DNA of 53,572 bases, from NCBI GenBank assembly GCA_016649995.1, contig JAENWJ010000008.1:1-53572 (forward strand), written 5' to 3'. Below, one piece after another: positions 1 through 53,572 of this stretch (positions within the stretch are counted from its first letter, which is position 1; each line of letters opens with the position of its first letter). Both the position numbers and the translations under genes were made by a program. The notes under the pieces were generated by a model, which was not told the DNA's origin, did no database searches, and saw only the letters and a list, made by a program, of their open reading frames with translations. This DNA comes from Peptostreptococcaceae bacterium (lineage in GTDB: Bacteria > Bacillota > Clostridia > Peptostreptococcales > BM714).

Positions 1-36
1 CCTTTCTGTTTGTAATGTTTGTTTGACACTTACATT

Positions 37-67
37 TTATCAAACTTGGGTGCATTTTTTATGTCAA
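37..67 (-). promoter_or_regulatory. Possible promoter for a gene left of the window
   Basis: Read on the minus strand, a perfect TTGACA (67 to 62) is followed after 17-19 bases by an AT-rich TTGATA/TGATAA stretch near 43-37. It points leftward out of the window, away from the aldolase gene, and no gene in the window would use it. The -10 match is weak, so this is a tentative call. The rest of 1-175 shows no gene and no convincing terminator for the aldolase gene. Confidence 0.25.
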
Positions 68-175
68 TATAGAAATTAAATGTACTATAAGTATTTAATT
101 TTCAAGGGTTTGAAGTTAATATTCGCCTGCGAAAGTTGAGTCAATTATTTATATTATAATCATTATATATTATTA

Positions 176-1105
176 CTAAGCTTTATTGCTACATCCAAGA
201 ACATCTTTAATTTTGCGGGATACCATCTCTTCGATGGCCGTTCTTCCTTGGCCTAAATACTTTCTGGGATCGAAAACATCCGGATTTTCAACGAATGATT
301 TTCGGATGGCGGCTGTCATGGCCAAACGAAGGTCGGTGTCAATATTTATTTTGCATACGCCAAGCTTGGACGCTTTCCTTAGCATTGGTTCCGGAACGCC
401 CATTGCGCCGGGTATGTTGCCACCGTAATCATTGCACATTTGAACGAATTCCGGAATTACAGTCGAGGAACCGTGAAGAACCAATGGATACCCTGGAAGC
501 AGATTGGTTATGGTTTCTAGACGCTCAAAATCGAGGTTTGGTTCGCCCTTGAATTTATAAGCCCCGTGGCTTGTTCCTATAGCTATAGCCAACGAATCGA
601 CCTTGGTTCTTTCTACGAAGTCAACAGCCTCGTCGGGGTCAGTGAATGTAGCGTTTTTGCTTAAAACTTTAATGCTGTCTTCTATGCCGGCAAGTTTTCC
701 GAGCTCGGCTTCAACAACAACGCCTTTGTCGTGCGCATACTCAACTACTCTTTTTGTAAGAATTATATTTTCCTCGAACGGATGTTTAGAGCCGTCAATC
801 ATTACGGAAGTGAATCCGTCATCGATGCATTGCTTGCAAATTTCGAAATCTTCGCCATGGTCAAGATGAAGCACGATGTTAAGGCCGGTGTCTTCGATGG
901 CTGCCTCAACCAATTTTTTGAGGTAAACCGGACGCGCGTATTTTCTTGCGCCAGCAGATACTTGAAGAATCAATGGTGCGTTTTCTTTTGCAGCTGCCTG
1001 TACGATTCCCTGGATGATTTCCATGTTATTAACATTAAAGGCTCCAACGGCATACTTTTCATCATATGCACGTTTGAACATTTCGGTGGATGTAACTAAA
1101 GGCAT
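176..1105 (-). CDS. fba: Class II fructose-bisphosphate aldolase
   Basis: Zn-dependent aldolase that reversibly splits fructose-1,6-bisphosphate into dihydroxyacetone phosphate and glyceraldehyde-3-phosphate in the cytoplasm. The 309-residue length is normal for the family. The metal/catalytic motif HLDHGEDFE lies at residues 80-88 (catalytic Asp82, zinc ligand His83), followed by the later HGSS and NIDTDLRLA phosphate/sodium-binding loops. The start is supported by AGGAGGGG just upstream on the minus strand (about 1112-1120), and a TATAAT-like -10 lies at 1154-1159 on that strand. It is transcribed alone, divergently from the methyltransferase gene and about 33 kb from the pgk-tpiA-eno cluster. 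A tagatose-bisphosphate aldolase is the main alternative, but the motif set fits Fba. Confidence 0.95.
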   Translation of the reverse strand: MPLVTSTEMFKRAYDEKYAVGAFNVNNMEIIQGIVQAAAKENAPLILQVSAGARKYARPVYLKKLVEAAIEDTGLNIVLHLDHGEDFEICKQCIDDGFTSVMIDGSKHPFEENIILTKRVVEYAHDKGVVVEAELGKLAGIEDSIKVLSKNATFTDPDEAVDFVERTKVDSLAIAIGTSHGAYKFKGEPNLDFERLETITNLLPGYPLVLHGSSTVIPEFVQMCNDYGGNIPGAMGVPEPMLRKASKLGVCKINIDTDLRLAMTAAIRKSFVENPDVFDPRKYLGQGRTAIEEMVSRKIKDVLGCSNKA

Positions 1106-1243
1106 GTTAGCCCCTCCTTTGTATGCAGTAGATATTTGTTTATTCCCAATATAATTATATACTTATAAATTGGATATATCTACATAGCAATAGCTATTTG
1201 TGATATATTGTAAAATAATAATATAGGAAGAAGAGGTTGCCAT

Positions 1244-2617
1244 ATGAATTTGCCGGATAAATTTCGAGTGAGAATAAAAAACGACCTAAAATCGGAATAT
1301 GAAGATTTCATAAAAACATATAATGAGGAACCGCTTCATGGAATACGGATCAATACTAAAAAAATTACCCGGGACGAATTTTTGAGAATATGTCCATTTG
1401 AACTAGAAACTATTCCATGGGATGATAACGGTTTCATATACGACGCTGAAAAGTGCAAACCTTCAAAGCATCCGCTCTACCATGCGGGACTGTATTACAT
1501 TCAGGAACCTTCTGCAATGGCTCCCGCAAATATTCTGAAACCAAAACCGGGGAATGTGGTCTTGGATCTTTGCGCTGCTCCGGGAGGCAAGTCTGTGCAA
1601 TTATCAGCAATGATGAAGGATAGTGGACTATTGGTATGCAATGATATAAATCCAAAGCGTGTACGAGCATTGATTAGAAATATGGAATGGTTTGGAATAA
1701 GGAATGTGATTATCTTAAATGAAGACCCCATAAAAATTGCCGGCAGATGGAAATCTGCTTTCGATTGCATCCTCGTCGATGCACCGTGTTCGGGAGAAGG
1801 AATGTTTCGGAGGGACTCTAAGGCGGTCGAAAGCTGGGGAAAATATGAAGGGGATATGTGCACAGATGTTCAAAGAGAAATAATATGTGCTGCTGGCCGT
1901 ATGCTTAAAAAAGACGGTAAAATGGCTTATTCGACATGCACATTCGGAAGAATCGAGAACGAAGAAATAGTATCGGAGTTTGTAAACAAAAGCGATGAAT
2001 TTGAAATGGGGACAATTCCGGCTACGTGGAACATATCGGATGAATTGACATGCGATGGAAATGCCGATGCTTCGGGATTTGGCAGAATATGGCCGCATAG
2101 ACACCGTGGAGAGGGCCATTTTATGGCTTCAATATATTGCCGGAAGAACGATGAGCCGAAAATGACAACACGGGAAAATGGCAAAGTGCCATGTGGTAAA
2201 AGTAGTATGGAAGCAGTAATGTCTTTTGTTGAGGAAAATATCACAGGATTTGAAGAAAGTATAGAGAGAATCGTTTTTTTTGAAAACAAGGTATATGTTC
2301 GCCCGGAAAAGAGCTTGAACCTTAGTGGGCTCAAATATGTGCGAAACGGATGGTACATAGGTGAAGTCAATAACGGAAGGTTCATTCCTTCGCAATCTTT
2401 GGCTATGGGGCTTGAAAAACGGCAGGTACTGAACACAATTGATTTGGATATGGAAAATCCTGATGTATTGAAATATCTAAAAGGTGAAACACTGGGCACA
2501 AAATGCTGCAAAGGATGGCATCTTGTCTGCGTCGAGGGATACCCCTTGGGATGGGGGAAAGGGCAAGGCGGTTCTCTAAAAAATATGTATAACAAGCATT
2601 GGAGAATGCAGGGATGA
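1244..2617 (+). CDS. RsmB/NOP-family (RsmF-like) rRNA cytosine-C5 methyltransferase
   Basis: S-adenosylmethionine-dependent RNA m5C methyltransferase of 457 residues, most likely acting on 16S rRNA. The SAM-binding loop LDLCAAPGGKS is near residues 108-118. The two catalytic cysteines of the NOL1/NOP2/Sun fold are visible in VDAPCSGEGMF (about 178-188) and AYSTCTF (about 228-234). A C-terminal extension (from about residue 310) matches the extra RNA-binding region of the RsmF/YebU branch rather than the shorter RsmB catalytic core, and no NusB-like N-terminal domain is present. The ATG follows GGAAGAAGAGG. The substrate position is inferred from family resemblance, not shown by the sequence. 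Confidence 0.88.
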   Translation: MNLPDKFRVRIKNDLKSEYEDFIKTYNEEPLHGIRINTKKITRDEFLRICPFELETIPWDDNGFIYDAEKCKPSKHPLYHAGLYYIQEPSAMAPANILKPKPGNVVLDLCAAPGGKSVQLSAMMKDSGLLVCNDINPKRVRALIRNMEWFGIRNVIILNEDPIKIAGRWKSAFDCILVDAPCSGEGMFRRDSKAVESWGKYEGDMCTDVQREIICAAGRMLKKDGKMAYSTCTFGRIENEEIVSEFVNKSDEFEMGTIPATWNISDELTCDGNADASGFGRIWPHRHRGEGHFMASIYCRKNDEPKMTTRENGKVPCGKSSMEAVMSFVEENITGFEESIERIVFFENKVYVRPEKSLNLSGLKYVRNGWYIGEVNNGRFIPSQSLAMGLEKRQVLNTIDLDMENPDVLKYLKGETLGTKCCKGWHLVCVEGYPLGWGKGQGGSLKNMYNKHWRMQG

Positions 2618-2630
2618 TTTCCATATAGAA

Positions 2631-2670
2631 AAACAGCATTCATGATATTCGTCATGAGTGCTGTTTTTTA
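2631..2670. terminator. Bidirectional intrinsic terminator
   Basis: Inverted repeat AAACAGCA...TGCTGTTT with an inner TCATGA/TCATGA stem and a TATTCG loop. It carries a T run on the plus strand and an A run on the left, so it can end both the methyltransferase transcript and the convergent MltG-like gene. Confidence 0.85.
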
Positions 2671-2713
2671 TTGTTTGTTGCCTAAAATTTAAATGTCCTT
2701 TAGATATATCCCT

Positions 2714-3226
2714 CTATTGTCCAGTTAGGATATTGATTATTTCATCCAAAGACTTGTCGGAGCCTATTTTGAACGAGCCGCTTTGCAGTTTAGCGCTCAT
2801 GCCGCGGGCTTCAATGCGATTGATGAAATCGGTAGTACTATTTATGATGCCGGCGTCCTTAATGATTCCGGCGATGCCTACACCTGTGCTGCCGGAAGGT
2901 ATTTTTACGGTTGTATAGATAACGGTTTGCTCGGGCTCAGGCTTGGGTTCTTCAATACTGGGTTCTTCAATACTGGGTTCTTCAATACTGGGTTCTTCAA
3001 TACTGGGTTCCTCAATACTGGGTTCCTCGACAGCCGGCTTTGTTTCTGATGGTTCTTGATCTATCTGTTGGAATGAAGAGCTTTCTTCATGACGATCCGG
3101 CACACTCGCGTTTCCGACAAAAGAACCTGCAAATTTCCATGAAATTACTGTTGCCATAATCGCTATTATAAAAAGCGCCAGCAAAATATCGCTTATATCG
3201 TACAAAATATCCTTTAATTTTTCCAT
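2714..3226 (-). CDS. Membrane-anchored MltG/YceG-like protein lacking the catalytic domain
   Basis: A 170-residue protein with three parts. Residues about 12-36 form one hydrophobic membrane segment near the N-terminus. Residues about 50-95 are a charged Glu/Pro linker built on the repeated unit EEPSI. Residues about 100-170 resemble the LysM-like subdomain of the endolytic transglycosylase MltG (IPSGS...IAGIIKDAGII...LQSGSFKIG...LDEIINIL). The catalytic glutamate-bearing YceG domain that normally follows is absent, so glycan cleavage is not expected. It may bind or position cell-wall glycan, which is inference. The gene stands alone between divergent and convergent neighbours. A truncated mltG is possible, but the clean domain end and intact frame argue for a real small protein. 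Confidence 0.75.
   Translation of the reverse strand: MEKLKDILYDISDILLALFIIAIMATVISWKFAGSFVGNASVPDRHEESSSFQQIDQEPSETKPAVEEPSIEEPSIEEPSIEEPSIEEPSIEEPKPEPEQTVIYTTVKIPSGSTGVGIAGIIKDAGIINSTTDFINRIEARGMSAKLQSGSFKIGSDKSLDEIINILTGQ
2951..3025 (-). repeat. Five tandem 15-bp repeats encoding EEPSI
   Basis: Four identical copies of TTCAATACTGGGTTC (plus-strand reading) and a fifth starting with C instead of T, joined without spacers. A partial degenerate unit precedes them at 2941-2950 and another follows at 3026. The unit is a multiple of three, so copy-number change alters linker length without breaking the frame. Confidence 0.95.
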
Positions 3227-3389
3227 GTTTATCTACCGCCTTTCCAAAATTAGAATAACATAGTTGGCTGTTCATATATATAGAGATTACTTATTTGTAA
3301 TAAAAATTTATCATAAAAGTATTTTATATGAAAAAAAAATATTATACAATAAGAATAGAAAGAACCTATTAAGAAGAGGATGTGTGCAA

Positions 3390-4307
3390 TTGAAGGATAT
3401 AATAGTACAGAAAAATGAGGCTGAGCAAAGGATAGATCGCTATTTGCTCAAAATTTACAAAAATACTACAAGAGGGAATATATACAAGCTGTTGAGAAAA
3501 AAGGTGATAAAATTAAATGGGAAAAAGGCATCTCCTGAGACTTTCATCAAAGAAAACGACATAATACAGATATATTTAAACGAAGAAATATTGGAAAAAT
3601 TTGTGATTAAAGAAAAGGAGACCGATGCCGTTTCATCGGGACTTGATGTAGTTTATGAGGATGATGAAATATTGGTTTTGAATAAACCAAGAGGACTTCT
3701 TACACATCCGGACAGCAAAGAATATGCTAACACATTGTCAAGCAAGGCGATTGCATACCTTGCAGACTGTTGCTCAAGAACATTTAGACCGGCACCTATA
3801 CAGAGGCTTGATAAGAACACAAGCGGTCTTGTACTTTTCGGAAAGACCTATGAGGCTGTGAAGAAGTATAATGAATTGATGAGACAGAGGGCTTTTAAGA
3901 AATTCTATCTTACAATAGTAGAAGGAGATGTGGACAGTTCGGGAGAGGTAATTGGATATTTAGAAAAAGACCGTGGCAAAAATCAGGTTAAACTAACTAG
4001 TGAAAAATGCAATTCAGATGCAAAAGAAATCCATACAAAATATATACCTTTAAAAAGGTTTGAAAAATATACTCTTATGGAAGTAGAGCTGCTTACAGGC
4101 AGGTCACACCAAATAAGAGTTTCAATGGCTTCGATAGGACATCCGGTAGTAGGTGATACCAAATACGGAGGAGCCAAGAAATACGGCATTTCCACGCAGC
4201 TCTTACATGCTTATAAAATGGTGGTTGAAGGGCAAACATTTGCATGTGAAAACAGAGAGCTTAACGATTTTATTAAGAAACTTGAAAACAAGAAAGGGAA
4301 AAAATAA
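3390..4307 (+). CDS. RluA/RluC-family 23S rRNA-type pseudouridine synthase
   Basis: Converts specific uridines in structured RNA, most likely 23S rRNA, to pseudouridine. An N-terminal S4 RNA-binding domain (about residues 10-65) is followed by the RluA catalytic fold with the signature RLDKNTSGLVLF, catalytic Asp at about 141, and the late motif GRSHQIRV. I place the start at TTG 3390, preceded by AAGAAGAGGATG, giving 305 residues. The longer frame from ATG 3264 would add 42 residues of AT-rich, non-family sequence. The stop codon is directly followed by the ATG of lepB, so the two are co-translated. The exact target uridines cannot be read from the sequence. Confidence 0.9.
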   Translation: MKDIIVQKNEAEQRIDRYLLKIYKNTTRGNIYKLLRKKVIKLNGKKASPETFIKENDIIQIYLNEEILEKFVIKEKETDAVSSGLDVVYEDDEILVLNKPRGLLTHPDSKEYANTLSSKAIAYLADCCSRTFRPAPIQRLDKNTSGLVLFGKTYEAVKKYNELMRQRAFKKFYLTIVEGDVDSSGEVIGYLEKDRGKNQVKLTSEKCNSDAKEIHTKYIPLKRFEKYTLMEVELLTGRSHQIRVSMASIGHPVVGDTKYGGAKKYGISTQLLHAYKMVVEGQTFACENRELNDFIKKLENKKGKK

Positions 4308-4829
4308 ATGACACATGAAATTATGGAATGGGTGAAGACGATCCTTTTGTCAATAGCAATAGCATTCCTGATAACGCTTTTTGTAAGGCCGACATTGGTA
4401 AAGGGGTATTCGATGTATCCAACCTTGGAACCGAACAATTATCTTGTAATAAATAAAATCCCATATACTTTGGAAGAACCGTCGAGGGGGGATATTGTGG
4501 TTTTCAAGTCCCATTTGCTAACCGAAGATGGAAAGGAAAAGGATCTTATAAAAAGGGTTATAGCAGTTCCGGGAGACCATTTGGTGATTGAAAGCGGAAG
4601 GGTATATGTGAACGATGTAGAAATTGATGAACCGTATATAAACGGGAGTTTTACTAGAGGAGATTTGAATTTAACGATTCCATGCGAAAAGATTTTTGTA
4701 ATGGGAGACAATCGTGAAAAAAGTATGGATAGCAGGGATTCTCGTGTGGGTCCGGTAAATCTGGAAATGATTAGGGGTAAGGTAATAGTAAGACTTTTCC
4801 CATTTGATGAAATAGGTAGTGTTGATTAA
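4308..4829 (+). CDS. lepB: Signal peptidase I
   Basis: Membrane-anchored serine protease that removes signal peptides from secreted proteins on the outer face of the cytoplasmic membrane. The 173-residue length is that of Gram-positive S26A enzymes. One N-terminal membrane segment (about 9-27) precedes the catalytic Ser35 in GYSMYPTL and the catalytic Lys82 in KRVIAVPGD. The conserved box MGDNREKSMDSRDSR follows near residues 131-145. It starts directly at the stop of the pseudouridine synthase gene and is followed closely by the nucleoside kinase gene, so the three form one operon. Confidence 0.95.
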   Translation: MTHEIMEWVKTILLSIAIAFLITLFVRPTLVKGYSMYPTLEPNNYLVINKIPYTLEEPSRGDIVVFKSHLLTEDGKEKDLIKRVIAVPGDHLVIESGRVYVNDVEIDEPYINGSFTRGDLNLTIPCEKIFVMGDNREKSMDSRDSRVGPVNLEMIRGKVIVRLFPFDEIGSVD

Positions 4830-4842
4830 GGGGGGTTCTTGC

Positions 4843-6489
4843 ATGAAGATGGTAAAGGTGAATTTCAAAGATGCAGAATATGAATTTGAAGAGGGAATCA
4901 GATTAGTGGAAATGATTCCGCGACTGGGTTCGTTTGAGTATAAACCGCTTGCTGCAAGAGTGAATAACCATTTCAGAGACCTCAATTATCAGATTAATAA
5001 AGATGCAAAAATAGAATTTTCGGATCTTCGAGATTCGGATGGACAAAAGGTTTATCAAAGAAGCCTTAGCTTTGTGTTTATAAGGGCGGCGAGAGAAATA
5101 GTTGAAGACGCAAAGGTTTATATTGAACATTCTCTTGGCAAAGGGATATACTGCGAAATCAAAACAAAAGAGATAATCGATCAACTCATGGTTGAAAAAA
5201 TTAAAAACCGAATGCTGAAAATAATTAAAGAAAAAGAGCTGTTGACTCTTTCGGTTCTTACGAAAAACGAGGCTATAAATTTATTTGAAAAAATCGGTAT
5301 GAATGATAAGAAAGAGCTTTTAGAATACTCTACGGAAAACAAAGTAGGTGTTTATAGATGCGGTTGGCTTTTGGATTACTTTTATGGGTACATGGTTCCG
5401 AATACGAGTTACCTAAATATTTTTGATATATTCTTACATGGAAGAGGACTTGTTATTCAATTGCCTGATAGAGAGAATCCTTCAATCATTACGGCCTTTG
5501 GAGACCATAAAAAACTATCTGCAATTTTTGACGAAACAGAATCATGGGGAGATATACTTAATATTGCCAATGTTGCAAACCTTAATCGCATTGTTAAAAA
5601 CGGTAATAGCGGTGAAATTATTCACATTTCAGAAGCCCTGCATGAAAAGAAGATAGCGAATATAGCGGACATGATAAATGAACGTAATGCCCGCGTAATA
5701 ATGATAGCGGGGCCGTCTTCCTCTGGCAAGACAACCTTTGCCGAAAGACTTTTTATTCAGCTGAGAGTTCTCGGGTTGAAACCGCTTACGCTTTCAACTG
5801 ACAACTACTTTGTTGACCGTGAAAAAACTCCAAAGAAACCCGATGGCTCATATGATTTTGAATCACTTGATTCGTTGGACATTAGAGGATTCAATGGAGA
5901 CTTGAAAAAATTAATTGACGGAGATTCGGTTATATTGCCTATTTTTGATTTTATAAAAGGGAACCGAAAATATTCCATTGAAGGGCTGCAAATCAATAAA
6001 GACCAGCCTATAATAGTGGAGGGAATTCATGGTTTGAACAATTTGCTGTTGCCTGAAATATCAAGAGACAAAGTTTTTAAAATATATATAAGTGCACTCA
6101 CACAGCTAAATATTGACAACCACAACAGAGTACGGACGTCTGATGCAAGACTTATCAGAAGGATAGTCCGTGACAGCAGGTACAGAGGACATGATGCAAT
6201 AAAGACAATTGCCATGTGGAAGAATGTTAGGGATGGGGAGGAACATAATATTTTCCCATTTCAGGAAGAAGCCGATGTAATGTTCAATTCTGCGCTAGTG
6301 TATGAATTGGCTGTATTAAAGAAACATGTCGAACCGCTTTTAATGGCTATTGATGATACGAAAAGGGAGTATGCAGAAGCAAGGGGATTGCTCAAGCTGT
6401 TAAGCAATTTCTTGCCAATAGATAACGAATGCCATATTTTGAAGAATTCGATTTTAAGAGAATTTATCGGGGGAAGCTGCCACATCTGA
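4843..6489 (+). CDS. Nucleoside kinase fused to TGS/ThrRS-like N-terminal domains
   Basis: A 548-residue cytoplasmic protein. The C-terminal half is a P-loop uridine kinase/phosphoribulokinase-type domain with Walker A GPSSSGKTT at about 290-298 and the STDNYF substrate loop. The N-terminal half resembles the TGS domain and the second additional (editing-like) domain of threonyl-tRNA synthetase. This fusion is a known, poorly characterised clostridial and Thermotoga-type nucleoside kinase architecture. The chosen ATG at 4843 follows AAGGGGGG at a good distance; an upstream in-frame ATG at 4819 overlaps lepB. Phosphorylation of a nucleoside by ATP is expected; the true substrate is unknown. 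The downstream SpoIIE-type gene starts 21 bases after the stop. Confidence 0.88.
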   Translation: MKMVKVNFKDAEYEFEEGIRLVEMIPRLGSFEYKPLAARVNNHFRDLNYQINKDAKIEFSDLRDSDGQKVYQRSLSFVFIRAAREIVEDAKVYIEHSLGKGIYCEIKTKEIIDQLMVEKIKNRMLKIIKEKELLTLSVLTKNEAINLFEKIGMNDKKELLEYSTENKVGVYRCGWLLDYFYGYMVPNTSYLNIFDIFLHGRGLVIQLPDRENPSIITAFGDHKKLSAIFDETESWGDILNIANVANLNRIVKNGNSGEIIHISEALHEKKIANIADMINERNARVIMIAGPSSSGKTTFAERLFIQLRVLGLKPLTLSTDNYFVDREKTPKKPDGSYDFESLDSLDIRGFNGDLKKLIDGDSVILPIFDFIKGNRKYSIEGLQINKDQPIIVEGIHGLNNLLLPEISRDKVFKIYISALTQLNIDNHNRVRTSDARLIRRIVRDSRYRGHDAIKTIAMWKNVRDGEEHNIFPFQEEADVMFNSALVYELAVLKKHVEPLLMAIDDTKREYAEARGLLKLLSNFLPIDNECHILKNSILREFIGGSCHI

Positions 6490-6510
6490 TGAATAGGAGG
6501 AGATTGATTT

Positions 6511-8163
6511 ATGGATAAAAGCGGCGCTAAGGACTTGAAATTTGAAAATCGCATGATTATTGCTTATGTTGTTTTATTAGCCATTTTAATTGGTTCTTAT
6601 AAGTTTTTAGTTATGAGAATCAATATGGATGAAAATATATTTGGACAAATGAACCAAAACAACATATTGACATGGTATCTTATTTTGGAGTTTTTGGGTA
6701 TAGCCATAACATTAATGATTTCTGCAAATTGTTACTATTCTTTATTGCAGATGAAGAGAATCAGGCTGGTTTATATTTATGCTGGTTTCATATTCCTGGC
6801 GATTATGGATTGCTTTTATGCAATTTCATATGCAGGGACTGCAGTCATATTTAAAAATGTATCTCCACACACCACTGTCACATATTGGATAGTTGGCAAA
6901 TTTGTTTTCTCATTGCTTTTGACAATATCTTCATTTCTGCCTTTAGAAAGGAAGTATTCGGGAAGGATTAATATAATCAATAGTATACTGACGGTTTTTA
7001 TTGGTGCAGTATTTATTTTGATTTATTCAGGAACAATGCTTGTAGACACGAGATCCAAATCTGTATTTGCTGGAGTATTGATTATTACCTTGCAGATGAT
7101 TGGAGCCTTTAACTTCACAAAAACGGGAATGAGAATGAAGAATTGGGTTTTCATAATAGCTGCGTTTGGAATAATGATGTTTTCATTTAATGAAGTTATA
7201 TTTGTAATTAGGGGCCAAAACTATGGATTAATGAGCATATACACTAATGCGATAAAAATTATTGCTTTGATTTTCATATTCAAAGCGTTGTTCAGTTACA
7301 ATATAAATTTGCCATGGATACAAATGCGGGAAGCCCAGGAAAGGATGAAGAGGTATGCTTTGGACCTGGAAAATGCAATTGACAAGAAGACGCAAAAGAA
7401 AAATGAAGCGAACAAACACATAATGAATGAAATTAGATATGCAAAGGAAATACAGCAGTCGTTGCTTCCCAAAAGCAATCTGCTGATTAGGGATACAAGG
7501 TTCGTATCGAGATATATGCCTTGCGAGAACCTTAGCGGAGATTACTTCGATATCTTTAAAGTAGACGAAGAAAATATTGGGATGTATATATTGGATGTTT
7601 CAGGACATGGAGTATCGGCGGCTTTGATGACGATGTTTTGTATAAATACGGTCAAATCGACTGAAAGGCTTATCAATAGGTATAGAGGGCTGAAGCCTCA
7701 CAGAAATCTTGCGCATTTTTATGAGGCCTTTAATAAAATGAATTTTCCGCCGGCTATGCATATGGTAATATTTTTTGCTTCTTATAATTTTAACAGCAAG
7801 ATTCTGACATATAGCTCCGGGGGCATGAATTGTTATCCGATATTGATAAAAGATGATGGAGGCCACGTATTTCTTGATAAGAGCAAAGGATTTCCAATTT
7901 GTAAATGCAGCGATTTTTATATACCTGAGTATTATAGCAGCAGAATAGATCTGCGAAAGGGAGATAGAGTCATTTTTTATACTGACGGTTTGATAGACAA
8001 ACAAAAGAATTGTGTTTTTGGCCAGACAGATTTGATTGATATATTAGAATCGAATAGGCATAAGGATATTGAGACGATTGACCGTTACATAGCTGAACGA
8101 ATGGAAGACAATGGCGGGAAAATAGAAGATGATATAACCTATTTTATTATGGAAATCATTTAA
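6511..8163 (+). CDS. Membrane-bound SpoIIE-family PP2C serine phosphatase
   Basis: A 550-residue protein. About eight hydrophobic segments fill residues 10-265, resembling a MASE3-type membrane sensor. A charged coiled-coil-like linker (about 268-310) leads to a SpoIIE/RsbU phosphatase domain. The phosphatase motifs SLLPK, LSGDYFDIF, DVSGHG and FYTDGLID supply the metal-binding aspartates. Such proteins dephosphorylate anti-anti-sigma factors or similar partners in response to a signal sensed in the membrane. No anti-sigma, anti-anti-sigma or sigma-B-type gene lies next to it, so the target is unknown. The start has GGAGGAG upstream. The following winged-helix gene begins 17 bases downstream. 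Confidence 0.87.
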   Translation: MDKSGAKDLKFENRMIIAYVVLLAILIGSYKFLVMRINMDENIFGQMNQNNILTWYLILEFLGIAITLMISANCYYSLLQMKRIRLVYIYAGFIFLAIMDCFYAISYAGTAVIFKNVSPHTTVTYWIVGKFVFSLLLTISSFLPLERKYSGRINIINSILTVFIGAVFILIYSGTMLVDTRSKSVFAGVLIITLQMIGAFNFTKTGMRMKNWVFIIAAFGIMMFSFNEVIFVIRGQNYGLMSIYTNAIKIIALIFIFKALFSYNINLPWIQMREAQERMKRYALDLENAIDKKTQKKNEANKHIMNEIRYAKEIQQSLLPKSNLLIRDTRFVSRYMPCENLSGDYFDIFKVDEENIGMYILDVSGHGVSAALMTMFCINTVKSTERLINRYRGLKPHRNLAHFYEAFNKMNFPPAMHMVIFFASYNFNSKILTYSSGGMNCYPILIKDDGGHVFLDKSKGFPICKCSDFYIPEYYSSRIDLRKGDRVIFYTDGLIDKQKNCVFGQTDLIDILESNRHKDIETIDRYIAERMEDNGGKIEDDITYFIMEII

Positions 8164-8179
8164 AAGGAGACTGTCAATC

Positions 8180-8737
8180 ATGAAAGAAGTCATGATACTG
8201 AATGAACTTGAACAAATAAAGACTATATCAAATAAATACAGAATAGAAGTTATTGAATCATTCGGGGGAAAACAGGCTACAGCGAAGACAATTTCCGATT
8301 GCATGGGAGAACCTCATGCAAAAGTAAATTATCATATTAAGGAACTGCTAAATGTTGGAGTACTTGAATTGGTAGAGGAAAAAGTTAGACTTGGAATAGT
8401 TGAAAAGTTTTATAGACCTTCAGCAAAGGTTTTTATAATCGATAAGAGTTTTCTAATAAAGGATGGAGAATCCATAGACGGATTTTTATGTGGGAAACAT
8501 ATATGTGCATTTGATGGCATTTCAAAAGATTTCTATAATGCGATTGAAAAGAGCGGATTTATTAATAATGAGGAAAGTCTTATACATAAAAGAGAGTGCT
8601 ATTTAACAGAGGAAGAAGTTGATTTGTTGCAGGGGCGTTTAGAAGCATCCATAGAAGAATTTGTAAATGGGAGAAAAGATCGAGGTTATTGTGAATTAAA
8701 GCACTACTCAGTCTCAACACTTGTAGTTCCAAAATGA
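8180..8737 (+). CDS. ArsR-like winged-helix transcriptional regulator
   Basis: A 185-residue protein. Residues about 8-75 form a winged helix of the HTH_20/ArsR type (EQIKTISNKYRIEVIESF...HAKVNYHIKELLNVGVLELVEE). The C-terminal 110 residues carry no motif I recognise; they could bind a ligand or make a dimer interface. The start has AAAGGAGA upstream. It lies in the same direction between the SpoIIE-type phosphatase (17-base gap) and the QueG-like gene (29-base gap), consistent with one transcript. What it senses and which promoter it controls cannot be read here. Confidence 0.8.
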   Translation: MKEVMILNELEQIKTISNKYRIEVIESFGGKQATAKTISDCMGEPHAKVNYHIKELLNVGVLELVEEKVRLGIVEKFYRPSAKVFIIDKSFLIKDGESIDGFLCGKHICAFDGISKDFYNAIEKSGFINNEESLIHKRECYLTEEEVDLLQGRLEASIEEFVNGRKDRGYCELKHYSVSTLVVPK

Positions 8738-8766
8738 TGGCTTGCAGAATATCCAAGGAGATTTTT

Positions 8767-9870
8767 ATGGACCGAATAAAGGAATGTTTGCACAGTAATG
8801 GCATATTTAACTATGGGCTTATTAGGCCTGAAATAATCGAATGCGGGAAAGAATTTTTGGAGCCATATAAAAATAGCAAAGAATATTCAGAGTTTGCAGA
8901 AAGAGATTTGAACAAACGATTTAATCCGGAAGAAATCCTTGTGGGAACTAAAAGCATTTTGGTTGTCTTATTTCCATATAAAATGAAAGCGCATATTGAA
9001 TATAACGACTCCTATGGAGTCGCTTCTTTTGCCGAAGGTTTGGATTACCACAAAAAAAATAGAGAAATACTGAAAGAACTAGCAGAGAAGCTTGAATTAG
9101 AATTAAATGAATCCAAAGGCTATGGCATTCATATAGACAACGGGCCTATGGTGGACAGGTATATGGCTTATAGCGCTGGTCTTGGCTGGTATGGTAAAAA
9201 CTGCCTTTTGATAAACGGAGAATTGGGATCCTCTTTTACAATAGGTTCTCTTTTTATGAAAAAAAAATTCAATAGTGAAGATTATTGTAATAAAACTATA
9301 ATAGATGGTTGTGGAGAATGCAGGCTTTGCATTAAGGCTTGTCCGAATGGGGCAATAGGAGACGGATATAAGATAGATAGCAATCTGTGCCTGTCGGAAC
9401 GGATGCAGTCAAAGAGAGAGATTCCTTACGATATTCGTGAAAAAATTATAGGGGGGGCTTATGGATGTGACATTTGTCAGGAAGCTTGCCCATACAATTG
9501 CGTTGCAATAAAACCTTTAGCTTGCCGCCATAATATTTTTAAGGATTTAAATTTAGGAAAGAAAAGTTTTACTCTCAAATACGGATCAACAGCCTTTGCT
9601 TGGAGGGGTCATTCGGTTTATAAACGCAATCTGCTTATATTGCTTGGGAACAGATTTAAAAGCACAGGGGACAGTAAATCCTTTGAAGCGGCATTTGATC
9701 TTGCTGCTTCAAATTCATATATGGTTGCAACTCATGCATGGTGGGCTATGTTAAGAATTGACAATATAAGAGCAGCTTTATGGATTAATGGAAAATCCAA
9801 AGTAGAAAAGGACGATTTGCGATTGGCTGAGATGGAAAAACTTTTAAGCCATTATTGTGATGAAAAATAA
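8767..9870 (+). CDS. queG: QueG-like epoxyqueuosine reductase family Fe-S protein
   Basis: Predicted cobalamin- and Fe-S-dependent reductase performing the last step of queuosine formation at the tRNA wobble base. The 367-residue protein has two [4Fe-4S] cysteine sets, CGECRLCIKACPNGAI and CDICQEACPYN. It has the family segment HIDNGPMVDR...AGLGWYGKNCLLI, whose Asp matches the QueG catalytic acid, and a C-terminal HEAT-like stretch. ATG 8767 is preceded by AAGGAG with 6-base spacing, which is better than ATG 8734 overlapping the upstream stop. The usual DxxPxxER stretch reads DR instead of ER here. The family also contains uncharacterised relatives, so the queuosine role is probable rather than certain. 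No other que gene is in the window. Confidence 0.8.
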   Translation: MDRIKECLHSNGIFNYGLIRPEIIECGKEFLEPYKNSKEYSEFAERDLNKRFNPEEILVGTKSILVVLFPYKMKAHIEYNDSYGVASFAEGLDYHKKNREILKELAEKLELELNESKGYGIHIDNGPMVDRYMAYSAGLGWYGKNCLLINGELGSSFTIGSLFMKKKFNSEDYCNKTIIDGCGECRLCIKACPNGAIGDGYKIDSNLCLSERMQSKREIPYDIREKIIGGAYGCDICQEACPYNCVAIKPLACRHNIFKDLNLGKKSFTLKYGSTAFAWRGHSVYKRNLLILLGNRFKSTGDSKSFEAAFDLAASNSYMVATHAWWAMLRIDNIRAALWINGKSKVEKDDLRLAEMEKLLSHYCDEK

Positions 9871-9954
9871 ATATGTATGTGATATATTAACATAAAAGCC
9901 TATTATGGCCCGTATGTATTAGCACCGCCAACAAATACATAAAAGGAGGAGCAT

Positions 9955-11142
9955 ATGAGCAATGTACATGAGTTAGTATTTCTTAAGGAAAAAATTCAAG
10001 AACTTAAGGATCAAGGTGTCTACAGAAAGCTTCCGGTTTTAAGCACGGAGAATGGTTCGGAAATAATAATCAATGGGAAATGCGCAATCAATTTATCTTC
10101 AAATAATTATTTGGGGTTTGCATGCCATCCAAGACTAAAGAAGGCTGCGATAGAAGCGGTAGAAAAATATGGAGCCGGTTCGGGAGCAGTAAGAACAATA
10201 GTAGGCAATATGGATATCCATGAGGAAATGGAAAGGGCTATTGCTGATTTTAAGCGTGAAGAGGCCGCCATGGTTTATCAGTCGGGTTTCAATTGCAACA
10301 CGGGTACGATACAAGCGATTACTGAAAAAGGCGATTTGATAGTTTCAGACGAATTCAATCACGCAAGCATAATTGATGGAAGCAGACTGTCAAGGGCTGA
10401 CAAAACAATATACAAGCATAGCGATATGGATAGCTTGGAAGATGTTCTTAAAAGCAACAGGGATAAATATAAAAACATACTGGTAATTACAGACGGTGTA
10501 TTCAGCATGGATGGGGATATTGCAGATCTTCCCGGGATAGTTGAGCTAGCCGAAAAATACGAAGCGATGACTTATGTAGACGATGCGCACGGCTCCGGTG
10601 TTTTAGGAGAAAATGGAAGAGGAACTGTTGACCATTTTAATATGCATGGAAGAATAGACTTTAGCATAGGAACGCTTTCAAAGGCGATAGGTGTTATTGG
10701 AGGCTATGTTGCGGGAAGTGAAACCATGAAGGAATGGCTTAGCCACAGAGGAAGGCCTATATTGTTTAGCACATCGCTTCCGCCTGCTGCAGTTGGAGCT
10801 ATAATTGAAGCCTTTAAAATATTGAAAGAAACAACCGAATATACAGATAAATTGTGGTCAAACGCAAGATTCTTTAAGGAAAAGCTTGGGAAGCTTGGAT
10901 TTAATACAGGTCACAGCCAGACACCAATAACGCCGGTTATAATTGGGGACGAGTCGAAAACCATGGAGTTTTCTAGAAAGCTTATGGAAAAGGGCGTTTT
11001 CGCTTCGGCAATTGTATTTCCTACTGTTCCTGTCGGTACGGGAAGAGTTCGATGTATGGTTACTGCAGCACACACGGAAGAACAGCTTGAAAGAGCTGTA
11101 AAGGCTTTTGAGGAAGCAGGAAAAGAATTGGGTATTTTATAG
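9955..11142 (+). CDS. kbl: Glycine C-acetyltransferase (2-amino-3-ketobutyrate CoA ligase)
   Basis: PLP-dependent alpha-oxoamine synthase of 395 residues that interconverts 2-amino-3-ketobutyrate plus CoA with glycine plus acetyl-CoA. Typical features are [13 protein letters not shown] near residue 47, [17 protein letters not shown] (about 208-224) and the PLP lysine K243 in [14 protein letters not shown]. The start follows AAAAGGAGGAGCAT. No tdh (threonine dehydrogenase) or biotin genes are adjacent. The related BioF (8-amino-7-oxononanoate synthase) is the main alternative. In an organism with the glycine reductase operon 9 kb downstream, this enzyme could turn threonine-derived 2-amino-3-ketobutyrate into glycine for reduction, which is inference. 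Confidence 0.82.
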
Positions 11143-11171
11143 TCATAAGTGTATAAATAATATATTAAACG

Positions 11172-11209
11172 AATCAAAAAGGATATCTAAATAGATGTCC
11201 TTTTTGATT
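11172..11209 (+). terminator. Intrinsic terminator after kbl
   Basis: Stem AATCAAAAAGGATA / TGTCCTTTTTGATT with one G-T pair around a TCTAAATAGA loop. The distal arm supplies the T run. The -35 of the next promoter overlaps its last bases. Confidence 0.8.
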
Positions 11210-11260
11210 GACAAAAATAAAAAGGTGAAGTAGGATTAGAATACTGACCGGTCGGTCGGA
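11208..11260 (+). promoter_or_regulatory. Promoter and TetR-type operator of the RND efflux operon
   Basis: A perfect -35 TTGACA (11208-11213) and TAGGAT (11231-11236) are separated by exactly 17 bases. Just downstream, over the expected start site, lies CTGACCGGTCGGTCGG (11244-11259) with the 8-bp palindrome GACCGGTC and an overlapping GGTCGGTC repeat. This GC-rich block stands out in AT-rich surroundings and has the form of operators bound by TetR-family repressors of efflux pumps. The TetR gene at the end of this operon (15451-16038) is the natural ligand-responsive repressor. The pairing is inference. Confidence 0.72.
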
Positions 11261-11281
11261 AATTAGGATGGAGGAAAACAC

Positions 11282-12334
11282 ATGAATAATAAAAAAATGA
11301 TATCAGGAGCGGTTGTTCTGACAATTATAATTGCATCGTTAACTGGTTGCGGTGGAAATAATCAAGAGATAACGGTTGAAGAACAGGAAGTATCAATTCC
11401 GGTTGTTGTTTCTAAAGCTATGAAGGGGAATATTTCACAAGACATTGTGATTTCAGGGCAATTAAAGGCAGATAATGAAATTTCCGTAATTCCTAAAATT
11501 GCAGGAGTTTCTGATGTTTTGAGTCTAAATATAGGATTGGGCGATTATGTGAATAAAGGTGATTTGCTTTTCACTCTAGACAATGGAACATTGAGTTCTT
11601 CAATCAAAGATGCTGTGTTGGCTTATGAAACAGCGAAAAATAATTTTGAGAGAATTTCGAAATTATATGAGGAGGGAGCTGTTTCCAAGCAGCAATACGA
11701 ACAAGCGAAGCTTTCGGTTTCTAATACTCAGGTAAGAGCACTTCAAGATCAATTGAATGATTCATATGTTAAGGCTCCGATTTCAGGTATTGTATCTGCA
11801 CTAAATATTGAGAAAAATGGCGTTGTGGTTGCCGGGCAACCTGCGGTAGTAATCACCGATATCGGCGTATTGCAGATAGAAGCGGATATAACAGAAAAAT
11901 TGATAAACAAAGTCTTTGTTGGGAAAAACATTCAACTCCGCATACCGGTAATTTCAGATGAAAAGATGGATGCAAAGGTGAGTTTAGTTAATCCTGTGCC
12001 GAATGCTATGACCAATCTTTACAAGATGAAAATACAGGTAGTTAATTATAATGATTTAATAAAACCGGGAATGATCGCGCAGATTTATTTTGCAATCGAT
12101 GAGCGCAAGGAGGTATTCATGCTCCCAATAGATGCAGTCATTCAGGAAGAAACCGAGTATTTTGTATATGTCGTTGAAGACGGAAAGGCTATTCATAAAA
12201 CGGTTAAAGTGGATATTGACAATGGAGAATATATTGAAATTATTTCAGGCATTAAGGCCGAAGACAACATAATTGTTAGCGGACAGGAATTTGTAAAGGA
12301 TATGTCCTCTGTTCGAATCATAAGGGGTGAATAA
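11282..12334 (+). CDS. RND efflux membrane-fusion (periplasmic adaptor) lipoprotein
   Basis: A 350-residue HlyD/AcrA-type adaptor. A lipoprotein signal peptide ends in LTGC with the lipidated Cys at 23. The family order follows: beta-barrel entry, split lipoyl-like halves (about 62-105 and 160-190, including YVKAPISGIVSALN), an alpha-helical hairpin between them (about 105-155), and a C-terminal beta-barrel and membrane-proximal region. The hairpin is short, as in adaptors of Gram-positive RND pumps. The start follows GGAGGAAAACAC. The stop overlaps the ribosome-binding region of the pump gene, so the two are translationally linked. It should couple the pump to the cell exterior; no outer-membrane channel gene is present. 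Confidence 0.88.
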   Translation: MNNKKMISGAVVLTIIIASLTGCGGNNQEITVEEQEVSIPVVVSKAMKGNISQDIVISGQLKADNEISVIPKIAGVSDVLSLNIGLGDYVNKGDLLFTLDNGTLSSSIKDAVLAYETAKNNFERISKLYEEGAVSKQQYEQAKLSVSNTQVRALQDQLNDSYVKAPISGIVSALNIEKNGVVVAGQPAVVITDIGVLQIEADITEKLINKVFVGKNIQLRIPVISDEKMDAKVSLVNPVPNAMTNLYKMKIQVVNYNDLIKPGMIAQIYFAIDERKEVFMLPIDAVIQEETEYFVYVVEDGKAIHKTVKVDIDNGEYIEIISGIKAEDNIIVSGQEFVKDMSSVRIIRGE

Positions 12335-12335
12335 G

Positions 12336-15300
12336 TTGAAAATATCTAATTTATCCGTAAAAAGACCTGTCACTGTAATAATGATGATGCTGATTGTGGT
12401 TTCGCTTGGATTTGTTTCCTTAAGCAAACTGTCTATAGATTTATATCCTGATATTGAAGTGCCGGTTGCACTTGTAATTACTAATTATTCTGGAGTTGGC
12501 CCGCAGGAGATAGAATCCTTGGTAACAGAGCCAGTCGAGGAGTCCATGGCAACGGTCAATAATGTTGATAGAATCAGTTCGACTTCAAGCGAAGGAAGTT
12601 CTGTAGTTGTTTTGGAGTTCGATTATGGGGCTGACATGGATGCGGGAACAATGCAGATGAGGGAAAAGCTGGATTTAATTAGGGATTTTTTACCCGGGGA
12701 TGCCAGCAGCCCCTTTGTTTTTAAAATAGACCCTAATGCAATGCCAATAATCACTGCAGGTCTAAGCAGTGATAGAGGCATAGACGAGATACAGTCTATA
12801 GCCGAAAACAAGCTTAAGAGCCGTTTGGAGCGCATCGATGGTGTGGCGTCTGTTGACATATCAGGCGGTTACGAGGACATGGTAAGGGTTTTGGTGAACC
12901 CATTGGAGCTTGATAGATATGGTTTAAGCATGACGTCGATTTCCACTTTGTTGCGCTTGGAAAACCTTAATCTTCCCGGTGGATCTGTAGAAAAAGGCGA
13001 TAAGAATTTGCTTGTGCGTTCTATAGGGGAATTCGAATCTGTAAAAGAAATTTCTGACCTGCCAATTATTTTGCCGAATGGAAGCAAAATATATTTAAAC
13101 GATATCGCTGAAGTATCTTTGATTCCAAAAGAAATTACAAAGATAAATGAACTAGATGGTAAGCAGAGTGTCAGTATCAACATATTCAAACAATCAGGTT
13201 ATAATACAGTGGATGTTGCCGACAAAGTCAATAATGAACTTTCAAAACTTGAAGGTGAAATTGAAGGGGTGCGAATCGAAAACGTTTTCGATCAATCAAC
13301 ATACATTAAGAAATCAATACAAAACGTATCAAAAAGCGGATTGATTGGTGGAGTTTTGGCAATACTTGTGTTGTATCTGTTTTTAAGAAATATCAGATCC
13401 ACATTCATAATAGGAATATCTATCCCGGTTTCCATAATAGCCACATTTTCACTCATATTCTTTTCCGGGATAACTTTGAATCTTATGACACTTGGTGGGT
13501 TGGCTCTTGGAATGGGCATGTTGGTTGACAATTCCATAGTTGTTTTGGAAAATATATATCGGTTTAGGCAAGCGGGTTATTCAAGAATTGATGCGGCAAA
13601 GGATGGGGCAGGAGAAGTCGGGATGGCTGTAATAGCATCAACATTGACAACTGTAGCTGTCTTTCTGCCAATAGTATTTGTTGAAGGTATAACATCTATT
13701 ATTTTTAGGGAATTGGCGTTAACAATTACATTCGCCCTATTAAGTTCATTGGTTATAGCCCTTACGGTTGTTCCAATGCTGTCATCGAAAATTCTTAAAA
13801 TCACTTGCTCCGAAAAGAAAGAAGTAAAAAGCCGAATAAAGATATTTAAAGCTTTCGACAAAACGTTCTCGAATGTTGAAGGGAAGTATAGGGCGCTTTT
13901 GAAAAAGGCCATCGGTCATAAACTCCTTACGATTGCTGTTGCATTGGTGATTTTCATCGGTTCGATTTTTGCAGTGGTTCAAGTCGGTGCTGAGTTTCTG
14001 CCCAGTACAGACGAGGGGAGAATAAGTATAAGCATTGAGCTCCCAACAGGCGCTAAACTTGAAAAAACGCGGCTATACGTCGATGAAGTTGAAGAACTGA
14101 TAAAGGACATTCCTGAAATTGATACAATATTTGCATCAATTGGCGGGGGAAACTCATTCATATCCAGCGGTAGTCAAAGTAATTATGCATCCCTTGATTT
14201 GGCGCTTATGAGTCTTGCAGATAGAGAAAGCAGCAGCGATTACGTTGCTGATGAAATAAGAAAATTGCTCGCCGATATCCCGGGCGCCAATATTCAGGTT
14301 CAGGCTGTTTCGAGTCAAGGAGGGGGCATGGGAATGGGATCCTCGCCCATAAGTATTCGTATACAAGGTGATGAACTTGAAGTTCTTAAAGGAATATCAA
14401 AAGACTTTGTAGATATACTGAATTCAATAGAGGGCACACGTGAAGTGGCATCAAGTTTCGAGGAGGGTCTACCCGAAGTACAGGTAAGAATCAAACGTGA
14501 GACGGCTTCGCAATATGGCATAACCTCTTATCAGATAGCACAGACAATAAGGGATAATTTATCAGGAGTAAGTGCTACAAAATACAAGGTTGATGGAAAC
14601 GAAATCGATGTAATGATTGAATCTGTGGGTTATCTTAAGGACAACATAAACAACTTCAGGTATTTGCAGATTAAAAGCCCAATGGGAGTCAGTGTTCCGT
14701 TGGAGCAAATTGCGGAAATTTTCGAAACCAAAGGGCCTGTAAGCATAAATAGAATAGGTCAGGTAAGGACTGTTTCGGTCACATCTGATATAATTGGCAG
14801 AGATTTGGCAAGCATAGTGTCTGACATAGAAGCTCAGACTGACAACTACTTTCTTGAAGATGGATATAGCTTCGAAGTTGGAGGACAGAATGAAGACCTT
14901 GTTGAATCCTTCAAGAGCCTTTTCCTTGCGCTTATATTGGCGATATTCTTGGTGTACATGATTCTGGCATCGCAATTTGAATCGCTTCTATATCCATTCA
15001 TCATCATGTTTACAGTGCCCCTGGCATTTTCAGGAGGGGCTTTGGGATTATTTCTTACCGGTAGAACATTGAGTGTGCCGTCGGTAATAGGATTTCTGAT
15101 GCTGTCTGGAATAGTAGTAAACAATGCAATAGTAATGATAGATTATGTGAATATACTGAGGCGCAAAGGACATGACGTTGTTGAAGCAATTCTTATTGCT
15201 GGTCCGACGCGGCTTAGACCTATTCTGATGACTTCGCTGACAACGATTTTGGCGCTCATGCCGATAGCAGTAGCAACAGGAGAAGGAGCTGAGATACAAT

Positions 15301-15458
15301 CGCCATTGGCTACGGTAGTAATAGGCGGATTGCTTCTTTCTACACTTCTGACACTTGTTCTTATACCTGTTATGTATCTTGTGATGGACGGTTTTTCGAC
15401 ACATGTTAAAAAATGGTTCAACAGGAAAAAAGACAAGGAGGAACCGTGCGTTGAGTAG
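12336..15458 (+). CDS. RND (HAE1/AcrB-like) multidrug efflux pump
   Basis: A 1040-residue proton-driven exporter. The N-terminal membrane helix begins MKISNLSVKRPVTVIM. Two large extracytoplasmic loops (about 40-330 and 550-850) and two six-helix bundles follow the HAE1 layout. The transmembrane segment GGLALGMGMLVDNSIVVLENI carries the acidic relay residues of the family. I choose TTG 12336, 8 bases after AAGGGG, because RND pumps usually begin with this short MKIS sequence; GTG 12327 sits inside the ribosome binding site. Relatives exist in Firmicutes (SwrC-type), so this does not prove an outer membrane. Substrates are unknown. Its end overlaps the TetR gene by 8 bases. Confidence 0.93.
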   Translation: MKISNLSVKRPVTVIMMMLIVVSLGFVSLSKLSIDLYPDIEVPVALVITNYSGVGPQEIESLVTEPVEESMATVNNVDRISSTSSEGSSVVVLEFDYGADMDAGTMQMREKLDLIRDFLPGDASSPFVFKIDPNAMPIITAGLSSDRGIDEIQSIAENKLKSRLERIDGVASVDISGGYEDMVRVLVNPLELDRYGLSMTSISTLLRLENLNLPGGSVEKGDKNLLVRSIGEFESVKEISDLPIILPNGSKIYLNDIAEVSLIPKEITKINELDGKQSVSINIFKQSGYNTVDVADKVNNELSKLEGEIEGVRIENVFDQSTYIKKSIQNVSKSGLIGGVLAILVLYLFLRNIRSTFIIGISIPVSIIATFSLIFFSGITLNLMTLGGLALGMGMLVDNSIVVLENIYRFRQAGYSRIDAAKDGAGEVGMAVIASTLTTVAVFLPIVFVEGITSIIFRELALTITFALLSSLVIALTVVPMLSSKILKITCSEKKEVKSRIKIFKAFDKTFSNVEGKYRALLKKAIGHKLLTIAVALVIFIGSIFAVVQVGAEFLPSTDEGRISISIELPTGAKLEKTRLYVDEVEELIKDIPEIDTIFASIGGGNSFISSGSQSNYASLDLALMSLADRESSSDYVADEIRKLLADIPGANIQVQAVSSQGGGMGMGSSPISIRIQGDELEVLKGISKDFVDILNSIEGTREVASSFEEGLPEVQVRIKRETASQYGITSYQIAQTIRDNLSGVSATKYKVDGNEIDVMIESVGYLKDNINNFRYLQIKSPMGVSVPLEQIAEIFETKGPVSINRIGQVRTVSVTSDIIGRDLASIVSDIEAQTDNYFLEDGYSFEVGGQNEDLVESFKSLFLALILAIFLVYMILASQFESLLYPFIIMFTVPLAFSGGALGLFLTGRTLSVPSVIGFLMLSGIVVNNAIVMIDYVNILRRKGHDVVEAILIAGPTRLRPILMTSLTTILALMPIAVATGEGAEIQSPLATVVIGGLLLSTLLTLVLIPVMYLVMDGFSTHVKKWFNRKKDKEEPCVE

Positions 15459-16038
15459 GAATGTGAAGAGCAAACGGATAATCAAGGCTGCTTTGAATTC
15501 TTTTTCAAAAAATGGATTTCACGATACGCGCATGGAGCAAATTGCTAAAAGTGCTTGTGTAGGAAAGGGAACGCTATATGAATACTTTTCAAATAAAGAA
15601 GAATTGTTTAAAGAATCCTTGGAATATGCAATAAACATGTATTTTGATAAAATAAACAAGGCTATTAAAGGAAAAAAGAATGTTGATGAAAAAATCTTCG
15701 CAATATTGAAGGTTGAAGCACAAACTAAAAAAAAATATGACAACTTTGCATTTACTTTTATGAGGGAATCAATGAATATTGAAATGGATTTCAAGAAATT
15801 CATTTACAGAATCAGAGAAATAAAAATAGAATTGTATAGCAAAATTATACAAGATGCCGTTGATGAAGGGTTTTTTTGTAGTGATTTAGATGTTGATTTG
15901 GCGGCTGCGATTCTATTGGGCGCATTGAATCAGGTTCAATTCAAAAGTTTCTATCATGGCATTAACGATTTTTCAATTGATGACGCAAGGAAAACTCTGA
16001 GAATTCTTGATGATGGTTTTAAAAAGAAGCAGTTTTAA
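15451..16038 (+). CDS. TetR/AcrR-family transcriptional repressor
   Basis: A 195-residue regulator. The N-terminal helix-turn-helix reads KRIIKAALNSFSKNGFHDTRMEQIAKSA...GTLYEYFSNKEELF, a textbook TetR DNA-binding domain, followed by an all-helical ligand domain. TTG 15451 is preceded by AAGGAGG at 9 bases. An ATG at 15403 is inside the pump gene and adds 16 non-family residues. It is the last gene of the efflux operon and probably represses it through the GACCGGTC-type operator at 11244-11259, giving negative feedback. Inducer unknown. Confidence 0.9.
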   Translation: MSRNVKSKRIIKAALNSFSKNGFHDTRMEQIAKSACVGKGTLYEYFSNKEELFKESLEYAINMYFDKINKAIKGKKNVDEKIFAILKVEAQTKKKYDNFAFTFMRESMNIEMDFKKFIYRIREIKIELYSKIIQDAVDEGFFCSDLDVDLAAAILLGALNQVQFKSFYHGINDFSIDDARKTLRILDDGFKKKQF

Positions 16039-16053
16039 TAACTGCTTCTTTTC
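16024..16053 (+). terminator. Intrinsic terminator after the efflux operon
   Basis: Stem AAGAAGCAGTT / AACTGCTTCTT with a small TTAAT-type loop followed by TTTC. It overlaps the last codons of the TetR gene. Confidence 0.75.
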
Positions 16054-16192
16054 TTTGCTTTATCTTTGATATATTATTAAATAGAGTGGAATAAATGTTG
16101 GCTCGAAGCTTTGCGATATACAGGAGGCTTTCGGTGAGCCTGAAATTGAAATAATAAGTCTTGAAAAAGAAATAAACTGATGGAGGAAAGCC
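16054..16192 (+). other. Short gap with a possible coding remnant
   Basis: One frame from about 16096 runs open for some 27 codons to a TGA at 16178-16180, reading ...CDIQEAFGEPEIEIISLEKEIN. It has no ATG, GTG or TTG start with a ribosome binding site, and an in-frame TAG lies shortly upstream. The C-terminal-looking sequence could be the tail of a lost gene. I cannot name a family. Confidence 0.25.
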
Positions 16193-16846
16193 TTGGATAA
16201 ATCAATGAATACTAAAGAAATTGAAGCGGTAGTTGAAAAATTAAGAAGTGTTTACAAGGGTGTCAAGCCTGGGCTTGACTATAATAATACTTTTGAGTTG
16301 CTAATAGCAACAATTCTTTCGGCTCAGTGTACGGATGAAAGAGTCAATAAGGTTAGCACTGTGCTTTTTAAGAAAGCAAAGACACCGATGGAGATTTCGA
16401 AAATGAATGAGTCTGAATTAGCCGAGACAATAAGAAGTTGTGGATTGTACAGGATGAAATCAAAGAACATAATTCGGACATGCGAATTATTGATTTCGGA
16501 TTACGACGGCAATGTACCTGAAGCAAGGGAAAAGCTTATGAAATTGCCGGGTGTAGGCAGGAAAACAGCAAATGTAGTGCTTAACCACGCATTTGGTAAA
16601 CCTGCAATTGCGGTAGATACTCATGTTCAAAGGGTGTCAAACCGCATTGGCCTTGCAGTTTCGAATTCTCCGCAAAAGACAGAGCTCCAGCTTATGGAAA
16701 ACCTCGAAGAAGAGGATTGGGGAGCGGCGCATTTATGGCTTATTCATCATGGACGGAAGGTTTGCACGGCAAGAAAACCAAAATGCGATATTTGTCCGAT
16801 AAATAAGGAGTGTCGTTATTACAATAATAAGTTGAATAGCAAGTAG
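16193..16846 (+). CDS. nth: Endonuclease III
   Basis: DNA glycosylase/AP lyase for oxidised pyrimidines in base-excision repair; 217 residues. The helix-hairpin-helix LPGVGRKTANVVL holds the catalytic Lys, and VDTHVQRVSNRIGL holds the catalytic Asp. The C-terminal [4Fe-4S] loop has the Cys-X6-Cys-X2-Cys-X5-Cys spacing in CTARKPKCDICPINKEC. TTG 16193 lies 6-7 bases after TGGAGG. It precedes uppP in the same direction. Confidence 0.95.
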   Translation: MDKSMNTKEIEAVVEKLRSVYKGVKPGLDYNNTFELLIATILSAQCTDERVNKVSTVLFKKAKTPMEISKMNESELAETIRSCGLYRMKSKNIIRTCELLISDYDGNVPEAREKLMKLPGVGRKTANVVLNHAFGKPAIAVDTHVQRVSNRIGLAVSNSPQKTELQLMENLEEEDWGAAHLWLIHHGRKVCTARKPKCDICPINKECRYYNNKLNSK

Positions 16847-16899
16847 CTTAAATATATAATAGGGTTTGTGTGCATTATTATATTATACCGGAGGAAACA

Positions 16900-17685
16900 A
16901 TGATAATAAAAGCAATAATATTGGGCATAATAGAAGGATTGACAGAATTTTTGCCCATTTCATCTACGGGACATTTGATTATAGCAAACAGATATTTGGA
17001 TTTTCAAGGGCCTTTTGCAAATACATTCGATGTGGTCATTCAGGTCGGGGCAATATTTGCGGTCATACTGTATTTTAGAAAAAAACTTATTCCGGACTTT
17101 AAGGATAATGATGATATGACGAGAAAAATACGACTCTGGTCCAAGGTTTTTGTTGGAGTGGTTCCGGCCGTGATATTGGGAGTCATGTTTGAGGATATCA
17201 TTGACAAGTATCTTTTTAATACGGTTACAGTTGCATGGGCATTGATTGTCGGAGCATTCCTTCTTCTTTATTTTGAAAACAGGAACCATGTTGTAAAAAT
17301 AGAAGAGGAAAGCGAATTGACATATAGGCAGGCGTTTATTGTTGGTAGTGTTCAATGCTTTGCATTGATTCCAGGGATGTCAAGGTCAGCAGCAACCATA
17401 GTAGGCGGTCTTGGATTAGGCTTTGGAAGAAAGCTTGCTGCCGAGTTTTCGTTTTTTTTAGCTGTTCCGACATTGCTTGGAGCATCCTTTTACAAAATGA
17501 TAAAAAGCGGTCTGCATATTAACAACGAGCAATGGATTTTGCTTGCTGTAGGTACGGGGATATCTTTCATTGTTGCTTACGTTGTAATAGCGGCGTTTAT
17601 GAATTATATAAAGAACCATAGTTTCAATTTATTCGCTTATTACCGTATTGTTTTGGGCATTTTGGTTTTGTATGTATTCAAATGA
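16900..17685 (+). CDS. uppP: Undecaprenyl-diphosphatase
   Basis: Integral membrane enzyme (261 residues) that recycles undecaprenyl diphosphate to the monophosphate lipid carrier for cell-wall synthesis; often linked to bacitracin resistance. The two signatures of the BacA/UppP family are present: EGLTEFLPISSTGHLII near the N-terminus and PGMSRSAATIVGGL near residue 165. About seven to eight hydrophobic segments follow. ATG 16900 has GGAGGAAACA before it; the in-frame ATG at 16870 adds ten non-family residues. It precedes the Na/Pi transporter gene by 15 bases. Confidence 0.95.
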   Translation: MIIKAIILGIIEGLTEFLPISSTGHLIIANRYLDFQGPFANTFDVVIQVGAIFAVILYFRKKLIPDFKDNDDMTRKIRLWSKVFVGVVPAVILGVMFEDIIDKYLFNTVTVAWALIVGAFLLLYFENRNHVVKIEEESELTYRQAFIVGSVQCFALIPGMSRSAATIVGGLGLGFGRKLAAEFSFFLAVPTLLGASFYKMIKSGLHINNEQWILLAVGTGISFIVAYVVIAAFMNYIKNHSFNLFAYYRIVLGILVLYVFK

Positions 17686-17700
17686 TCCTAGGAGGATAAG

Positions 17701-19347
17701 ATGCAAATAATTATTGGACTTATTGGCGGTTTAGGACTCTTTCTTTACGGCATGAATATTATGGGAACTGGTCTTGAGAAAACAGCCGGGGATAGAATGA
17801 AGAAAATCATTGAGGTTCTTACTAATAACAAATACATGGGTGTATTTGTAGGAGCATTTGTTACAGCAATTGTGCAAAGTTCGAGCGCCACGACTGTCAT
17901 GGTTGTCGGTTTTGTAAATGCAGGGATAATGAGTCTTACACAGGCAGTAGGAATAATAATGGGGGCGAATATAGGTACCACAATTACGGCTCAAATTGTT
18001 GCTTTGGATCTTTCGAATATAGCTCCTTTGGCGATAGGCATAGGTGTTATGATATGGCTTTTTGCAAAAAATAGGAAGATCAAGAACATTGCTGAGATAC
18101 TTATCGGTTTTGGAATACTATTCATAGGAATGGATTTTATGAAGGAAGCGGTAACGCCTCTAAGGGAGTTCGAAGGCTTCAGAAACATGCTTTTGAGTTT
18201 CGGAAATAAGAATATAATGAGTACGATATTGGCAATATTTACAGGATTTGCAATTACGGCAGTGATTCAGAGCTCGAGTGCTACAACCGGTATTTTGATT
18301 GCATTGGCAAGCGAGGGCCTTTTGCCTATTGAATCTGCTTTTCCTATTCTGCTCGGAACGAACATAGGGACATGCGTAACGGCTATGCTGTCAAGCATAG
18401 GAGCTAACAAAACGGCTAAAAGAGCCGCGCTTATTCATCTAATGTTTAATGTGATAGGAACAATCGTATTTATTATTTTATTTGCAGGCCCTACAGTTGC
18501 TGCTGTTGTAAAAATATCTCCAGAAAACCCTGTAAAGCAGTTAGCGAATGCGCATACATTTTTCAACATAATGAATACAATTTTATTGTTGCCGTTTTCA
18601 GCTGTTTTGGTAAAAATTGCGCAAAAAATTATTCCATATAGTGCGGACGAAGAGAAGGAAATAGAAGGAATAAAATATCTGGATGATCGTATATTGGAGA
18701 CTCCGTCAATTGCATTGGTTCAGGTAATAAAAGAGGTTCTACATATGAGTAATCTTACAAAATATTCATATGAAAATGCAATGGATGCTTTAGTCAATCA
18801 AAACGAAAAAAGTATAAAAAATACTTTGAGAGTAGAAAAGAAAATAAATGAGCTTGAAAAGGGTATTTCCAGCTATCTTGTAAAGCTCTCAAACAGAGAA
18901 GTATCGAGCATACAACGAGAAATTATTACAGGCCTTTTTAATACTATAAACGATATTGAAAGAGTTGGGGACCATGCGGAAAACATCGCGGAACTGGCTG
19001 AAAGGTGCATAGAAGATCACTTAATATTTACTGAAAAGGCGAAAGATGAACTTCAATTCATGTCCGACAGGGTAATGAAATCATTCGTTCAGTCAATGAC
19101 ATCGTTGGCGACAGGAAAAACGGATTTGGCTGAAAGGGTAATTCAAAGAGAAGACGAAATAGACGACATGGAAAAGAATCTTAGGATGAGCCATATAGAC
19201 AGATTGAATCAGGGGATGTGTGTAACGAACGCAGGTGTCATTTTTCTGGATGTGATAAGCAATTTGGAAAGAATAGGAGACCATGCGTCTAACATTGCAT
19301 GGTCGGTAATAGATTCTAGCAGGCTGCACTATTTCAAAAAACCATAG
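17701..19347 (+). CDS. Na+/phosphate cotransporter (NptA/PNaS family) with PhoU-like tail
   Basis: A 548-residue protein. The membrane half contains the duplicated QSSSATT motif of the type II Na/Pi family (near residues 60 and 197), with about eight to nine hydrophobic segments ending near residue 310. The C-terminal 200 residues are helical and PhoU-like, with two ERVGDHAENI / ERIGDHASNI motifs typical of metal-binding PhoU repeats. It should import phosphate with sodium, the tail giving regulation. Start follows GGAGGATAAG. No pst genes are seen nearby. Confidence 0.88.
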   Translation: MQIIIGLIGGLGLFLYGMNIMGTGLEKTAGDRMKKIIEVLTNNKYMGVFVGAFVTAIVQSSSATTVMVVGFVNAGIMSLTQAVGIIMGANIGTTITAQIVALDLSNIAPLAIGIGVMIWLFAKNRKIKNIAEILIGFGILFIGMDFMKEAVTPLREFEGFRNMLLSFGNKNIMSTILAIFTGFAITAVIQSSSATTGILIALASEGLLPIESAFPILLGTNIGTCVTAMLSSIGANKTAKRAALIHLMFNVIGTIVFIILFAGPTVAAVVKISPENPVKQLANAHTFFNIMNTILLLPFSAVLVKIAQKIIPYSADEEKEIEGIKYLDDRILETPSIALVQVIKEVLHMSNLTKYSYENAMDALVNQNEKSIKNTLRVEKKINELEKGISSYLVKLSNREVSSIQREIITGLFNTINDIERVGDHAENIAELAERCIEDHLIFTEKAKDELQFMSDRVMKSFVQSMTSLATGKTDLAERVIQREDEIDDMEKNLRMSHIDRLNQGMCVTNAGVIFLDVISNLERIGDHASNIAWSVIDSSRLHYFKKP

Positions 19348-19367
19348 AGCGAAGAAGGGATTAAAGA

Positions 19368-19832
19368 ATGCATATTGTGTTGTTTCAGCCTGACATTCCA
19401 CAGAACACTGGAAACATTGCAAGGACTTGTGCCGTTACCGGAAGCAAGCTCCACATAATAAAACCGTGCGGCTTCAATTTTGATGACAAGACTCTCAAAA
19501 GAGCTGGGCTTGATTATTGGCCGCTCCTTTCAAAGGAGATACATGAATCTTTGGAGGATTTTCTTCGAAAATATGGAAATGAAAATATCTGTCTCATAAC
19601 TACCAAGGGCGATAAGAATTATGATGAAATACCATTTGAATCGGATACATTCATATTATTCGGACGGGAAACAGCAGGGTTGCCTGAAAAACTCCATACG
19701 CTTTACGAGAGCAGTCGATACAGAATACCGATGAAGGCGGTTGAGGGAGCCAGATCGCTTAATCTCTCCAATTCGGTTGCAATTGTTTTGTATGAGGGAA
19801 TGAGAAGAAATGGTTTTTTGGATCTGGAATAG
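19368..19832 (+). CDS. trmL: tRNA (cytidine/uridine-34 2'-O)-methyltransferase
   Basis: SPOUT-class SAM-dependent enzyme (154 residues) that methylates the wobble-base ribose in tRNA-Leu species. Features are HIVLFQPDIPQNTGNIARTC at the N-terminus, the knot motif LFGRETAGLPE and the final RSLNLSNSVAIVLYE motif of TrmL. GAAGAAGGGA precedes the ATG. It follows the phosphate transporter by 20 bases and is the last gene before the glycine riboswitch. Confidence 0.93.
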   Translation: MHIVLFQPDIPQNTGNIARTCAVTGSKLHIIKPCGFNFDDKTLKRAGLDYWPLLSKEIHESLEDFLRKYGNENICLITTKGDKNYDEIPFESDTFILFGRETAGLPEKLHTLYESSRYRIPMKAVEGARSLNLSNSVAIVLYEGMRRNGFLDLE

Positions 19833-19881
19833 GCATATGAAAGCTTATAAGCAAAAATTAATTTTAATTTACAAAATATTG

Positions 19882-19910
19882 TTGAATATTTAACGGTCTT
19901 TGTATATAAT
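19882..19910 (+). promoter_or_regulatory. Promoter of the glycine reductase operon
   Basis: TTGAAT (19882-19887) and a perfect TATAAT (19905-19910) with 17-base spacing, about 80 bases upstream of the riboswitch. The region 19833-20242 holds no gene; it contains this promoter, the riboswitch and its terminator. Confidence 0.75.
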
Positions 19911-19990
19911 AATCATTGAAAGAATAAATACATCACATCAACTCATAAAATATTCCTATCACAATTTAATAAATCGATTTGGATGAACTA

Positions 19991-20169
19991 TGCGGGAGAG
20001 AGTCCGAAAGGACCGCCGAAGGAAAAAGTTTCAACGTTGCCGTTTGAAACAAAATTCTCAGGCAAAAGAACCGCACAGGGACGAGTCTCTGAAAAGCTTG
20101 ATTTTTGAGCACCGAAGGGGCAATTTTTATGGGGACATAAAGAGAAACTCTCAGGTCTTATGACAGAGA
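19991..20169 (+). ncRNA. Tandem glycine riboswitch
   Basis: Two consecutive glycine aptamers. The first (about 19991-20075) is closed by TGCGG / CCGCA and carries GGAGAGAGTCC, the core GCCGAAGG and the CTCAGGCAAAAG strand. The second (about 20076-20169) carries ACCGAAGGGGCAA and AACTCTCAGGTC. These are the conserved gcv-type elements. The aptamer pair is followed directly by an intrinsic terminator, so glycine binding is expected to prevent termination and turn on the grd genes. That ON direction follows from known gcvT-type riboswitches and the layout, not from experiment. Confidence 0.95.
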
Positions 20170-20207
20170 AGCAATGGGCTATTACAAACTCCTATTGCTT
20201 TTTTTTG
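20170..20207 (+). terminator. Riboswitch-controlled intrinsic terminator
   Basis: AGCAATGGG pairs with CCTATTGCT (one G-T pair) and is followed by eight T residues. The 5' arm abuts the last strand of the second aptamer, suggesting competition between aptamer closure and terminator. Confidence 0.88.
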
Positions 20208-20242
20208 TTGTCTTAAATCTGAGAGAAACCGGAGGGAATAAA

Positions 20243-20617
20243 ATGATACTGATTACCAACAACCAAAAGGTAGCGGAAACATTCGGAGACACAATTGATT
20301 TACTTTTCATGCCTGAAAAAACTTATCAAGAAATATTGCTTTATGTAAGGGATAGAATTCATGAAGGACACAAGCTATTGTCACATCCCCTATCAGGAAG
20401 CGTTAAACCTAATGAAACACCATTTAAATCTATTTTAATAAGCAGAACAAAGCAAGCCTTGGATTACGACTCTTTAGTAATAATTGAAGACAGCCTTGCG
20501 ACTGTAAGAAAATTCAATAATAACAAAATAACACCAAAGTGGACAGAAACGATACTTGATGATTTTAAGGTTATCGATCTTTCACTAATAGAGGGTGCTA
20601 TAGAAGGAAATCAATAA
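20243..20617 (+). CDS. grdX: Glycine reductase operon protein GrdX
   Basis: A 124-residue protein of unknown biochemical role that is regularly the first gene of glycine reductase operons. It begins MILITNNQKVAETFGDTIDLLF and includes HPLSGSVKPNETPFKSILIS, which matches the GrdX family. ATG 20243 is preceded by GGAGGG. An upstream in-frame ATG at 20174 lies within the terminator hairpin and is rejected. Only 18 bases separate it from trxB. No catalytic motif is recognisable. Confidence 0.88.
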   Translation: MILITNNQKVAETFGDTIDLLFMPEKTYQEILLYVRDRIHEGHKLLSHPLSGSVKPNETPFKSILISRTKQALDYDSLVIIEDSLATVRKFNNNKITPKWTETILDDFKVIDLSLIEGAIEGNQ

Positions 20618-20635
20618 TAAAATTAGGAGGAGAAC

Positions 20636-21583
20636 ATGGAAAATTTATACGATGTAGTAATAATAGGTGCAGGACCCGCAGGATTGGCGGCCGGACTTTA
20701 TTCTTCAAGAGCAAGGATGAAGACATTAATTCTTGAAAAGGAAAAAGCGGGCGGACAGATTGTAACGACTAATGAAGTTGCGAACTATCCGGGTTCGATT
20801 GAAGATGCAACAGGGCCAAGCCTCGTTGCCAGAATGGTTGAGCAGGCGGAAGAATTTGGGGCCGAAAGAATAAAAGATGAAATAGTAAAGGTTGAACTTA
20901 AGGGCAAGATCAAAGTTGTTTCCGGAGAAAAAGGGGTATACAAATCCAAGGTGGTCATAATTGCAACAGGAGCAAGCCCGAGATATCTTGGAGTTCCTGG
21001 AGAACGTGAATTAACAGGGAAAGGCGTATCGTACTGCGCCACATGCGATGCCGACTTCTTTACAGACTTGGAAGTCTATGTAATAGGCGGAGGCGATACT
21101 GCGGTAGAAGAGGCAATGTACCTCACGAAGTTTGCAAGAAAAGTTATTATTGTTCATAGAAGAGATGAATTGAGAGCGGCCAAGTCTATTCGTGAAAAAG
21201 CATTTAAAAATGAAAAAATGGCATTCATATGGGATTCTGTAGTTGAAGAGATCAAGGGTGACGGAATTGTCGAAACCTTGGTTCTAAAGAATAAAAAGAC
21301 AGGGGAAATAACAGAAATAAATGCACCCGAGGAAGATGGAACCTTTGGAATTTTCCCGTTCGTTGGATATATACCCAAAAACGAATTGTTCAAAGAATTA
21401 CTCGAGACTGACAAGGGTGGCTACATAATGACTGACCCTGATATGAAAACTGCGCTTCCCGGAGTGTTTGCTGCAGGAGACATTAGGCATAAATCATTAA
21501 GGCAAGTGGTTACAGCTGTTTCGGACGGAGCAATAGCCGCTGTTCAAGCGGAAAAATATATCGAAAATACATTTGAAGCGTAA
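20636..21583 (+). CDS. trxB: Thioredoxin reductase of the glycine reductase system
   Basis: FAD/NADPH enzyme (315 residues) supplying electrons to thioredoxin for glycine reduction. The FAD site is [10 protein letters not shown] (11-20), the redox-active disulfide is CATC (Cys134, Cys137), the NADPH site is [12 protein letters not shown] followed by HRRDELRA, and the C-terminal FAD motif is [17 protein letters not shown]. The RBS is AGGAGG. It is followed by trxA after 14 bases, the standard grd order. Confidence 0.95.
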
Positions 21584-21597
21584 AGGAGGGGCGAAAA

Positions 21598-21915
21598 ATG
21601 ATTATACTTGAAAAGAACAATTTCGAAGAGGAAGTTTTAAAATCTGAAGGGCTTGTTATTGTAGACTTCTGGAGTGACGGATGCGAACCATGCAAGGCTC
21701 TTATGCCGGATGTGGAGGCTCTTGCAGCGCAGTACGAAGGAAAAGTGAAATTTTGCAAATTGAATATCACTAAAGCTAGAAGATTGGCAATTTCTCAAAG
21801 AGTTTTAGGACTTCCGACTATTTTGCTTTACAAAGATGGCGAAAAAATCGAGGAAGTTACTAAAGACAATGCGAAACCGGCAAATATCGAAGCAATGATC
21901 GAGAAACACATTTAA
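21598..21915 (+). CDS. trxA: Thioredoxin of the glycine reductase system
   Basis: A 105-residue thioredoxin fold. The active site reads [11 protein letters not shown], so the redox pair sits in GCEPC rather than the usual WCGPC. This altered site is typical of thioredoxins encoded inside glycine reductase operons of amino-acid-fermenting clostridia. The cis-proline segment LGLPTILLY is present. It should reduce the selenenyl-sulfide formed on selenoprotein A. AAAGGAGGGG precedes the ATG. A strong pair of alternative hairpins lies between it and grdE. Confidence 0.93.
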
Positions 21916-21916
21916 T

Positions 21917-21944
21917 ATTGCCTTAAGGCAATGCTGTGCATTGC
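21917..21944 (+). other. Overlapping inverted repeats between trxA and grdE
   Basis: ATTGCCTTAAGGCAAT (21917-21932) is a perfect 16-base palindrome. It overlaps GCAATGC-TGT-GCATTGC (21928-21944), a perfect 7-bp stem with a 3-base loop. The two share GCAAT and cannot both form. No T run follows, so it is not a standard terminator. An RNA processing or stability element separating trx from grd messages is plausible. Confidence 0.6.
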
Positions 21945-21967
21945 TAAAATAAAGGGGGGTGAATGTT

Positions 21968-23254
21968 TTGCGTTTGGAACTTGGAAAAATCAAGATTACA
22001 GATGTTCAATTTTCAGAAGCAACTAAAGTTGAAAATGGTACCCTGTATGTTAACAAGCAGGAAATCATCGACTTGGTAATGGATGATGAGCATATTGTAA
22101 AATGCGTTGTGGAACTTGCAAGACCCGGTGAAAGTGTTCGAATTACACCTGTTAAGGATGTAATTGAGCCGAGAGTAAAAGTTGAAGGTCCCGGTGGAAT
22201 ATTCCCTGGAATGATCAACAAGGTTGAGACTGTAGGAAGCGGAAGAACGCACGTATTGAGCGGAGCAGCCGTTGTAACTTGCGGAAAAATCGTAGGATTC
22301 CAGGAAGGCATTATCGACATGACCGGTCCGGGAGCCGAATTGACTCCATTCTCTAAATTGAACAATGTATGCGTGGTTGTAGAGCCGAAGGAAGGCATTG
22401 AACAGCATACATACGAAAAAGCAGCAAGAATGGCAGGACTGAAAGTGGCAACCTATCTTGGAAAGGCTGGCATTGACGTTGAACCTGATGAAGTCATGAT
22501 ATATGAGACAAAACCTTTATTGGAACAGGCTGCGGAATATCCCGACTTGCCTAAAGTGGGATATGTATACATGCTCCAGACACAAGGGTTGCTTCATGAT
22601 TCATACGTTTATGGCGTGGACGCTAAGAAAATAGTTCCGACCATTCTTTATCCGACAGAAATTATGGATGGGGCAATATTGAGCGGAAACTGTGTTTCTG
22701 CCTGCGACAAAAATACTTCGTATCACCATTTGAACAATCCGATTATTGAGGAGCTTTATAAGAAACACGGCAAGGAATTGAACTTTATGGGAGTCATAGC
22801 GACTAACGAAAATGTTTATCTTGCAGACAAGGAAAGATCATCCGACTGGTCGGCTAAATTTGCAAAATATCTCGGACTCGATGCTGCAATCATTTCGCAA
22901 GAAGGTTTCGGTAATCCGGATACCGACTTGATTATGAACTGCAAAAAAATTGAGAATCAAGGAGTAAAAACAGTAATAGTTACTGACGAATATGCCGGTA
23001 GAGACGGGGCATCCCAATCATTGGCTGATGCCGATCCTAAGGCGGATGCTGTTGTAACGGGCGGAAATGCAAACGAGTTTATCATCTTGCCTCCAATGGA
23101 CAAGATTATCGGAATGCTTGACTATGCGGATAGAATAGCCGGAGGATTCGATGGCAGTCTCAAGCCGGATGGAAGCATAGAAGCTGAAATTCAAGTTATA
23201 ACAGGAGCTACGAACGAACTGGGCTTCAATAAATACTCTGCCACAACATACTAA
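21968..23254 (+). CDS. grdE: Glycine reductase protein B proprotein GrdE
   Basis: Precursor (428 residues) of the alpha and beta subunits of substrate-binding protein B. Family members self-cleave at an Asn-Cys bond, turning the Cys into a pyruvoyl group that forms the Schiff base with glycine; here the site is SGNCVSACD with Cys242. I choose TTG 21968 (MRLELGKIKI), 8 bases after AGGGGGG; GTG 21959 sits in the ribosome binding site, and the TTG start puts the cleavage Cys at the position known for the characterised homologue. Works with GrdB. Next gene is grdA, 33 bases downstream. Confidence 0.95.
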   Translation: MRLELGKIKITDVQFSEATKVENGTLYVNKQEIIDLVMDDEHIVKCVVELARPGESVRITPVKDVIEPRVKVEGPGGIFPGMINKVETVGSGRTHVLSGAAVVTCGKIVGFQEGIIDMTGPGAELTPFSKLNNVCVVVEPKEGIEQHTYEKAARMAGLKVATYLGKAGIDVEPDEVMIYETKPLLEQAAEYPDLPKVGYVYMLQTQGLLHDSYVYGVDAKKIVPTILYPTEIMDGAILSGNCVSACDKNTSYHHLNNPIIEELYKKHGKELNFMGVIATNENVYLADKERSSDWSAKFAKYLGLDAAIISQEGFGNPDTDLIMNCKKIENQGVKTVIVTDEYAGRDGASQSLADADPKADAVVTGGNANEFIILPPMDKIIGMLDYADRIAGGFDGSLKPDGSIEAEIQVITGATNELGFNKYSATTY

Positions 23255-23287
23255 AATTACATAAAAAAATTGAAAGGATGATGATGA

Positions 23288-23761
23288 ATGAGCGTATTTG
23301 AGAACAAGAAAATCATAATCATCGGAGATAGAGACGGCGTACCGGGTCCGGCCATTGAGGAATGCATAAAAACGGTTTCCGGAACAGAAGTTGTCTTCTC
23401 CGCTACAGAATGTTTCGTCTGAACGGCCGCAGGAGCAATGGATCTGGAGAATCAAAACAGAGTTAAAGATCTCGCAGAAAAACACGGTGCTGAAAATGTA
23501 GTTGTAATATTTGGCGCAGCAGAAGCTGAATCAGCCGGATTATCAGCTGAAACCGTTACTAACGGAGATCCTACCTTTGCAGGTCCTTTAGCAGGAGTCC
23601 AGTTGGGACTCGCAGTTTATCATGCAGTAGAGCCGGAATTCAAAGAAGCAGTTGATCCGGACGTGTACGAAGAGCAAATCAGTATGATGGAAATGGTTTT
23701 GGATGTTGATGAAATAATCGAAGAGATGACGTCAATAAGAAATGATTTTTCAAAGTACTAA
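23288..23761 (+). CDS. grdA: Glycine reductase selenoprotein A (in-frame UGA = selenocysteine)
   Basis: Small selenoprotein (157 residues counting Sec) that takes the carboxymethyl group from protein B and is reduced by thioredoxin. It starts [17 protein letters not shown] at ATG 23288. TGA at 23420-23422 lies in [14 protein letters not shown], giving Sec45, with a nearby Cys42 in the family's C-F-V-U redox motif. Reading through restores a single frame ending at TAA 23759-23761. A conventional gene caller would call only the part after the UGA or split it. No strong hairpin right after the UGA was found by eye; the weak CAGG...TCTG pairing at 23430-23446 is the best candidate for a SECIS. 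Confidence 0.96.
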
Positions 23762-23791
23762 TATCAGAAAAAATGAAAGGGGGGAAACAAA

Positions 23792-25102
23792 ATGAGTAAG
23801 TATAAAGTTGTTCATTATATAAATCAGTTTTTTGCCGGCATCGGAGGCGAAGAAAAAGCGAACATCCCGCCGGAAATGAGAGACGGAGTTGTTGGTCCGG
23901 GAATGGCATTTGCCGGAGCGTTAAAAGATGATATGGAAATTGTAGCGACAATTATTTGTGGAGATTCCTATTACGCAGAGAATATGGAGACAGCTGAAGA
24001 GACCATACTCGAAATGGTGAGATCAAAATCTCCGGATATGTTCATCGCAGGACCGGCTTTTAACGCGGGAAGATACGGAACAGCCTGCGGAGCAATATGC
24101 AAGGCCGTCAAGGACGATCTTGGAATCCCAGTTTTGACAGGTATGTATGTTGAAAACCCTGGGGCCGACATGTTCAAAAAAGATTTATTCATTGCCGAGA
24201 CTAAAAATTCGGCCGCAGATATGAGAAAAGCCGTACCCAAAATGGCTAAACTGGCAATAAAAATGGCAAAGGGCGAGGAGCTTGGAAGCCCTGCAGACGA
24301 AGGATATCTTGAAAGAGGAATCAGAAAGAACATATTCAGAGAAAAAAGAGGCGCAGAGAGAGCTGTTGACATGCTATTGGCAAAAATCAATTCGCAGCCT
24401 TTCGTAACTGAATATCCAATGCCTGTATTTGACCATGTTGCTCCGGCGGCAGCACTTAAAGATATTTCAAAGGCAAAAATTGCAGTAGTTACTTCAGGTG
24501 GAATTGTTCCAAAGGGTAATCCCGATCATATCGAATCGTCAAGTGCGTCAAAATACGGAAAGTATGACTTGACGGGGTTTGACTTTTTGACCGCGGAAAC
24601 TCATGAAACTGCTCATGGCGGTTATGATCCATGCTATGCGAACAGTGATCCTAACAGGGTTCTTCCGATTGATGTATTGAGAGATTTAGAAAGAGAAGGC
24701 GTAATCGGAGAGCTTCATAAATACTACTACGCAACTGTAGGAAACGGAACATCCGTTGGAAATGCAGTCAAGTTTGCTGCAGAATATGCACAAGAACTTT
24801 TGGCAGACGGAGTCGATGGCGTTATCATGACCTCCACCTGAGGCACCTGTACTAGATGCGGTGCATCTATGCTGAAAGAAATTGAAAGAGTCGGATTGCC
24901 GATTGTTCACATTTGTACTGTTGTGCCGATTTCATTGACAGTTGGAGCTAACAGAATTGTACCTGCTATTGCCATCCCTCATCCGCTTGGTGATCCCAGC
25001 CTGAATGCTCAGGAAGAAAAGAGTTTAAGAAGAAAGATAGTTGAAAGAGCTCTTAAGGCTTTGACTGTTGAAGTTGACAAACAGACAGTATTCGAGGACT
25101 AA
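23792..25102 (+). CDS. grdB: Glycine reductase selenoprotein B gamma subunit (in-frame UGA = selenocysteine)
   Basis: Catalytic selenoprotein subunit of the glycine-specific protein B, 436 residues counting Sec. The selenolate attacks the Schiff-base-bound substrate to release ammonia. TGA at 24839-24841 corresponds to Sec350 in TSTUGTCTRCGAS, a U-X-X-C redox motif identical in form to known GrdB. The frame continues uninterrupted on both sides (start AAAGGGGGG-ATG 23792, stop TAA 25100-25102). Comparison with other GrdB-like proteins (sarcosine and betaine reductase GrdF/GrdH) is needed for specificity, but the grd order with a glycine riboswitch supports glycine. Confidence 0.95.
24842..24870 (+). 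promoter_or_regulatory. Candidate bacterial SECIS hairpin of grdB
   Basis: Directly after the UGA, TAGATGC (24853-24859) pairs perfectly with GCATCTA (24863-24869) around a GGU loop 19-21 bases downstream. Known bacterial SECIS elements lie within the coding region just after UGA and present a G-U containing apical loop to SelB. A less stable GCACC/GGTGC pairing overlaps the same bases. Confidence 0.5.
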
Positions 25103-25108
25103 AAACGT

Positions 25109-25141
25109 TGGACGGTCTTTAATAAGGCCGTCCATTTTTAA
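25109..25141 (+). terminator. Hairpin with T run between grdB and grdC
   Basis: TGGACGG / CCGTCCA (25109-25115 and 25128-25134) around a TCTTTAATAAGG loop, followed by ATTTTTA. It looks like an intrinsic terminator inside the operon. It may be partial, setting lower grdC-grdD levels than grdA-grdB. Confidence 0.7.
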
Positions 25142-25179
25142 AAGAATATTTATTCAATATAAATTTTGGAGGTGAGGAC

Positions 25180-26715
25180 ATGAAATTTCCTGTAGTCAAG
25201 GGAGCTGGGTATATTTTGGTTAATACTCCGGATATGGTAGTTCACAACGGGTCGACTCAAACAATCGAAAGGTTGACAAATCCGGATTCGGAATATCTAA
25301 AGGGATTGACCGAACATATAAGATCCTTCGATGAGGTTGTGGCGTATTTGCCGAATCAGGTATATATTGGAAATTTACATCCTGAAAAATTAAGAGAATA
25401 CGATATGCCTTGGTTTGACAAGGAATCACCAATAAAAGAAAGATTTGGTAAGTACGGAGAAATCATGCCTGAAGACGAGTTTATAGGACTCATGAAAATA
25501 GCTGATGCTTTCGATCTTGTAAAATTGGAAAATGATTTTGTTGTTGAAGTAAAGAAGAAATTGCAGAAACATCCTCTTTTCGACGAAGCGGACCTTGCGA
25601 AAATAAAAGAAGGTGTAGTGCTTTCGGAAATTGAAGATTTGATAAGTGGAAATCACGCTGAAGGCATTTATGTTGACGGAAAAGTTGTAGGATGCGTGAA
25701 ACGGGCCCATGACATCGATACGAACCTTAATGCGCACACGATGTTTGAAAATATCGTTGTAAAGGCTTCCGGTGCGTTGGCGCTTAGAAACCTTATCGCA
25801 AAGAATGATTTTGACCCTGCATCAATAGAGTATGTAATTGAGTGTTCGGAAGAAGCTTGCGGAGATATAAACCAGAGAGGCGGCGGCAATTTTGCGAAGG
25901 CTATCGCAGAAATGGCCGGAGCTGTCAATGCAACAGGATCGGATACAAGAGGCTTTTGCGCTGCGCCTACTCACGCATTGATAAACGCATCGGCACTTGT
26001 TCAAGCAGGGGTATACAAAAATGTGGTTATTGTTGCAGGCGGAGCTACGGCTAAGCTTGGAATGAATGGTAAAGACCATGTTAAAAAGGGATATCCGGTC
26101 TTGGAAGATGTTCTTGGTGGATTTGCAATTATGATAAGCCAAAACGATGGGGTTAGTCCGATAGTCAGAACCGATTTGGTTGGAAGACATACTGTTGGAA
26201 CCGGCTCATCGCCACAGGCGGTAATTACATCATTGATTACTGCGCCTCTGGACAAAGGGAACCTCAAGATAACGGATATTGACAAGTATTCGGTCGAAAT
26301 GCAGAATCCGGATATAACAAAACCGGCTGGAGCTGGAGATGTTCCGACAGCTAATTACAAGATGATTGCCGCTCTTGGAGTAAAACGCAAAGAGCTCGAG
26401 CGTAAAGAGTTGATGCCATTTGTTGAAAAACACGGTTTACCGGGATGGGCGCCTACACAGGGACATATACCTTCGGGTGTTCCATATGTGGGATTTGCCA
26501 TAGATGACATGGCTGAAGGCAAATTGAGCAAGGCCATGATTGTTGGCAAGGGAAGTCTATTCCTGGGCCGTATGACTAATCTGTTCGATGGTGTTTCTGT
26601 TATTCTTGAAAAGAATACCGGCATGGAAGAGACGGAATCGGTTTCGAAAGTTGAAGTCAAGAAGCTGATTGCTGAAGCCATTAGGGGATTCGCTGAAACG
26701 CTGACGGATGAATAG
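25180..26715 (+). CDS. grdC: Glycine reductase protein C beta subunit
   Basis: Large subunit (511 residues) of protein C, which takes the carboxymethyl-selenoether from protein A and releases acetyl phosphate. The fold is FabH/thiolase-like from about residue 190, including ECSEEACGDINQRGGGNFAK, ATGSDTRGFCAAPTHALINAS with the nucleophile-elbow-like cysteine, and AGGATAKLGMNGKDH. The N-terminal 180 residues are specific to GrdC. GGAGGTGAGG precedes the ATG. It is followed by grdD after 10 bases. Confidence 0.95.
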   Translation: MKFPVVKGAGYILVNTPDMVVHNGSTQTIERLTNPDSEYLKGLTEHIRSFDEVVAYLPNQVYIGNLHPEKLREYDMPWFDKESPIKERFGKYGEIMPEDEFIGLMKIADAFDLVKLENDFVVEVKKKLQKHPLFDEADLAKIKEGVVLSEIEDLISGNHAEGIYVDGKVVGCVKRAHDIDTNLNAHTMFENIVVKASGALALRNLIAKNDFDPASIEYVIECSEEACGDINQRGGGNFAKAIAEMAGAVNATGSDTRGFCAAPTHALINASALVQAGVYKNVVIVAGGATAKLGMNGKDHVKKGYPVLEDVLGGFAIMISQNDGVSPIVRTDLVGRHTVGTGSSPQAVITSLITAPLDKGNLKITDIDKYSVEMQNPDITKPAGAGDVPTANYKMIAALGVKRKELERKELMPFVEKHGLPGWAPTQGHIPSGVPYVGFAIDDMAEGKLSKAMIVGKGSLFLGRMTNLFDGVSVILEKNTGMEETESVSKVEVKKLIAEAIRGFAETLTDE

Positions 26716-26725
26716 GGGTGTTGAT

Positions 26726-27907
26726 ATGGCTGAAAATCTTGCTGTAAAAAAAATGATAAAAGATACATTCATGGAAATTGCCGATTCAATTGAGAGTGGT
26801 GATTTTGGTCGGAAGATAAGAGTCGGATTGACAATTCTCGGAAGTGAGCATGGAACGGAAAACCTGATTAAAGGTGCAGTACTTGCCGCTTCGAGATTGA
26901 GAGATACGGAAATTGTTTTGATTGGTCCGGAAAACGATTCTAATTTGGAAACGGTCGTTGTTAAAGAAGAAAGGGACATGCATTCCAAGATGGAAGAGAT
27001 ATTGGACAATGGATTTATAGATGCATGCGTAACTATGCATTACAATTTTCCCATTGGGGTTTCTACGGTAGGAATGGTTTTAACACCCGCTACTGGCAAG
27101 GAAATGATTATTGCAACCACTACGGGAACATCTTCCATGAATCGCACGGAAGCGATGCTAAGGAATGCCTTGCACGGAATAATTACAGCGAAGGCATTGG
27201 GAATAGAAGAGCCAACGGTTGGAATTTTGAATCTGGATGGAGCAAGACAAGTTGAAAGGCTTCTGAAGGAATTGAAAGGCAATGGATACGAAATTTTCTT
27301 TGGAGAATCTTCGAGAGCCGACGGCGGAGTAGTTATGAGGGGCAACGATCTCTTGCAAGGTAGCGTTGATGTCATGGTGACAGATACCTTGACAGGAAAC
27401 ATTTTGATGAAGATGTTTTCATCATATACCACGGGTGGAAGCTATGAAGCGTCAGGCTACGGATACGGGCCGGGCGTTGGGAAGGATTATGGTCGAATCA
27501 TATTGATCCTTTCTAGGGCATCAGGTATTCCGGTGGTTGCAAATGCAATAGAGTATGCCTCAAGTTTGGCCAGGGGCGAGCTGGGGGGTATTGCCCGGGT
27601 TGAATTCGATAAAGCGGAAAAAGCCGGATTGAAGAGTTTGACAGTAAATACGGTCAAGGATAAGAATGAAGATTCAGAAGAAACCGTAAAAGTTCCAACA
27701 AAGGAAATTGTAACTGGAACTTTGTCCGGCATAGACATAATGGAGCTTGAAGATGCAGTACAGGCTTTGTGGAAAGCGGGGATTTATGCCGAAAGCGGCA
27801 TGGGTTGCACGGGACCCGTTGTTATGGTAAGCGAAGCCAAGGCGCAGAAAGCTATGGATGTATTGATTAAAAAAGGATTTATGGCTAAAGAATCTGCACC
27901 ATGCTAA
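26726..27907 (+). CDS. grdD: Glycine reductase protein C alpha subunit
   Basis: Small subunit (393 residues) of protein C with a PlsX/phosphotransacetylase-like fold. The C-terminal motif GMGCTGPVVMV holds Cys361, matching the acetyl-thioester cysteine of the family, which is released by phosphate as acetyl phosphate. ATG 26726 follows AGGGGTG at good spacing. An ATG at 26708 overlaps the end of grdC and adds six non-family residues. Last gene of the operon, followed by a terminator. Confidence 0.94.
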   Translation: MAENLAVKKMIKDTFMEIADSIESGDFGRKIRVGLTILGSEHGTENLIKGAVLAASRLRDTEIVLIGPENDSNLETVVVKEERDMHSKMEEILDNGFIDACVTMHYNFPIGVSTVGMVLTPATGKEMIIATTTGTSSMNRTEAMLRNALHGIITAKALGIEEPTVGILNLDGARQVERLLKELKGNGYEIFFGESSRADGGVVMRGNDLLQGSVDVMVTDTLTGNILMKMFSSYTTGGSYEASGYGYGPGVGKDYGRIILILSRASGIPVVANAIEYASSLARGELGGIARVEFDKAEKAGLKSLTVNTVKDKNEDSEETVKVPTKEIVTGTLSGIDIMELEDAVQALWKAGIYAESGMGCTGPVVMVSEAKAQKAMDVLIKKGFMAKESAPC

Positions 27908-27910
27908 GCT

Positions 27911-27957
27911 AAAAGAAGAGCGGCTATGTTTATATGTCGCTTTTCTTTTTTATTTTT
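27911..27957 (+). terminator. Intrinsic terminator of the grd operon
   Basis: AAAAGAAGAGCGGC pairs with GTCGCTTTTCTTTT (minor mismatches) around TATGTTTATAT, then a long T-rich tail. Confidence 0.82.
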
Positions 27958-28037
27958 GTAAGCTATGGAAGGAAATTGGGTAATAATGTAGAAGTATTTA
28001 AAACTAGAAAAACAAATATATTAAGGAGGGTTATTAA

Positions 28038-29093
28038 ATGAGTAGAAAATGGTTGGCATTATTTTTAGTATTGATTTTGATGGTTTCTGTGTTTGCAGGT
28101 TGTGCGAAAACAGAAGCACCTGAAGAGGTTGCGGAAGAACCGGGTGAAGTAACGGAAGAACCTATGGAAGAGGCTATCAGGGTTACAATGATAACAGATA
28201 CAGGCGGTTTGGGAGACGAATCTTTCAACGATTCTGCCTATGCCGGACTAGTTAAAGCTGAAGAGGATTTCGGTGTTGAAGTGAGTGTTCTCGAATCTCA
28301 AACCCCCGACGATTATGGACCGAATCTTTCGGCTGCAGCTGAAGATGGAGCGGATTTGATTGTTTCTGTTGGATTCTTGATGCAATCGGCTACGGCTGAA
28401 GCCGCAGCTCAATTTCCGGAGCAGAAGTTTGCAATAATTGACGAAACCGTTGATGCGGCAAATGCTGCAGGTTTGACATTCAAGGAACATGAAGGTTCAT
28501 TCCTGACAGGCGTCATTGCAGGACTCATGACCGAAACAAATAAGGTAGGGTTCGTTGGCGGAATGCAGTATGCTTTGATTGAAAAATTCCAGTATGGATT
28601 TGAAGCAGGCGTTAAGGCAGTTAATCCCGATGCTGAAATCATTGTTAACTATACTGGTGCATTCGATAATCCCCAACTTGGAAAAGAAAATGCTCTTGCT
28701 CAAAATCAAGCCGGTGCCGACGTTATTTATCATGCCTCAGGCGCTTGTGGAATCGGCGTAATTGAAGCCGCTGGAGAACAGGGTTTCTGGGCAATTGGAG
28801 TTGACCAGGACCAATCGGCACTTGATCCGGAGCATGTGCTATGCTCGATGATCAAGCGTGTTGACAATGCGACTTATTTGGCAACAAAGGCCGTTGTAGA
28901 AGGCACATTTGATGGTACGAATCTTGAATTTGGTCTCGCTGAAGAAGGCGTTGGATACAGCGATAATGCAGGAAATGTACCAGCAGATATAGCCGAGCAA
29001 GCTGAAGCATACAGAATGTCAATTATGAATGGCGAATTTGAAGTGCCTTATGACGAAGCAACGTTTAATGCCTTTGAAATGCCTGCAATGTAA
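28038..29093 (+). CDS. BMP-family ABC transporter substrate-binding lipoprotein
   Basis: A 351-residue extracytoplasmic lipoprotein. The signal peptide ends in FAGC with lipidated Cys22, followed by a Glu/Pro-rich spacer (25-50). The mature part begins with the basic-membrane-protein signature TDTGGLGDESFNDSAYAGL and includes the later segment GVDQDQSALDPEHVLCSM. BMP proteins bind purine nucleosides in characterised cases. AAGGAGGG precedes the ATG. It is separated from its ABC genes by a terminator hairpin, an arrangement that gives excess binding protein. Confidence 0.92.
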   Translation: MSRKWLALFLVLILMVSVFAGCAKTEAPEEVAEEPGEVTEEPMEEAIRVTMITDTGGLGDESFNDSAYAGLVKAEEDFGVEVSVLESQTPDDYGPNLSAAAEDGADLIVSVGFLMQSATAEAAAQFPEQKFAIIDETVDAANAAGLTFKEHEGSFLTGVIAGLMTETNKVGFVGGMQYALIEKFQYGFEAGVKAVNPDAEIIVNYTGAFDNPQLGKENALAQNQAGADVIYHASGACGIGVIEAAGEQGFWAIGVDQDQSALDPEHVLCSMIKRVDNATYLATKAVVEGTFDGTNLEFGLAEEGVGYSDNAGNVPADIAEQAEAYRMSIMNGEFEVPYDEATFNAFEMPAM

Positions 29094-29122
29094 TATATAG
29101 AATATGAACAACAAAAAAGGTA

Positions 29123-29157
29123 TAATAAGGCCAGATGAAGCATCTGGCCTTATTATT
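29123..29157 (+). terminator. Intrinsic terminator or attenuator after the BMP gene
   Basis: AATAAGGCCAGATG / CATCTGGCCTTATT (14-bp perfect stem, AAG loop) followed by ATTATTTT. It lies between the binding-protein gene and its ATPase gene and probably lowers the downstream level. Confidence 0.85.
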
Positions 29158-29177
29158 ATTTTACGGGGGGAATAACC

Positions 29178-30710
29178 TTGAATAATGTTGTTGAAATGAA
29201 AAATATAACTAAAATTTTCCCGGGAGTAGTTGCCAATGACAATGTGGATTTTGAGTTGGCGAAGGGAGAAATTCATGTGCTTCTGGGCGAAAACGGTGCG
29301 GGAAAAACTACTTTGATGAATATATTATATGGACTTTATCAACAAACATCAGGAGAAATATTTATTCGTGGTGAAAAAGTCTTAATGAAAAATCCGAATA
29401 CGGCTATAGAGCAAAGAATCGGCATGGTACATCAGCATTTTATGCTAGTCCCACCGTTTACTGTTACTGAGAATATTGTATTGGGAAACGAACCCAATAA
29501 GTATTGGAAAATGAAAATTGACATGAAAAAGGCAAGAGAAAAAGTTATCAAGCTTTCAAACGATTTCGGATTGAAAATCAATCCCGATTTGAAAGTTCAG
29601 GATATATCTGTGGGGCTGCAACAACGGGTTGAAATAATCAAAGCGCTCTATAGAGGCGCGGATATACTAATTTTAGATGAACCTACGGCTGCACTTACAC
29701 CTCAAGAAATAGACGAACTTGGTGAAATTATTAAAAAATTGACCGCTGAAGGAAAGTCGGTAATTCTGATAACGCATAAGCTTAAAGAAGTAATGTCAAT
29801 GAGCGATCGTGTCACTGTAATCCGTAAGGGAAAGATTATTGAAACATTGAATACAATTGATACTGATATCGATTCACTTGCCGAACTCATGGTTGGAAGA
29901 AAAGTAAAATTGGATATTGATAAAGATGATAAGGTATCTGGAAAAACTGTATTGAAGGTTGAAAATCTTAAAGTTCTTGATAATCGGAAGCTGGAAGCGG
30001 TGAAGGATGTAAGCTTTGAAGTAAAACAAGGAGAGGTTTTGGCAATTGCCGGTGTTAACGGCAACGGCCAATCAGAACTTATAGAAGCAATTACTGGACT
30101 TCGAAAAGTAATTTACGGTTCGATTGAATTGGATGGGGATGATATAACTCATTCCAAGACAAAGGAAATAATCGATAAGGGTGTTGGGCATATTCCGGAA
30201 GACAGACATAAAAGAGGCTTGGTTCTAGAATATTCATTGGCTGAAAATATGATTCTTGGTTTGCACAATAAAAAGCCTTTCAGCAAGAATAAAATGATGA
30301 ATTACGAGGCAATTAACGCCCACGGCAAGGCCTTGATAAAGGAGTTTGATATAAGGACGCCTAACGAACAGGTATTGGCGAAATCACTTTCCGGCGGCAA
30401 TCAGCAGAAAGTGATAATTGCAAGAGAGTTTTACAAGAATCCAAAGCTTTTGATTGCCGCGCAACCAACCCGAGGACTCGATGTAGGCGCCATAGAATTT
30501 GTTCATAAAAGATTAATTGAACAAAGAAACAACAATAAAGCGGTTCTGCTGGTATCGATGGAGCTGGATGAAGTCATGTCTTTGGCAGACCGAATCGCTG
30601 TTATATACGATGGTAGAATAGTTGGGATTGTCGATGCCAAAAATGCAACTGAAAAAGAATTGGGAATCATGATGGCCGGAGGAATACCCGAAAGAGAGGT
30701 GAAGGGATGA
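29178..30710 (+). CDS. BMP-type ABC importer ATP-binding protein (two NBDs)
   Basis: A 510-residue duplicated ATPase like those of nucleoside and sugar importers. NBD1 has GENGAGKTT, a degenerate signature SVGLQQR and LILDEPTAALTP. NBD2 has the variant Walker A region ANGNGQSE-like AGVNGNGQSE without the usual lysine, signature LSGGNQQK and AAQPTRGLDVG. The non-canonical second site is normal for this family. TTG 29178 follows GGGGGG. Its stop overlaps the permease start by 4 bases (ATGA). Confidence 0.93.
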   Translation: MNNVVEMKNITKIFPGVVANDNVDFELAKGEIHVLLGENGAGKTTLMNILYGLYQQTSGEIFIRGEKVLMKNPNTAIEQRIGMVHQHFMLVPPFTVTENIVLGNEPNKYWKMKIDMKKAREKVIKLSNDFGLKINPDLKVQDISVGLQQRVEIIKALYRGADILILDEPTAALTPQEIDELGEIIKKLTAEGKSVILITHKLKEVMSMSDRVTVIRKGKIIETLNTIDTDIDSLAELMVGRKVKLDIDKDDKVSGKTVLKVENLKVLDNRKLEAVKDVSFEVKQGEVLAIAGVNGNGQSELIEAITGLRKVIYGSIELDGDDITHSKTKEIIDKGVGHIPEDRHKRGLVLEYSLAENMILGLHNKKPFSKNKMMNYEAINAHGKALIKEFDIRTPNEQVLAKSLSGGNQQKVIIAREFYKNPKLLIAAQPTRGLDVGAIEFVHKRLIEQRNNNKAVLLVSMELDEVMSLADRIAVIYDGRIVGIVDAKNATEKELGIMMAGGIPEREVKG

Positions 30711-31801
30711 AGAAAAAAGGATTCGGATGGCTTTGGGACAGCTTTAAATTGCCTTTAGTTGCAATATTATTGGGGTTTATTGTAGGAGCTTTCTTCATTT
30801 TGATTGCCGGAAAAAGCCCGGTTGTTGCCTATTCAGCTCTTTTTGCAGGGAGTCTTGGCGGTTTGAGCAAGATAGGAGAAACACTTTATAAATCCACTCC
30901 ATTAATCTTTACCGGACTTTCTGTTGCATTTGCTTTTAGGACCGGGCTTTTTAACATTGGAGCAGAGGGCCAGTATATTGTGGGGTCAATAACTGCAATA
31001 GCAATAGGTTGGTATTTTCAAAATCTGCCGGCAGTAATCCTTTTGCCAATGATTTTGATTTTAGGTGCTATAGCAGGTGGCATTTGGGCTTCGATCGCCG
31101 GATTTTTAAAGGCCCGCTTCGGGGTTCATGAAGTAATTACTACAATTATGCTTAATTATACAGCTTTAATTGGTACAAACTATATTATTAGAACAATACT
31201 AAATCCCCAGGTACTGCAAGGGACTACTAAAATGGCTTATTCGGTATCTATACCCGAAAAAGCTAGGCTTGCCAAGCTGAGCCAATATATCCCGCAGTTT
31301 GGGTACTCAAGTGCCCATACCGGCATATTCATAGGTATCGTATGTGCGATTATTATCTATTATTTATTATTCAAGACAACCCTTGGATACGAGATACGTT
31401 CCGTTGGTTTCAGCCCGGATGCTGCTGAATATGGAGGCATAAGCAAAAAGAAAAATATCATTTTGGCAATGCTTATTTCAGGACTTTTAGCTGGATTGGC
31501 CGGGGCAGTACAGGTGACTGGGCTTATCTATAAGGTCAACATGTCATCGGCAATGTCAGGATATGGATTCGATGGAATAGCTGTAGCACTGGTTGCTGGA
31601 AATCATCCGTTGGGAGTGCTTGCAAGCGCATTTCTTTTTGGAGTATTGGGCAACGGTGCAAGAAAGATGCAGCTGGCCGGAATTCCAAAAGAAGTTATCG
31701 GAATCATCCAAGGAGTTATAATAATTTTTATCGCAGGAAAACTCATTGTACAGATTTTATCTAAAAAAATAAAGAAAATGAAGCAGAAGGAGGTGGAATA
31801 G
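30707..31801 (+). CDS. BMP-type ABC importer permease 1
   Basis: A 364-residue BPD_transp_2 permease with about ten hydrophobic segments. The family region GLFNIGAEGQYIVGSI is near residue 85 and the conserved cytoplasmic loop EIRSVGFSPDAAEYGGIS is near 228. ATG 30707 overlaps the upstream TGA. The stop is directly followed by the next permease's ATG. Confidence 0.93.
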   Translation: MKKKGFGWLWDSFKLPLVAILLGFIVGAFFILIAGKSPVVAYSALFAGSLGGLSKIGETLYKSTPLIFTGLSVAFAFRTGLFNIGAEGQYIVGSITAIAIGWYFQNLPAVILLPMILILGAIAGGIWASIAGFLKARFGVHEVITTIMLNYTALIGTNYIIRTILNPQVLQGTTKMAYSVSIPEKARLAKLSQYIPQFGYSSAHTGIFIGIVCAIIIYYLLFKTTLGYEIRSVGFSPDAAEYGGISKKKNIILAMLISGLLAGLAGAVQVTGLIYKVNMSSAMSGYGFDGIAVALVAGNHPLGVLASAFLFGVLGNGARKMQLAGIPKEVIGIIQGVIIIFIAGKLIVQILSKKIKKMKQKEVE

Positions 31802-32743
31802 ATGGATAATGGAATAGTAGTAATTGTTATAGCAATTGCGGCTTCGGCAATCCGTCTTGCGACACCTTTGATATTTGCTTCCTTGGGTGGAGTGTTTTCA
31901 GAGCGTTCTGGAGTTGTTAATATTGCATTGGAAGGAATCATGATAATGGGTGCATTCTTTGCCGTGCTGTTCACACACATGACAGGCAATCCATGGATTG
32001 GAGTTCTTGCCGCGGTAGTTGTTGGCATATTAACATCTCTTATATTAGCGTTTGTATCAATCAACTTAAGAGGAAATCAAGTTATTGCCGGAGTTGCCAT
32101 AAATCTTTTGGCAGTAAGCTTCACGGCATTCATGCTTGAAATGGTTTGGAAGCGCTCTGGTTCTACGCCTTCTGTCGAGCGCGCTCTTACAGATAATCCT
32201 TTTAAATTTCTGGAAGGTATACCTTTATTGGGTGACTTGTTTTCAAAATTTACACCCTTCGTATATTTAGCGTTTCTTATGGTGGCAGTTTCTTTTTATG
32301 TACTATTCGAGACTTCTTTTGGATTAAGGGTAAGGGCTGTAGGGGAACATCCAAGGGCAGCGGATACGGTAGGAATAAATGTTTATAGGATAAGATATAT
32401 TTGTGTAATGATAAGCGGAGCACTTGCCGGACTGGCTGGAGCGTCTCTTTCGATAGGGACAATAAGCCTTTTCAGGGAAGGGATGACTGCAGGGAAAGGC
32501 TTCATCGCTTTGGCTGCCATGATATTTGGAAAATGGCATCCGGTTGGAGCATTATTTGCTTGTCTATTCTTCGGATTGGCTGATGCTATACAGATACAGG
32601 CGCAGTCCTTTGGGATTCCCATTGCGCAGGAATTTCTTCAGATGCTTCCTTACGTTGCAACTATTTTCGCTCTTGCGGGAGTTGTCGGCAGATCGGTTGC
32701 TCCCAAAGCTGATGGGGAACCATACGAAAAGGATATGGGTTAA
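31802..32743 (+). CDS. BMP-type ABC importer permease 2
   Basis: A 313-residue BPD_transp_2 permease forming a heterodimer with the preceding one. The opening ATPLIFASLGGVFSERSGVVNIALEGIM is the usual start of this subunit, and the coupling loop RVRAVGEHPRAADTVGINV lies near residue 175. It starts directly after the TAG of permease 1, with GGAGGTGG upstream. Together with the BMP lipoprotein this is most likely a nucleoside importer, next to a window gene for a nucleoside kinase 26 kb away. Confidence 0.93.
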   Translation: MDNGIVVIVIAIAASAIRLATPLIFASLGGVFSERSGVVNIALEGIMIMGAFFAVLFTHMTGNPWIGVLAAVVVGILTSLILAFVSINLRGNQVIAGVAINLLAVSFTAFMLEMVWKRSGSTPSVERALTDNPFKFLEGIPLLGDLFSKFTPFVYLAFLMVAVSFYVLFETSFGLRVRAVGEHPRAADTVGINVYRIRYICVMISGALAGLAGASLSIGTISLFREGMTAGKGFIALAAMIFGKWHPVGALFACLFFGLADAIQIQAQSFGIPIAQEFLQMLPYVATIFALAGVVGRSVAPKADGEPYEKDMG

Positions 32744-32814
32744 ATTACTCTATCCAATAAATGAATAATATGCTTTTAAAATTGGCGGTGGCTTTATAGC
32801 TTCCGCCTAATAAG

Positions 32815-32842
32815 TTGTATGAAACAATGTATCTGTTATAAT
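32815..32842 (+). promoter_or_regulatory. Promoter of rpoN
   Basis: TTGTAT (32815-32820) and perfect TATAAT (32837-32842) separated by 16 bases, about 39 bases before the ATG. Confidence 0.65.
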
Positions 32843-32880
32843 ATATATATGTTGAAATATATAAGCAAGGTGATGTTTTT

Positions 32881-34278
32881 ATGAAAATGTCCTATAATTT
32901 AAACTTGTCGCAAACTCAAAAATTGGTTATGACACCGGAACTTAAGCAGGCCATCGAAATACTGCAATATAATTCGGTGGAGCTTAATGAGTTCATAAGA
33001 CAGGAATTATTAAGCAATCCCTTGCTTGAAAATCCAAAAAATGACGAAACTGACGATGAAAAAAAAGTGGAAGAATCAGAGCCAACTGAAAAGGAATCAA
33101 ACAATATAGATTGGAAAGAATATTTTTCGGACTTTGAACGAACCAAAATCAGAAATAATTTCAAAGAAGAAAAAGAAGAGGTTCTTTTCCAAAATTTCGT
33201 AACGAATGAAACAACTCTAACAGAACACCTTTTGTTTCAACTGAAATTCACACTTCTTGACAAAGCGGAAAAGATAGTAGCAGAGTATATAATAGAAAAC
33301 CTGGATAGTAACGGGTATTATCAGCTTACGGATGATGAAATAAAGGAAAAATTTGGAATTGATGATTCTGAACTTGAAAAGATTCTTGATGTGATTCATG
33401 ACTTCGATCCTTTGGGAGTATGCGCTAGAAACTTGAGGGAGTGCCTGCTTCTTCAACTTGAGAGAAGAAGGATAGAATATCCCGTTGCAGAGCAGATTAT
33501 AAGTTTACATTTGGATGATTTAGCTTCAAACAGGATACTTCAAATTGCAAAAGCTACAAATTTTTCGAAAGAAGAAATACAAGAAGCGGCTGATTTTATA
33601 AAAACACTTGAACCTAAACCGGGCAGGGAGTTTGCGTCGATGAAGGGCGTGAAATACATCATACCGGATATAGCCGTTGAGAAGATAGAGGGCGAGTATG
33701 TTATAAAGATAAATGATATAACAGCACCGAGACTTACAATAAGCAATTACTATAAAAAACTTCTATCAAGCGGAAATATAGAAAACAATGCATCGTCATA
33801 TATAAACGAAAAGCTTAACGCGGCTGTGCGTATTATTAAAAGCATAGAGCAAAGAAGAAATACAATAGCGAGAGTTGTAAGTTCTATAATCGAATTCCAA
33901 TATGATTTTTTTGAAAATGGCAAAGCCTATCTGAAACCATTGACTTTGAAAAATGTTGCCGAGCAGGTAGAGGTTCATGAATCAACTGTAAGTAGGGCTA
34001 TCAATGGGAAATACATGCAGTGCCCTAGGGGGATTTTCGAATTGAAGTTTTTTTTTCAGAGCGGAGTTTTGAGCAACGCGGGAGAAGGAGTATCTTCCGC
34101 TAGCATACAATCTATGATAAAAGATATAATTGAAAGAGAAAACCCTAATAAGCCTCACAGTGATCAATTTATAACCGAGGAATTGATTAATCGAGGCATC
34201 AAAATTTCGAGAAGAACTGTTGCAAAGTATAGAGATGAGCTTAAAATACCTTCTTCTTCAAGAAGAAAGAGATACTAA
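32881..34278 (+). CDS. rpoN: RNA polymerase sigma-54 factor
   Basis: Alternative sigma factor (465 residues) that needs AAA+ activators. The N-terminal Gln/Leu-rich activator-contact region (QTQKLVMTPELKQAIEILQYN) is followed by an acidic linker (about 50-110). The core-binding region includes FDPLGVCARNLRECLLLQL. The DNA-binding region includes the helix-turn-helix near HESTVSRAINGKYMQCPRG, and the RpoN box is RRTVAKYRDELKIPSS near the C-terminus. The gene sits in front of the glycolytic cluster as in several clostridia. No sigma-54 activator and no -24/-12 promoter was seen in the window. Confidence 0.95.
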   Translation: MKMSYNLNLSQTQKLVMTPELKQAIEILQYNSVELNEFIRQELLSNPLLENPKNDETDDEKKVEESEPTEKESNNIDWKEYFSDFERTKIRNNFKEEKEEVLFQNFVTNETTLTEHLLFQLKFTLLDKAEKIVAEYIIENLDSNGYYQLTDDEIKEKFGIDDSELEKILDVIHDFDPLGVCARNLRECLLLQLERRRIEYPVAEQIISLHLDDLASNRILQIAKATNFSKEEIQEAADFIKTLEPKPGREFASMKGVKYIIPDIAVEKIEGEYVIKINDITAPRLTISNYYKKLLSSGNIENNASSYINEKLNAAVRIIKSIEQRRNTIARVVSSIIEFQYDFFENGKAYLKPLTLKNVAEQVEVHESTVSRAINGKYMQCPRGIFELKFFFQSGVLSNAGEGVSSASIQSMIKDIIERENPNKPHSDQFITEELINRGIKISRRTVAKYRDELKIPSSSRRKRY

Positions 34279-34317
34279 TATAGGATTGAAAAAAAATATA
34301 TAAGGAATATAATGATA

Positions 34318-34340
34318 TGGGACACGTTTATCGTGTCCCA
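34318..34340 (+). promoter_or_regulatory. Perfect inverted repeat between rpoN and pgk
   Basis: TGGGACACG-TTTAT-CGTGTCCCA, a 9-bp perfect stem in the 118-base gap before pgk. No T run follows, so it is not a standard terminator. It may be a repressor operator or a 5' mRNA structure controlling the glycolytic cluster. Confidence 0.55.
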
Positions 34341-34396
34341 AGCTTGTTGATAATATAGTTAACTGGCAGATTGAGTGAAATGCGGAGGTGTGTATT

Positions 34397-35599
34397 TTGT
34401 TTAATAAAAAAACCTTATCGGACATGGATTTCAAGCAAAAAAGCGTAATTGTAAGATGTGATTTCAATGTTCCATTAGACGAAAAGGGGAATGTGGCGGA
34501 TGACAAAAGGATTGTAGCGGCAATTCCGACTATCAAATACCTTATGGAAAAAAAAGCGAAAGTTATTTTGTTGTCCCATCTTGGAAGGCCAAAGGGACAG
34601 TATTCAAAGGCTTTTTCATTGGCACCGGTAGCAAAGCGAATATCTGAAATTTTAAAAGTTAATGTAAAATTCCTCGAGAGCGAGCAAGTTGTAGACGATT
34701 CAATAAAAGAAAAGGTTTCATCTGCTCAATATGGAGATGTGATTCTTTTAGAAAACACAAGATTTAGGGAAGAAGAAAAGAAGAACGGAGTGAATTTTTC
34801 AAAAGAACTTGCCTCTTTGGGAGAACTGTATGTGAATGATGCCTTTGGCACAGCCCATAGAGCTCACAGCTCTAATGTGGGAATAGCGAGTCTATTGCCA
34901 TCGTGTGTTGGGCTTTTAGTTGAGAAAGAACTTGAAATAATGGGTAAAGCTATGTCTGATGCTGACAAGCCTTTTACAGTTATACTAGGGGGCTCAAAAG
35001 TATCCGATAAAATAGGGGTAATAAAGAATCTTGCACTTTCGGCTGACTACATATTGATTGGTGGAGGAATGATGTTTACTTTTCTTAAGGCCACGGGCTG
35101 CGAAATAGGAACATCAATAGTTGAAGAAGATCAACTTGAAACTGCAAGAACTATAATTGAATTTTGTAAAGAAAGAGGAGTTCAACTCATATTGCCTTCG
35201 GATGTTGTTGTAGCTGATTCGTTCAGCAATGGAGCTTCATTTAAAAGTGTTTCAACGACGGAAATACCGCCTAAAATGATGGGGCTTGACATAGGGGAAG
35301 AAACCGTAAAGCTGTTTGCGGATATTATTTCTAAATCCAAAACTGTTCTTTGGAACGGACCAATGGGCGTTTTTGAAATGGAGAAATTTGCAAAAGGTAC
35401 TCTCGGAGTGGCAAAAGCTTTAGCTGGTGCGGATGCAACAACCATCATTGGAGGGGGAGACAGTGCTTCAGCAATCCACAAATTTGGATTAGAAGATAAA
35501 ATGACGCATATATCGACAGGTGGTGGAGCATCATTAAAATTATTTGAGGGTGGAGAATTACCGGGAATTGAATGTATATCGAATAAGGGGGAGATGTGA
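34397..35599 (+). CDS. pgk: Phosphoglycerate kinase
   Basis: Transfers phosphate between 1,3-bisphosphoglycerate and ADP in glycolysis. 400 residues from TTG 34397, 6 bases after GGAGGTG; GTG 34388 is part of the ribosome binding site. The signatures are VIVRCDFNVPLD, LLSHLGRPKG, YVNDAFGTAHRAHSS and the nucleotide-binding IIGGGDSASAI. Only one base separates its stop from the tpiA start. Confidence 0.96.
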   Translation: MFNKKTLSDMDFKQKSVIVRCDFNVPLDEKGNVADDKRIVAAIPTIKYLMEKKAKVILLSHLGRPKGQYSKAFSLAPVAKRISEILKVNVKFLESEQVVDDSIKEKVSSAQYGDVILLENTRFREEEKKNGVNFSKELASLGELYVNDAFGTAHRAHSSNVGIASLLPSCVGLLVEKELEIMGKAMSDADKPFTVILGGSKVSDKIGVIKNLALSADYILIGGGMMFTFLKATGCEIGTSIVEEDQLETARTIIEFCKERGVQLILPSDVVVADSFSNGASFKSVSTTEIPPKMMGLDIGEETVKLFADIISKSKTVLWNGPMGVFEMEKFAKGTLGVAKALAGADATTIIGGGDSASAIHKFGLEDKMTHISTGGGASLKLFEGGELPGIECISNKGEM

Positions 35600-35600
35600 T

Positions 35601-37656
<2,056 letters not shown>

Positions 37657-37660
37657 ATGA

Positions 37661-37700
37661 AAAGCGATGCATTCAAAAGTGAGTGCATCGCTTTAATTTA
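37661..37700 (+). terminator. Intrinsic terminator after eno
   Basis: AAAGCGATGCA / TGCATCGCTTT, an 11-bp perfect stem with a 12-base loop, followed by a modest T-rich tail (AATTTA). Confidence 0.72.
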
Positions 37701-37726
37701 TAATGCAAAGAATAAGACATAATTCA

Positions 37727-37755
37727 TTGATTTATAAATAGCCCTATGATAGAAT
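37727..37755 (+). promoter_or_regulatory. Promoter of secG
   Basis: TTGATT (37727-37732) and TAGAAT (37750-37755) with 17-base spacing, about 33 bases before the secG ATG. Confidence 0.6.
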
Positions 37756-37787
37756 ATCTTTGTTAAACAAGATGCAAGGAGGTGTAA

Positions 37788-38024
37788 ATGTTAATGAATA
37801 CTGTATTCATGGTAATTCAGATTATTACAAGTGTCATACTGATTGCTAGCATATTGTTGCAACCTGGAAAAAGTGCCGGACTCTCCGGAGCCATAGGGGG
37901 AGGAGCGGAACAAATCTGGGGAAAACAAAAGAGCAGAGGAATTGACGAAATCATGGCTAAAATTACAAAGATAGGAGCGATAGTTTTCATAATAAGTTCC
38001 TTGGTAATGGTTTACCTGCAATAA
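37788..38024 (+). CDS. secG: Preprotein translocase subunit SecG
   Basis: Small membrane subunit of the SecYEG protein channel (78 residues). It shows two hydrophobic segments (about 3-24 and 55-76) around the loop LLQPGKSAGLSGAIGGGAEQIWG, the SecG signature. AAGGAGG precedes ATG 37788; ATG 37794 is a possible alternative start. In many clostridia secG lies beside eno and rnr, as here, with hppA inserted between. Confidence 0.92.
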   Translation: MLMNTVFMVIQIITSVILIASILLQPGKSAGLSGAIGGGAEQIWGKQKSRGIDEIMAKITKIGAIVFIISSLVMVYLQ

Positions 38025-38061
38025 TCGAACAATAATATAATTAGGTTTAGGGAGGAAATAG

Positions 38062-40068
38062 ATGGAATCACTAGTTTACATGGTGCCGGCTATAGGGGTA
38101 GTTGCGCTTCTTTTTGCGTTTATGCTGGCTAACAAGATTAATAAGGTTGAACCGGGAAATGAAAGAATGATTGAAATTGCTTCTTATATACAAGAAGGAT
38201 CAATGGCTTTTTTGACTAGAGAGTATAGATCCTTGGTTATTTTTACCGCAGTGGTTTTTGTTATTGTAGGTTTCGGGATAAATTGGCTTACTGCAATTTG
38301 TTTCTTGTTTGGGGCAGTTTTTTCAGCAATGGCAGGATTTTTTGGTATGAAGGTTGCTACAAAAGCAAATGTAAGAACTGCTAATGCAGCAATGAACGGC
38401 GGAATGAATAAAGCTCTTTCGGTTGCGTTTTCTGGTGGAGCTGTTATGGGAATGTCGGTAGTAGGTTTGGGAATCATTGGTGTTGGTATGGCATATATTG
38501 TTTTCGGAAGTCCTGAAATCATAACCGGATTTGGTTTGGGTGCTTCATCTATAGCATTGTTCGGACGTGTAGGTGGAGGAATATATACTAAGGCAGCAGA
38601 TGTGGGAGCTGACCTTGTTGGCAAGGTAGAGGCTGGAATACCTGAGGACGACCCCAGGAACCCCGCAGTCATCGCAGACAACGTAGGAGACAATGTTGGT
38701 GATGTAGCAGGCATGGGAGCAGATCTTTTCGAGTCGTATGTAGGGTCAATAATCGCGGCAATTACTTTGGGCGTTTCGTCAAAAGCAGTAATCGAGATGG
38801 GACTAATAGAAAAAGCAGGAGCGTTGTTCCCATTAGCTTTGGCATCATTTGGAATCATAGCTTCCATTATTGGAACCTTGTTTGTAAAAGGCGATGAGAA
38901 TTCGGATCCGCACAAGGCTCTCAAAATGAGTACTTATGTAAGCGGCGCTCTCGTATTGATCGGAGCATTTTTCATGAGCAGAATGTTCTTCGGAAACCTG
39001 AATGCATTCTTTGCAATTGCAGCAGGATTGGTTGTTGGACTTGTAATAGGTCAGTTAACTGAGATATATACTTCTGCAGACTACAATTCGGTTAAGAAGA
39101 TAGCGATGCAATCCGAAACAGGACCTGCTACAATAATTATAAGCGGTTTGGCTGTAGGCATGTACTCTACAGCAGCGCCAATCATAGCAATATGTGTAGG
39201 CATCTTGGTTTCTTTTAAATTTATGGGACTTTATGGAATCGCTTTGGCGGCTGTAGGTATGCTTTCAACTGCAGGGGTAACAGTTGCGGTTGACGCATAC
39301 GGACCAATTGCAGACAATGCCGGCGGTATCGCCGAGATGTGTGAATTGCCGCATGAAGTAAGAAAAATCACTGATAAGCTTGATGCCGTAGGAAATACTA
39401 CAGCGGCTATGGGTAAAGGTTTTGCAATCGGTTCAGCGGCACTTACAGCTTTGGCTCTATTTGCATCGTATGCAACGGTTGCGGAAGTTACAGAGATAAG
39501 TATTTTGGATCCTAAAGTTGTAGTCGGACTCTTCGTTGGCGGCATGCTGCCATTCCTTTTCTCCGCTATGACAATGGAGTCTGTTGGAAAAGCGGCATTT
39601 GAGATGATTGAAGAAGTTAGACGTCAATTTAAGGAAATGCCCGGAATAATGGAAGGTACAACTAAACCGGATTATGCTAAATGCGTAGATATTTCGACAG
39701 CAGCTGCGCTTAAAGAAATGCTTATTCCCGGAATAATGGCAATAGTTGCTCCAATAGCTATGGGCTTGCTGCTTGGACCGGAAGCGCTAGGCGGCCTTTT
39801 GGCCGGAGCCCTTGTTACCGGTGTTCTTATGGCAATATTTATGGCCAATGCAGGCGGAGCATGGGACAATGCCAAGAAATACATCGAAGAAGGAAACCAC
39901 GGAGGAAAAGGAAGCGAACCTCATAAAGCTGCTGTTGTTGGAGATACAGTTGGAGACCCGTTCAAGGACACTTCAGGGCCTTCAATCAACATACTCATAA
40001 AGCTTATGACAATAGTTTCACTTGTATTTGCTCCATTGTTTGTAAAAATGGGTGGAATGTTGTTTTAG
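38062..40068 (+). CDS. hppA: Membrane-bound ion-pumping pyrophosphatase
   Basis: Integral membrane enzyme (668 residues, about 16 membrane segments) that hydrolyses PPi and pumps Na+ or H+. The pyrophosphate-binding region [20 protein letters not shown] followed by [20 protein letters not shown] is intact, as are the C-terminal [10 protein letters not shown] and [21 protein letters not shown]. In [16 protein letters not shown] the second alanine stands where K+-independent enzymes carry Lys, so this is the K+-dependent class. Close resemblance to the Thermotoga-type segment suggests Na+ pumping, which the sequence alone cannot prove. Confidence 0.94.
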
Positions 40069-40090
40069 ATTTAAATAGAAAAGACTTTTC

Positions 40091-40121
40091 AGCTCCCCTT
40101 CATAGTGAAGGGGAGCTTTTT
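40091..40121 (+). terminator. Intrinsic terminator after hppA
   Basis: AGCTCCCCTTCA / TGAAGGGGAGCT, a 12-bp perfect stem with a TAG loop, followed by TTTTT. Confidence 0.93.
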
Positions 40122-40158
40122 GTGCATTGATTTGTGTTTAAGTATGTTGCTTTAATAA

Positions 40159-40188
40159 TTGGTAAAAGAATCGAATGTTCGGTATAAT
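40159..40188 (+). promoter_or_regulatory. Promoter of the rnr-smpB-ssrA group
   Basis: TTGGTA (40159-40164) and perfect TATAAT (40183-40188) with 18-base spacing, about 27 bases before the rnr start region. Confidence 0.65.
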
Positions 40189-40214
40189 GAAATAACAACA
40201 ACAAATAAAGGAGA

Positions 40215-42347
40215 GTGATTGATATTTTAATCGAAAAAGATACAATCTTGCAATTAATGAGTGAAAAAGCATATAAACCTATGAAGGAAGATGAATTGAT
40301 AAAAACCTTTCAAGTAAAAGGCAAGAATATAGGGAAATTTGTAACATACCTCGATGAATTGGTGGAAGAAGGAATGATAGTAAAGACGAGGCATAATAAA
40401 TTTGCTTTGCCGGAAAAACTTAATCTGGTTGTCGGAAAGATGGACATGACAAAGAACGGATATGGTTTTGTTGTATCGAAAACACAAAAGGAAGACATAT
40501 TCATTCCGGCGAATAAAATAAATGGAGCCATGAATGGTGATACGGTAGTTGCTCGTATACTAAGCAAGGGAGTATTCAATAAAAAGACAGACGGAGAAAT
40601 TGTTAAAGTAAGCAAGAGAAACAATGAAGTAATAGTAGGAACATTTGAGGAAAACAAAAATTTCGGGTTTGTAATTCCTGACGATAAAAAAATGAATACG
40701 GATGTTTTCATACCAAAAACGGAGGCAATGGGCGCTAAAGCTGGACATAAGGTTGTTGCGTCAATCACTGCATGGCCCGCAGCAGGCAGAAATCCAGAAG
40801 GTAAAATAGTCGAGATACTTGGATATGTGGATGATATAGGAACAGATATACTTTCAATAATAAGGAGGCACAAACTTCCTGAAGAATTCCCCCAAAAGGT
40901 GCTTGATGAAGCCGAAAGGACCGAGGAAGCAGTAAGTGAATCGGATATAAAAGGACGAAGAGACCTTAGAAACGAAAAAATTATTACAATTGATGGTGCA
41001 GACGCAAAGGATTTGGACGATGCTGTTTCTATTAAGAAACTTGAAAATGGAGATTTTCTGCTTGGGGTTCATATCGCGGACGTCACACATTATGTTAGTG
41101 AAGGAAGCAAAATGGATAAGGAGGCTCTAAATAGGGCAACAAGCGTTTATCTTGTTGACAGGGTTATTCCTATGCTTCCAAGGAGGCTTTCAAACGGAAT
41201 ATGCAGCTTGAATCCAAAAGTAGACAGGCTGACTTTATCCGTAGAAATGCAAATAGATAAAAAAGGGAAAGTGATAAAATACGAAATATTTGAGAGCATA
41301 ATCAATTCGTCCGAACGAATGACATACAAGGATGTTACAGCATTACTTGAGAACGGGAGTGATCCCGAGCTTGAAAAATACGAATACCTTAAAGATATGT
41401 TTAAGGATATGAAGAAACTGAGTGCTATAATACGAGGAAATCGTGAAAATAGGGGAGCTATAGATTTCGATTTGCCGGAGGCGAAGGTTATACTGAATGA
41501 GGAAAGGGAAGCGGTAGATGTAATAGTTGAGGAAAGAGGGGTTTCCAATAAAATTATTGAGGACTTCATGCTTGCTTGCAATGAAACCGTAGCTGAGCAT
41601 ATGTTCCAGCTTAAGATACCCTTTGTTTATAGAGTTCATGAAACGCCGGATATGGAGAAGCTTGAGAATTTCAACAATCTGGTTCACAATCTTGGATATC
41701 ACATAAAAGGCATAGGTAAAGAGGTTCGCCCAAAAGATCTAAGGGACTTGCTTGAACAAGTGAAGGGTCATAAAGAGGAACTGTTCGTTCATACATTGAT
41801 GTTGCGTTCACTAAAGCAGGCGCGGTACTCCGAGGATAATCTTGGACACTTCGGCTTGGCAGCAGAATACTATACGCATTTCACATCGCCCATAAGAAGA
41901 TATCCCGATTTGCAGATTCATAGAATAATAAAGGAATATCTAAATGGCGGCATTTCAGAGGGAAGGAAAAAGGCTCTTTTAGCGATAGTTAAAAATGCGG
42001 CCGAACGATCTTCTGAAAGGGAAAGGATTGCAATGGAGGCTGAAAGAGACACAGATGACCTCAAGAAGGCTGAATATATGAGCCATCATGTAGGTGAGGT
42101 TTTCGATGTCATAATAACGTCGGTTGCATCCTTTGGATTTTTCGTGCAGTTGCCGAATACCATAGAAGGTCTAGTGAAGATTGCATCTTTGGATGACGAT
42201 TATTACAAGTATGATGGAGACAACATGATGTTTACCGGTGAACGGACAGGAAAGCGTTATAGATTGGGAGACAATGTAAAGGTGTTGTTGATTCGCGTGG
42301 ACGTTCCACAGGGTGAAATTGACTTCGAACTTGAAGAATTGAAATAA
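40215..42347 (+). CDS. rnr: Ribonuclease R
   Basis: Processive 3'-5' exoribonuclease (about 707-710 residues) that degrades structured RNA and works with the tmRNA system. Order: N-terminal winged helix (1-65), two cold-shock domains (about 70-215), the RNB catalytic domain with DGADAKDLDDAV metal aspartates near 255-266, and a C-terminal S1 domain (about 625-705). The start is unclear: AAAGGAG at 40207-40213 is only one base from GTG 40215 but ten bases from ATT 40224, whose reading (MLIEKDTILQLM) aligns with family N-termini. The next ATG (40257) has no ribosome binding site. Confidence 0.95.
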   Translation: MIDILIEKDTILQLMSEKAYKPMKEDELIKTFQVKGKNIGKFVTYLDELVEEGMIVKTRHNKFALPEKLNLVVGKMDMTKNGYGFVVSKTQKEDIFIPANKINGAMNGDTVVARILSKGVFNKKTDGEIVKVSKRNNEVIVGTFEENKNFGFVIPDDKKMNTDVFIPKTEAMGAKAGHKVVASITAWPAAGRNPEGKIVEILGYVDDIGTDILSIIRRHKLPEEFPQKVLDEAERTEEAVSESDIKGRRDLRNEKIITIDGADAKDLDDAVSIKKLENGDFLLGVHIADVTHYVSEGSKMDKEALNRATSVYLVDRVIPMLPRRLSNGICSLNPKVDRLTLSVEMQIDKKGKVIKYEIFESIINSSERMTYKDVTALLENGSDPELEKYEYLKDMFKDMKKLSAIIRGNRENRGAIDFDLPEAKVILNEEREAVDVIVEERGVSNKIIEDFMLACNETVAEHMFQLKIPFVYRVHETPDMEKLENFNNLVHNLGYHIKGIGKEVRPKDLRDLLEQVKGHKEELFVHTLMLRSLKQARYSEDNLGHFGLAAEYYTHFTSPIRRYPDLQIHRIIKEYLNGGISEGRKKALLAIVKNAAERSSERERIAMEAERDTDDLKKAEYMSHHVGEVFDVIITSVASFGFFVQLPNTIEGLVKIASLDDDYYKYDGDNMMFTGERTGKRYRLGDNVKVLLIRVDVPQGEIDFELEELK

Positions 42348-42376
42348 AGCTTCAAAAATGGTAGAATGTTTGTGAG

Positions 42377-42399
42377 CCTCCCGGATTGCTTCCGGGAGG
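42377..42399 (+). other. GC-rich hairpin between rnr and the TM1266-family gene
   Basis: CCTCCCGGA-TTGCT-TCCGGGAGG, a perfect 9-bp stem. A following CTTGACTG means it is not a classic terminator. RNA processing or attenuation is possible. Confidence 0.6.
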
Positions 42400-42430
42400 T
42401 CTTGACTGAAAAAATATCAAGGAGAAAATC

Positions 42431-42691
42431 ATGAGGAAGAAATTCGCTGTCATAGGGGCAATTTTGGATCGGCCCAGAGAGACCCAACATATATTCAATG
42501 ATACGGTAGCTGAATATAAGGGAATCGTCAAGGGCAGAATGGGAATTCCCTATGAAGAAGCAGGAGTTTCTGTAATTTCAATAATTGTATTTGGAACAAT
42601 GGATGAAATTAACGGATTGACTGGCAAACTCGGAAACATAAGAGGAATAAATGTTAAGACATCTATTTCGAAAAAGGATTTCGACAGCTGA
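42431..42691 (+). CDS. TM1266-family putative iron-only hydrogenase system regulator
   Basis: An 86-residue single ferredoxin-like/ACT-type domain related to the C-terminal part of NikR. It matches the TM1266 family, whose genes often lie with [FeFe]-hydrogenase maturation genes; none is visible here. Recognisable stretches are KFAVIGAILDRPRETQHIFND and VSVISIIVFGTMDEINGLTGKLGNIRGINVKTSIS. CAAGGAGAAAATC precedes ATG 42431. DNA binding is unlikely without a helix-turn-helix; a ligand-binding role is inferred. Confidence 0.82.
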   Translation: MRKKFAVIGAILDRPRETQHIFNDTVAEYKGIVKGRMGIPYEEAGVSVISIIVFGTMDEINGLTGKLGNIRGINVKTSISKKDFDS

Positions 42692-42737
42692 TAAATAAGG
42701 TAGTCTTTATTTGAAAAGAATGGAAGCAGGTGAATCT

Positions 42738-43196
42738 ATGAAAGTTTTAGCAAACAACAAAAAAGCAAGACATGATTATTTCATAGAGGAAACCTACGAA
42801 ACCGGAATGGTTTTAAAAGGTACCGAGGTAAAATCCATACGCATGGGCCGAGTAAATCTTAAGGAAGGCTATGCAGAACTTCGCGATGGAGAGGTATTCC
42901 TTCTTGGGGTTCATGTCAGTCCTTACGAAAAAGGCAACATATTCAATACCGATCCCTTGCGGCCGAAAAAATTGCTTCTGCACAAACGAGAAATAAGAAA
43001 ATTGATAGGTTATACAACGCTAAAGGGGTATGCACTTGTGCCTTTAAGAATATATTTGAATGAGAAGGGCTTAGTGAAGCTGGAAATTGGTGTAGGGCGA
43101 GGTAAAAAACTCTACGACAAGCGTGAGACAATAGCCAAGAAAGATGCAGAAAGAAGAATGCTAAAGGAAATGCGAAAATCCCAAAGGGGAGACTAA
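42738..43196 (+). CDS. smpB: SsrA-binding protein SmpB
   Basis: Small oligonucleotide-binding-fold protein (152 residues) that delivers tmRNA to stalled ribosomes. Signatures are [36 protein letters not shown] and the basic C-terminal tail [25 protein letters not shown] 42738 follows AGGTGAATCT; an in-frame TTG at 42711 adds nine non-family residues. The gene stops 3 bases before the tmRNA 5' end. Confidence 0.96.
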
Positions 43197-43199
43197 CGC

Positions 43200-43553
43200 G
43201 GGGGCGTACAGGTTTCGACGGGGGTATGGAGCATTGAACAGCGAGCTGTGGTTTGTTTGGTGCCACATTAAAAAACCGGACAAAAATGTAAACGCAGATA
43301 ATAATTACGCTTTAGCCGCCTAGTTGTGGCTCATCCTGCTGAAGCCTACCCGCCGCTTCAGTTATAGGGTGTCGATATGCGGGGATCCGACTTGAGGGTT
43401 GTCCCGACCTCTTGCTGAACTAATTGGGACTGGCCGATGAAACAGCTTGTCATTGAGCGGTTTTGGACGCGAGAAATAAATCAATGACTGCGCTCGGAGA
43501 ATTTCAATGTTAAGTGCTTTCGGACGCGGGTTCGATTCCCGCCGCCTCCACCA
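43200..43553 (+). ncRNA. ssrA: Transfer-messenger RNA (tmRNA)
   Basis: The 5' GGGGGCG pairs with 3' CGCCTCC of the acceptor stem, then discriminator A and encoded CCA at 43551-43553. The 3' part has the T-arm GGTTCGATTCC. The tag frame at 43294-43323 reads ADNNYALAA followed by TAG, which has the ALAA protease-recognition end. Length is 354 nt. It follows smpB as in many bacteria and ends with an independent terminator. Confidence 0.97.
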
Positions 43554-43579
43554 AAAAAGATACAAATATCAATATAATT

Positions 43580-43613
43580 GGGATCCACTAATCAGTGGAT
43601 CCCGTTGTTTTTT
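43580..43613 (+). terminator. Intrinsic terminator after ssrA
   Basis: GGGATCCACT-AATC-AGTGGATCCC, a 10-bp perfect stem followed by GTTGTTTTTT. Confidence 0.93.
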
Positions 43614-43624
43614 GAGAAACTTTA

Positions 43625-43819
43625 TTGACATTGTTGTCTAATGGCGATAGACTTGATGTTTCTAAAGGTGTTAGACACGGAAAATTTGCAGATTTTGTTG
43701 TATTATCCAAAGATATTTTTAAAATTCGAGAAGATAGTATTAAAGATGTTAAAATTCTAAACACATATGTTGAAGGTATCTTGGTGTATGAAAATAAAGA
43801 TAACTCTAAAATAAAATGA
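43625..43819 (+). pseudogene. C-terminal remnant of an amidohydrolase
   Basis: A 64-codon open frame whose part from about 43670, GKFADFVVLSKDIFKIREDSIKDVKI...YVEGILVYE, matches the last strand region of the amidohydrolase superfamily and aligns with the end of the intact amidohydrolase just downstream (EKKFADIAVISDDIYKVSLDKIKDI). The metal-binding HxH, lysine and histidine motifs are all missing. It looks like the tail of a deleted or truncated paralogue left beside ssrA. The rest of the 43554-43973 gap shows only the terminator and AT-rich sequence with no further gene. Confidence 0.72.
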
Positions 43820-43973
43820 GAAATATAGACAAAGAGAATATAACCAATGGCTGCTATTTATAAGTTAATCGTCAGTAGGGCGATACTCGCAGGGATATAT
43901 ACAATTTGTTTATGTTATTATACTGTACAAGAGTAGATTAAAAAAATACAGCATTTAAATAGGAGTGATAAGA

Positions 43974-45602
43974 ATGGATTTAATATTATTTAACGGAAAT
44001 ATTATTACTATGGATGAAATGAATGCAATTGCTAAGGCCGTAGCTATTAAGGATGGCATAATATATAAGGTTGGAACAGACAAAGAAATATTAAGATTGA
44101 AGACTAATAAGACAAAAATAATAGATTTAAATAATAAGACTGTAATACCAGGGATCAATGATAGTCATGTGCACTTGCTGAATTATGGATATAGTTTAAT
44201 AAAAGTTGATTGTAGTAGTGCTAAATCGATAGAAGAAATAATTAGACTAGGAAAAGAATTTATTGATGTTAATAAACCAAATCCAGGCGAATGGGTATTG
44301 GGAAGAGGCTGGAACCAGATTATTTTTAATAATAAAAGAGAAATCAACAAATATGATTTAGATAAAATCACGACTGAACACCCACTTTCATTTACAAGAA
44401 TCTGTGAACACATTACTGTAGCAAATAGCAAGGCGATTGAAGTATGTGGAATAACTAAAGATACACCTCAACCACTAGGTGGACATTTTGACATAGATGA
44501 AAAAGGAGAACCTACAGGTATATTTAGGGAAGCTGCAAGATATATGATTTATGAAAACGTTCCAAATGTAAGCAAAGATGATATTAAGAAGATGCTTGTT
44601 GATGTATCAAAAATAGCTTCAAGTTATGGTATTACATCGGTACAGACGGATGATTTTGAAACATTTGCCAATAGAGATTATGAAATGGTTATGCAGGCAT
44701 ATAATGAGTTAGTATCTGAAAAAGCTTTACCCATAAGGATTTATGAACAATGTCTATTGCCAGAGATAGATAGATTGGAGGGTTTTCTAGATTCTGGTTA
44801 TAGAACAGGTCAAGGAAATGAATATTTTAAAATAGGACCGCTAAAATTGTTAACAGATGGATCCTTAGGGGGAAGAACAGCATTTCTTTGTGAACCATAT
44901 TCAGATGACCCATCAAATAGAGGAATGAGTACTTTCACCCAAGAAGAACTAGATAATTTAATAGTAACGGCCCATAAAAATGGTATGCAAATACTAACTC
45001 ATGCTATAGGAGATGGAGCTATGTATATGTGTTTTAATAGTTTTGAGAAAGCTCAATCTCAGTATCCAAATGAAGATCCTAGGTTTGGAATAGTTCATTT
45101 GCAAATCACAGATGAAAAACTATTGAATAAATTTAAGGAATTAAATGTCATAGCAAATGCAGAACCAATATGTGTTAATAATGACTTGCATATGGCTAAA
45201 GACAGAGTAGGTAAAGATAGAGCTAAGACTAGTTATAAATATAGAACTTTAGTTGAAGATGGCGTGCATGTGTGTATTTCTTCTGACTGCCCTGTAGATT
45301 CGCTCAATTCAATGAATAGCATATATGTAGCTGTAACAAGAAAGGATTATAGTGGGTATCCAAACGGAGGATGGTATCCAGAAGAGTGTTTAACCGTGGA
45401 ACAGGCACTTTATGCTTTCACTATGGGCTCAGCATACGCATCTTTTGAAGAGAATATAAAGGGTTCAATTGAAGAAAAAAAGTTTGCTGATATAGCCGTA
45501 ATTTCAGATGATATTTACAAAGTATCTCTTGACAAGATAAAAGATATAGTTGTAGAGATGACTATTATGGATGGTAACATAGTATATAAAAGGGAAAGGT
45601 AA
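43974..45602 (+). CDS. YtcJ-like metal-dependent amidohydrolase
   Basis: Amidohydrolase superfamily 3 enzyme of 542 residues. Features: N-terminal composite domain DLILFNGNIITMDE, metal motif NDSHVHLL, ILTHAIGDGAM (metal/active histidine), CISSDCPVDSLN with catalytic Asp, and the C-terminal beta region KKFADIAVISDDI. ATG 43974 follows AGGAGTGATAAGA; GTG 43965 overlaps the ribosome binding site. Substrates of the YtcJ group are poorly defined. The sequence is visibly more AT-rich than the flanking rnr/smpB and ABC genes, consistent with later acquisition. It is not part of an evident operon. Confidence 0.87.
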   Translation: MDLILFNGNIITMDEMNAIAKAVAIKDGIIYKVGTDKEILRLKTNKTKIIDLNNKTVIPGINDSHVHLLNYGYSLIKVDCSSAKSIEEIIRLGKEFIDVNKPNPGEWVLGRGWNQIIFNNKREINKYDLDKITTEHPLSFTRICEHITVANSKAIEVCGITKDTPQPLGGHFDIDEKGEPTGIFREAARYMIYENVPNVSKDDIKKMLVDVSKIASSYGITSVQTDDFETFANRDYEMVMQAYNELVSEKALPIRIYEQCLLPEIDRLEGFLDSGYRTGQGNEYFKIGPLKLLTDGSLGGRTAFLCEPYSDDPSNRGMSTFTQEELDNLIVTAHKNGMQILTHAIGDGAMYMCFNSFEKAQSQYPNEDPRFGIVHLQITDEKLLNKFKELNVIANAEPICVNNDLHMAKDRVGKDRAKTSYKYRTLVEDGVHVCISSDCPVDSLNSMNSIYVAVTRKDYSGYPNGGWYPEECLTVEQALYAFTMGSAYASFEENIKGSIEEKKFADIAVISDDIYKVSLDKIKDIVVEMTIMDGNIVYKRER

Positions 45603-45869
45603 CTATTCAGTCGTGTGATAAAATAATGTGTTAGATAGTAATGAATTTGTGTTCAATTGCATCTAAATTTTGACGCTGTTTCAAAATATATTTCAAATAG
45701 ACATAATCGGCTACTTGAAATCCAAATAATAGAAAAAATACACAAGTAGAGATATTAGATAAACTACCTATAACAGAATAATATAGGTAGTTTTTTAATG
45801 TTTTCTACACACGTAAGCTTGATATAGGTAAATAATAGTGATAATCTACTTATAAAGGAGTGGATATTG
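45603..45869 (+). other. Intergenic region with a short open remnant and a terminator
   Basis: AT-rich 267-base gap. One frame (about 45653-45745) is open for about 29 codons and reads NFDAVSKYISNRHNRLLEIQ before a TAG. It has no start or ribosome binding site, so it may be a coding remnant; family unknown. A hairpin AAACTACCTAT / ATAGGTAGTTT with T run ends at 45796. Confidence 0.4.
45761..45796 (+). terminator. Intrinsic terminator upstream of the Fic gene
   Basis: AAACTACCTAT pairs with ATAGGTAGTTT around an ACAGAATA-type loop, followed by TTTTTT. Confidence 0.85.
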
Positions 45870-46940
45870 ATGGATTATAATACGTTGAATATGTTACCGC
45901 CTAATTCAGATATTGAAACTAATAAAATATTGAAGCAGTTGTCGAAAACAAATCGTTTGCTAGCTGAGCTAAAAGGTTTTTCGGATACGATTCCAAATAA
46001 GAATATTTTGATCAATGTAATTTTAATCAATGAAGCAAAAGATAGTTCGGAAATCGAAAATATTGTGACTACACACGATGAAATTTATAGGGCTATGAGT
46101 CAATATTCCTCAGGAAGTGCTGCTGCGAAAGAAGTGATTTCGTACCGAGAAGCGCTCTGGTATGGATTCGATTTTATAAAAAAGCATGAAGTAATTACAA
46201 CAAATATGATTATAGATTTACAATCAATTGTTGAGGGTAATGATGCTGGAATTAGAAAGTTGCCTGGTACTGTTCTTAAAAATGATATGACAGGTGAAAT
46301 TGTATATACACCACCAATAGGTGAAGTGGTAATCAGAGAATTATTGAGTAATCTTGAGAATTATATTAATGACGATGAGATAATTGTTGACCCATTGATA
46401 AAACTAGCAGTTATTCATTATCAATTTGAAAGCATTCATCCTTTCTATGATGCGAACGGTAGAACAGGTAGAATTATCAATATTTTGTATTTAGTTTTAA
46501 AAGACCTCATTGAGAGTCCTATACTGTATTTAAGTAAGTATATAAACGAGAATAAATTAGAGTACTATAGATTACTTCACGAAGTAAGGACAAAAGAAAA
46601 TTGGGAGGATTGGATTATTTATATTCTTAAAGGTATAGAGGAGACTTCAAATGAAACTTTGAGGATAGTGAGAAGAATAAATGAAGAGGTACAATTAATG
46701 ACAGATGAAATAAAACAAAATCTACCAAAGCTATATTCAAAAGAATTAATTGATTTATTATTTTTTGAATTTTATACTAAAACGATATTTATTCAGAAAG
46801 GACTATCCGTATCCAGAAAAACTGCAGTTACATATTTGAATATTCTTGAAAAAGAAGGCATCCTAGTATCAGAGAAGATTGGAAAGGAAAGGATTTACCT
46901 GAACAAACGGTTGTTTGATATTGTTAGATACAGTAGATAA
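45870..46940 (+). CDS. Fic-family adenylyltransferase with N-terminal inhibitory helix
   Basis: A 356-residue protein with a full Fic core HPFYDANGRTGRI (near residues 190-202), expected to transfer AMP from ATP onto a hydroxyl of a target protein. The N-terminal segment KDSSEIENIVTT carries the (S/T)xxxE(G/N) inhibitory motif, placing it in the class whose inhibitory helix precedes the Fic core in the same chain. The C-terminal 90 residues form a winged helix (LSVSRKTAVTYLNILEKEGILVS), so it may bind DNA or regulate its own gene. ATG 45870 is 9 bases after AAGGAG. No separate antitoxin is needed by this class. Target unknown. Confidence 0.9.
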   Translation: MDYNTLNMLPPNSDIETNKILKQLSKTNRLLAELKGFSDTIPNKNILINVILINEAKDSSEIENIVTTHDEIYRAMSQYSSGSAAAKEVISYREALWYGFDFIKKHEVITTNMIIDLQSIVEGNDAGIRKLPGTVLKNDMTGEIVYTPPIGEVVIRELLSNLENYINDDEIIVDPLIKLAVIHYQFESIHPFYDANGRTGRIINILYLVLKDLIESPILYLSKYINENKLEYYRLLHEVRTKENWEDWIIYILKGIEETSNETLRIVRRINEEVQLMTDEIKQNLPKLYSKELIDLLFFEFYTKTIFIQKGLSVSRKTAVTYLNILEKEGILVSEKIGKERIYLNKRLFDIVRYSR

Positions 46941-47002
46941 ACTTGATATCAAATATTTCAGTGTTATTGGAAATACAAATTATCGGTGAATTATCAAGTA
47001 AA

Positions 47003-47040
47003 AAAAAGGCCACTCTGCAATAGCAGAGTGGCCTTTTTCG
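47003..47040. terminator. Strong bidirectional-looking terminator after the Fic gene
   Basis: AAAAAGGCCACTCTGC / GCAGAGTGGCCTTTTT, a 16-bp perfect stem with an AATA loop. It closes the accessory patch on the right. Confidence 0.93.
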
Positions 47041-47118
47041 CAGCCTGAAAGCGTGATTGAATAAAGCTTTTGCTGGCAGCATATAATACCTTTTCTTAAA
47101 TGGATAGAAGAAAAGTAT

Positions 47119-47177
47119 TTTACAAATCGCGAGTAGTGGAATATAATAAATTCGTACACGAAATATTCGCTTGCGAA
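47119..47177 (+). promoter_or_regulatory. Promoter and tandem palindromic operator of the MarR-ABC operon
   Basis: TTTACA (47119-47124) and TATAAT (47142-47147) with 17-base spacing. Directly downstream come TTCGT-AC-ACGAA (47151-47162) and TTCGC-TT-GCGAA (47166-47177), each a perfect 5+5 palindrome, 15 bp centre to centre. Position over the start site fits a repressor operator, most likely for the MarR protein encoded next. Confidence 0.72.
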
Positions 47178-47199
47178 GTAAAAATGAAAGGAACAGAAA

Positions 47200-47667
47200 A
47201 TGGAAAAAGAAAATAGAGGCCTCGAAATAATGAATCTATACCGGTCCATAAACGGCAGGTTCAGGACGCTTAAAAGAGAACAGTTCAAGCATTTGGATTT
47301 GACGGGGACCCAGGGGATGATGGTTGGCATGATTGTGCATTTCGGACCGATAAAGATGAGCGATCTGAGCCATAGGATGAATCTGTCGACAAGCACCGTA
47401 TCTGAAATGGTCAATCGCTTGGAAAAAGCAGATGTGCTTTTAAGGACCCGCGATGAAAATGACCGGCGCATTGTCCGCGTCGGATTTAGCGACAGTTATC
47501 AAAAGAAGGCGCTTGAGCATCGCGACTGCTTCGAAAAATTCGCAAACGATCTGTTTTCAAATGTTTCACCTGACGAAATCGATGCAATTCTCGACGGATT
47601 GTTAATACTCGATAAACTGTTTGAAATGAAAAACGAAATTAAAGAGGGGGACCTATTGCGTGATTAA
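47200..47667 (+). CDS. MarR-family transcriptional regulator
   Basis: A 155-residue winged-helix dimeric regulator. The DNA-binding part is GPIKMSDLSHRMNLSTSTVSEMVNRLEKADVLLRTRDENDRRIVRVGF, with the wing DENDRR typical of MarR. AAAGGAAC precedes ATG 47200. It overlaps the downstream ABC gene start by 8 bases, indicating operon control. It probably represses its own operon at the tandem TTCG palindromes and is released by a substrate of the exporter. Confidence 0.92.
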   Translation: MEKENRGLEIMNLYRSINGRFRTLKREQFKHLDLTGTQGMMVGMIVHFGPIKMSDLSHRMNLSTSTVSEMVNRLEKADVLLRTRDENDRRIVRVGFSDSYQKKALEHRDCFEKFANDLFSNVSPDEIDAILDGLLILDKLFEMKNEIKEGDLLRD

Positions 47668-49876
47668 GTTGATGAGATTTTTAAAACCCTTCATTGCGCT
47701 GATTCTGTTGACGGTTATTCTCCTTTTTGGACAGGCTATGGCGGATTTGGCTTTACCTGATTATATGTCTCGAATAGTCAATAATGGAATACAGCAGAGC
47801 GGAGTAGAATATGCCATTCCTGAAATAATGATTGAAGATGACTTTCAGTATTTAATGCTGTTTATGACTCCTGAAGAGATGGATGATGTCAATGGCATCT
47901 ATAGTAGAGTTGCGCCTGAAGACAAGGACTATGGGGAGTATGATTTGAAGGCGGAAGGAAAGGCTATTTATGTATTAGATGAAGATGCCGAGTACTCTGT
48001 TTCCGAGATTGAGCCTATAATGGCAAAATCTCTTCTAGCTTATACAGGCATCAGCAGAATTATTATGGATGAAGGCAGCAAGGGGATGGAGATTGACGGT
48101 ATGATAATCCCTCCCGATGCGGATGTGTTTGAACTACTGGCTCGAATGCCTTTAGAAAAACGCTTGGCAGCGGCCGAACGATTAATTGGTCAAATACCTG
48201 AAAATAATGAAAGCATGCTTATACAAGTGGGAACTAGGGCTTTAGCCGAATACAATGCCTCAATCGGCATTGATGTAGCGGGGAATCAGAGAGGCTACAT
48301 TCTTGGAATCGGCGCCATCATGATTGTAATTACAATCTTGGGGGCGATGGCTTCCATATCGGTTGGTTTTCTTGCCGCAAGAATCGCAGCGGGCGTTGGT
48401 AAAAATCTCAGAAAGACGATTTTTACCAAGATTGAAAGCTTTTCCAACCAGGAATTTGACAAATTCTCTACGGCTTCCCTAATTACAAGAAGCACCAATG
48501 ATGTCACACAGATACAGTCATTGCTTGTCATGCTGCTAAGAATTATCTTTTATGCCCCCATAATGGGTATTGGCGGGGTGTTTATGGCTCTTGAAAAAAG
48601 CGGATCGATGTCATGGATAATCGCCCTAGCGGTAATAGTACTGATAGGGATGATCATTGTAATATTCAGCATAGCTCTTCCAAAGTTTAAATTGGTACAA
48701 AAACTGATTGATAGGCTTAACATGGTAACGCGTGAAAATCTTGCCGGGATGATGGTAATAAGGGCGTTCAACACGCAGGCTTTCGAGGAGAAAAGGTTTG
48801 ACGATGCGAATAGGGAACTGACGGCGACCAATCTTTTTGTCAACCGTCTAATGGTATTCTTCCAGCCGGCCATGATGCTTATCATGAACGGGACCTCGCT
48901 ATTGATTGTCTGGGTTGGAGCTCACCAGATTGCAAACTCTGCCATGAAGGTTGGAGATATGATGGCCTATATGCAATATGCGTTGCAGATAATCTTTGCA
49001 TTCCTGATGCTGTCAATGATGTTTATAATGGTTCCCAGAGCCATAGTGTCCGCACAGAGAATCTCGGAAGTCCTTGATGTGGAGCCTGTAATACTTGACC
49101 CGAAAAATCCAGTAAAGCCAAACGCAAATGGAGCGGGGGAAGTAGTTTATGAAGATGTCGAATTCGGATTTCCGGGGGCTGAAGAAAGCTTGTTGAAAAA
49201 CATAAGCTTTGTCGCAAAACCCGGTGAAACTACCGCAATTATTGGTGCCACAGGGTCCGGCAAAACCACTCTAGTTAATTTGCTTCCTCGGTTCTACGAT
49301 ATAAAAAATGGTGAAATTAAAATAGACGGAGTAAATATATCAGATATGACTATGCATGATTTGAGGGATATGATCGGTTATGTGCCACAAAAGGCATCCC
49401 TATTCAGCGGAACAATCGAAAGCAATCTTAAATATGCTAACGAGGAAGCCTCGGCAGATGAATTGAGCGAGGCCATTTCCATAGCCCAGGCATCCGACAT
49501 CGTAAGTGAAAAAACAGATGGTCTCAAATCCGAGGTTTCGCAACACGGCGCGAATCTTTCCGGTGGACAAAAACAACGATTGTCCATTGCGCGCGCCCTT
49601 GTAAAAAAGCCGAAAATCTATATCATAGACGACAGCTTTTCTGCGCTGGATTTCAAAACGGACTCCGAGCTTAGAAAGGCACTCAAAGACAAGACTGGAA
49701 GCAGTACTATTCTTCTTATTGCTCAAAGAATTTCGACCATCAGAAATGCAGATCAGATAGTAGTGCTTGAAGAAGGCGGCATTTGCGGAATTGGCAAACA
49801 CGAAGAACTCATGGAAAAATGCGAGATATACAAAGAGATTGCTTTATCGCAATTGTCGGTGGAGGAATTGTCATGA
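47660..49876 (+). CDS. Heterodimeric ABC exporter half with degenerate nucleotide site
   Basis: A 738-residue fused membrane domain plus ATPase. Between membrane segments 1 and 2 is a long extracytoplasmic insert (about residues 35-210). The ATPase has GATGSGKTT, LSGGQKQRLSIARAL, and Walker B followed by Asp (IYIIDDSFSALD) instead of catalytic Glu; the switch-loop position reads AQRIS, Gln for His. These substitutions define the degenerate partner of TM287/288-type heterodimers. GTG 47660 follows GGGGGACC. Its stop overlaps the next ABC start by 4 bases. Confidence 0.92.
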   Translation: MIKLMRFLKPFIALILLTVILLFGQAMADLALPDYMSRIVNNGIQQSGVEYAIPEIMIEDDFQYLMLFMTPEEMDDVNGIYSRVAPEDKDYGEYDLKAEGKAIYVLDEDAEYSVSEIEPIMAKSLLAYTGISRIIMDEGSKGMEIDGMIIPPDADVFELLARMPLEKRLAAAERLIGQIPENNESMLIQVGTRALAEYNASIGIDVAGNQRGYILGIGAIMIVITILGAMASISVGFLAARIAAGVGKNLRKTIFTKIESFSNQEFDKFSTASLITRSTNDVTQIQSLLVMLLRIIFYAPIMGIGGVFMALEKSGSMSWIIALAVIVLIGMIIVIFSIALPKFKLVQKLIDRLNMVTRENLAGMMVIRAFNTQAFEEKRFDDANRELTATNLFVNRLMVFFQPAMMLIMNGTSLLIVWVGAHQIANSAMKVGDMMAYMQYALQIIFAFLMLSMMFIMVPRAIVSAQRISEVLDVEPVILDPKNPVKPNANGAGEVVYEDVEFGFPGAEESLLKNISFVAKPGETTAIIGATGSGKTTLVNLLPRFYDIKNGEIKIDGVNISDMTMHDLRDMIGYVPQKASLFSGTIESNLKYANEEASADELSEAISIAQASDIVSEKTDGLKSEVSQHGANLSGGQKQRLSIARALVKKPKIYIIDDSFSALDFKTDSELRKALKDKTGSSTILLIAQRISTIRNADQIVVLEEGGICGIGKHEELMEKCEIYKEIALSQLSVEELS

Positions 49877-51732
49877 ATAAAAACAAGAGAAAGGATAGTG
49901 GACACAGAGGGGGAATGGGCCGAGGCCACGGACCCATGATGGGAAGCGGGGAGAAAACGAAAAATTTCAAAGGAACTATTCGTCGATTGCTTGCTTATCT
50001 CAAGGAATTTAGATTTCAATTTGCCATAGTGCTACTGTTTGCAGTGACGAGCTCCACGTTTGGGATATTCGGGCCCAAGCTCTTGGGTATGGCTACCACA
50101 AAAATATTTGAGGGGGCAATCAATCAGCTGTCCGGAATAGGAATCGGCATTGATTTTAAATACGTTGGAAGGATAATTATTCTTTTGATGGGTCTATATG
50201 GAATGAGTTCCCTGTTCTCGTATTTTCAGGGCTACATCATGTCGGGTGTATCCATGAAGGTAAGCTATAGCATGCGTAAGGAAATCTCAGAGAAGATAAA
50301 CAAGATGCCTTTAAAATACTTTGACAACACAAATCAGGGCGAAGTACTTTCAAGAGTGACAAATGATGTGGACACCATCAGCCGAACCCTGAATCAAAGC
50401 ATGTCACAGATACTCACATCTTCTGTGACTGTGCTGGGCGTACTCATCATGATGATGACAATTAGCAGATGGATGACTTTGGTGGCCTTGACCATCATAC
50501 CCCTGTCGGCTATATCTGTCATGATGATTGTAAAGCGTTCCCAAAAATATTTTAAGCAGCAACAAGCCTACCTTGGCAATGTCAACGGACACATCGAAGA
50601 GATGTTCGGAGGACATCAGATAGTCAAAGCCTTTAATGGCGAGGGAAAAAGCATCAAAAAATTCAATGTTCTCAATGAGCAACTCTATGGAACAGCTTGG
50701 AAATCACAGTTTCTCTCATCAATAATGATGCCGGTTATGAGTATAATAGGCAACATAGGTTATGTTGCAGTGGCCGTTATGGGAGCGACACTTGCAGTTA
50801 GAGGGGCTATATCAGTAGGAGAAATACAAGCATTCATACAGTACGTACGAAATTTTACAAGGCCGATCTCTCAGCTTGCCAATATTTCAAACGTCCTTCA
50901 GCAAACAGCTGCGGCTTCCGAAAGAGTTTTTGAATTTTTAGATGAGTCGGAAGAAATTGCCGAGAGCGAAACGCCTGCCGTGGTAGATCATATAGAAGGC
51001 AATGTTGTATTTGCCAACGTCCATTTTGGATATGACCCGAAAGTACCGATTATCAATAATTTTAGCGCAAAGATAAAAAAAGGACAGACTGTGGCTATAG
51101 TTGGGCCGACAGGAGCAGGAAAAACCACAATGGTAAAACTGCTTATGCGTTTCTATGATATTCAGTCCGGCTCGGTAATGGTTGATGGAATAGACATAAG
51201 AGGCTTCTCGCGGCATGACCTAAGAAAACGGTTTGGAATGGTGCTTCAGGATACCTGGCTATACAACGGAACGATAATGGAGAATATACGGTATGGACGA
51301 CTTGCTGCGACTGATGAAGAGGTTATAAGTGCGGCAAAGGCGGCCCATGTAGACAGCTTCATACACATGCTTCCAAAGGGTTATGATATGGTGCTAAATG
51401 AAGAAGCGTCCAATATTTCCCAAGGGCAAAAGCAGCTTATTACAATCGCCAGGGCAATCCTTGCAGACCCGAAACTTCTTATATTCGATGAAGCTACAAG
51501 TTCTGTGGATACTCGTACTGAAATGCAGATACAAAAGGCAATGGGTCGATTGATGTCGGGAAGGACATCTTTCATCATTGCGCATCGTCTTTCAACAATC
51601 AGGGACGCGGATTTGATTCTCGTTATGGATCATGGCAATATAGTCGAACAGGGAACACATTTGGAATTGCTGGATCGACGTGGCTTTTACTCTAGCCTTT
51701 ACCAAAGTCAATTTGAAAATGACATTGCTTAA
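49873..51732 (+). CDS. Heterodimeric ABC exporter half with catalytic site
   Basis: A 619-residue partner. An unusual Gly/Met/His-rich N-terminus (about 5-30, including GHRGGMGRGHGPMMG) precedes six membrane segments. The ATPase has GPTGAGKTT, the intact LLIFDEATSSVDTRT catalytic Glu and IIAHRLS histidine, while its own signature is the altered NISQGQKQ. Together with the preceding half this makes one active and one degenerate ATP site. ATG 49873 overlaps the upstream TGA; the in-frame start 49783 lies inside the previous gene. Likely a multidrug or lipid exporter; substrate unknown. Confidence 0.93.
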   Translation: MNKNKRKDSGHRGGMGRGHGPMMGSGEKTKNFKGTIRRLLAYLKEFRFQFAIVLLFAVTSSTFGIFGPKLLGMATTKIFEGAINQLSGIGIGIDFKYVGRIIILLMGLYGMSSLFSYFQGYIMSGVSMKVSYSMRKEISEKINKMPLKYFDNTNQGEVLSRVTNDVDTISRTLNQSMSQILTSSVTVLGVLIMMMTISRWMTLVALTIIPLSAISVMMIVKRSQKYFKQQQAYLGNVNGHIEEMFGGHQIVKAFNGEGKSIKKFNVLNEQLYGTAWKSQFLSSIMMPVMSIIGNIGYVAVAVMGATLAVRGAISVGEIQAFIQYVRNFTRPISQLANISNVLQQTAAASERVFEFLDESEEIAESETPAVVDHIEGNVVFANVHFGYDPKVPIINNFSAKIKKGQTVAIVGPTGAGKTTMVKLLMRFYDIQSGSVMVDGIDIRGFSRHDLRKRFGMVLQDTWLYNGTIMENIRYGRLAATDEEVISAAKAAHVDSFIHMLPKGYDMVLNEEASNISQGQKQLITIARAILADPKLLIFDEATSSVDTRTEMQIQKAMGRLMSGRTSFIIAHRLSTIRDADLILVMDHGNIVEQGTHLELLDRRGFYSSLYQSQFENDIA

Positions 51733-51783
51733 CTAATGCTTTTTTACGTGATATAGTAATTAAAAAAAAGAAGGGAATAGATA

Positions 51784-53412
51784 ATGATATATATATTTGG
51801 ACATAGAAACCCAGATACAGATTCTGTATGTTCTGCGATAGCTCTGTCAAGATTAAAAAACAAGATGGGTTTTGAGACAAAGGCTTGCTCGCTTGATCAA
51901 ATAAATAAAGAAACGGAATACGCTCTTGATATGTATGGAGTAGAACACCCCATAGTTATAGAAGATATAAAGACGGAAGTAAGAGATTTGACTTATGATG
52001 AAATTCCTTTTGTTGATCCAAAGTCATCAATTTTGCAGGTTTTTAAAATGATGGAGGACAATAAGCTTAAAACAATCCCTGTTTGCGATGCTGAAGGAAT
52101 CCTGCTAGGTATCGTTACTATGAAGGATATAGCCATGGGGCTGATACAGAACAACGAGAGGCATTTAAAAACACATATGAACAATATTATCAATGATCTT
52201 GGCGGGAAGATGCTTGTAGGAGAACAGGGGAATGTAGATGGCAAGATAATGGTAATGGCCTTTTTCCATAAGACTTTGGCAAAAACTAGCATGCTTGATG
52301 ACACTTGGATAAGTATTGTCGGCGACAACTATGAAAATATTGAATTCTGCATAAATGAGGGAGTACAACTGCTTGTAGTAACAGGGGGCCATGAGATACC
52401 TGAAAGGCTTATTGATCTTGCCAATGAAAAAAATGTTCCGGTCATGTCCGTTTCATCTGACACCTATATTACATCGAGAAAAATCGATCAGTGCACATAT
52501 GTTTCATCGATTATGCGCTGCGATGAAATCTGTTCACTTAAGGAGTACGAGTATCTTGAAGATGTATATAAAAACATTCGAGAACATAGACATACATTTT
52601 ATCCAATAATAGATCAAAATAGCAATTATTTGGGCTTTATAGGAAGGAATCAGCTACTTAACCCTCAAAGGAAAAAAGTCATAATGGTTGATCACAACGA
52701 ATATTCTCAAAGTGCCCCCGGTATTGAAGAAGCGGAAATTATGGAGGTTGTAGACCATCATAAAATTGGAAATATTAGAACAAACATGCCTATATCGTTT
52801 AGGAATATGCCGGTTGGAAGTACATGTACAATTGTATATAAGATATACCGGGAATCAGGATTTATGCCCGAAAGAGAAATAGCAGGATTGCTTCTATCAG
52901 GTATAATATCGGATACTTTAAATTTCAAATCACCTACGACTACAATAATAGACAGTGAAGTGGCTTTTGAATTAAACGAGATACTGCAGATAGACATGGA
53001 CAGCTATGCAAAAGAAATGTTTAAAATAGGAACTTCTTTGGAAGGGTTGTCTATAGAAGAAATATTCTATCGAGATTTTAAAACATTTGAATATAAGAAC
53101 CGAGAAATAGGCGTTAGTCAGGTTCTTACAATGGATGTGGAAGGCATTATGGATAGAAAAGATGAAATTCTCGAGTTTATGAAAAAGGTACATGATAAGA
53201 ATAATTATGTGATAACACTTTTGGTGATTACAGACATAATTAATGAAGGATCAACCCTTTTGTTTAAAACTGAATTTGCGGGAGCAATGAAGAAAGCTTT
53301 TGATGTAAATGAGAGCCAAGGCATATTTGTGCGCAATGTGATTTCTCGGAAAAAGCAGGTAGTGCCGAAGTTGTTGGAAGCATTGCATAGAATGGATGTT
53401 GATACAATTTAA
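51784..53412 (+). CDS. CBS-DRTGG family II (Mn-dependent) inorganic pyrophosphatase
   Basis: Soluble pyrophosphatase of 542 residues. The DHH domain starts with FGHRNPDTDSVCSAIAL and resumes after an insertion with VVDHHKIGN near residue 322 and GSTCTIVYKIY. The insertion (about 65-300) holds a split CBS pair with a DRTGG domain between, the adenine-nucleotide-regulated subfamily seen in clostridia. A DHHA2 domain ends the protein. It should hydrolyse PPi under AMP/ADP inhibition and ATP or diadenosine-polyphosphate activation; this regulation comes from the family. It is a single gene downstream of the ABC pair, with AAGAAGGGAATAGATA before the ATG. Confidence 0.92.
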   Translation: MIYIFGHRNPDTDSVCSAIALSRLKNKMGFETKACSLDQINKETEYALDMYGVEHPIVIEDIKTEVRDLTYDEIPFVDPKSSILQVFKMMEDNKLKTIPVCDAEGILLGIVTMKDIAMGLIQNNERHLKTHMNNIINDLGGKMLVGEQGNVDGKIMVMAFFHKTLAKTSMLDDTWISIVGDNYENIEFCINEGVQLLVVTGGHEIPERLIDLANEKNVPVMSVSSDTYITSRKIDQCTYVSSIMRCDEICSLKEYEYLEDVYKNIREHRHTFYPIIDQNSNYLGFIGRNQLLNPQRKKVIMVDHNEYSQSAPGIEEAEIMEVVDHHKIGNIRTNMPISFRNMPVGSTCTIVYKIYRESGFMPEREIAGLLLSGIISDTLNFKSPTTTIIDSEVAFELNEILQIDMDSYAKEMFKIGTSLEGLSIEEIFYRDFKTFEYKNREIGVSQVLTMDVEGIMDRKDEILEFMKKVHDKNNYVITLLVITDIINEGSTLLFKTEFAGAMKKAFDVNESQGIFVRNVISRKKQVVPKLLEALHRMDVDTI

Positions 53413-53543
53413 ACCGAAAATAACACTTGGCGCTAAGTTGTAAAATGAAATGACCACATTTGTAAAAACAAATGACTCAAGAGAAAAACCCGTGTACAAT
53501 GTTTAGTAACTAATCTAAAACTTGTAAATGGAGGGTTTAACTC

Positions 53544-53572
53544 ATGAGTCAAGAATATTGTACCATCGAAAA
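53544..53572 (+). CDS. Start of an unidentified gene, cut by the window end
   Basis: ATG 53544 follows GGAGGG (53530-53535) and begins MSQEYCTIE. Nine codons are visible; nothing more can be said. The preceding 53413-53529 gap contains no clear terminator. Confidence 0.45.

Follow-up and report, generated by a model that had tools for sequence, protein, structure and literature searches.

A tandem glycine riboswitch with weak aptamer-terminator overlap, probably an ON switch of the glycine reductase operon in a Peptostreptococcaceae bacterium

Can glycine turn on its own reduction through a leader in which the glycine sensor and the transcription terminator barely overlap? This question is raised by a glycine reductase (grd) locus in a stretch of 53,572 nucleotides (the window; contig JAENWJ010000008.1, assembly GCA_016649995.1) from a Peptostreptococcaceae bacterium. 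The genome comprises 1.84 Mb in 103 contigs, and the family is represented by two genomes, both of one genus, the second of which, a metagenome assembly, is referred to herein as the sister. The initial annotation had placed a promoter, two glycine aptamers and an intrinsic terminator in positions 19882-20242, and this extent proved right, with grdX starting at 20243 according to the NCBIfam GrdX model.

The selenium- and thioredoxin-dependent glycine reductase operon proposed to lie downstream was confirmed with NCBIfam models, UGA codons and the trxB-trxA pair. The order on the forward strand is grdX-trxB-trxA-grdE-grdA(Sec)-grdB(Sec)-grdC-grdD, with an in-frame UGA in both grdA and grdB. 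These genes comprise grdX (20243-20617; NF038093, 143.9 bits, cut-off 40), trxB for thioredoxin reductase (20636-21583; TIGR01292, 380 bits), trxA for a clostridial thioredoxin (21598-21915; NF047697, 168.8 bits), grdE for the protein B proprotein (21959-23254), grdA for selenoprotein A (23288-23761; NF040748, 276 bits with TGA read as Sec; UGA at 23420-23422), grdB for selenoprotein B (23792-25102; UGA for Sec at 24839-24841), grdC for protein C beta (25180-26715; NF040746, 832 bits) and grdD for protein C alpha (26708-27907; NF040747, 588 bits). With respect to the substrate, grdB scores 732 bits on the glycine model TIGR01917, which exceeds the cut-off, and falls under the cut-offs of the sarcosine and betaine exception models, and grdE scores 722.8 on its best NCBIfam match, the sarcosine GrdG exception model (cut-off 780), on which the C. 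difficile GrdE homologue is likewise below cut-off (659.6). A SECIS_4-like element following the grdB UGA (24842-24879, forward strand; RF01990) lies just under threshold at 37.2 bits (gathering score 38), and among 27 scanned grd loci of relatives, 26 pass at 49-66 bits. Between grdB and grdC, a strong terminator-like hairpin of 11 bp followed by TTTTT was observed at 25109-25134, and it may reduce the expression of grdC-grdD relative to that of grdE-grdA-grdB. Elsewhere in the window, a Fic-family protein adenylyltransferase (45867-46940; 388 bits to NF046030, below cut-off) is encoded downstream of the tmRNA gene (43200-43553).

The 321-nt leader folds much more stably than shuffled sequences (z -4.7). 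At its upstream edge, the proposed promoter corresponds to a sigma-A-type promoter-like site, TTGAAT-17-TATAAT (19882-19910, forward strand), with 10 of 12 consensus matches, but the region holds no more of these sites (23) than its shuffles would lead one to expect (24.2). The site is thus insignificant by itself, and its support is the conservation of both hexamers in L006, the sister and sole further genome of the genus. At the downstream edge, the ribosome-binding site of grdX, GGAGGG (20231-20236, forward strand), is the same in the sister and lies outside the terminator. Translational control through pairing of CUCUCAG in aptamer 2 with CUGAGAG (20220-20226) near this site was considered and rejected, since the downstream copy is not kept in the sister.

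The two aptamers read from the letters were recovered in tandem by an Rfam covariance search of the whole window at gathering thresholds (32 for RF00504). Both lie on the forward strand: aptamer 1 at 19983-20083 (68.0 bits, E 4.2e-12; P1 at about 19988-19995/20071-20078) and, after a spacing of 2 nt, aptamer 2 at 20086-20169 (40.4 bits, E 7.8e-5), whose P1 is formed by UCUCUG (20086-20091) and CAGAGA (20164-20169). The pair is accompanied by a leader-linker kink-turn (P0), a feature of more than 90% of tandem glycine riboswitches (PMC5666159). The leader half, UUG GAUGAA (19979-19987, forward strand), was transferred from an alignment of the sister to RF03166, and the second half is the inter-aptamer linker (20079-20085, forward strand), located with the Rfam matches and the same alignment; UUG at 19979-19981 pairs with CGA at 20082-20084, in addition to GAUGAA/GGA. 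In the sister the linker reads CAA instead of CGA, converting a U.G to a U-A pair and keeping the kink-turn pairing. The best Rfam match of the sister grd leader is RF03166 (77 bits, under the gathering score of 110), and in its aptamer 2 core (around position 2200 of L006) the conserved CUCAGG has become CUCATG with loss of one pair with CCGAAGG, a change that could be an error in a metagenome assembly. From these features, both aptamers of the window are predicted to bind glycine.

The claim of an intrinsic terminator between the aptamers and the first gene likewise holds. The element (20165-20206, forward strand) consists of a 9-bp core (20170-20178/20191-20199; -9.4 kcal/mol, z -3.0 versus shuffles) ending at a U8 run (20199-20206), and of an extension in which AGAGA (20165-20169) pairs with the U-run (20200-20204), giving a hairpin of 14 bp (-14.6 kcal/mol, z -4.8); its 12-nt loop is overlooked by a pattern scan with an 8-nt loop limit. 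The pairing of AGAGA with UUUUU is expected by chance for any A/G-rich strand beside a U-run, and this overlap alone is weak evidence of a switch.

The extent of mutual exclusion between aptamer and terminator was modelled with nearest-neighbour energies, which take no account of tertiary folding, bound ligand or polymerase. In the full leader without constraints, the terminator core is predicted with a probability of 1.00, its extension with 0.95 and the P1 of aptamer 2 with 0.00, the 5' strand of this P1 being captured by an alternative linker hairpin, CAGGGA/UCUCUG (20076-20091, forward strand; probability 0.89). Upon imposing P1, at a cost of about 4 kcal/mol, the predicted linker hairpin falls to 0.00 and the extension from 0.95 to 0.00, and the core base pair remains at 0.89. 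The 9-bp core therefore still adjoins U8 with a gap of 0, only the 5-bp extension is lost, and a simple mutual exclusion of P1 and terminator is not found here. In the sister, as in the window, AGAGA alone engages the U-run. For aptamer 2 and the terminator alone, P1 and the 9-bp terminator even occur together in the minimum-energy fold. The initial annotation had argued that glycine can turn the operon on because the arm of the terminator begins at the end of the second aptamer. The direction is likely by homology and physiology, but the reasoning fails: an arm starting exactly at the end of P1 leaves both helices free to coexist, and switching requires overlap.

To place this arrangement among relatives, GrdE was scanned in one genome per species across 84,980 species, yielding 80 loci with organism names. 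Glycine aptamers were found in most of the clostridial grd leaders examined. Among 14 loci with a negative or doubtful motif search (Fusobacteria, Brachyspira, other spirochaetes, Izimaplasma, Haloplasma and others), 13 gave no Rfam match at the gathering threshold and one (L046) carries an Rfam glycine aptamer. In most relatives, the last aptamer, whether real or ghost, contributes the 3' strand of its P1 (CAGAG or CAGGG) as the basal part of the terminator 5' arm, so that the two structures are mutually exclusive and glycine should turn the genes ON; the partner of this strand, CTCTG, stands before the U-run, and this CUCUG is absent from the 3' arm in the window. When P1 was imposed, the terminator missed the U-run by at least 3 nt (at least 3 basal bp lost) in 35 of 51 leaders, a figure that rose to 38 once the upstream aptamer was part of the fold. 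These counts are not independent, because the leaders share ancestry, and they refer to a set selected for pairing of 3 nt or more of the P1 strand within the terminator, nine leaders being left out. A gap of 0 in both tests was observed in the window, the sister, L041 and L050, and about nine leaders give 1-2. The window first appeared as an extreme outlier in P1 cost (0.1 versus a median of 7.0 kcal/mol), a view softened to 3.6 versus 7.1 kcal/mol with the upstream aptamer included, at which setting other leaders have costs as low. Within these models, the zero gap to the U-run is thus a steadier difference than the energy cost, and the conflict between P1 and the terminator is weaker in this genus than in nearly all relatives.

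Herein, we propose that the leader is a tandem glycine riboswitch whose expression platform is a transcription terminator and that it acts as an ON switch of the grd operon, a reading to which we assign a probability of roughly two in three. First, when glycine is absent, the P1 of aptamer 2 would not be held, and its 3' strand AGAGA would lengthen the terminator into the U-run, so that transcription stops before grdX. Second, when glycine is present, the tandem dimer braced by the kink-turn would hold P1, shortening the terminator from 14 to 9 bp and allowing more read-through. The ON direction is likely by analogy with homologous leaders and from the physiology and logic of the pathway, and we infer that the shortened stem suffices to alter termination. 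Given a modelled conflict below that of nearly all relatives, glycine control is expected to be leaky or modest.

The weakness of the conflict also fits a different reading, namely that the aptamers bind glycine beside a P1-independent terminator with fixed read-through, a constitutive or worn attenuator under little or no glycine control. The core keeps its place at U8 in the window and the sister with P1 imposed, the P1-complementary CUCUG in the 3' arm of most relatives is missing, and the core pair broken in the sister aptamer 2 would suit such wear. Against this stand the 93% identity of the leader between the two species, the kink-turn pairing kept through the change from U.G to U-A, and the recurrence of one junction between aptamer and terminator, TGACAGAGAAGCARTGG, in four leaders, those of grd and nuoE in each species; together these suggest selection rather than decay, and we regard this alternative as unlikely. 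A search for the 16-nt junction core in 394 genomes of the order gave only chance matches elsewhere, with no riboswitch at the matching sites (L154, L155, L158 and L159), and in the nuoE leaders folding likewise makes P1 and the terminator compatible. Nor is the arrangement likely to stem from decay confined to this leader or from a misassembled T-run: the sister shares both T8 and the junction, and the nuoE leaders carry this junction again. The recurrence suggests a design that has been kept.

The role of this design could be steric. With P1 ending at 20169 and the core stem starting at 20170, the bound aptamer would abut the terminator stem with zero spacer and block its entry into the RNA exit channel, giving an ON switch without overlap of P1 pairs. 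The identity of the junction in all four leaders of the genus speaks for this possibility, and a clear spacer between P1 and stem is absent from all relatives compared at the junction; on the other side, base-pair competition by the 5-bp extension may suffice, and we consider the steric switch improbable. Little credence is likewise given to the wider proposal that the genus uses such a contact-type platform in two operons, with a steric block and no real pair competition between P1 and terminator. Finally, an OFF switch, with glycine promoting termination as in reports on glycine riboswitches upstream of transporter genes, is very improbable: P1 and the terminator core are compatible and might stack on one another, but no antiterminator alternative is in reach (abolishing the core in the full leader costs 7.7-9.0 kcal/mol), the operon serves catabolism, and induction by glycine has been reported for its counterpart in C. 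difficile (PMC11477304).

Three further glycine leaders were observed in the same genome, before gcvT (L003), before ACT-domain and PRK05313 genes (L001) and before nuoE-nuoF (L004, L116). In the same models, the gcvT leader behaves like a canonical ON platform, with a P1 cost of 10.5 kcal/mol and a gap of 6 nt. Glycine leaders were found by motif in 3 of 30 nuoE loci from relatives, at L116:235-486 (contig C61 of the same genome), L118:1001-1260 (the sister) and L131:690-960 (another family). In the genus, this leader consists of one aptamer and a ghost, the genome's own copy matches RF03166 best, under the gathering score of 110, and the downstream electron-transfer gene has NuoG-like and GltD-like parts. 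A nuoE-nuoF glycine leader would link glycine to redox balancing, a literature search for a link between the glycine riboswitch and nuoE having brought up none. At L001:1406-1590 (reverse strand), the ACT-domain and PRK05313 genes, whose sister counterparts lie in L117, are preceded by a glycine aptamer that has a ghost on its 5' side. The terminator is located some 60 nt farther downstream; pairing between its 5' arm and the 5' strand of P1 is possible and would make the element an OFF switch.

Glycine reductase had been put forward as an unusual output for this riboswitch class, which was overstated, as a riboswitch before the grd operon is listed for C. difficile (CD2357-48; PMC11477304), the same element is cited in PMC10880999, and the association is common in Clostridia. 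The link between riboswitch and grd is thus already known, and the window is a further instance. In the C. difficile review, an ON switch was inferred from glycine-raised grd transcription (PMC11477304). The window and the C. difficile grd leader are alike in riboswitch class, operon and a terminator based on the P1 3' strand of the last aptamer. The leaders differ in two respects: C. difficile-type leaders (L082) have one RF00504 aptamer and a ghost second, whereas both aptamers pass RF00504 in the window, and the C. difficile-type terminator 3' arm ends in CCTG before the U-run, whereas that of the window runs directly into U8. The family RF03166 (glycine-GGAnGA), of the same clan as RF00504, describes a leader with a GGAnGA kink-turn in which one aptamer is complete and the second domain is reduced, unlike aptamer 2 of the window, which passes the full RF00504 model. 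Tandem aptamers, a leader-linker kink-turn and an intrinsic terminator are also common to the window and the gcvT leader of B. subtilis, an ON switch acting through its terminator by experiment, in which weakening the terminator base led to constitutive expression (PMC5666159). That leader controls glycine cleavage and depends on its terminator base, whereas the grd leader of the window would control glycine reduction with a stem base that barely overlaps P1. We regard this weak overlap as a variant expression platform, not as a new class. Across about 50 homologous leaders, the overlap of sensor and terminator ranges from almost none to at least 8 nt, with this genus at the low end, and a comparison of these leaders, a natural test case, would show how much overlap a transcriptional riboswitch needs.
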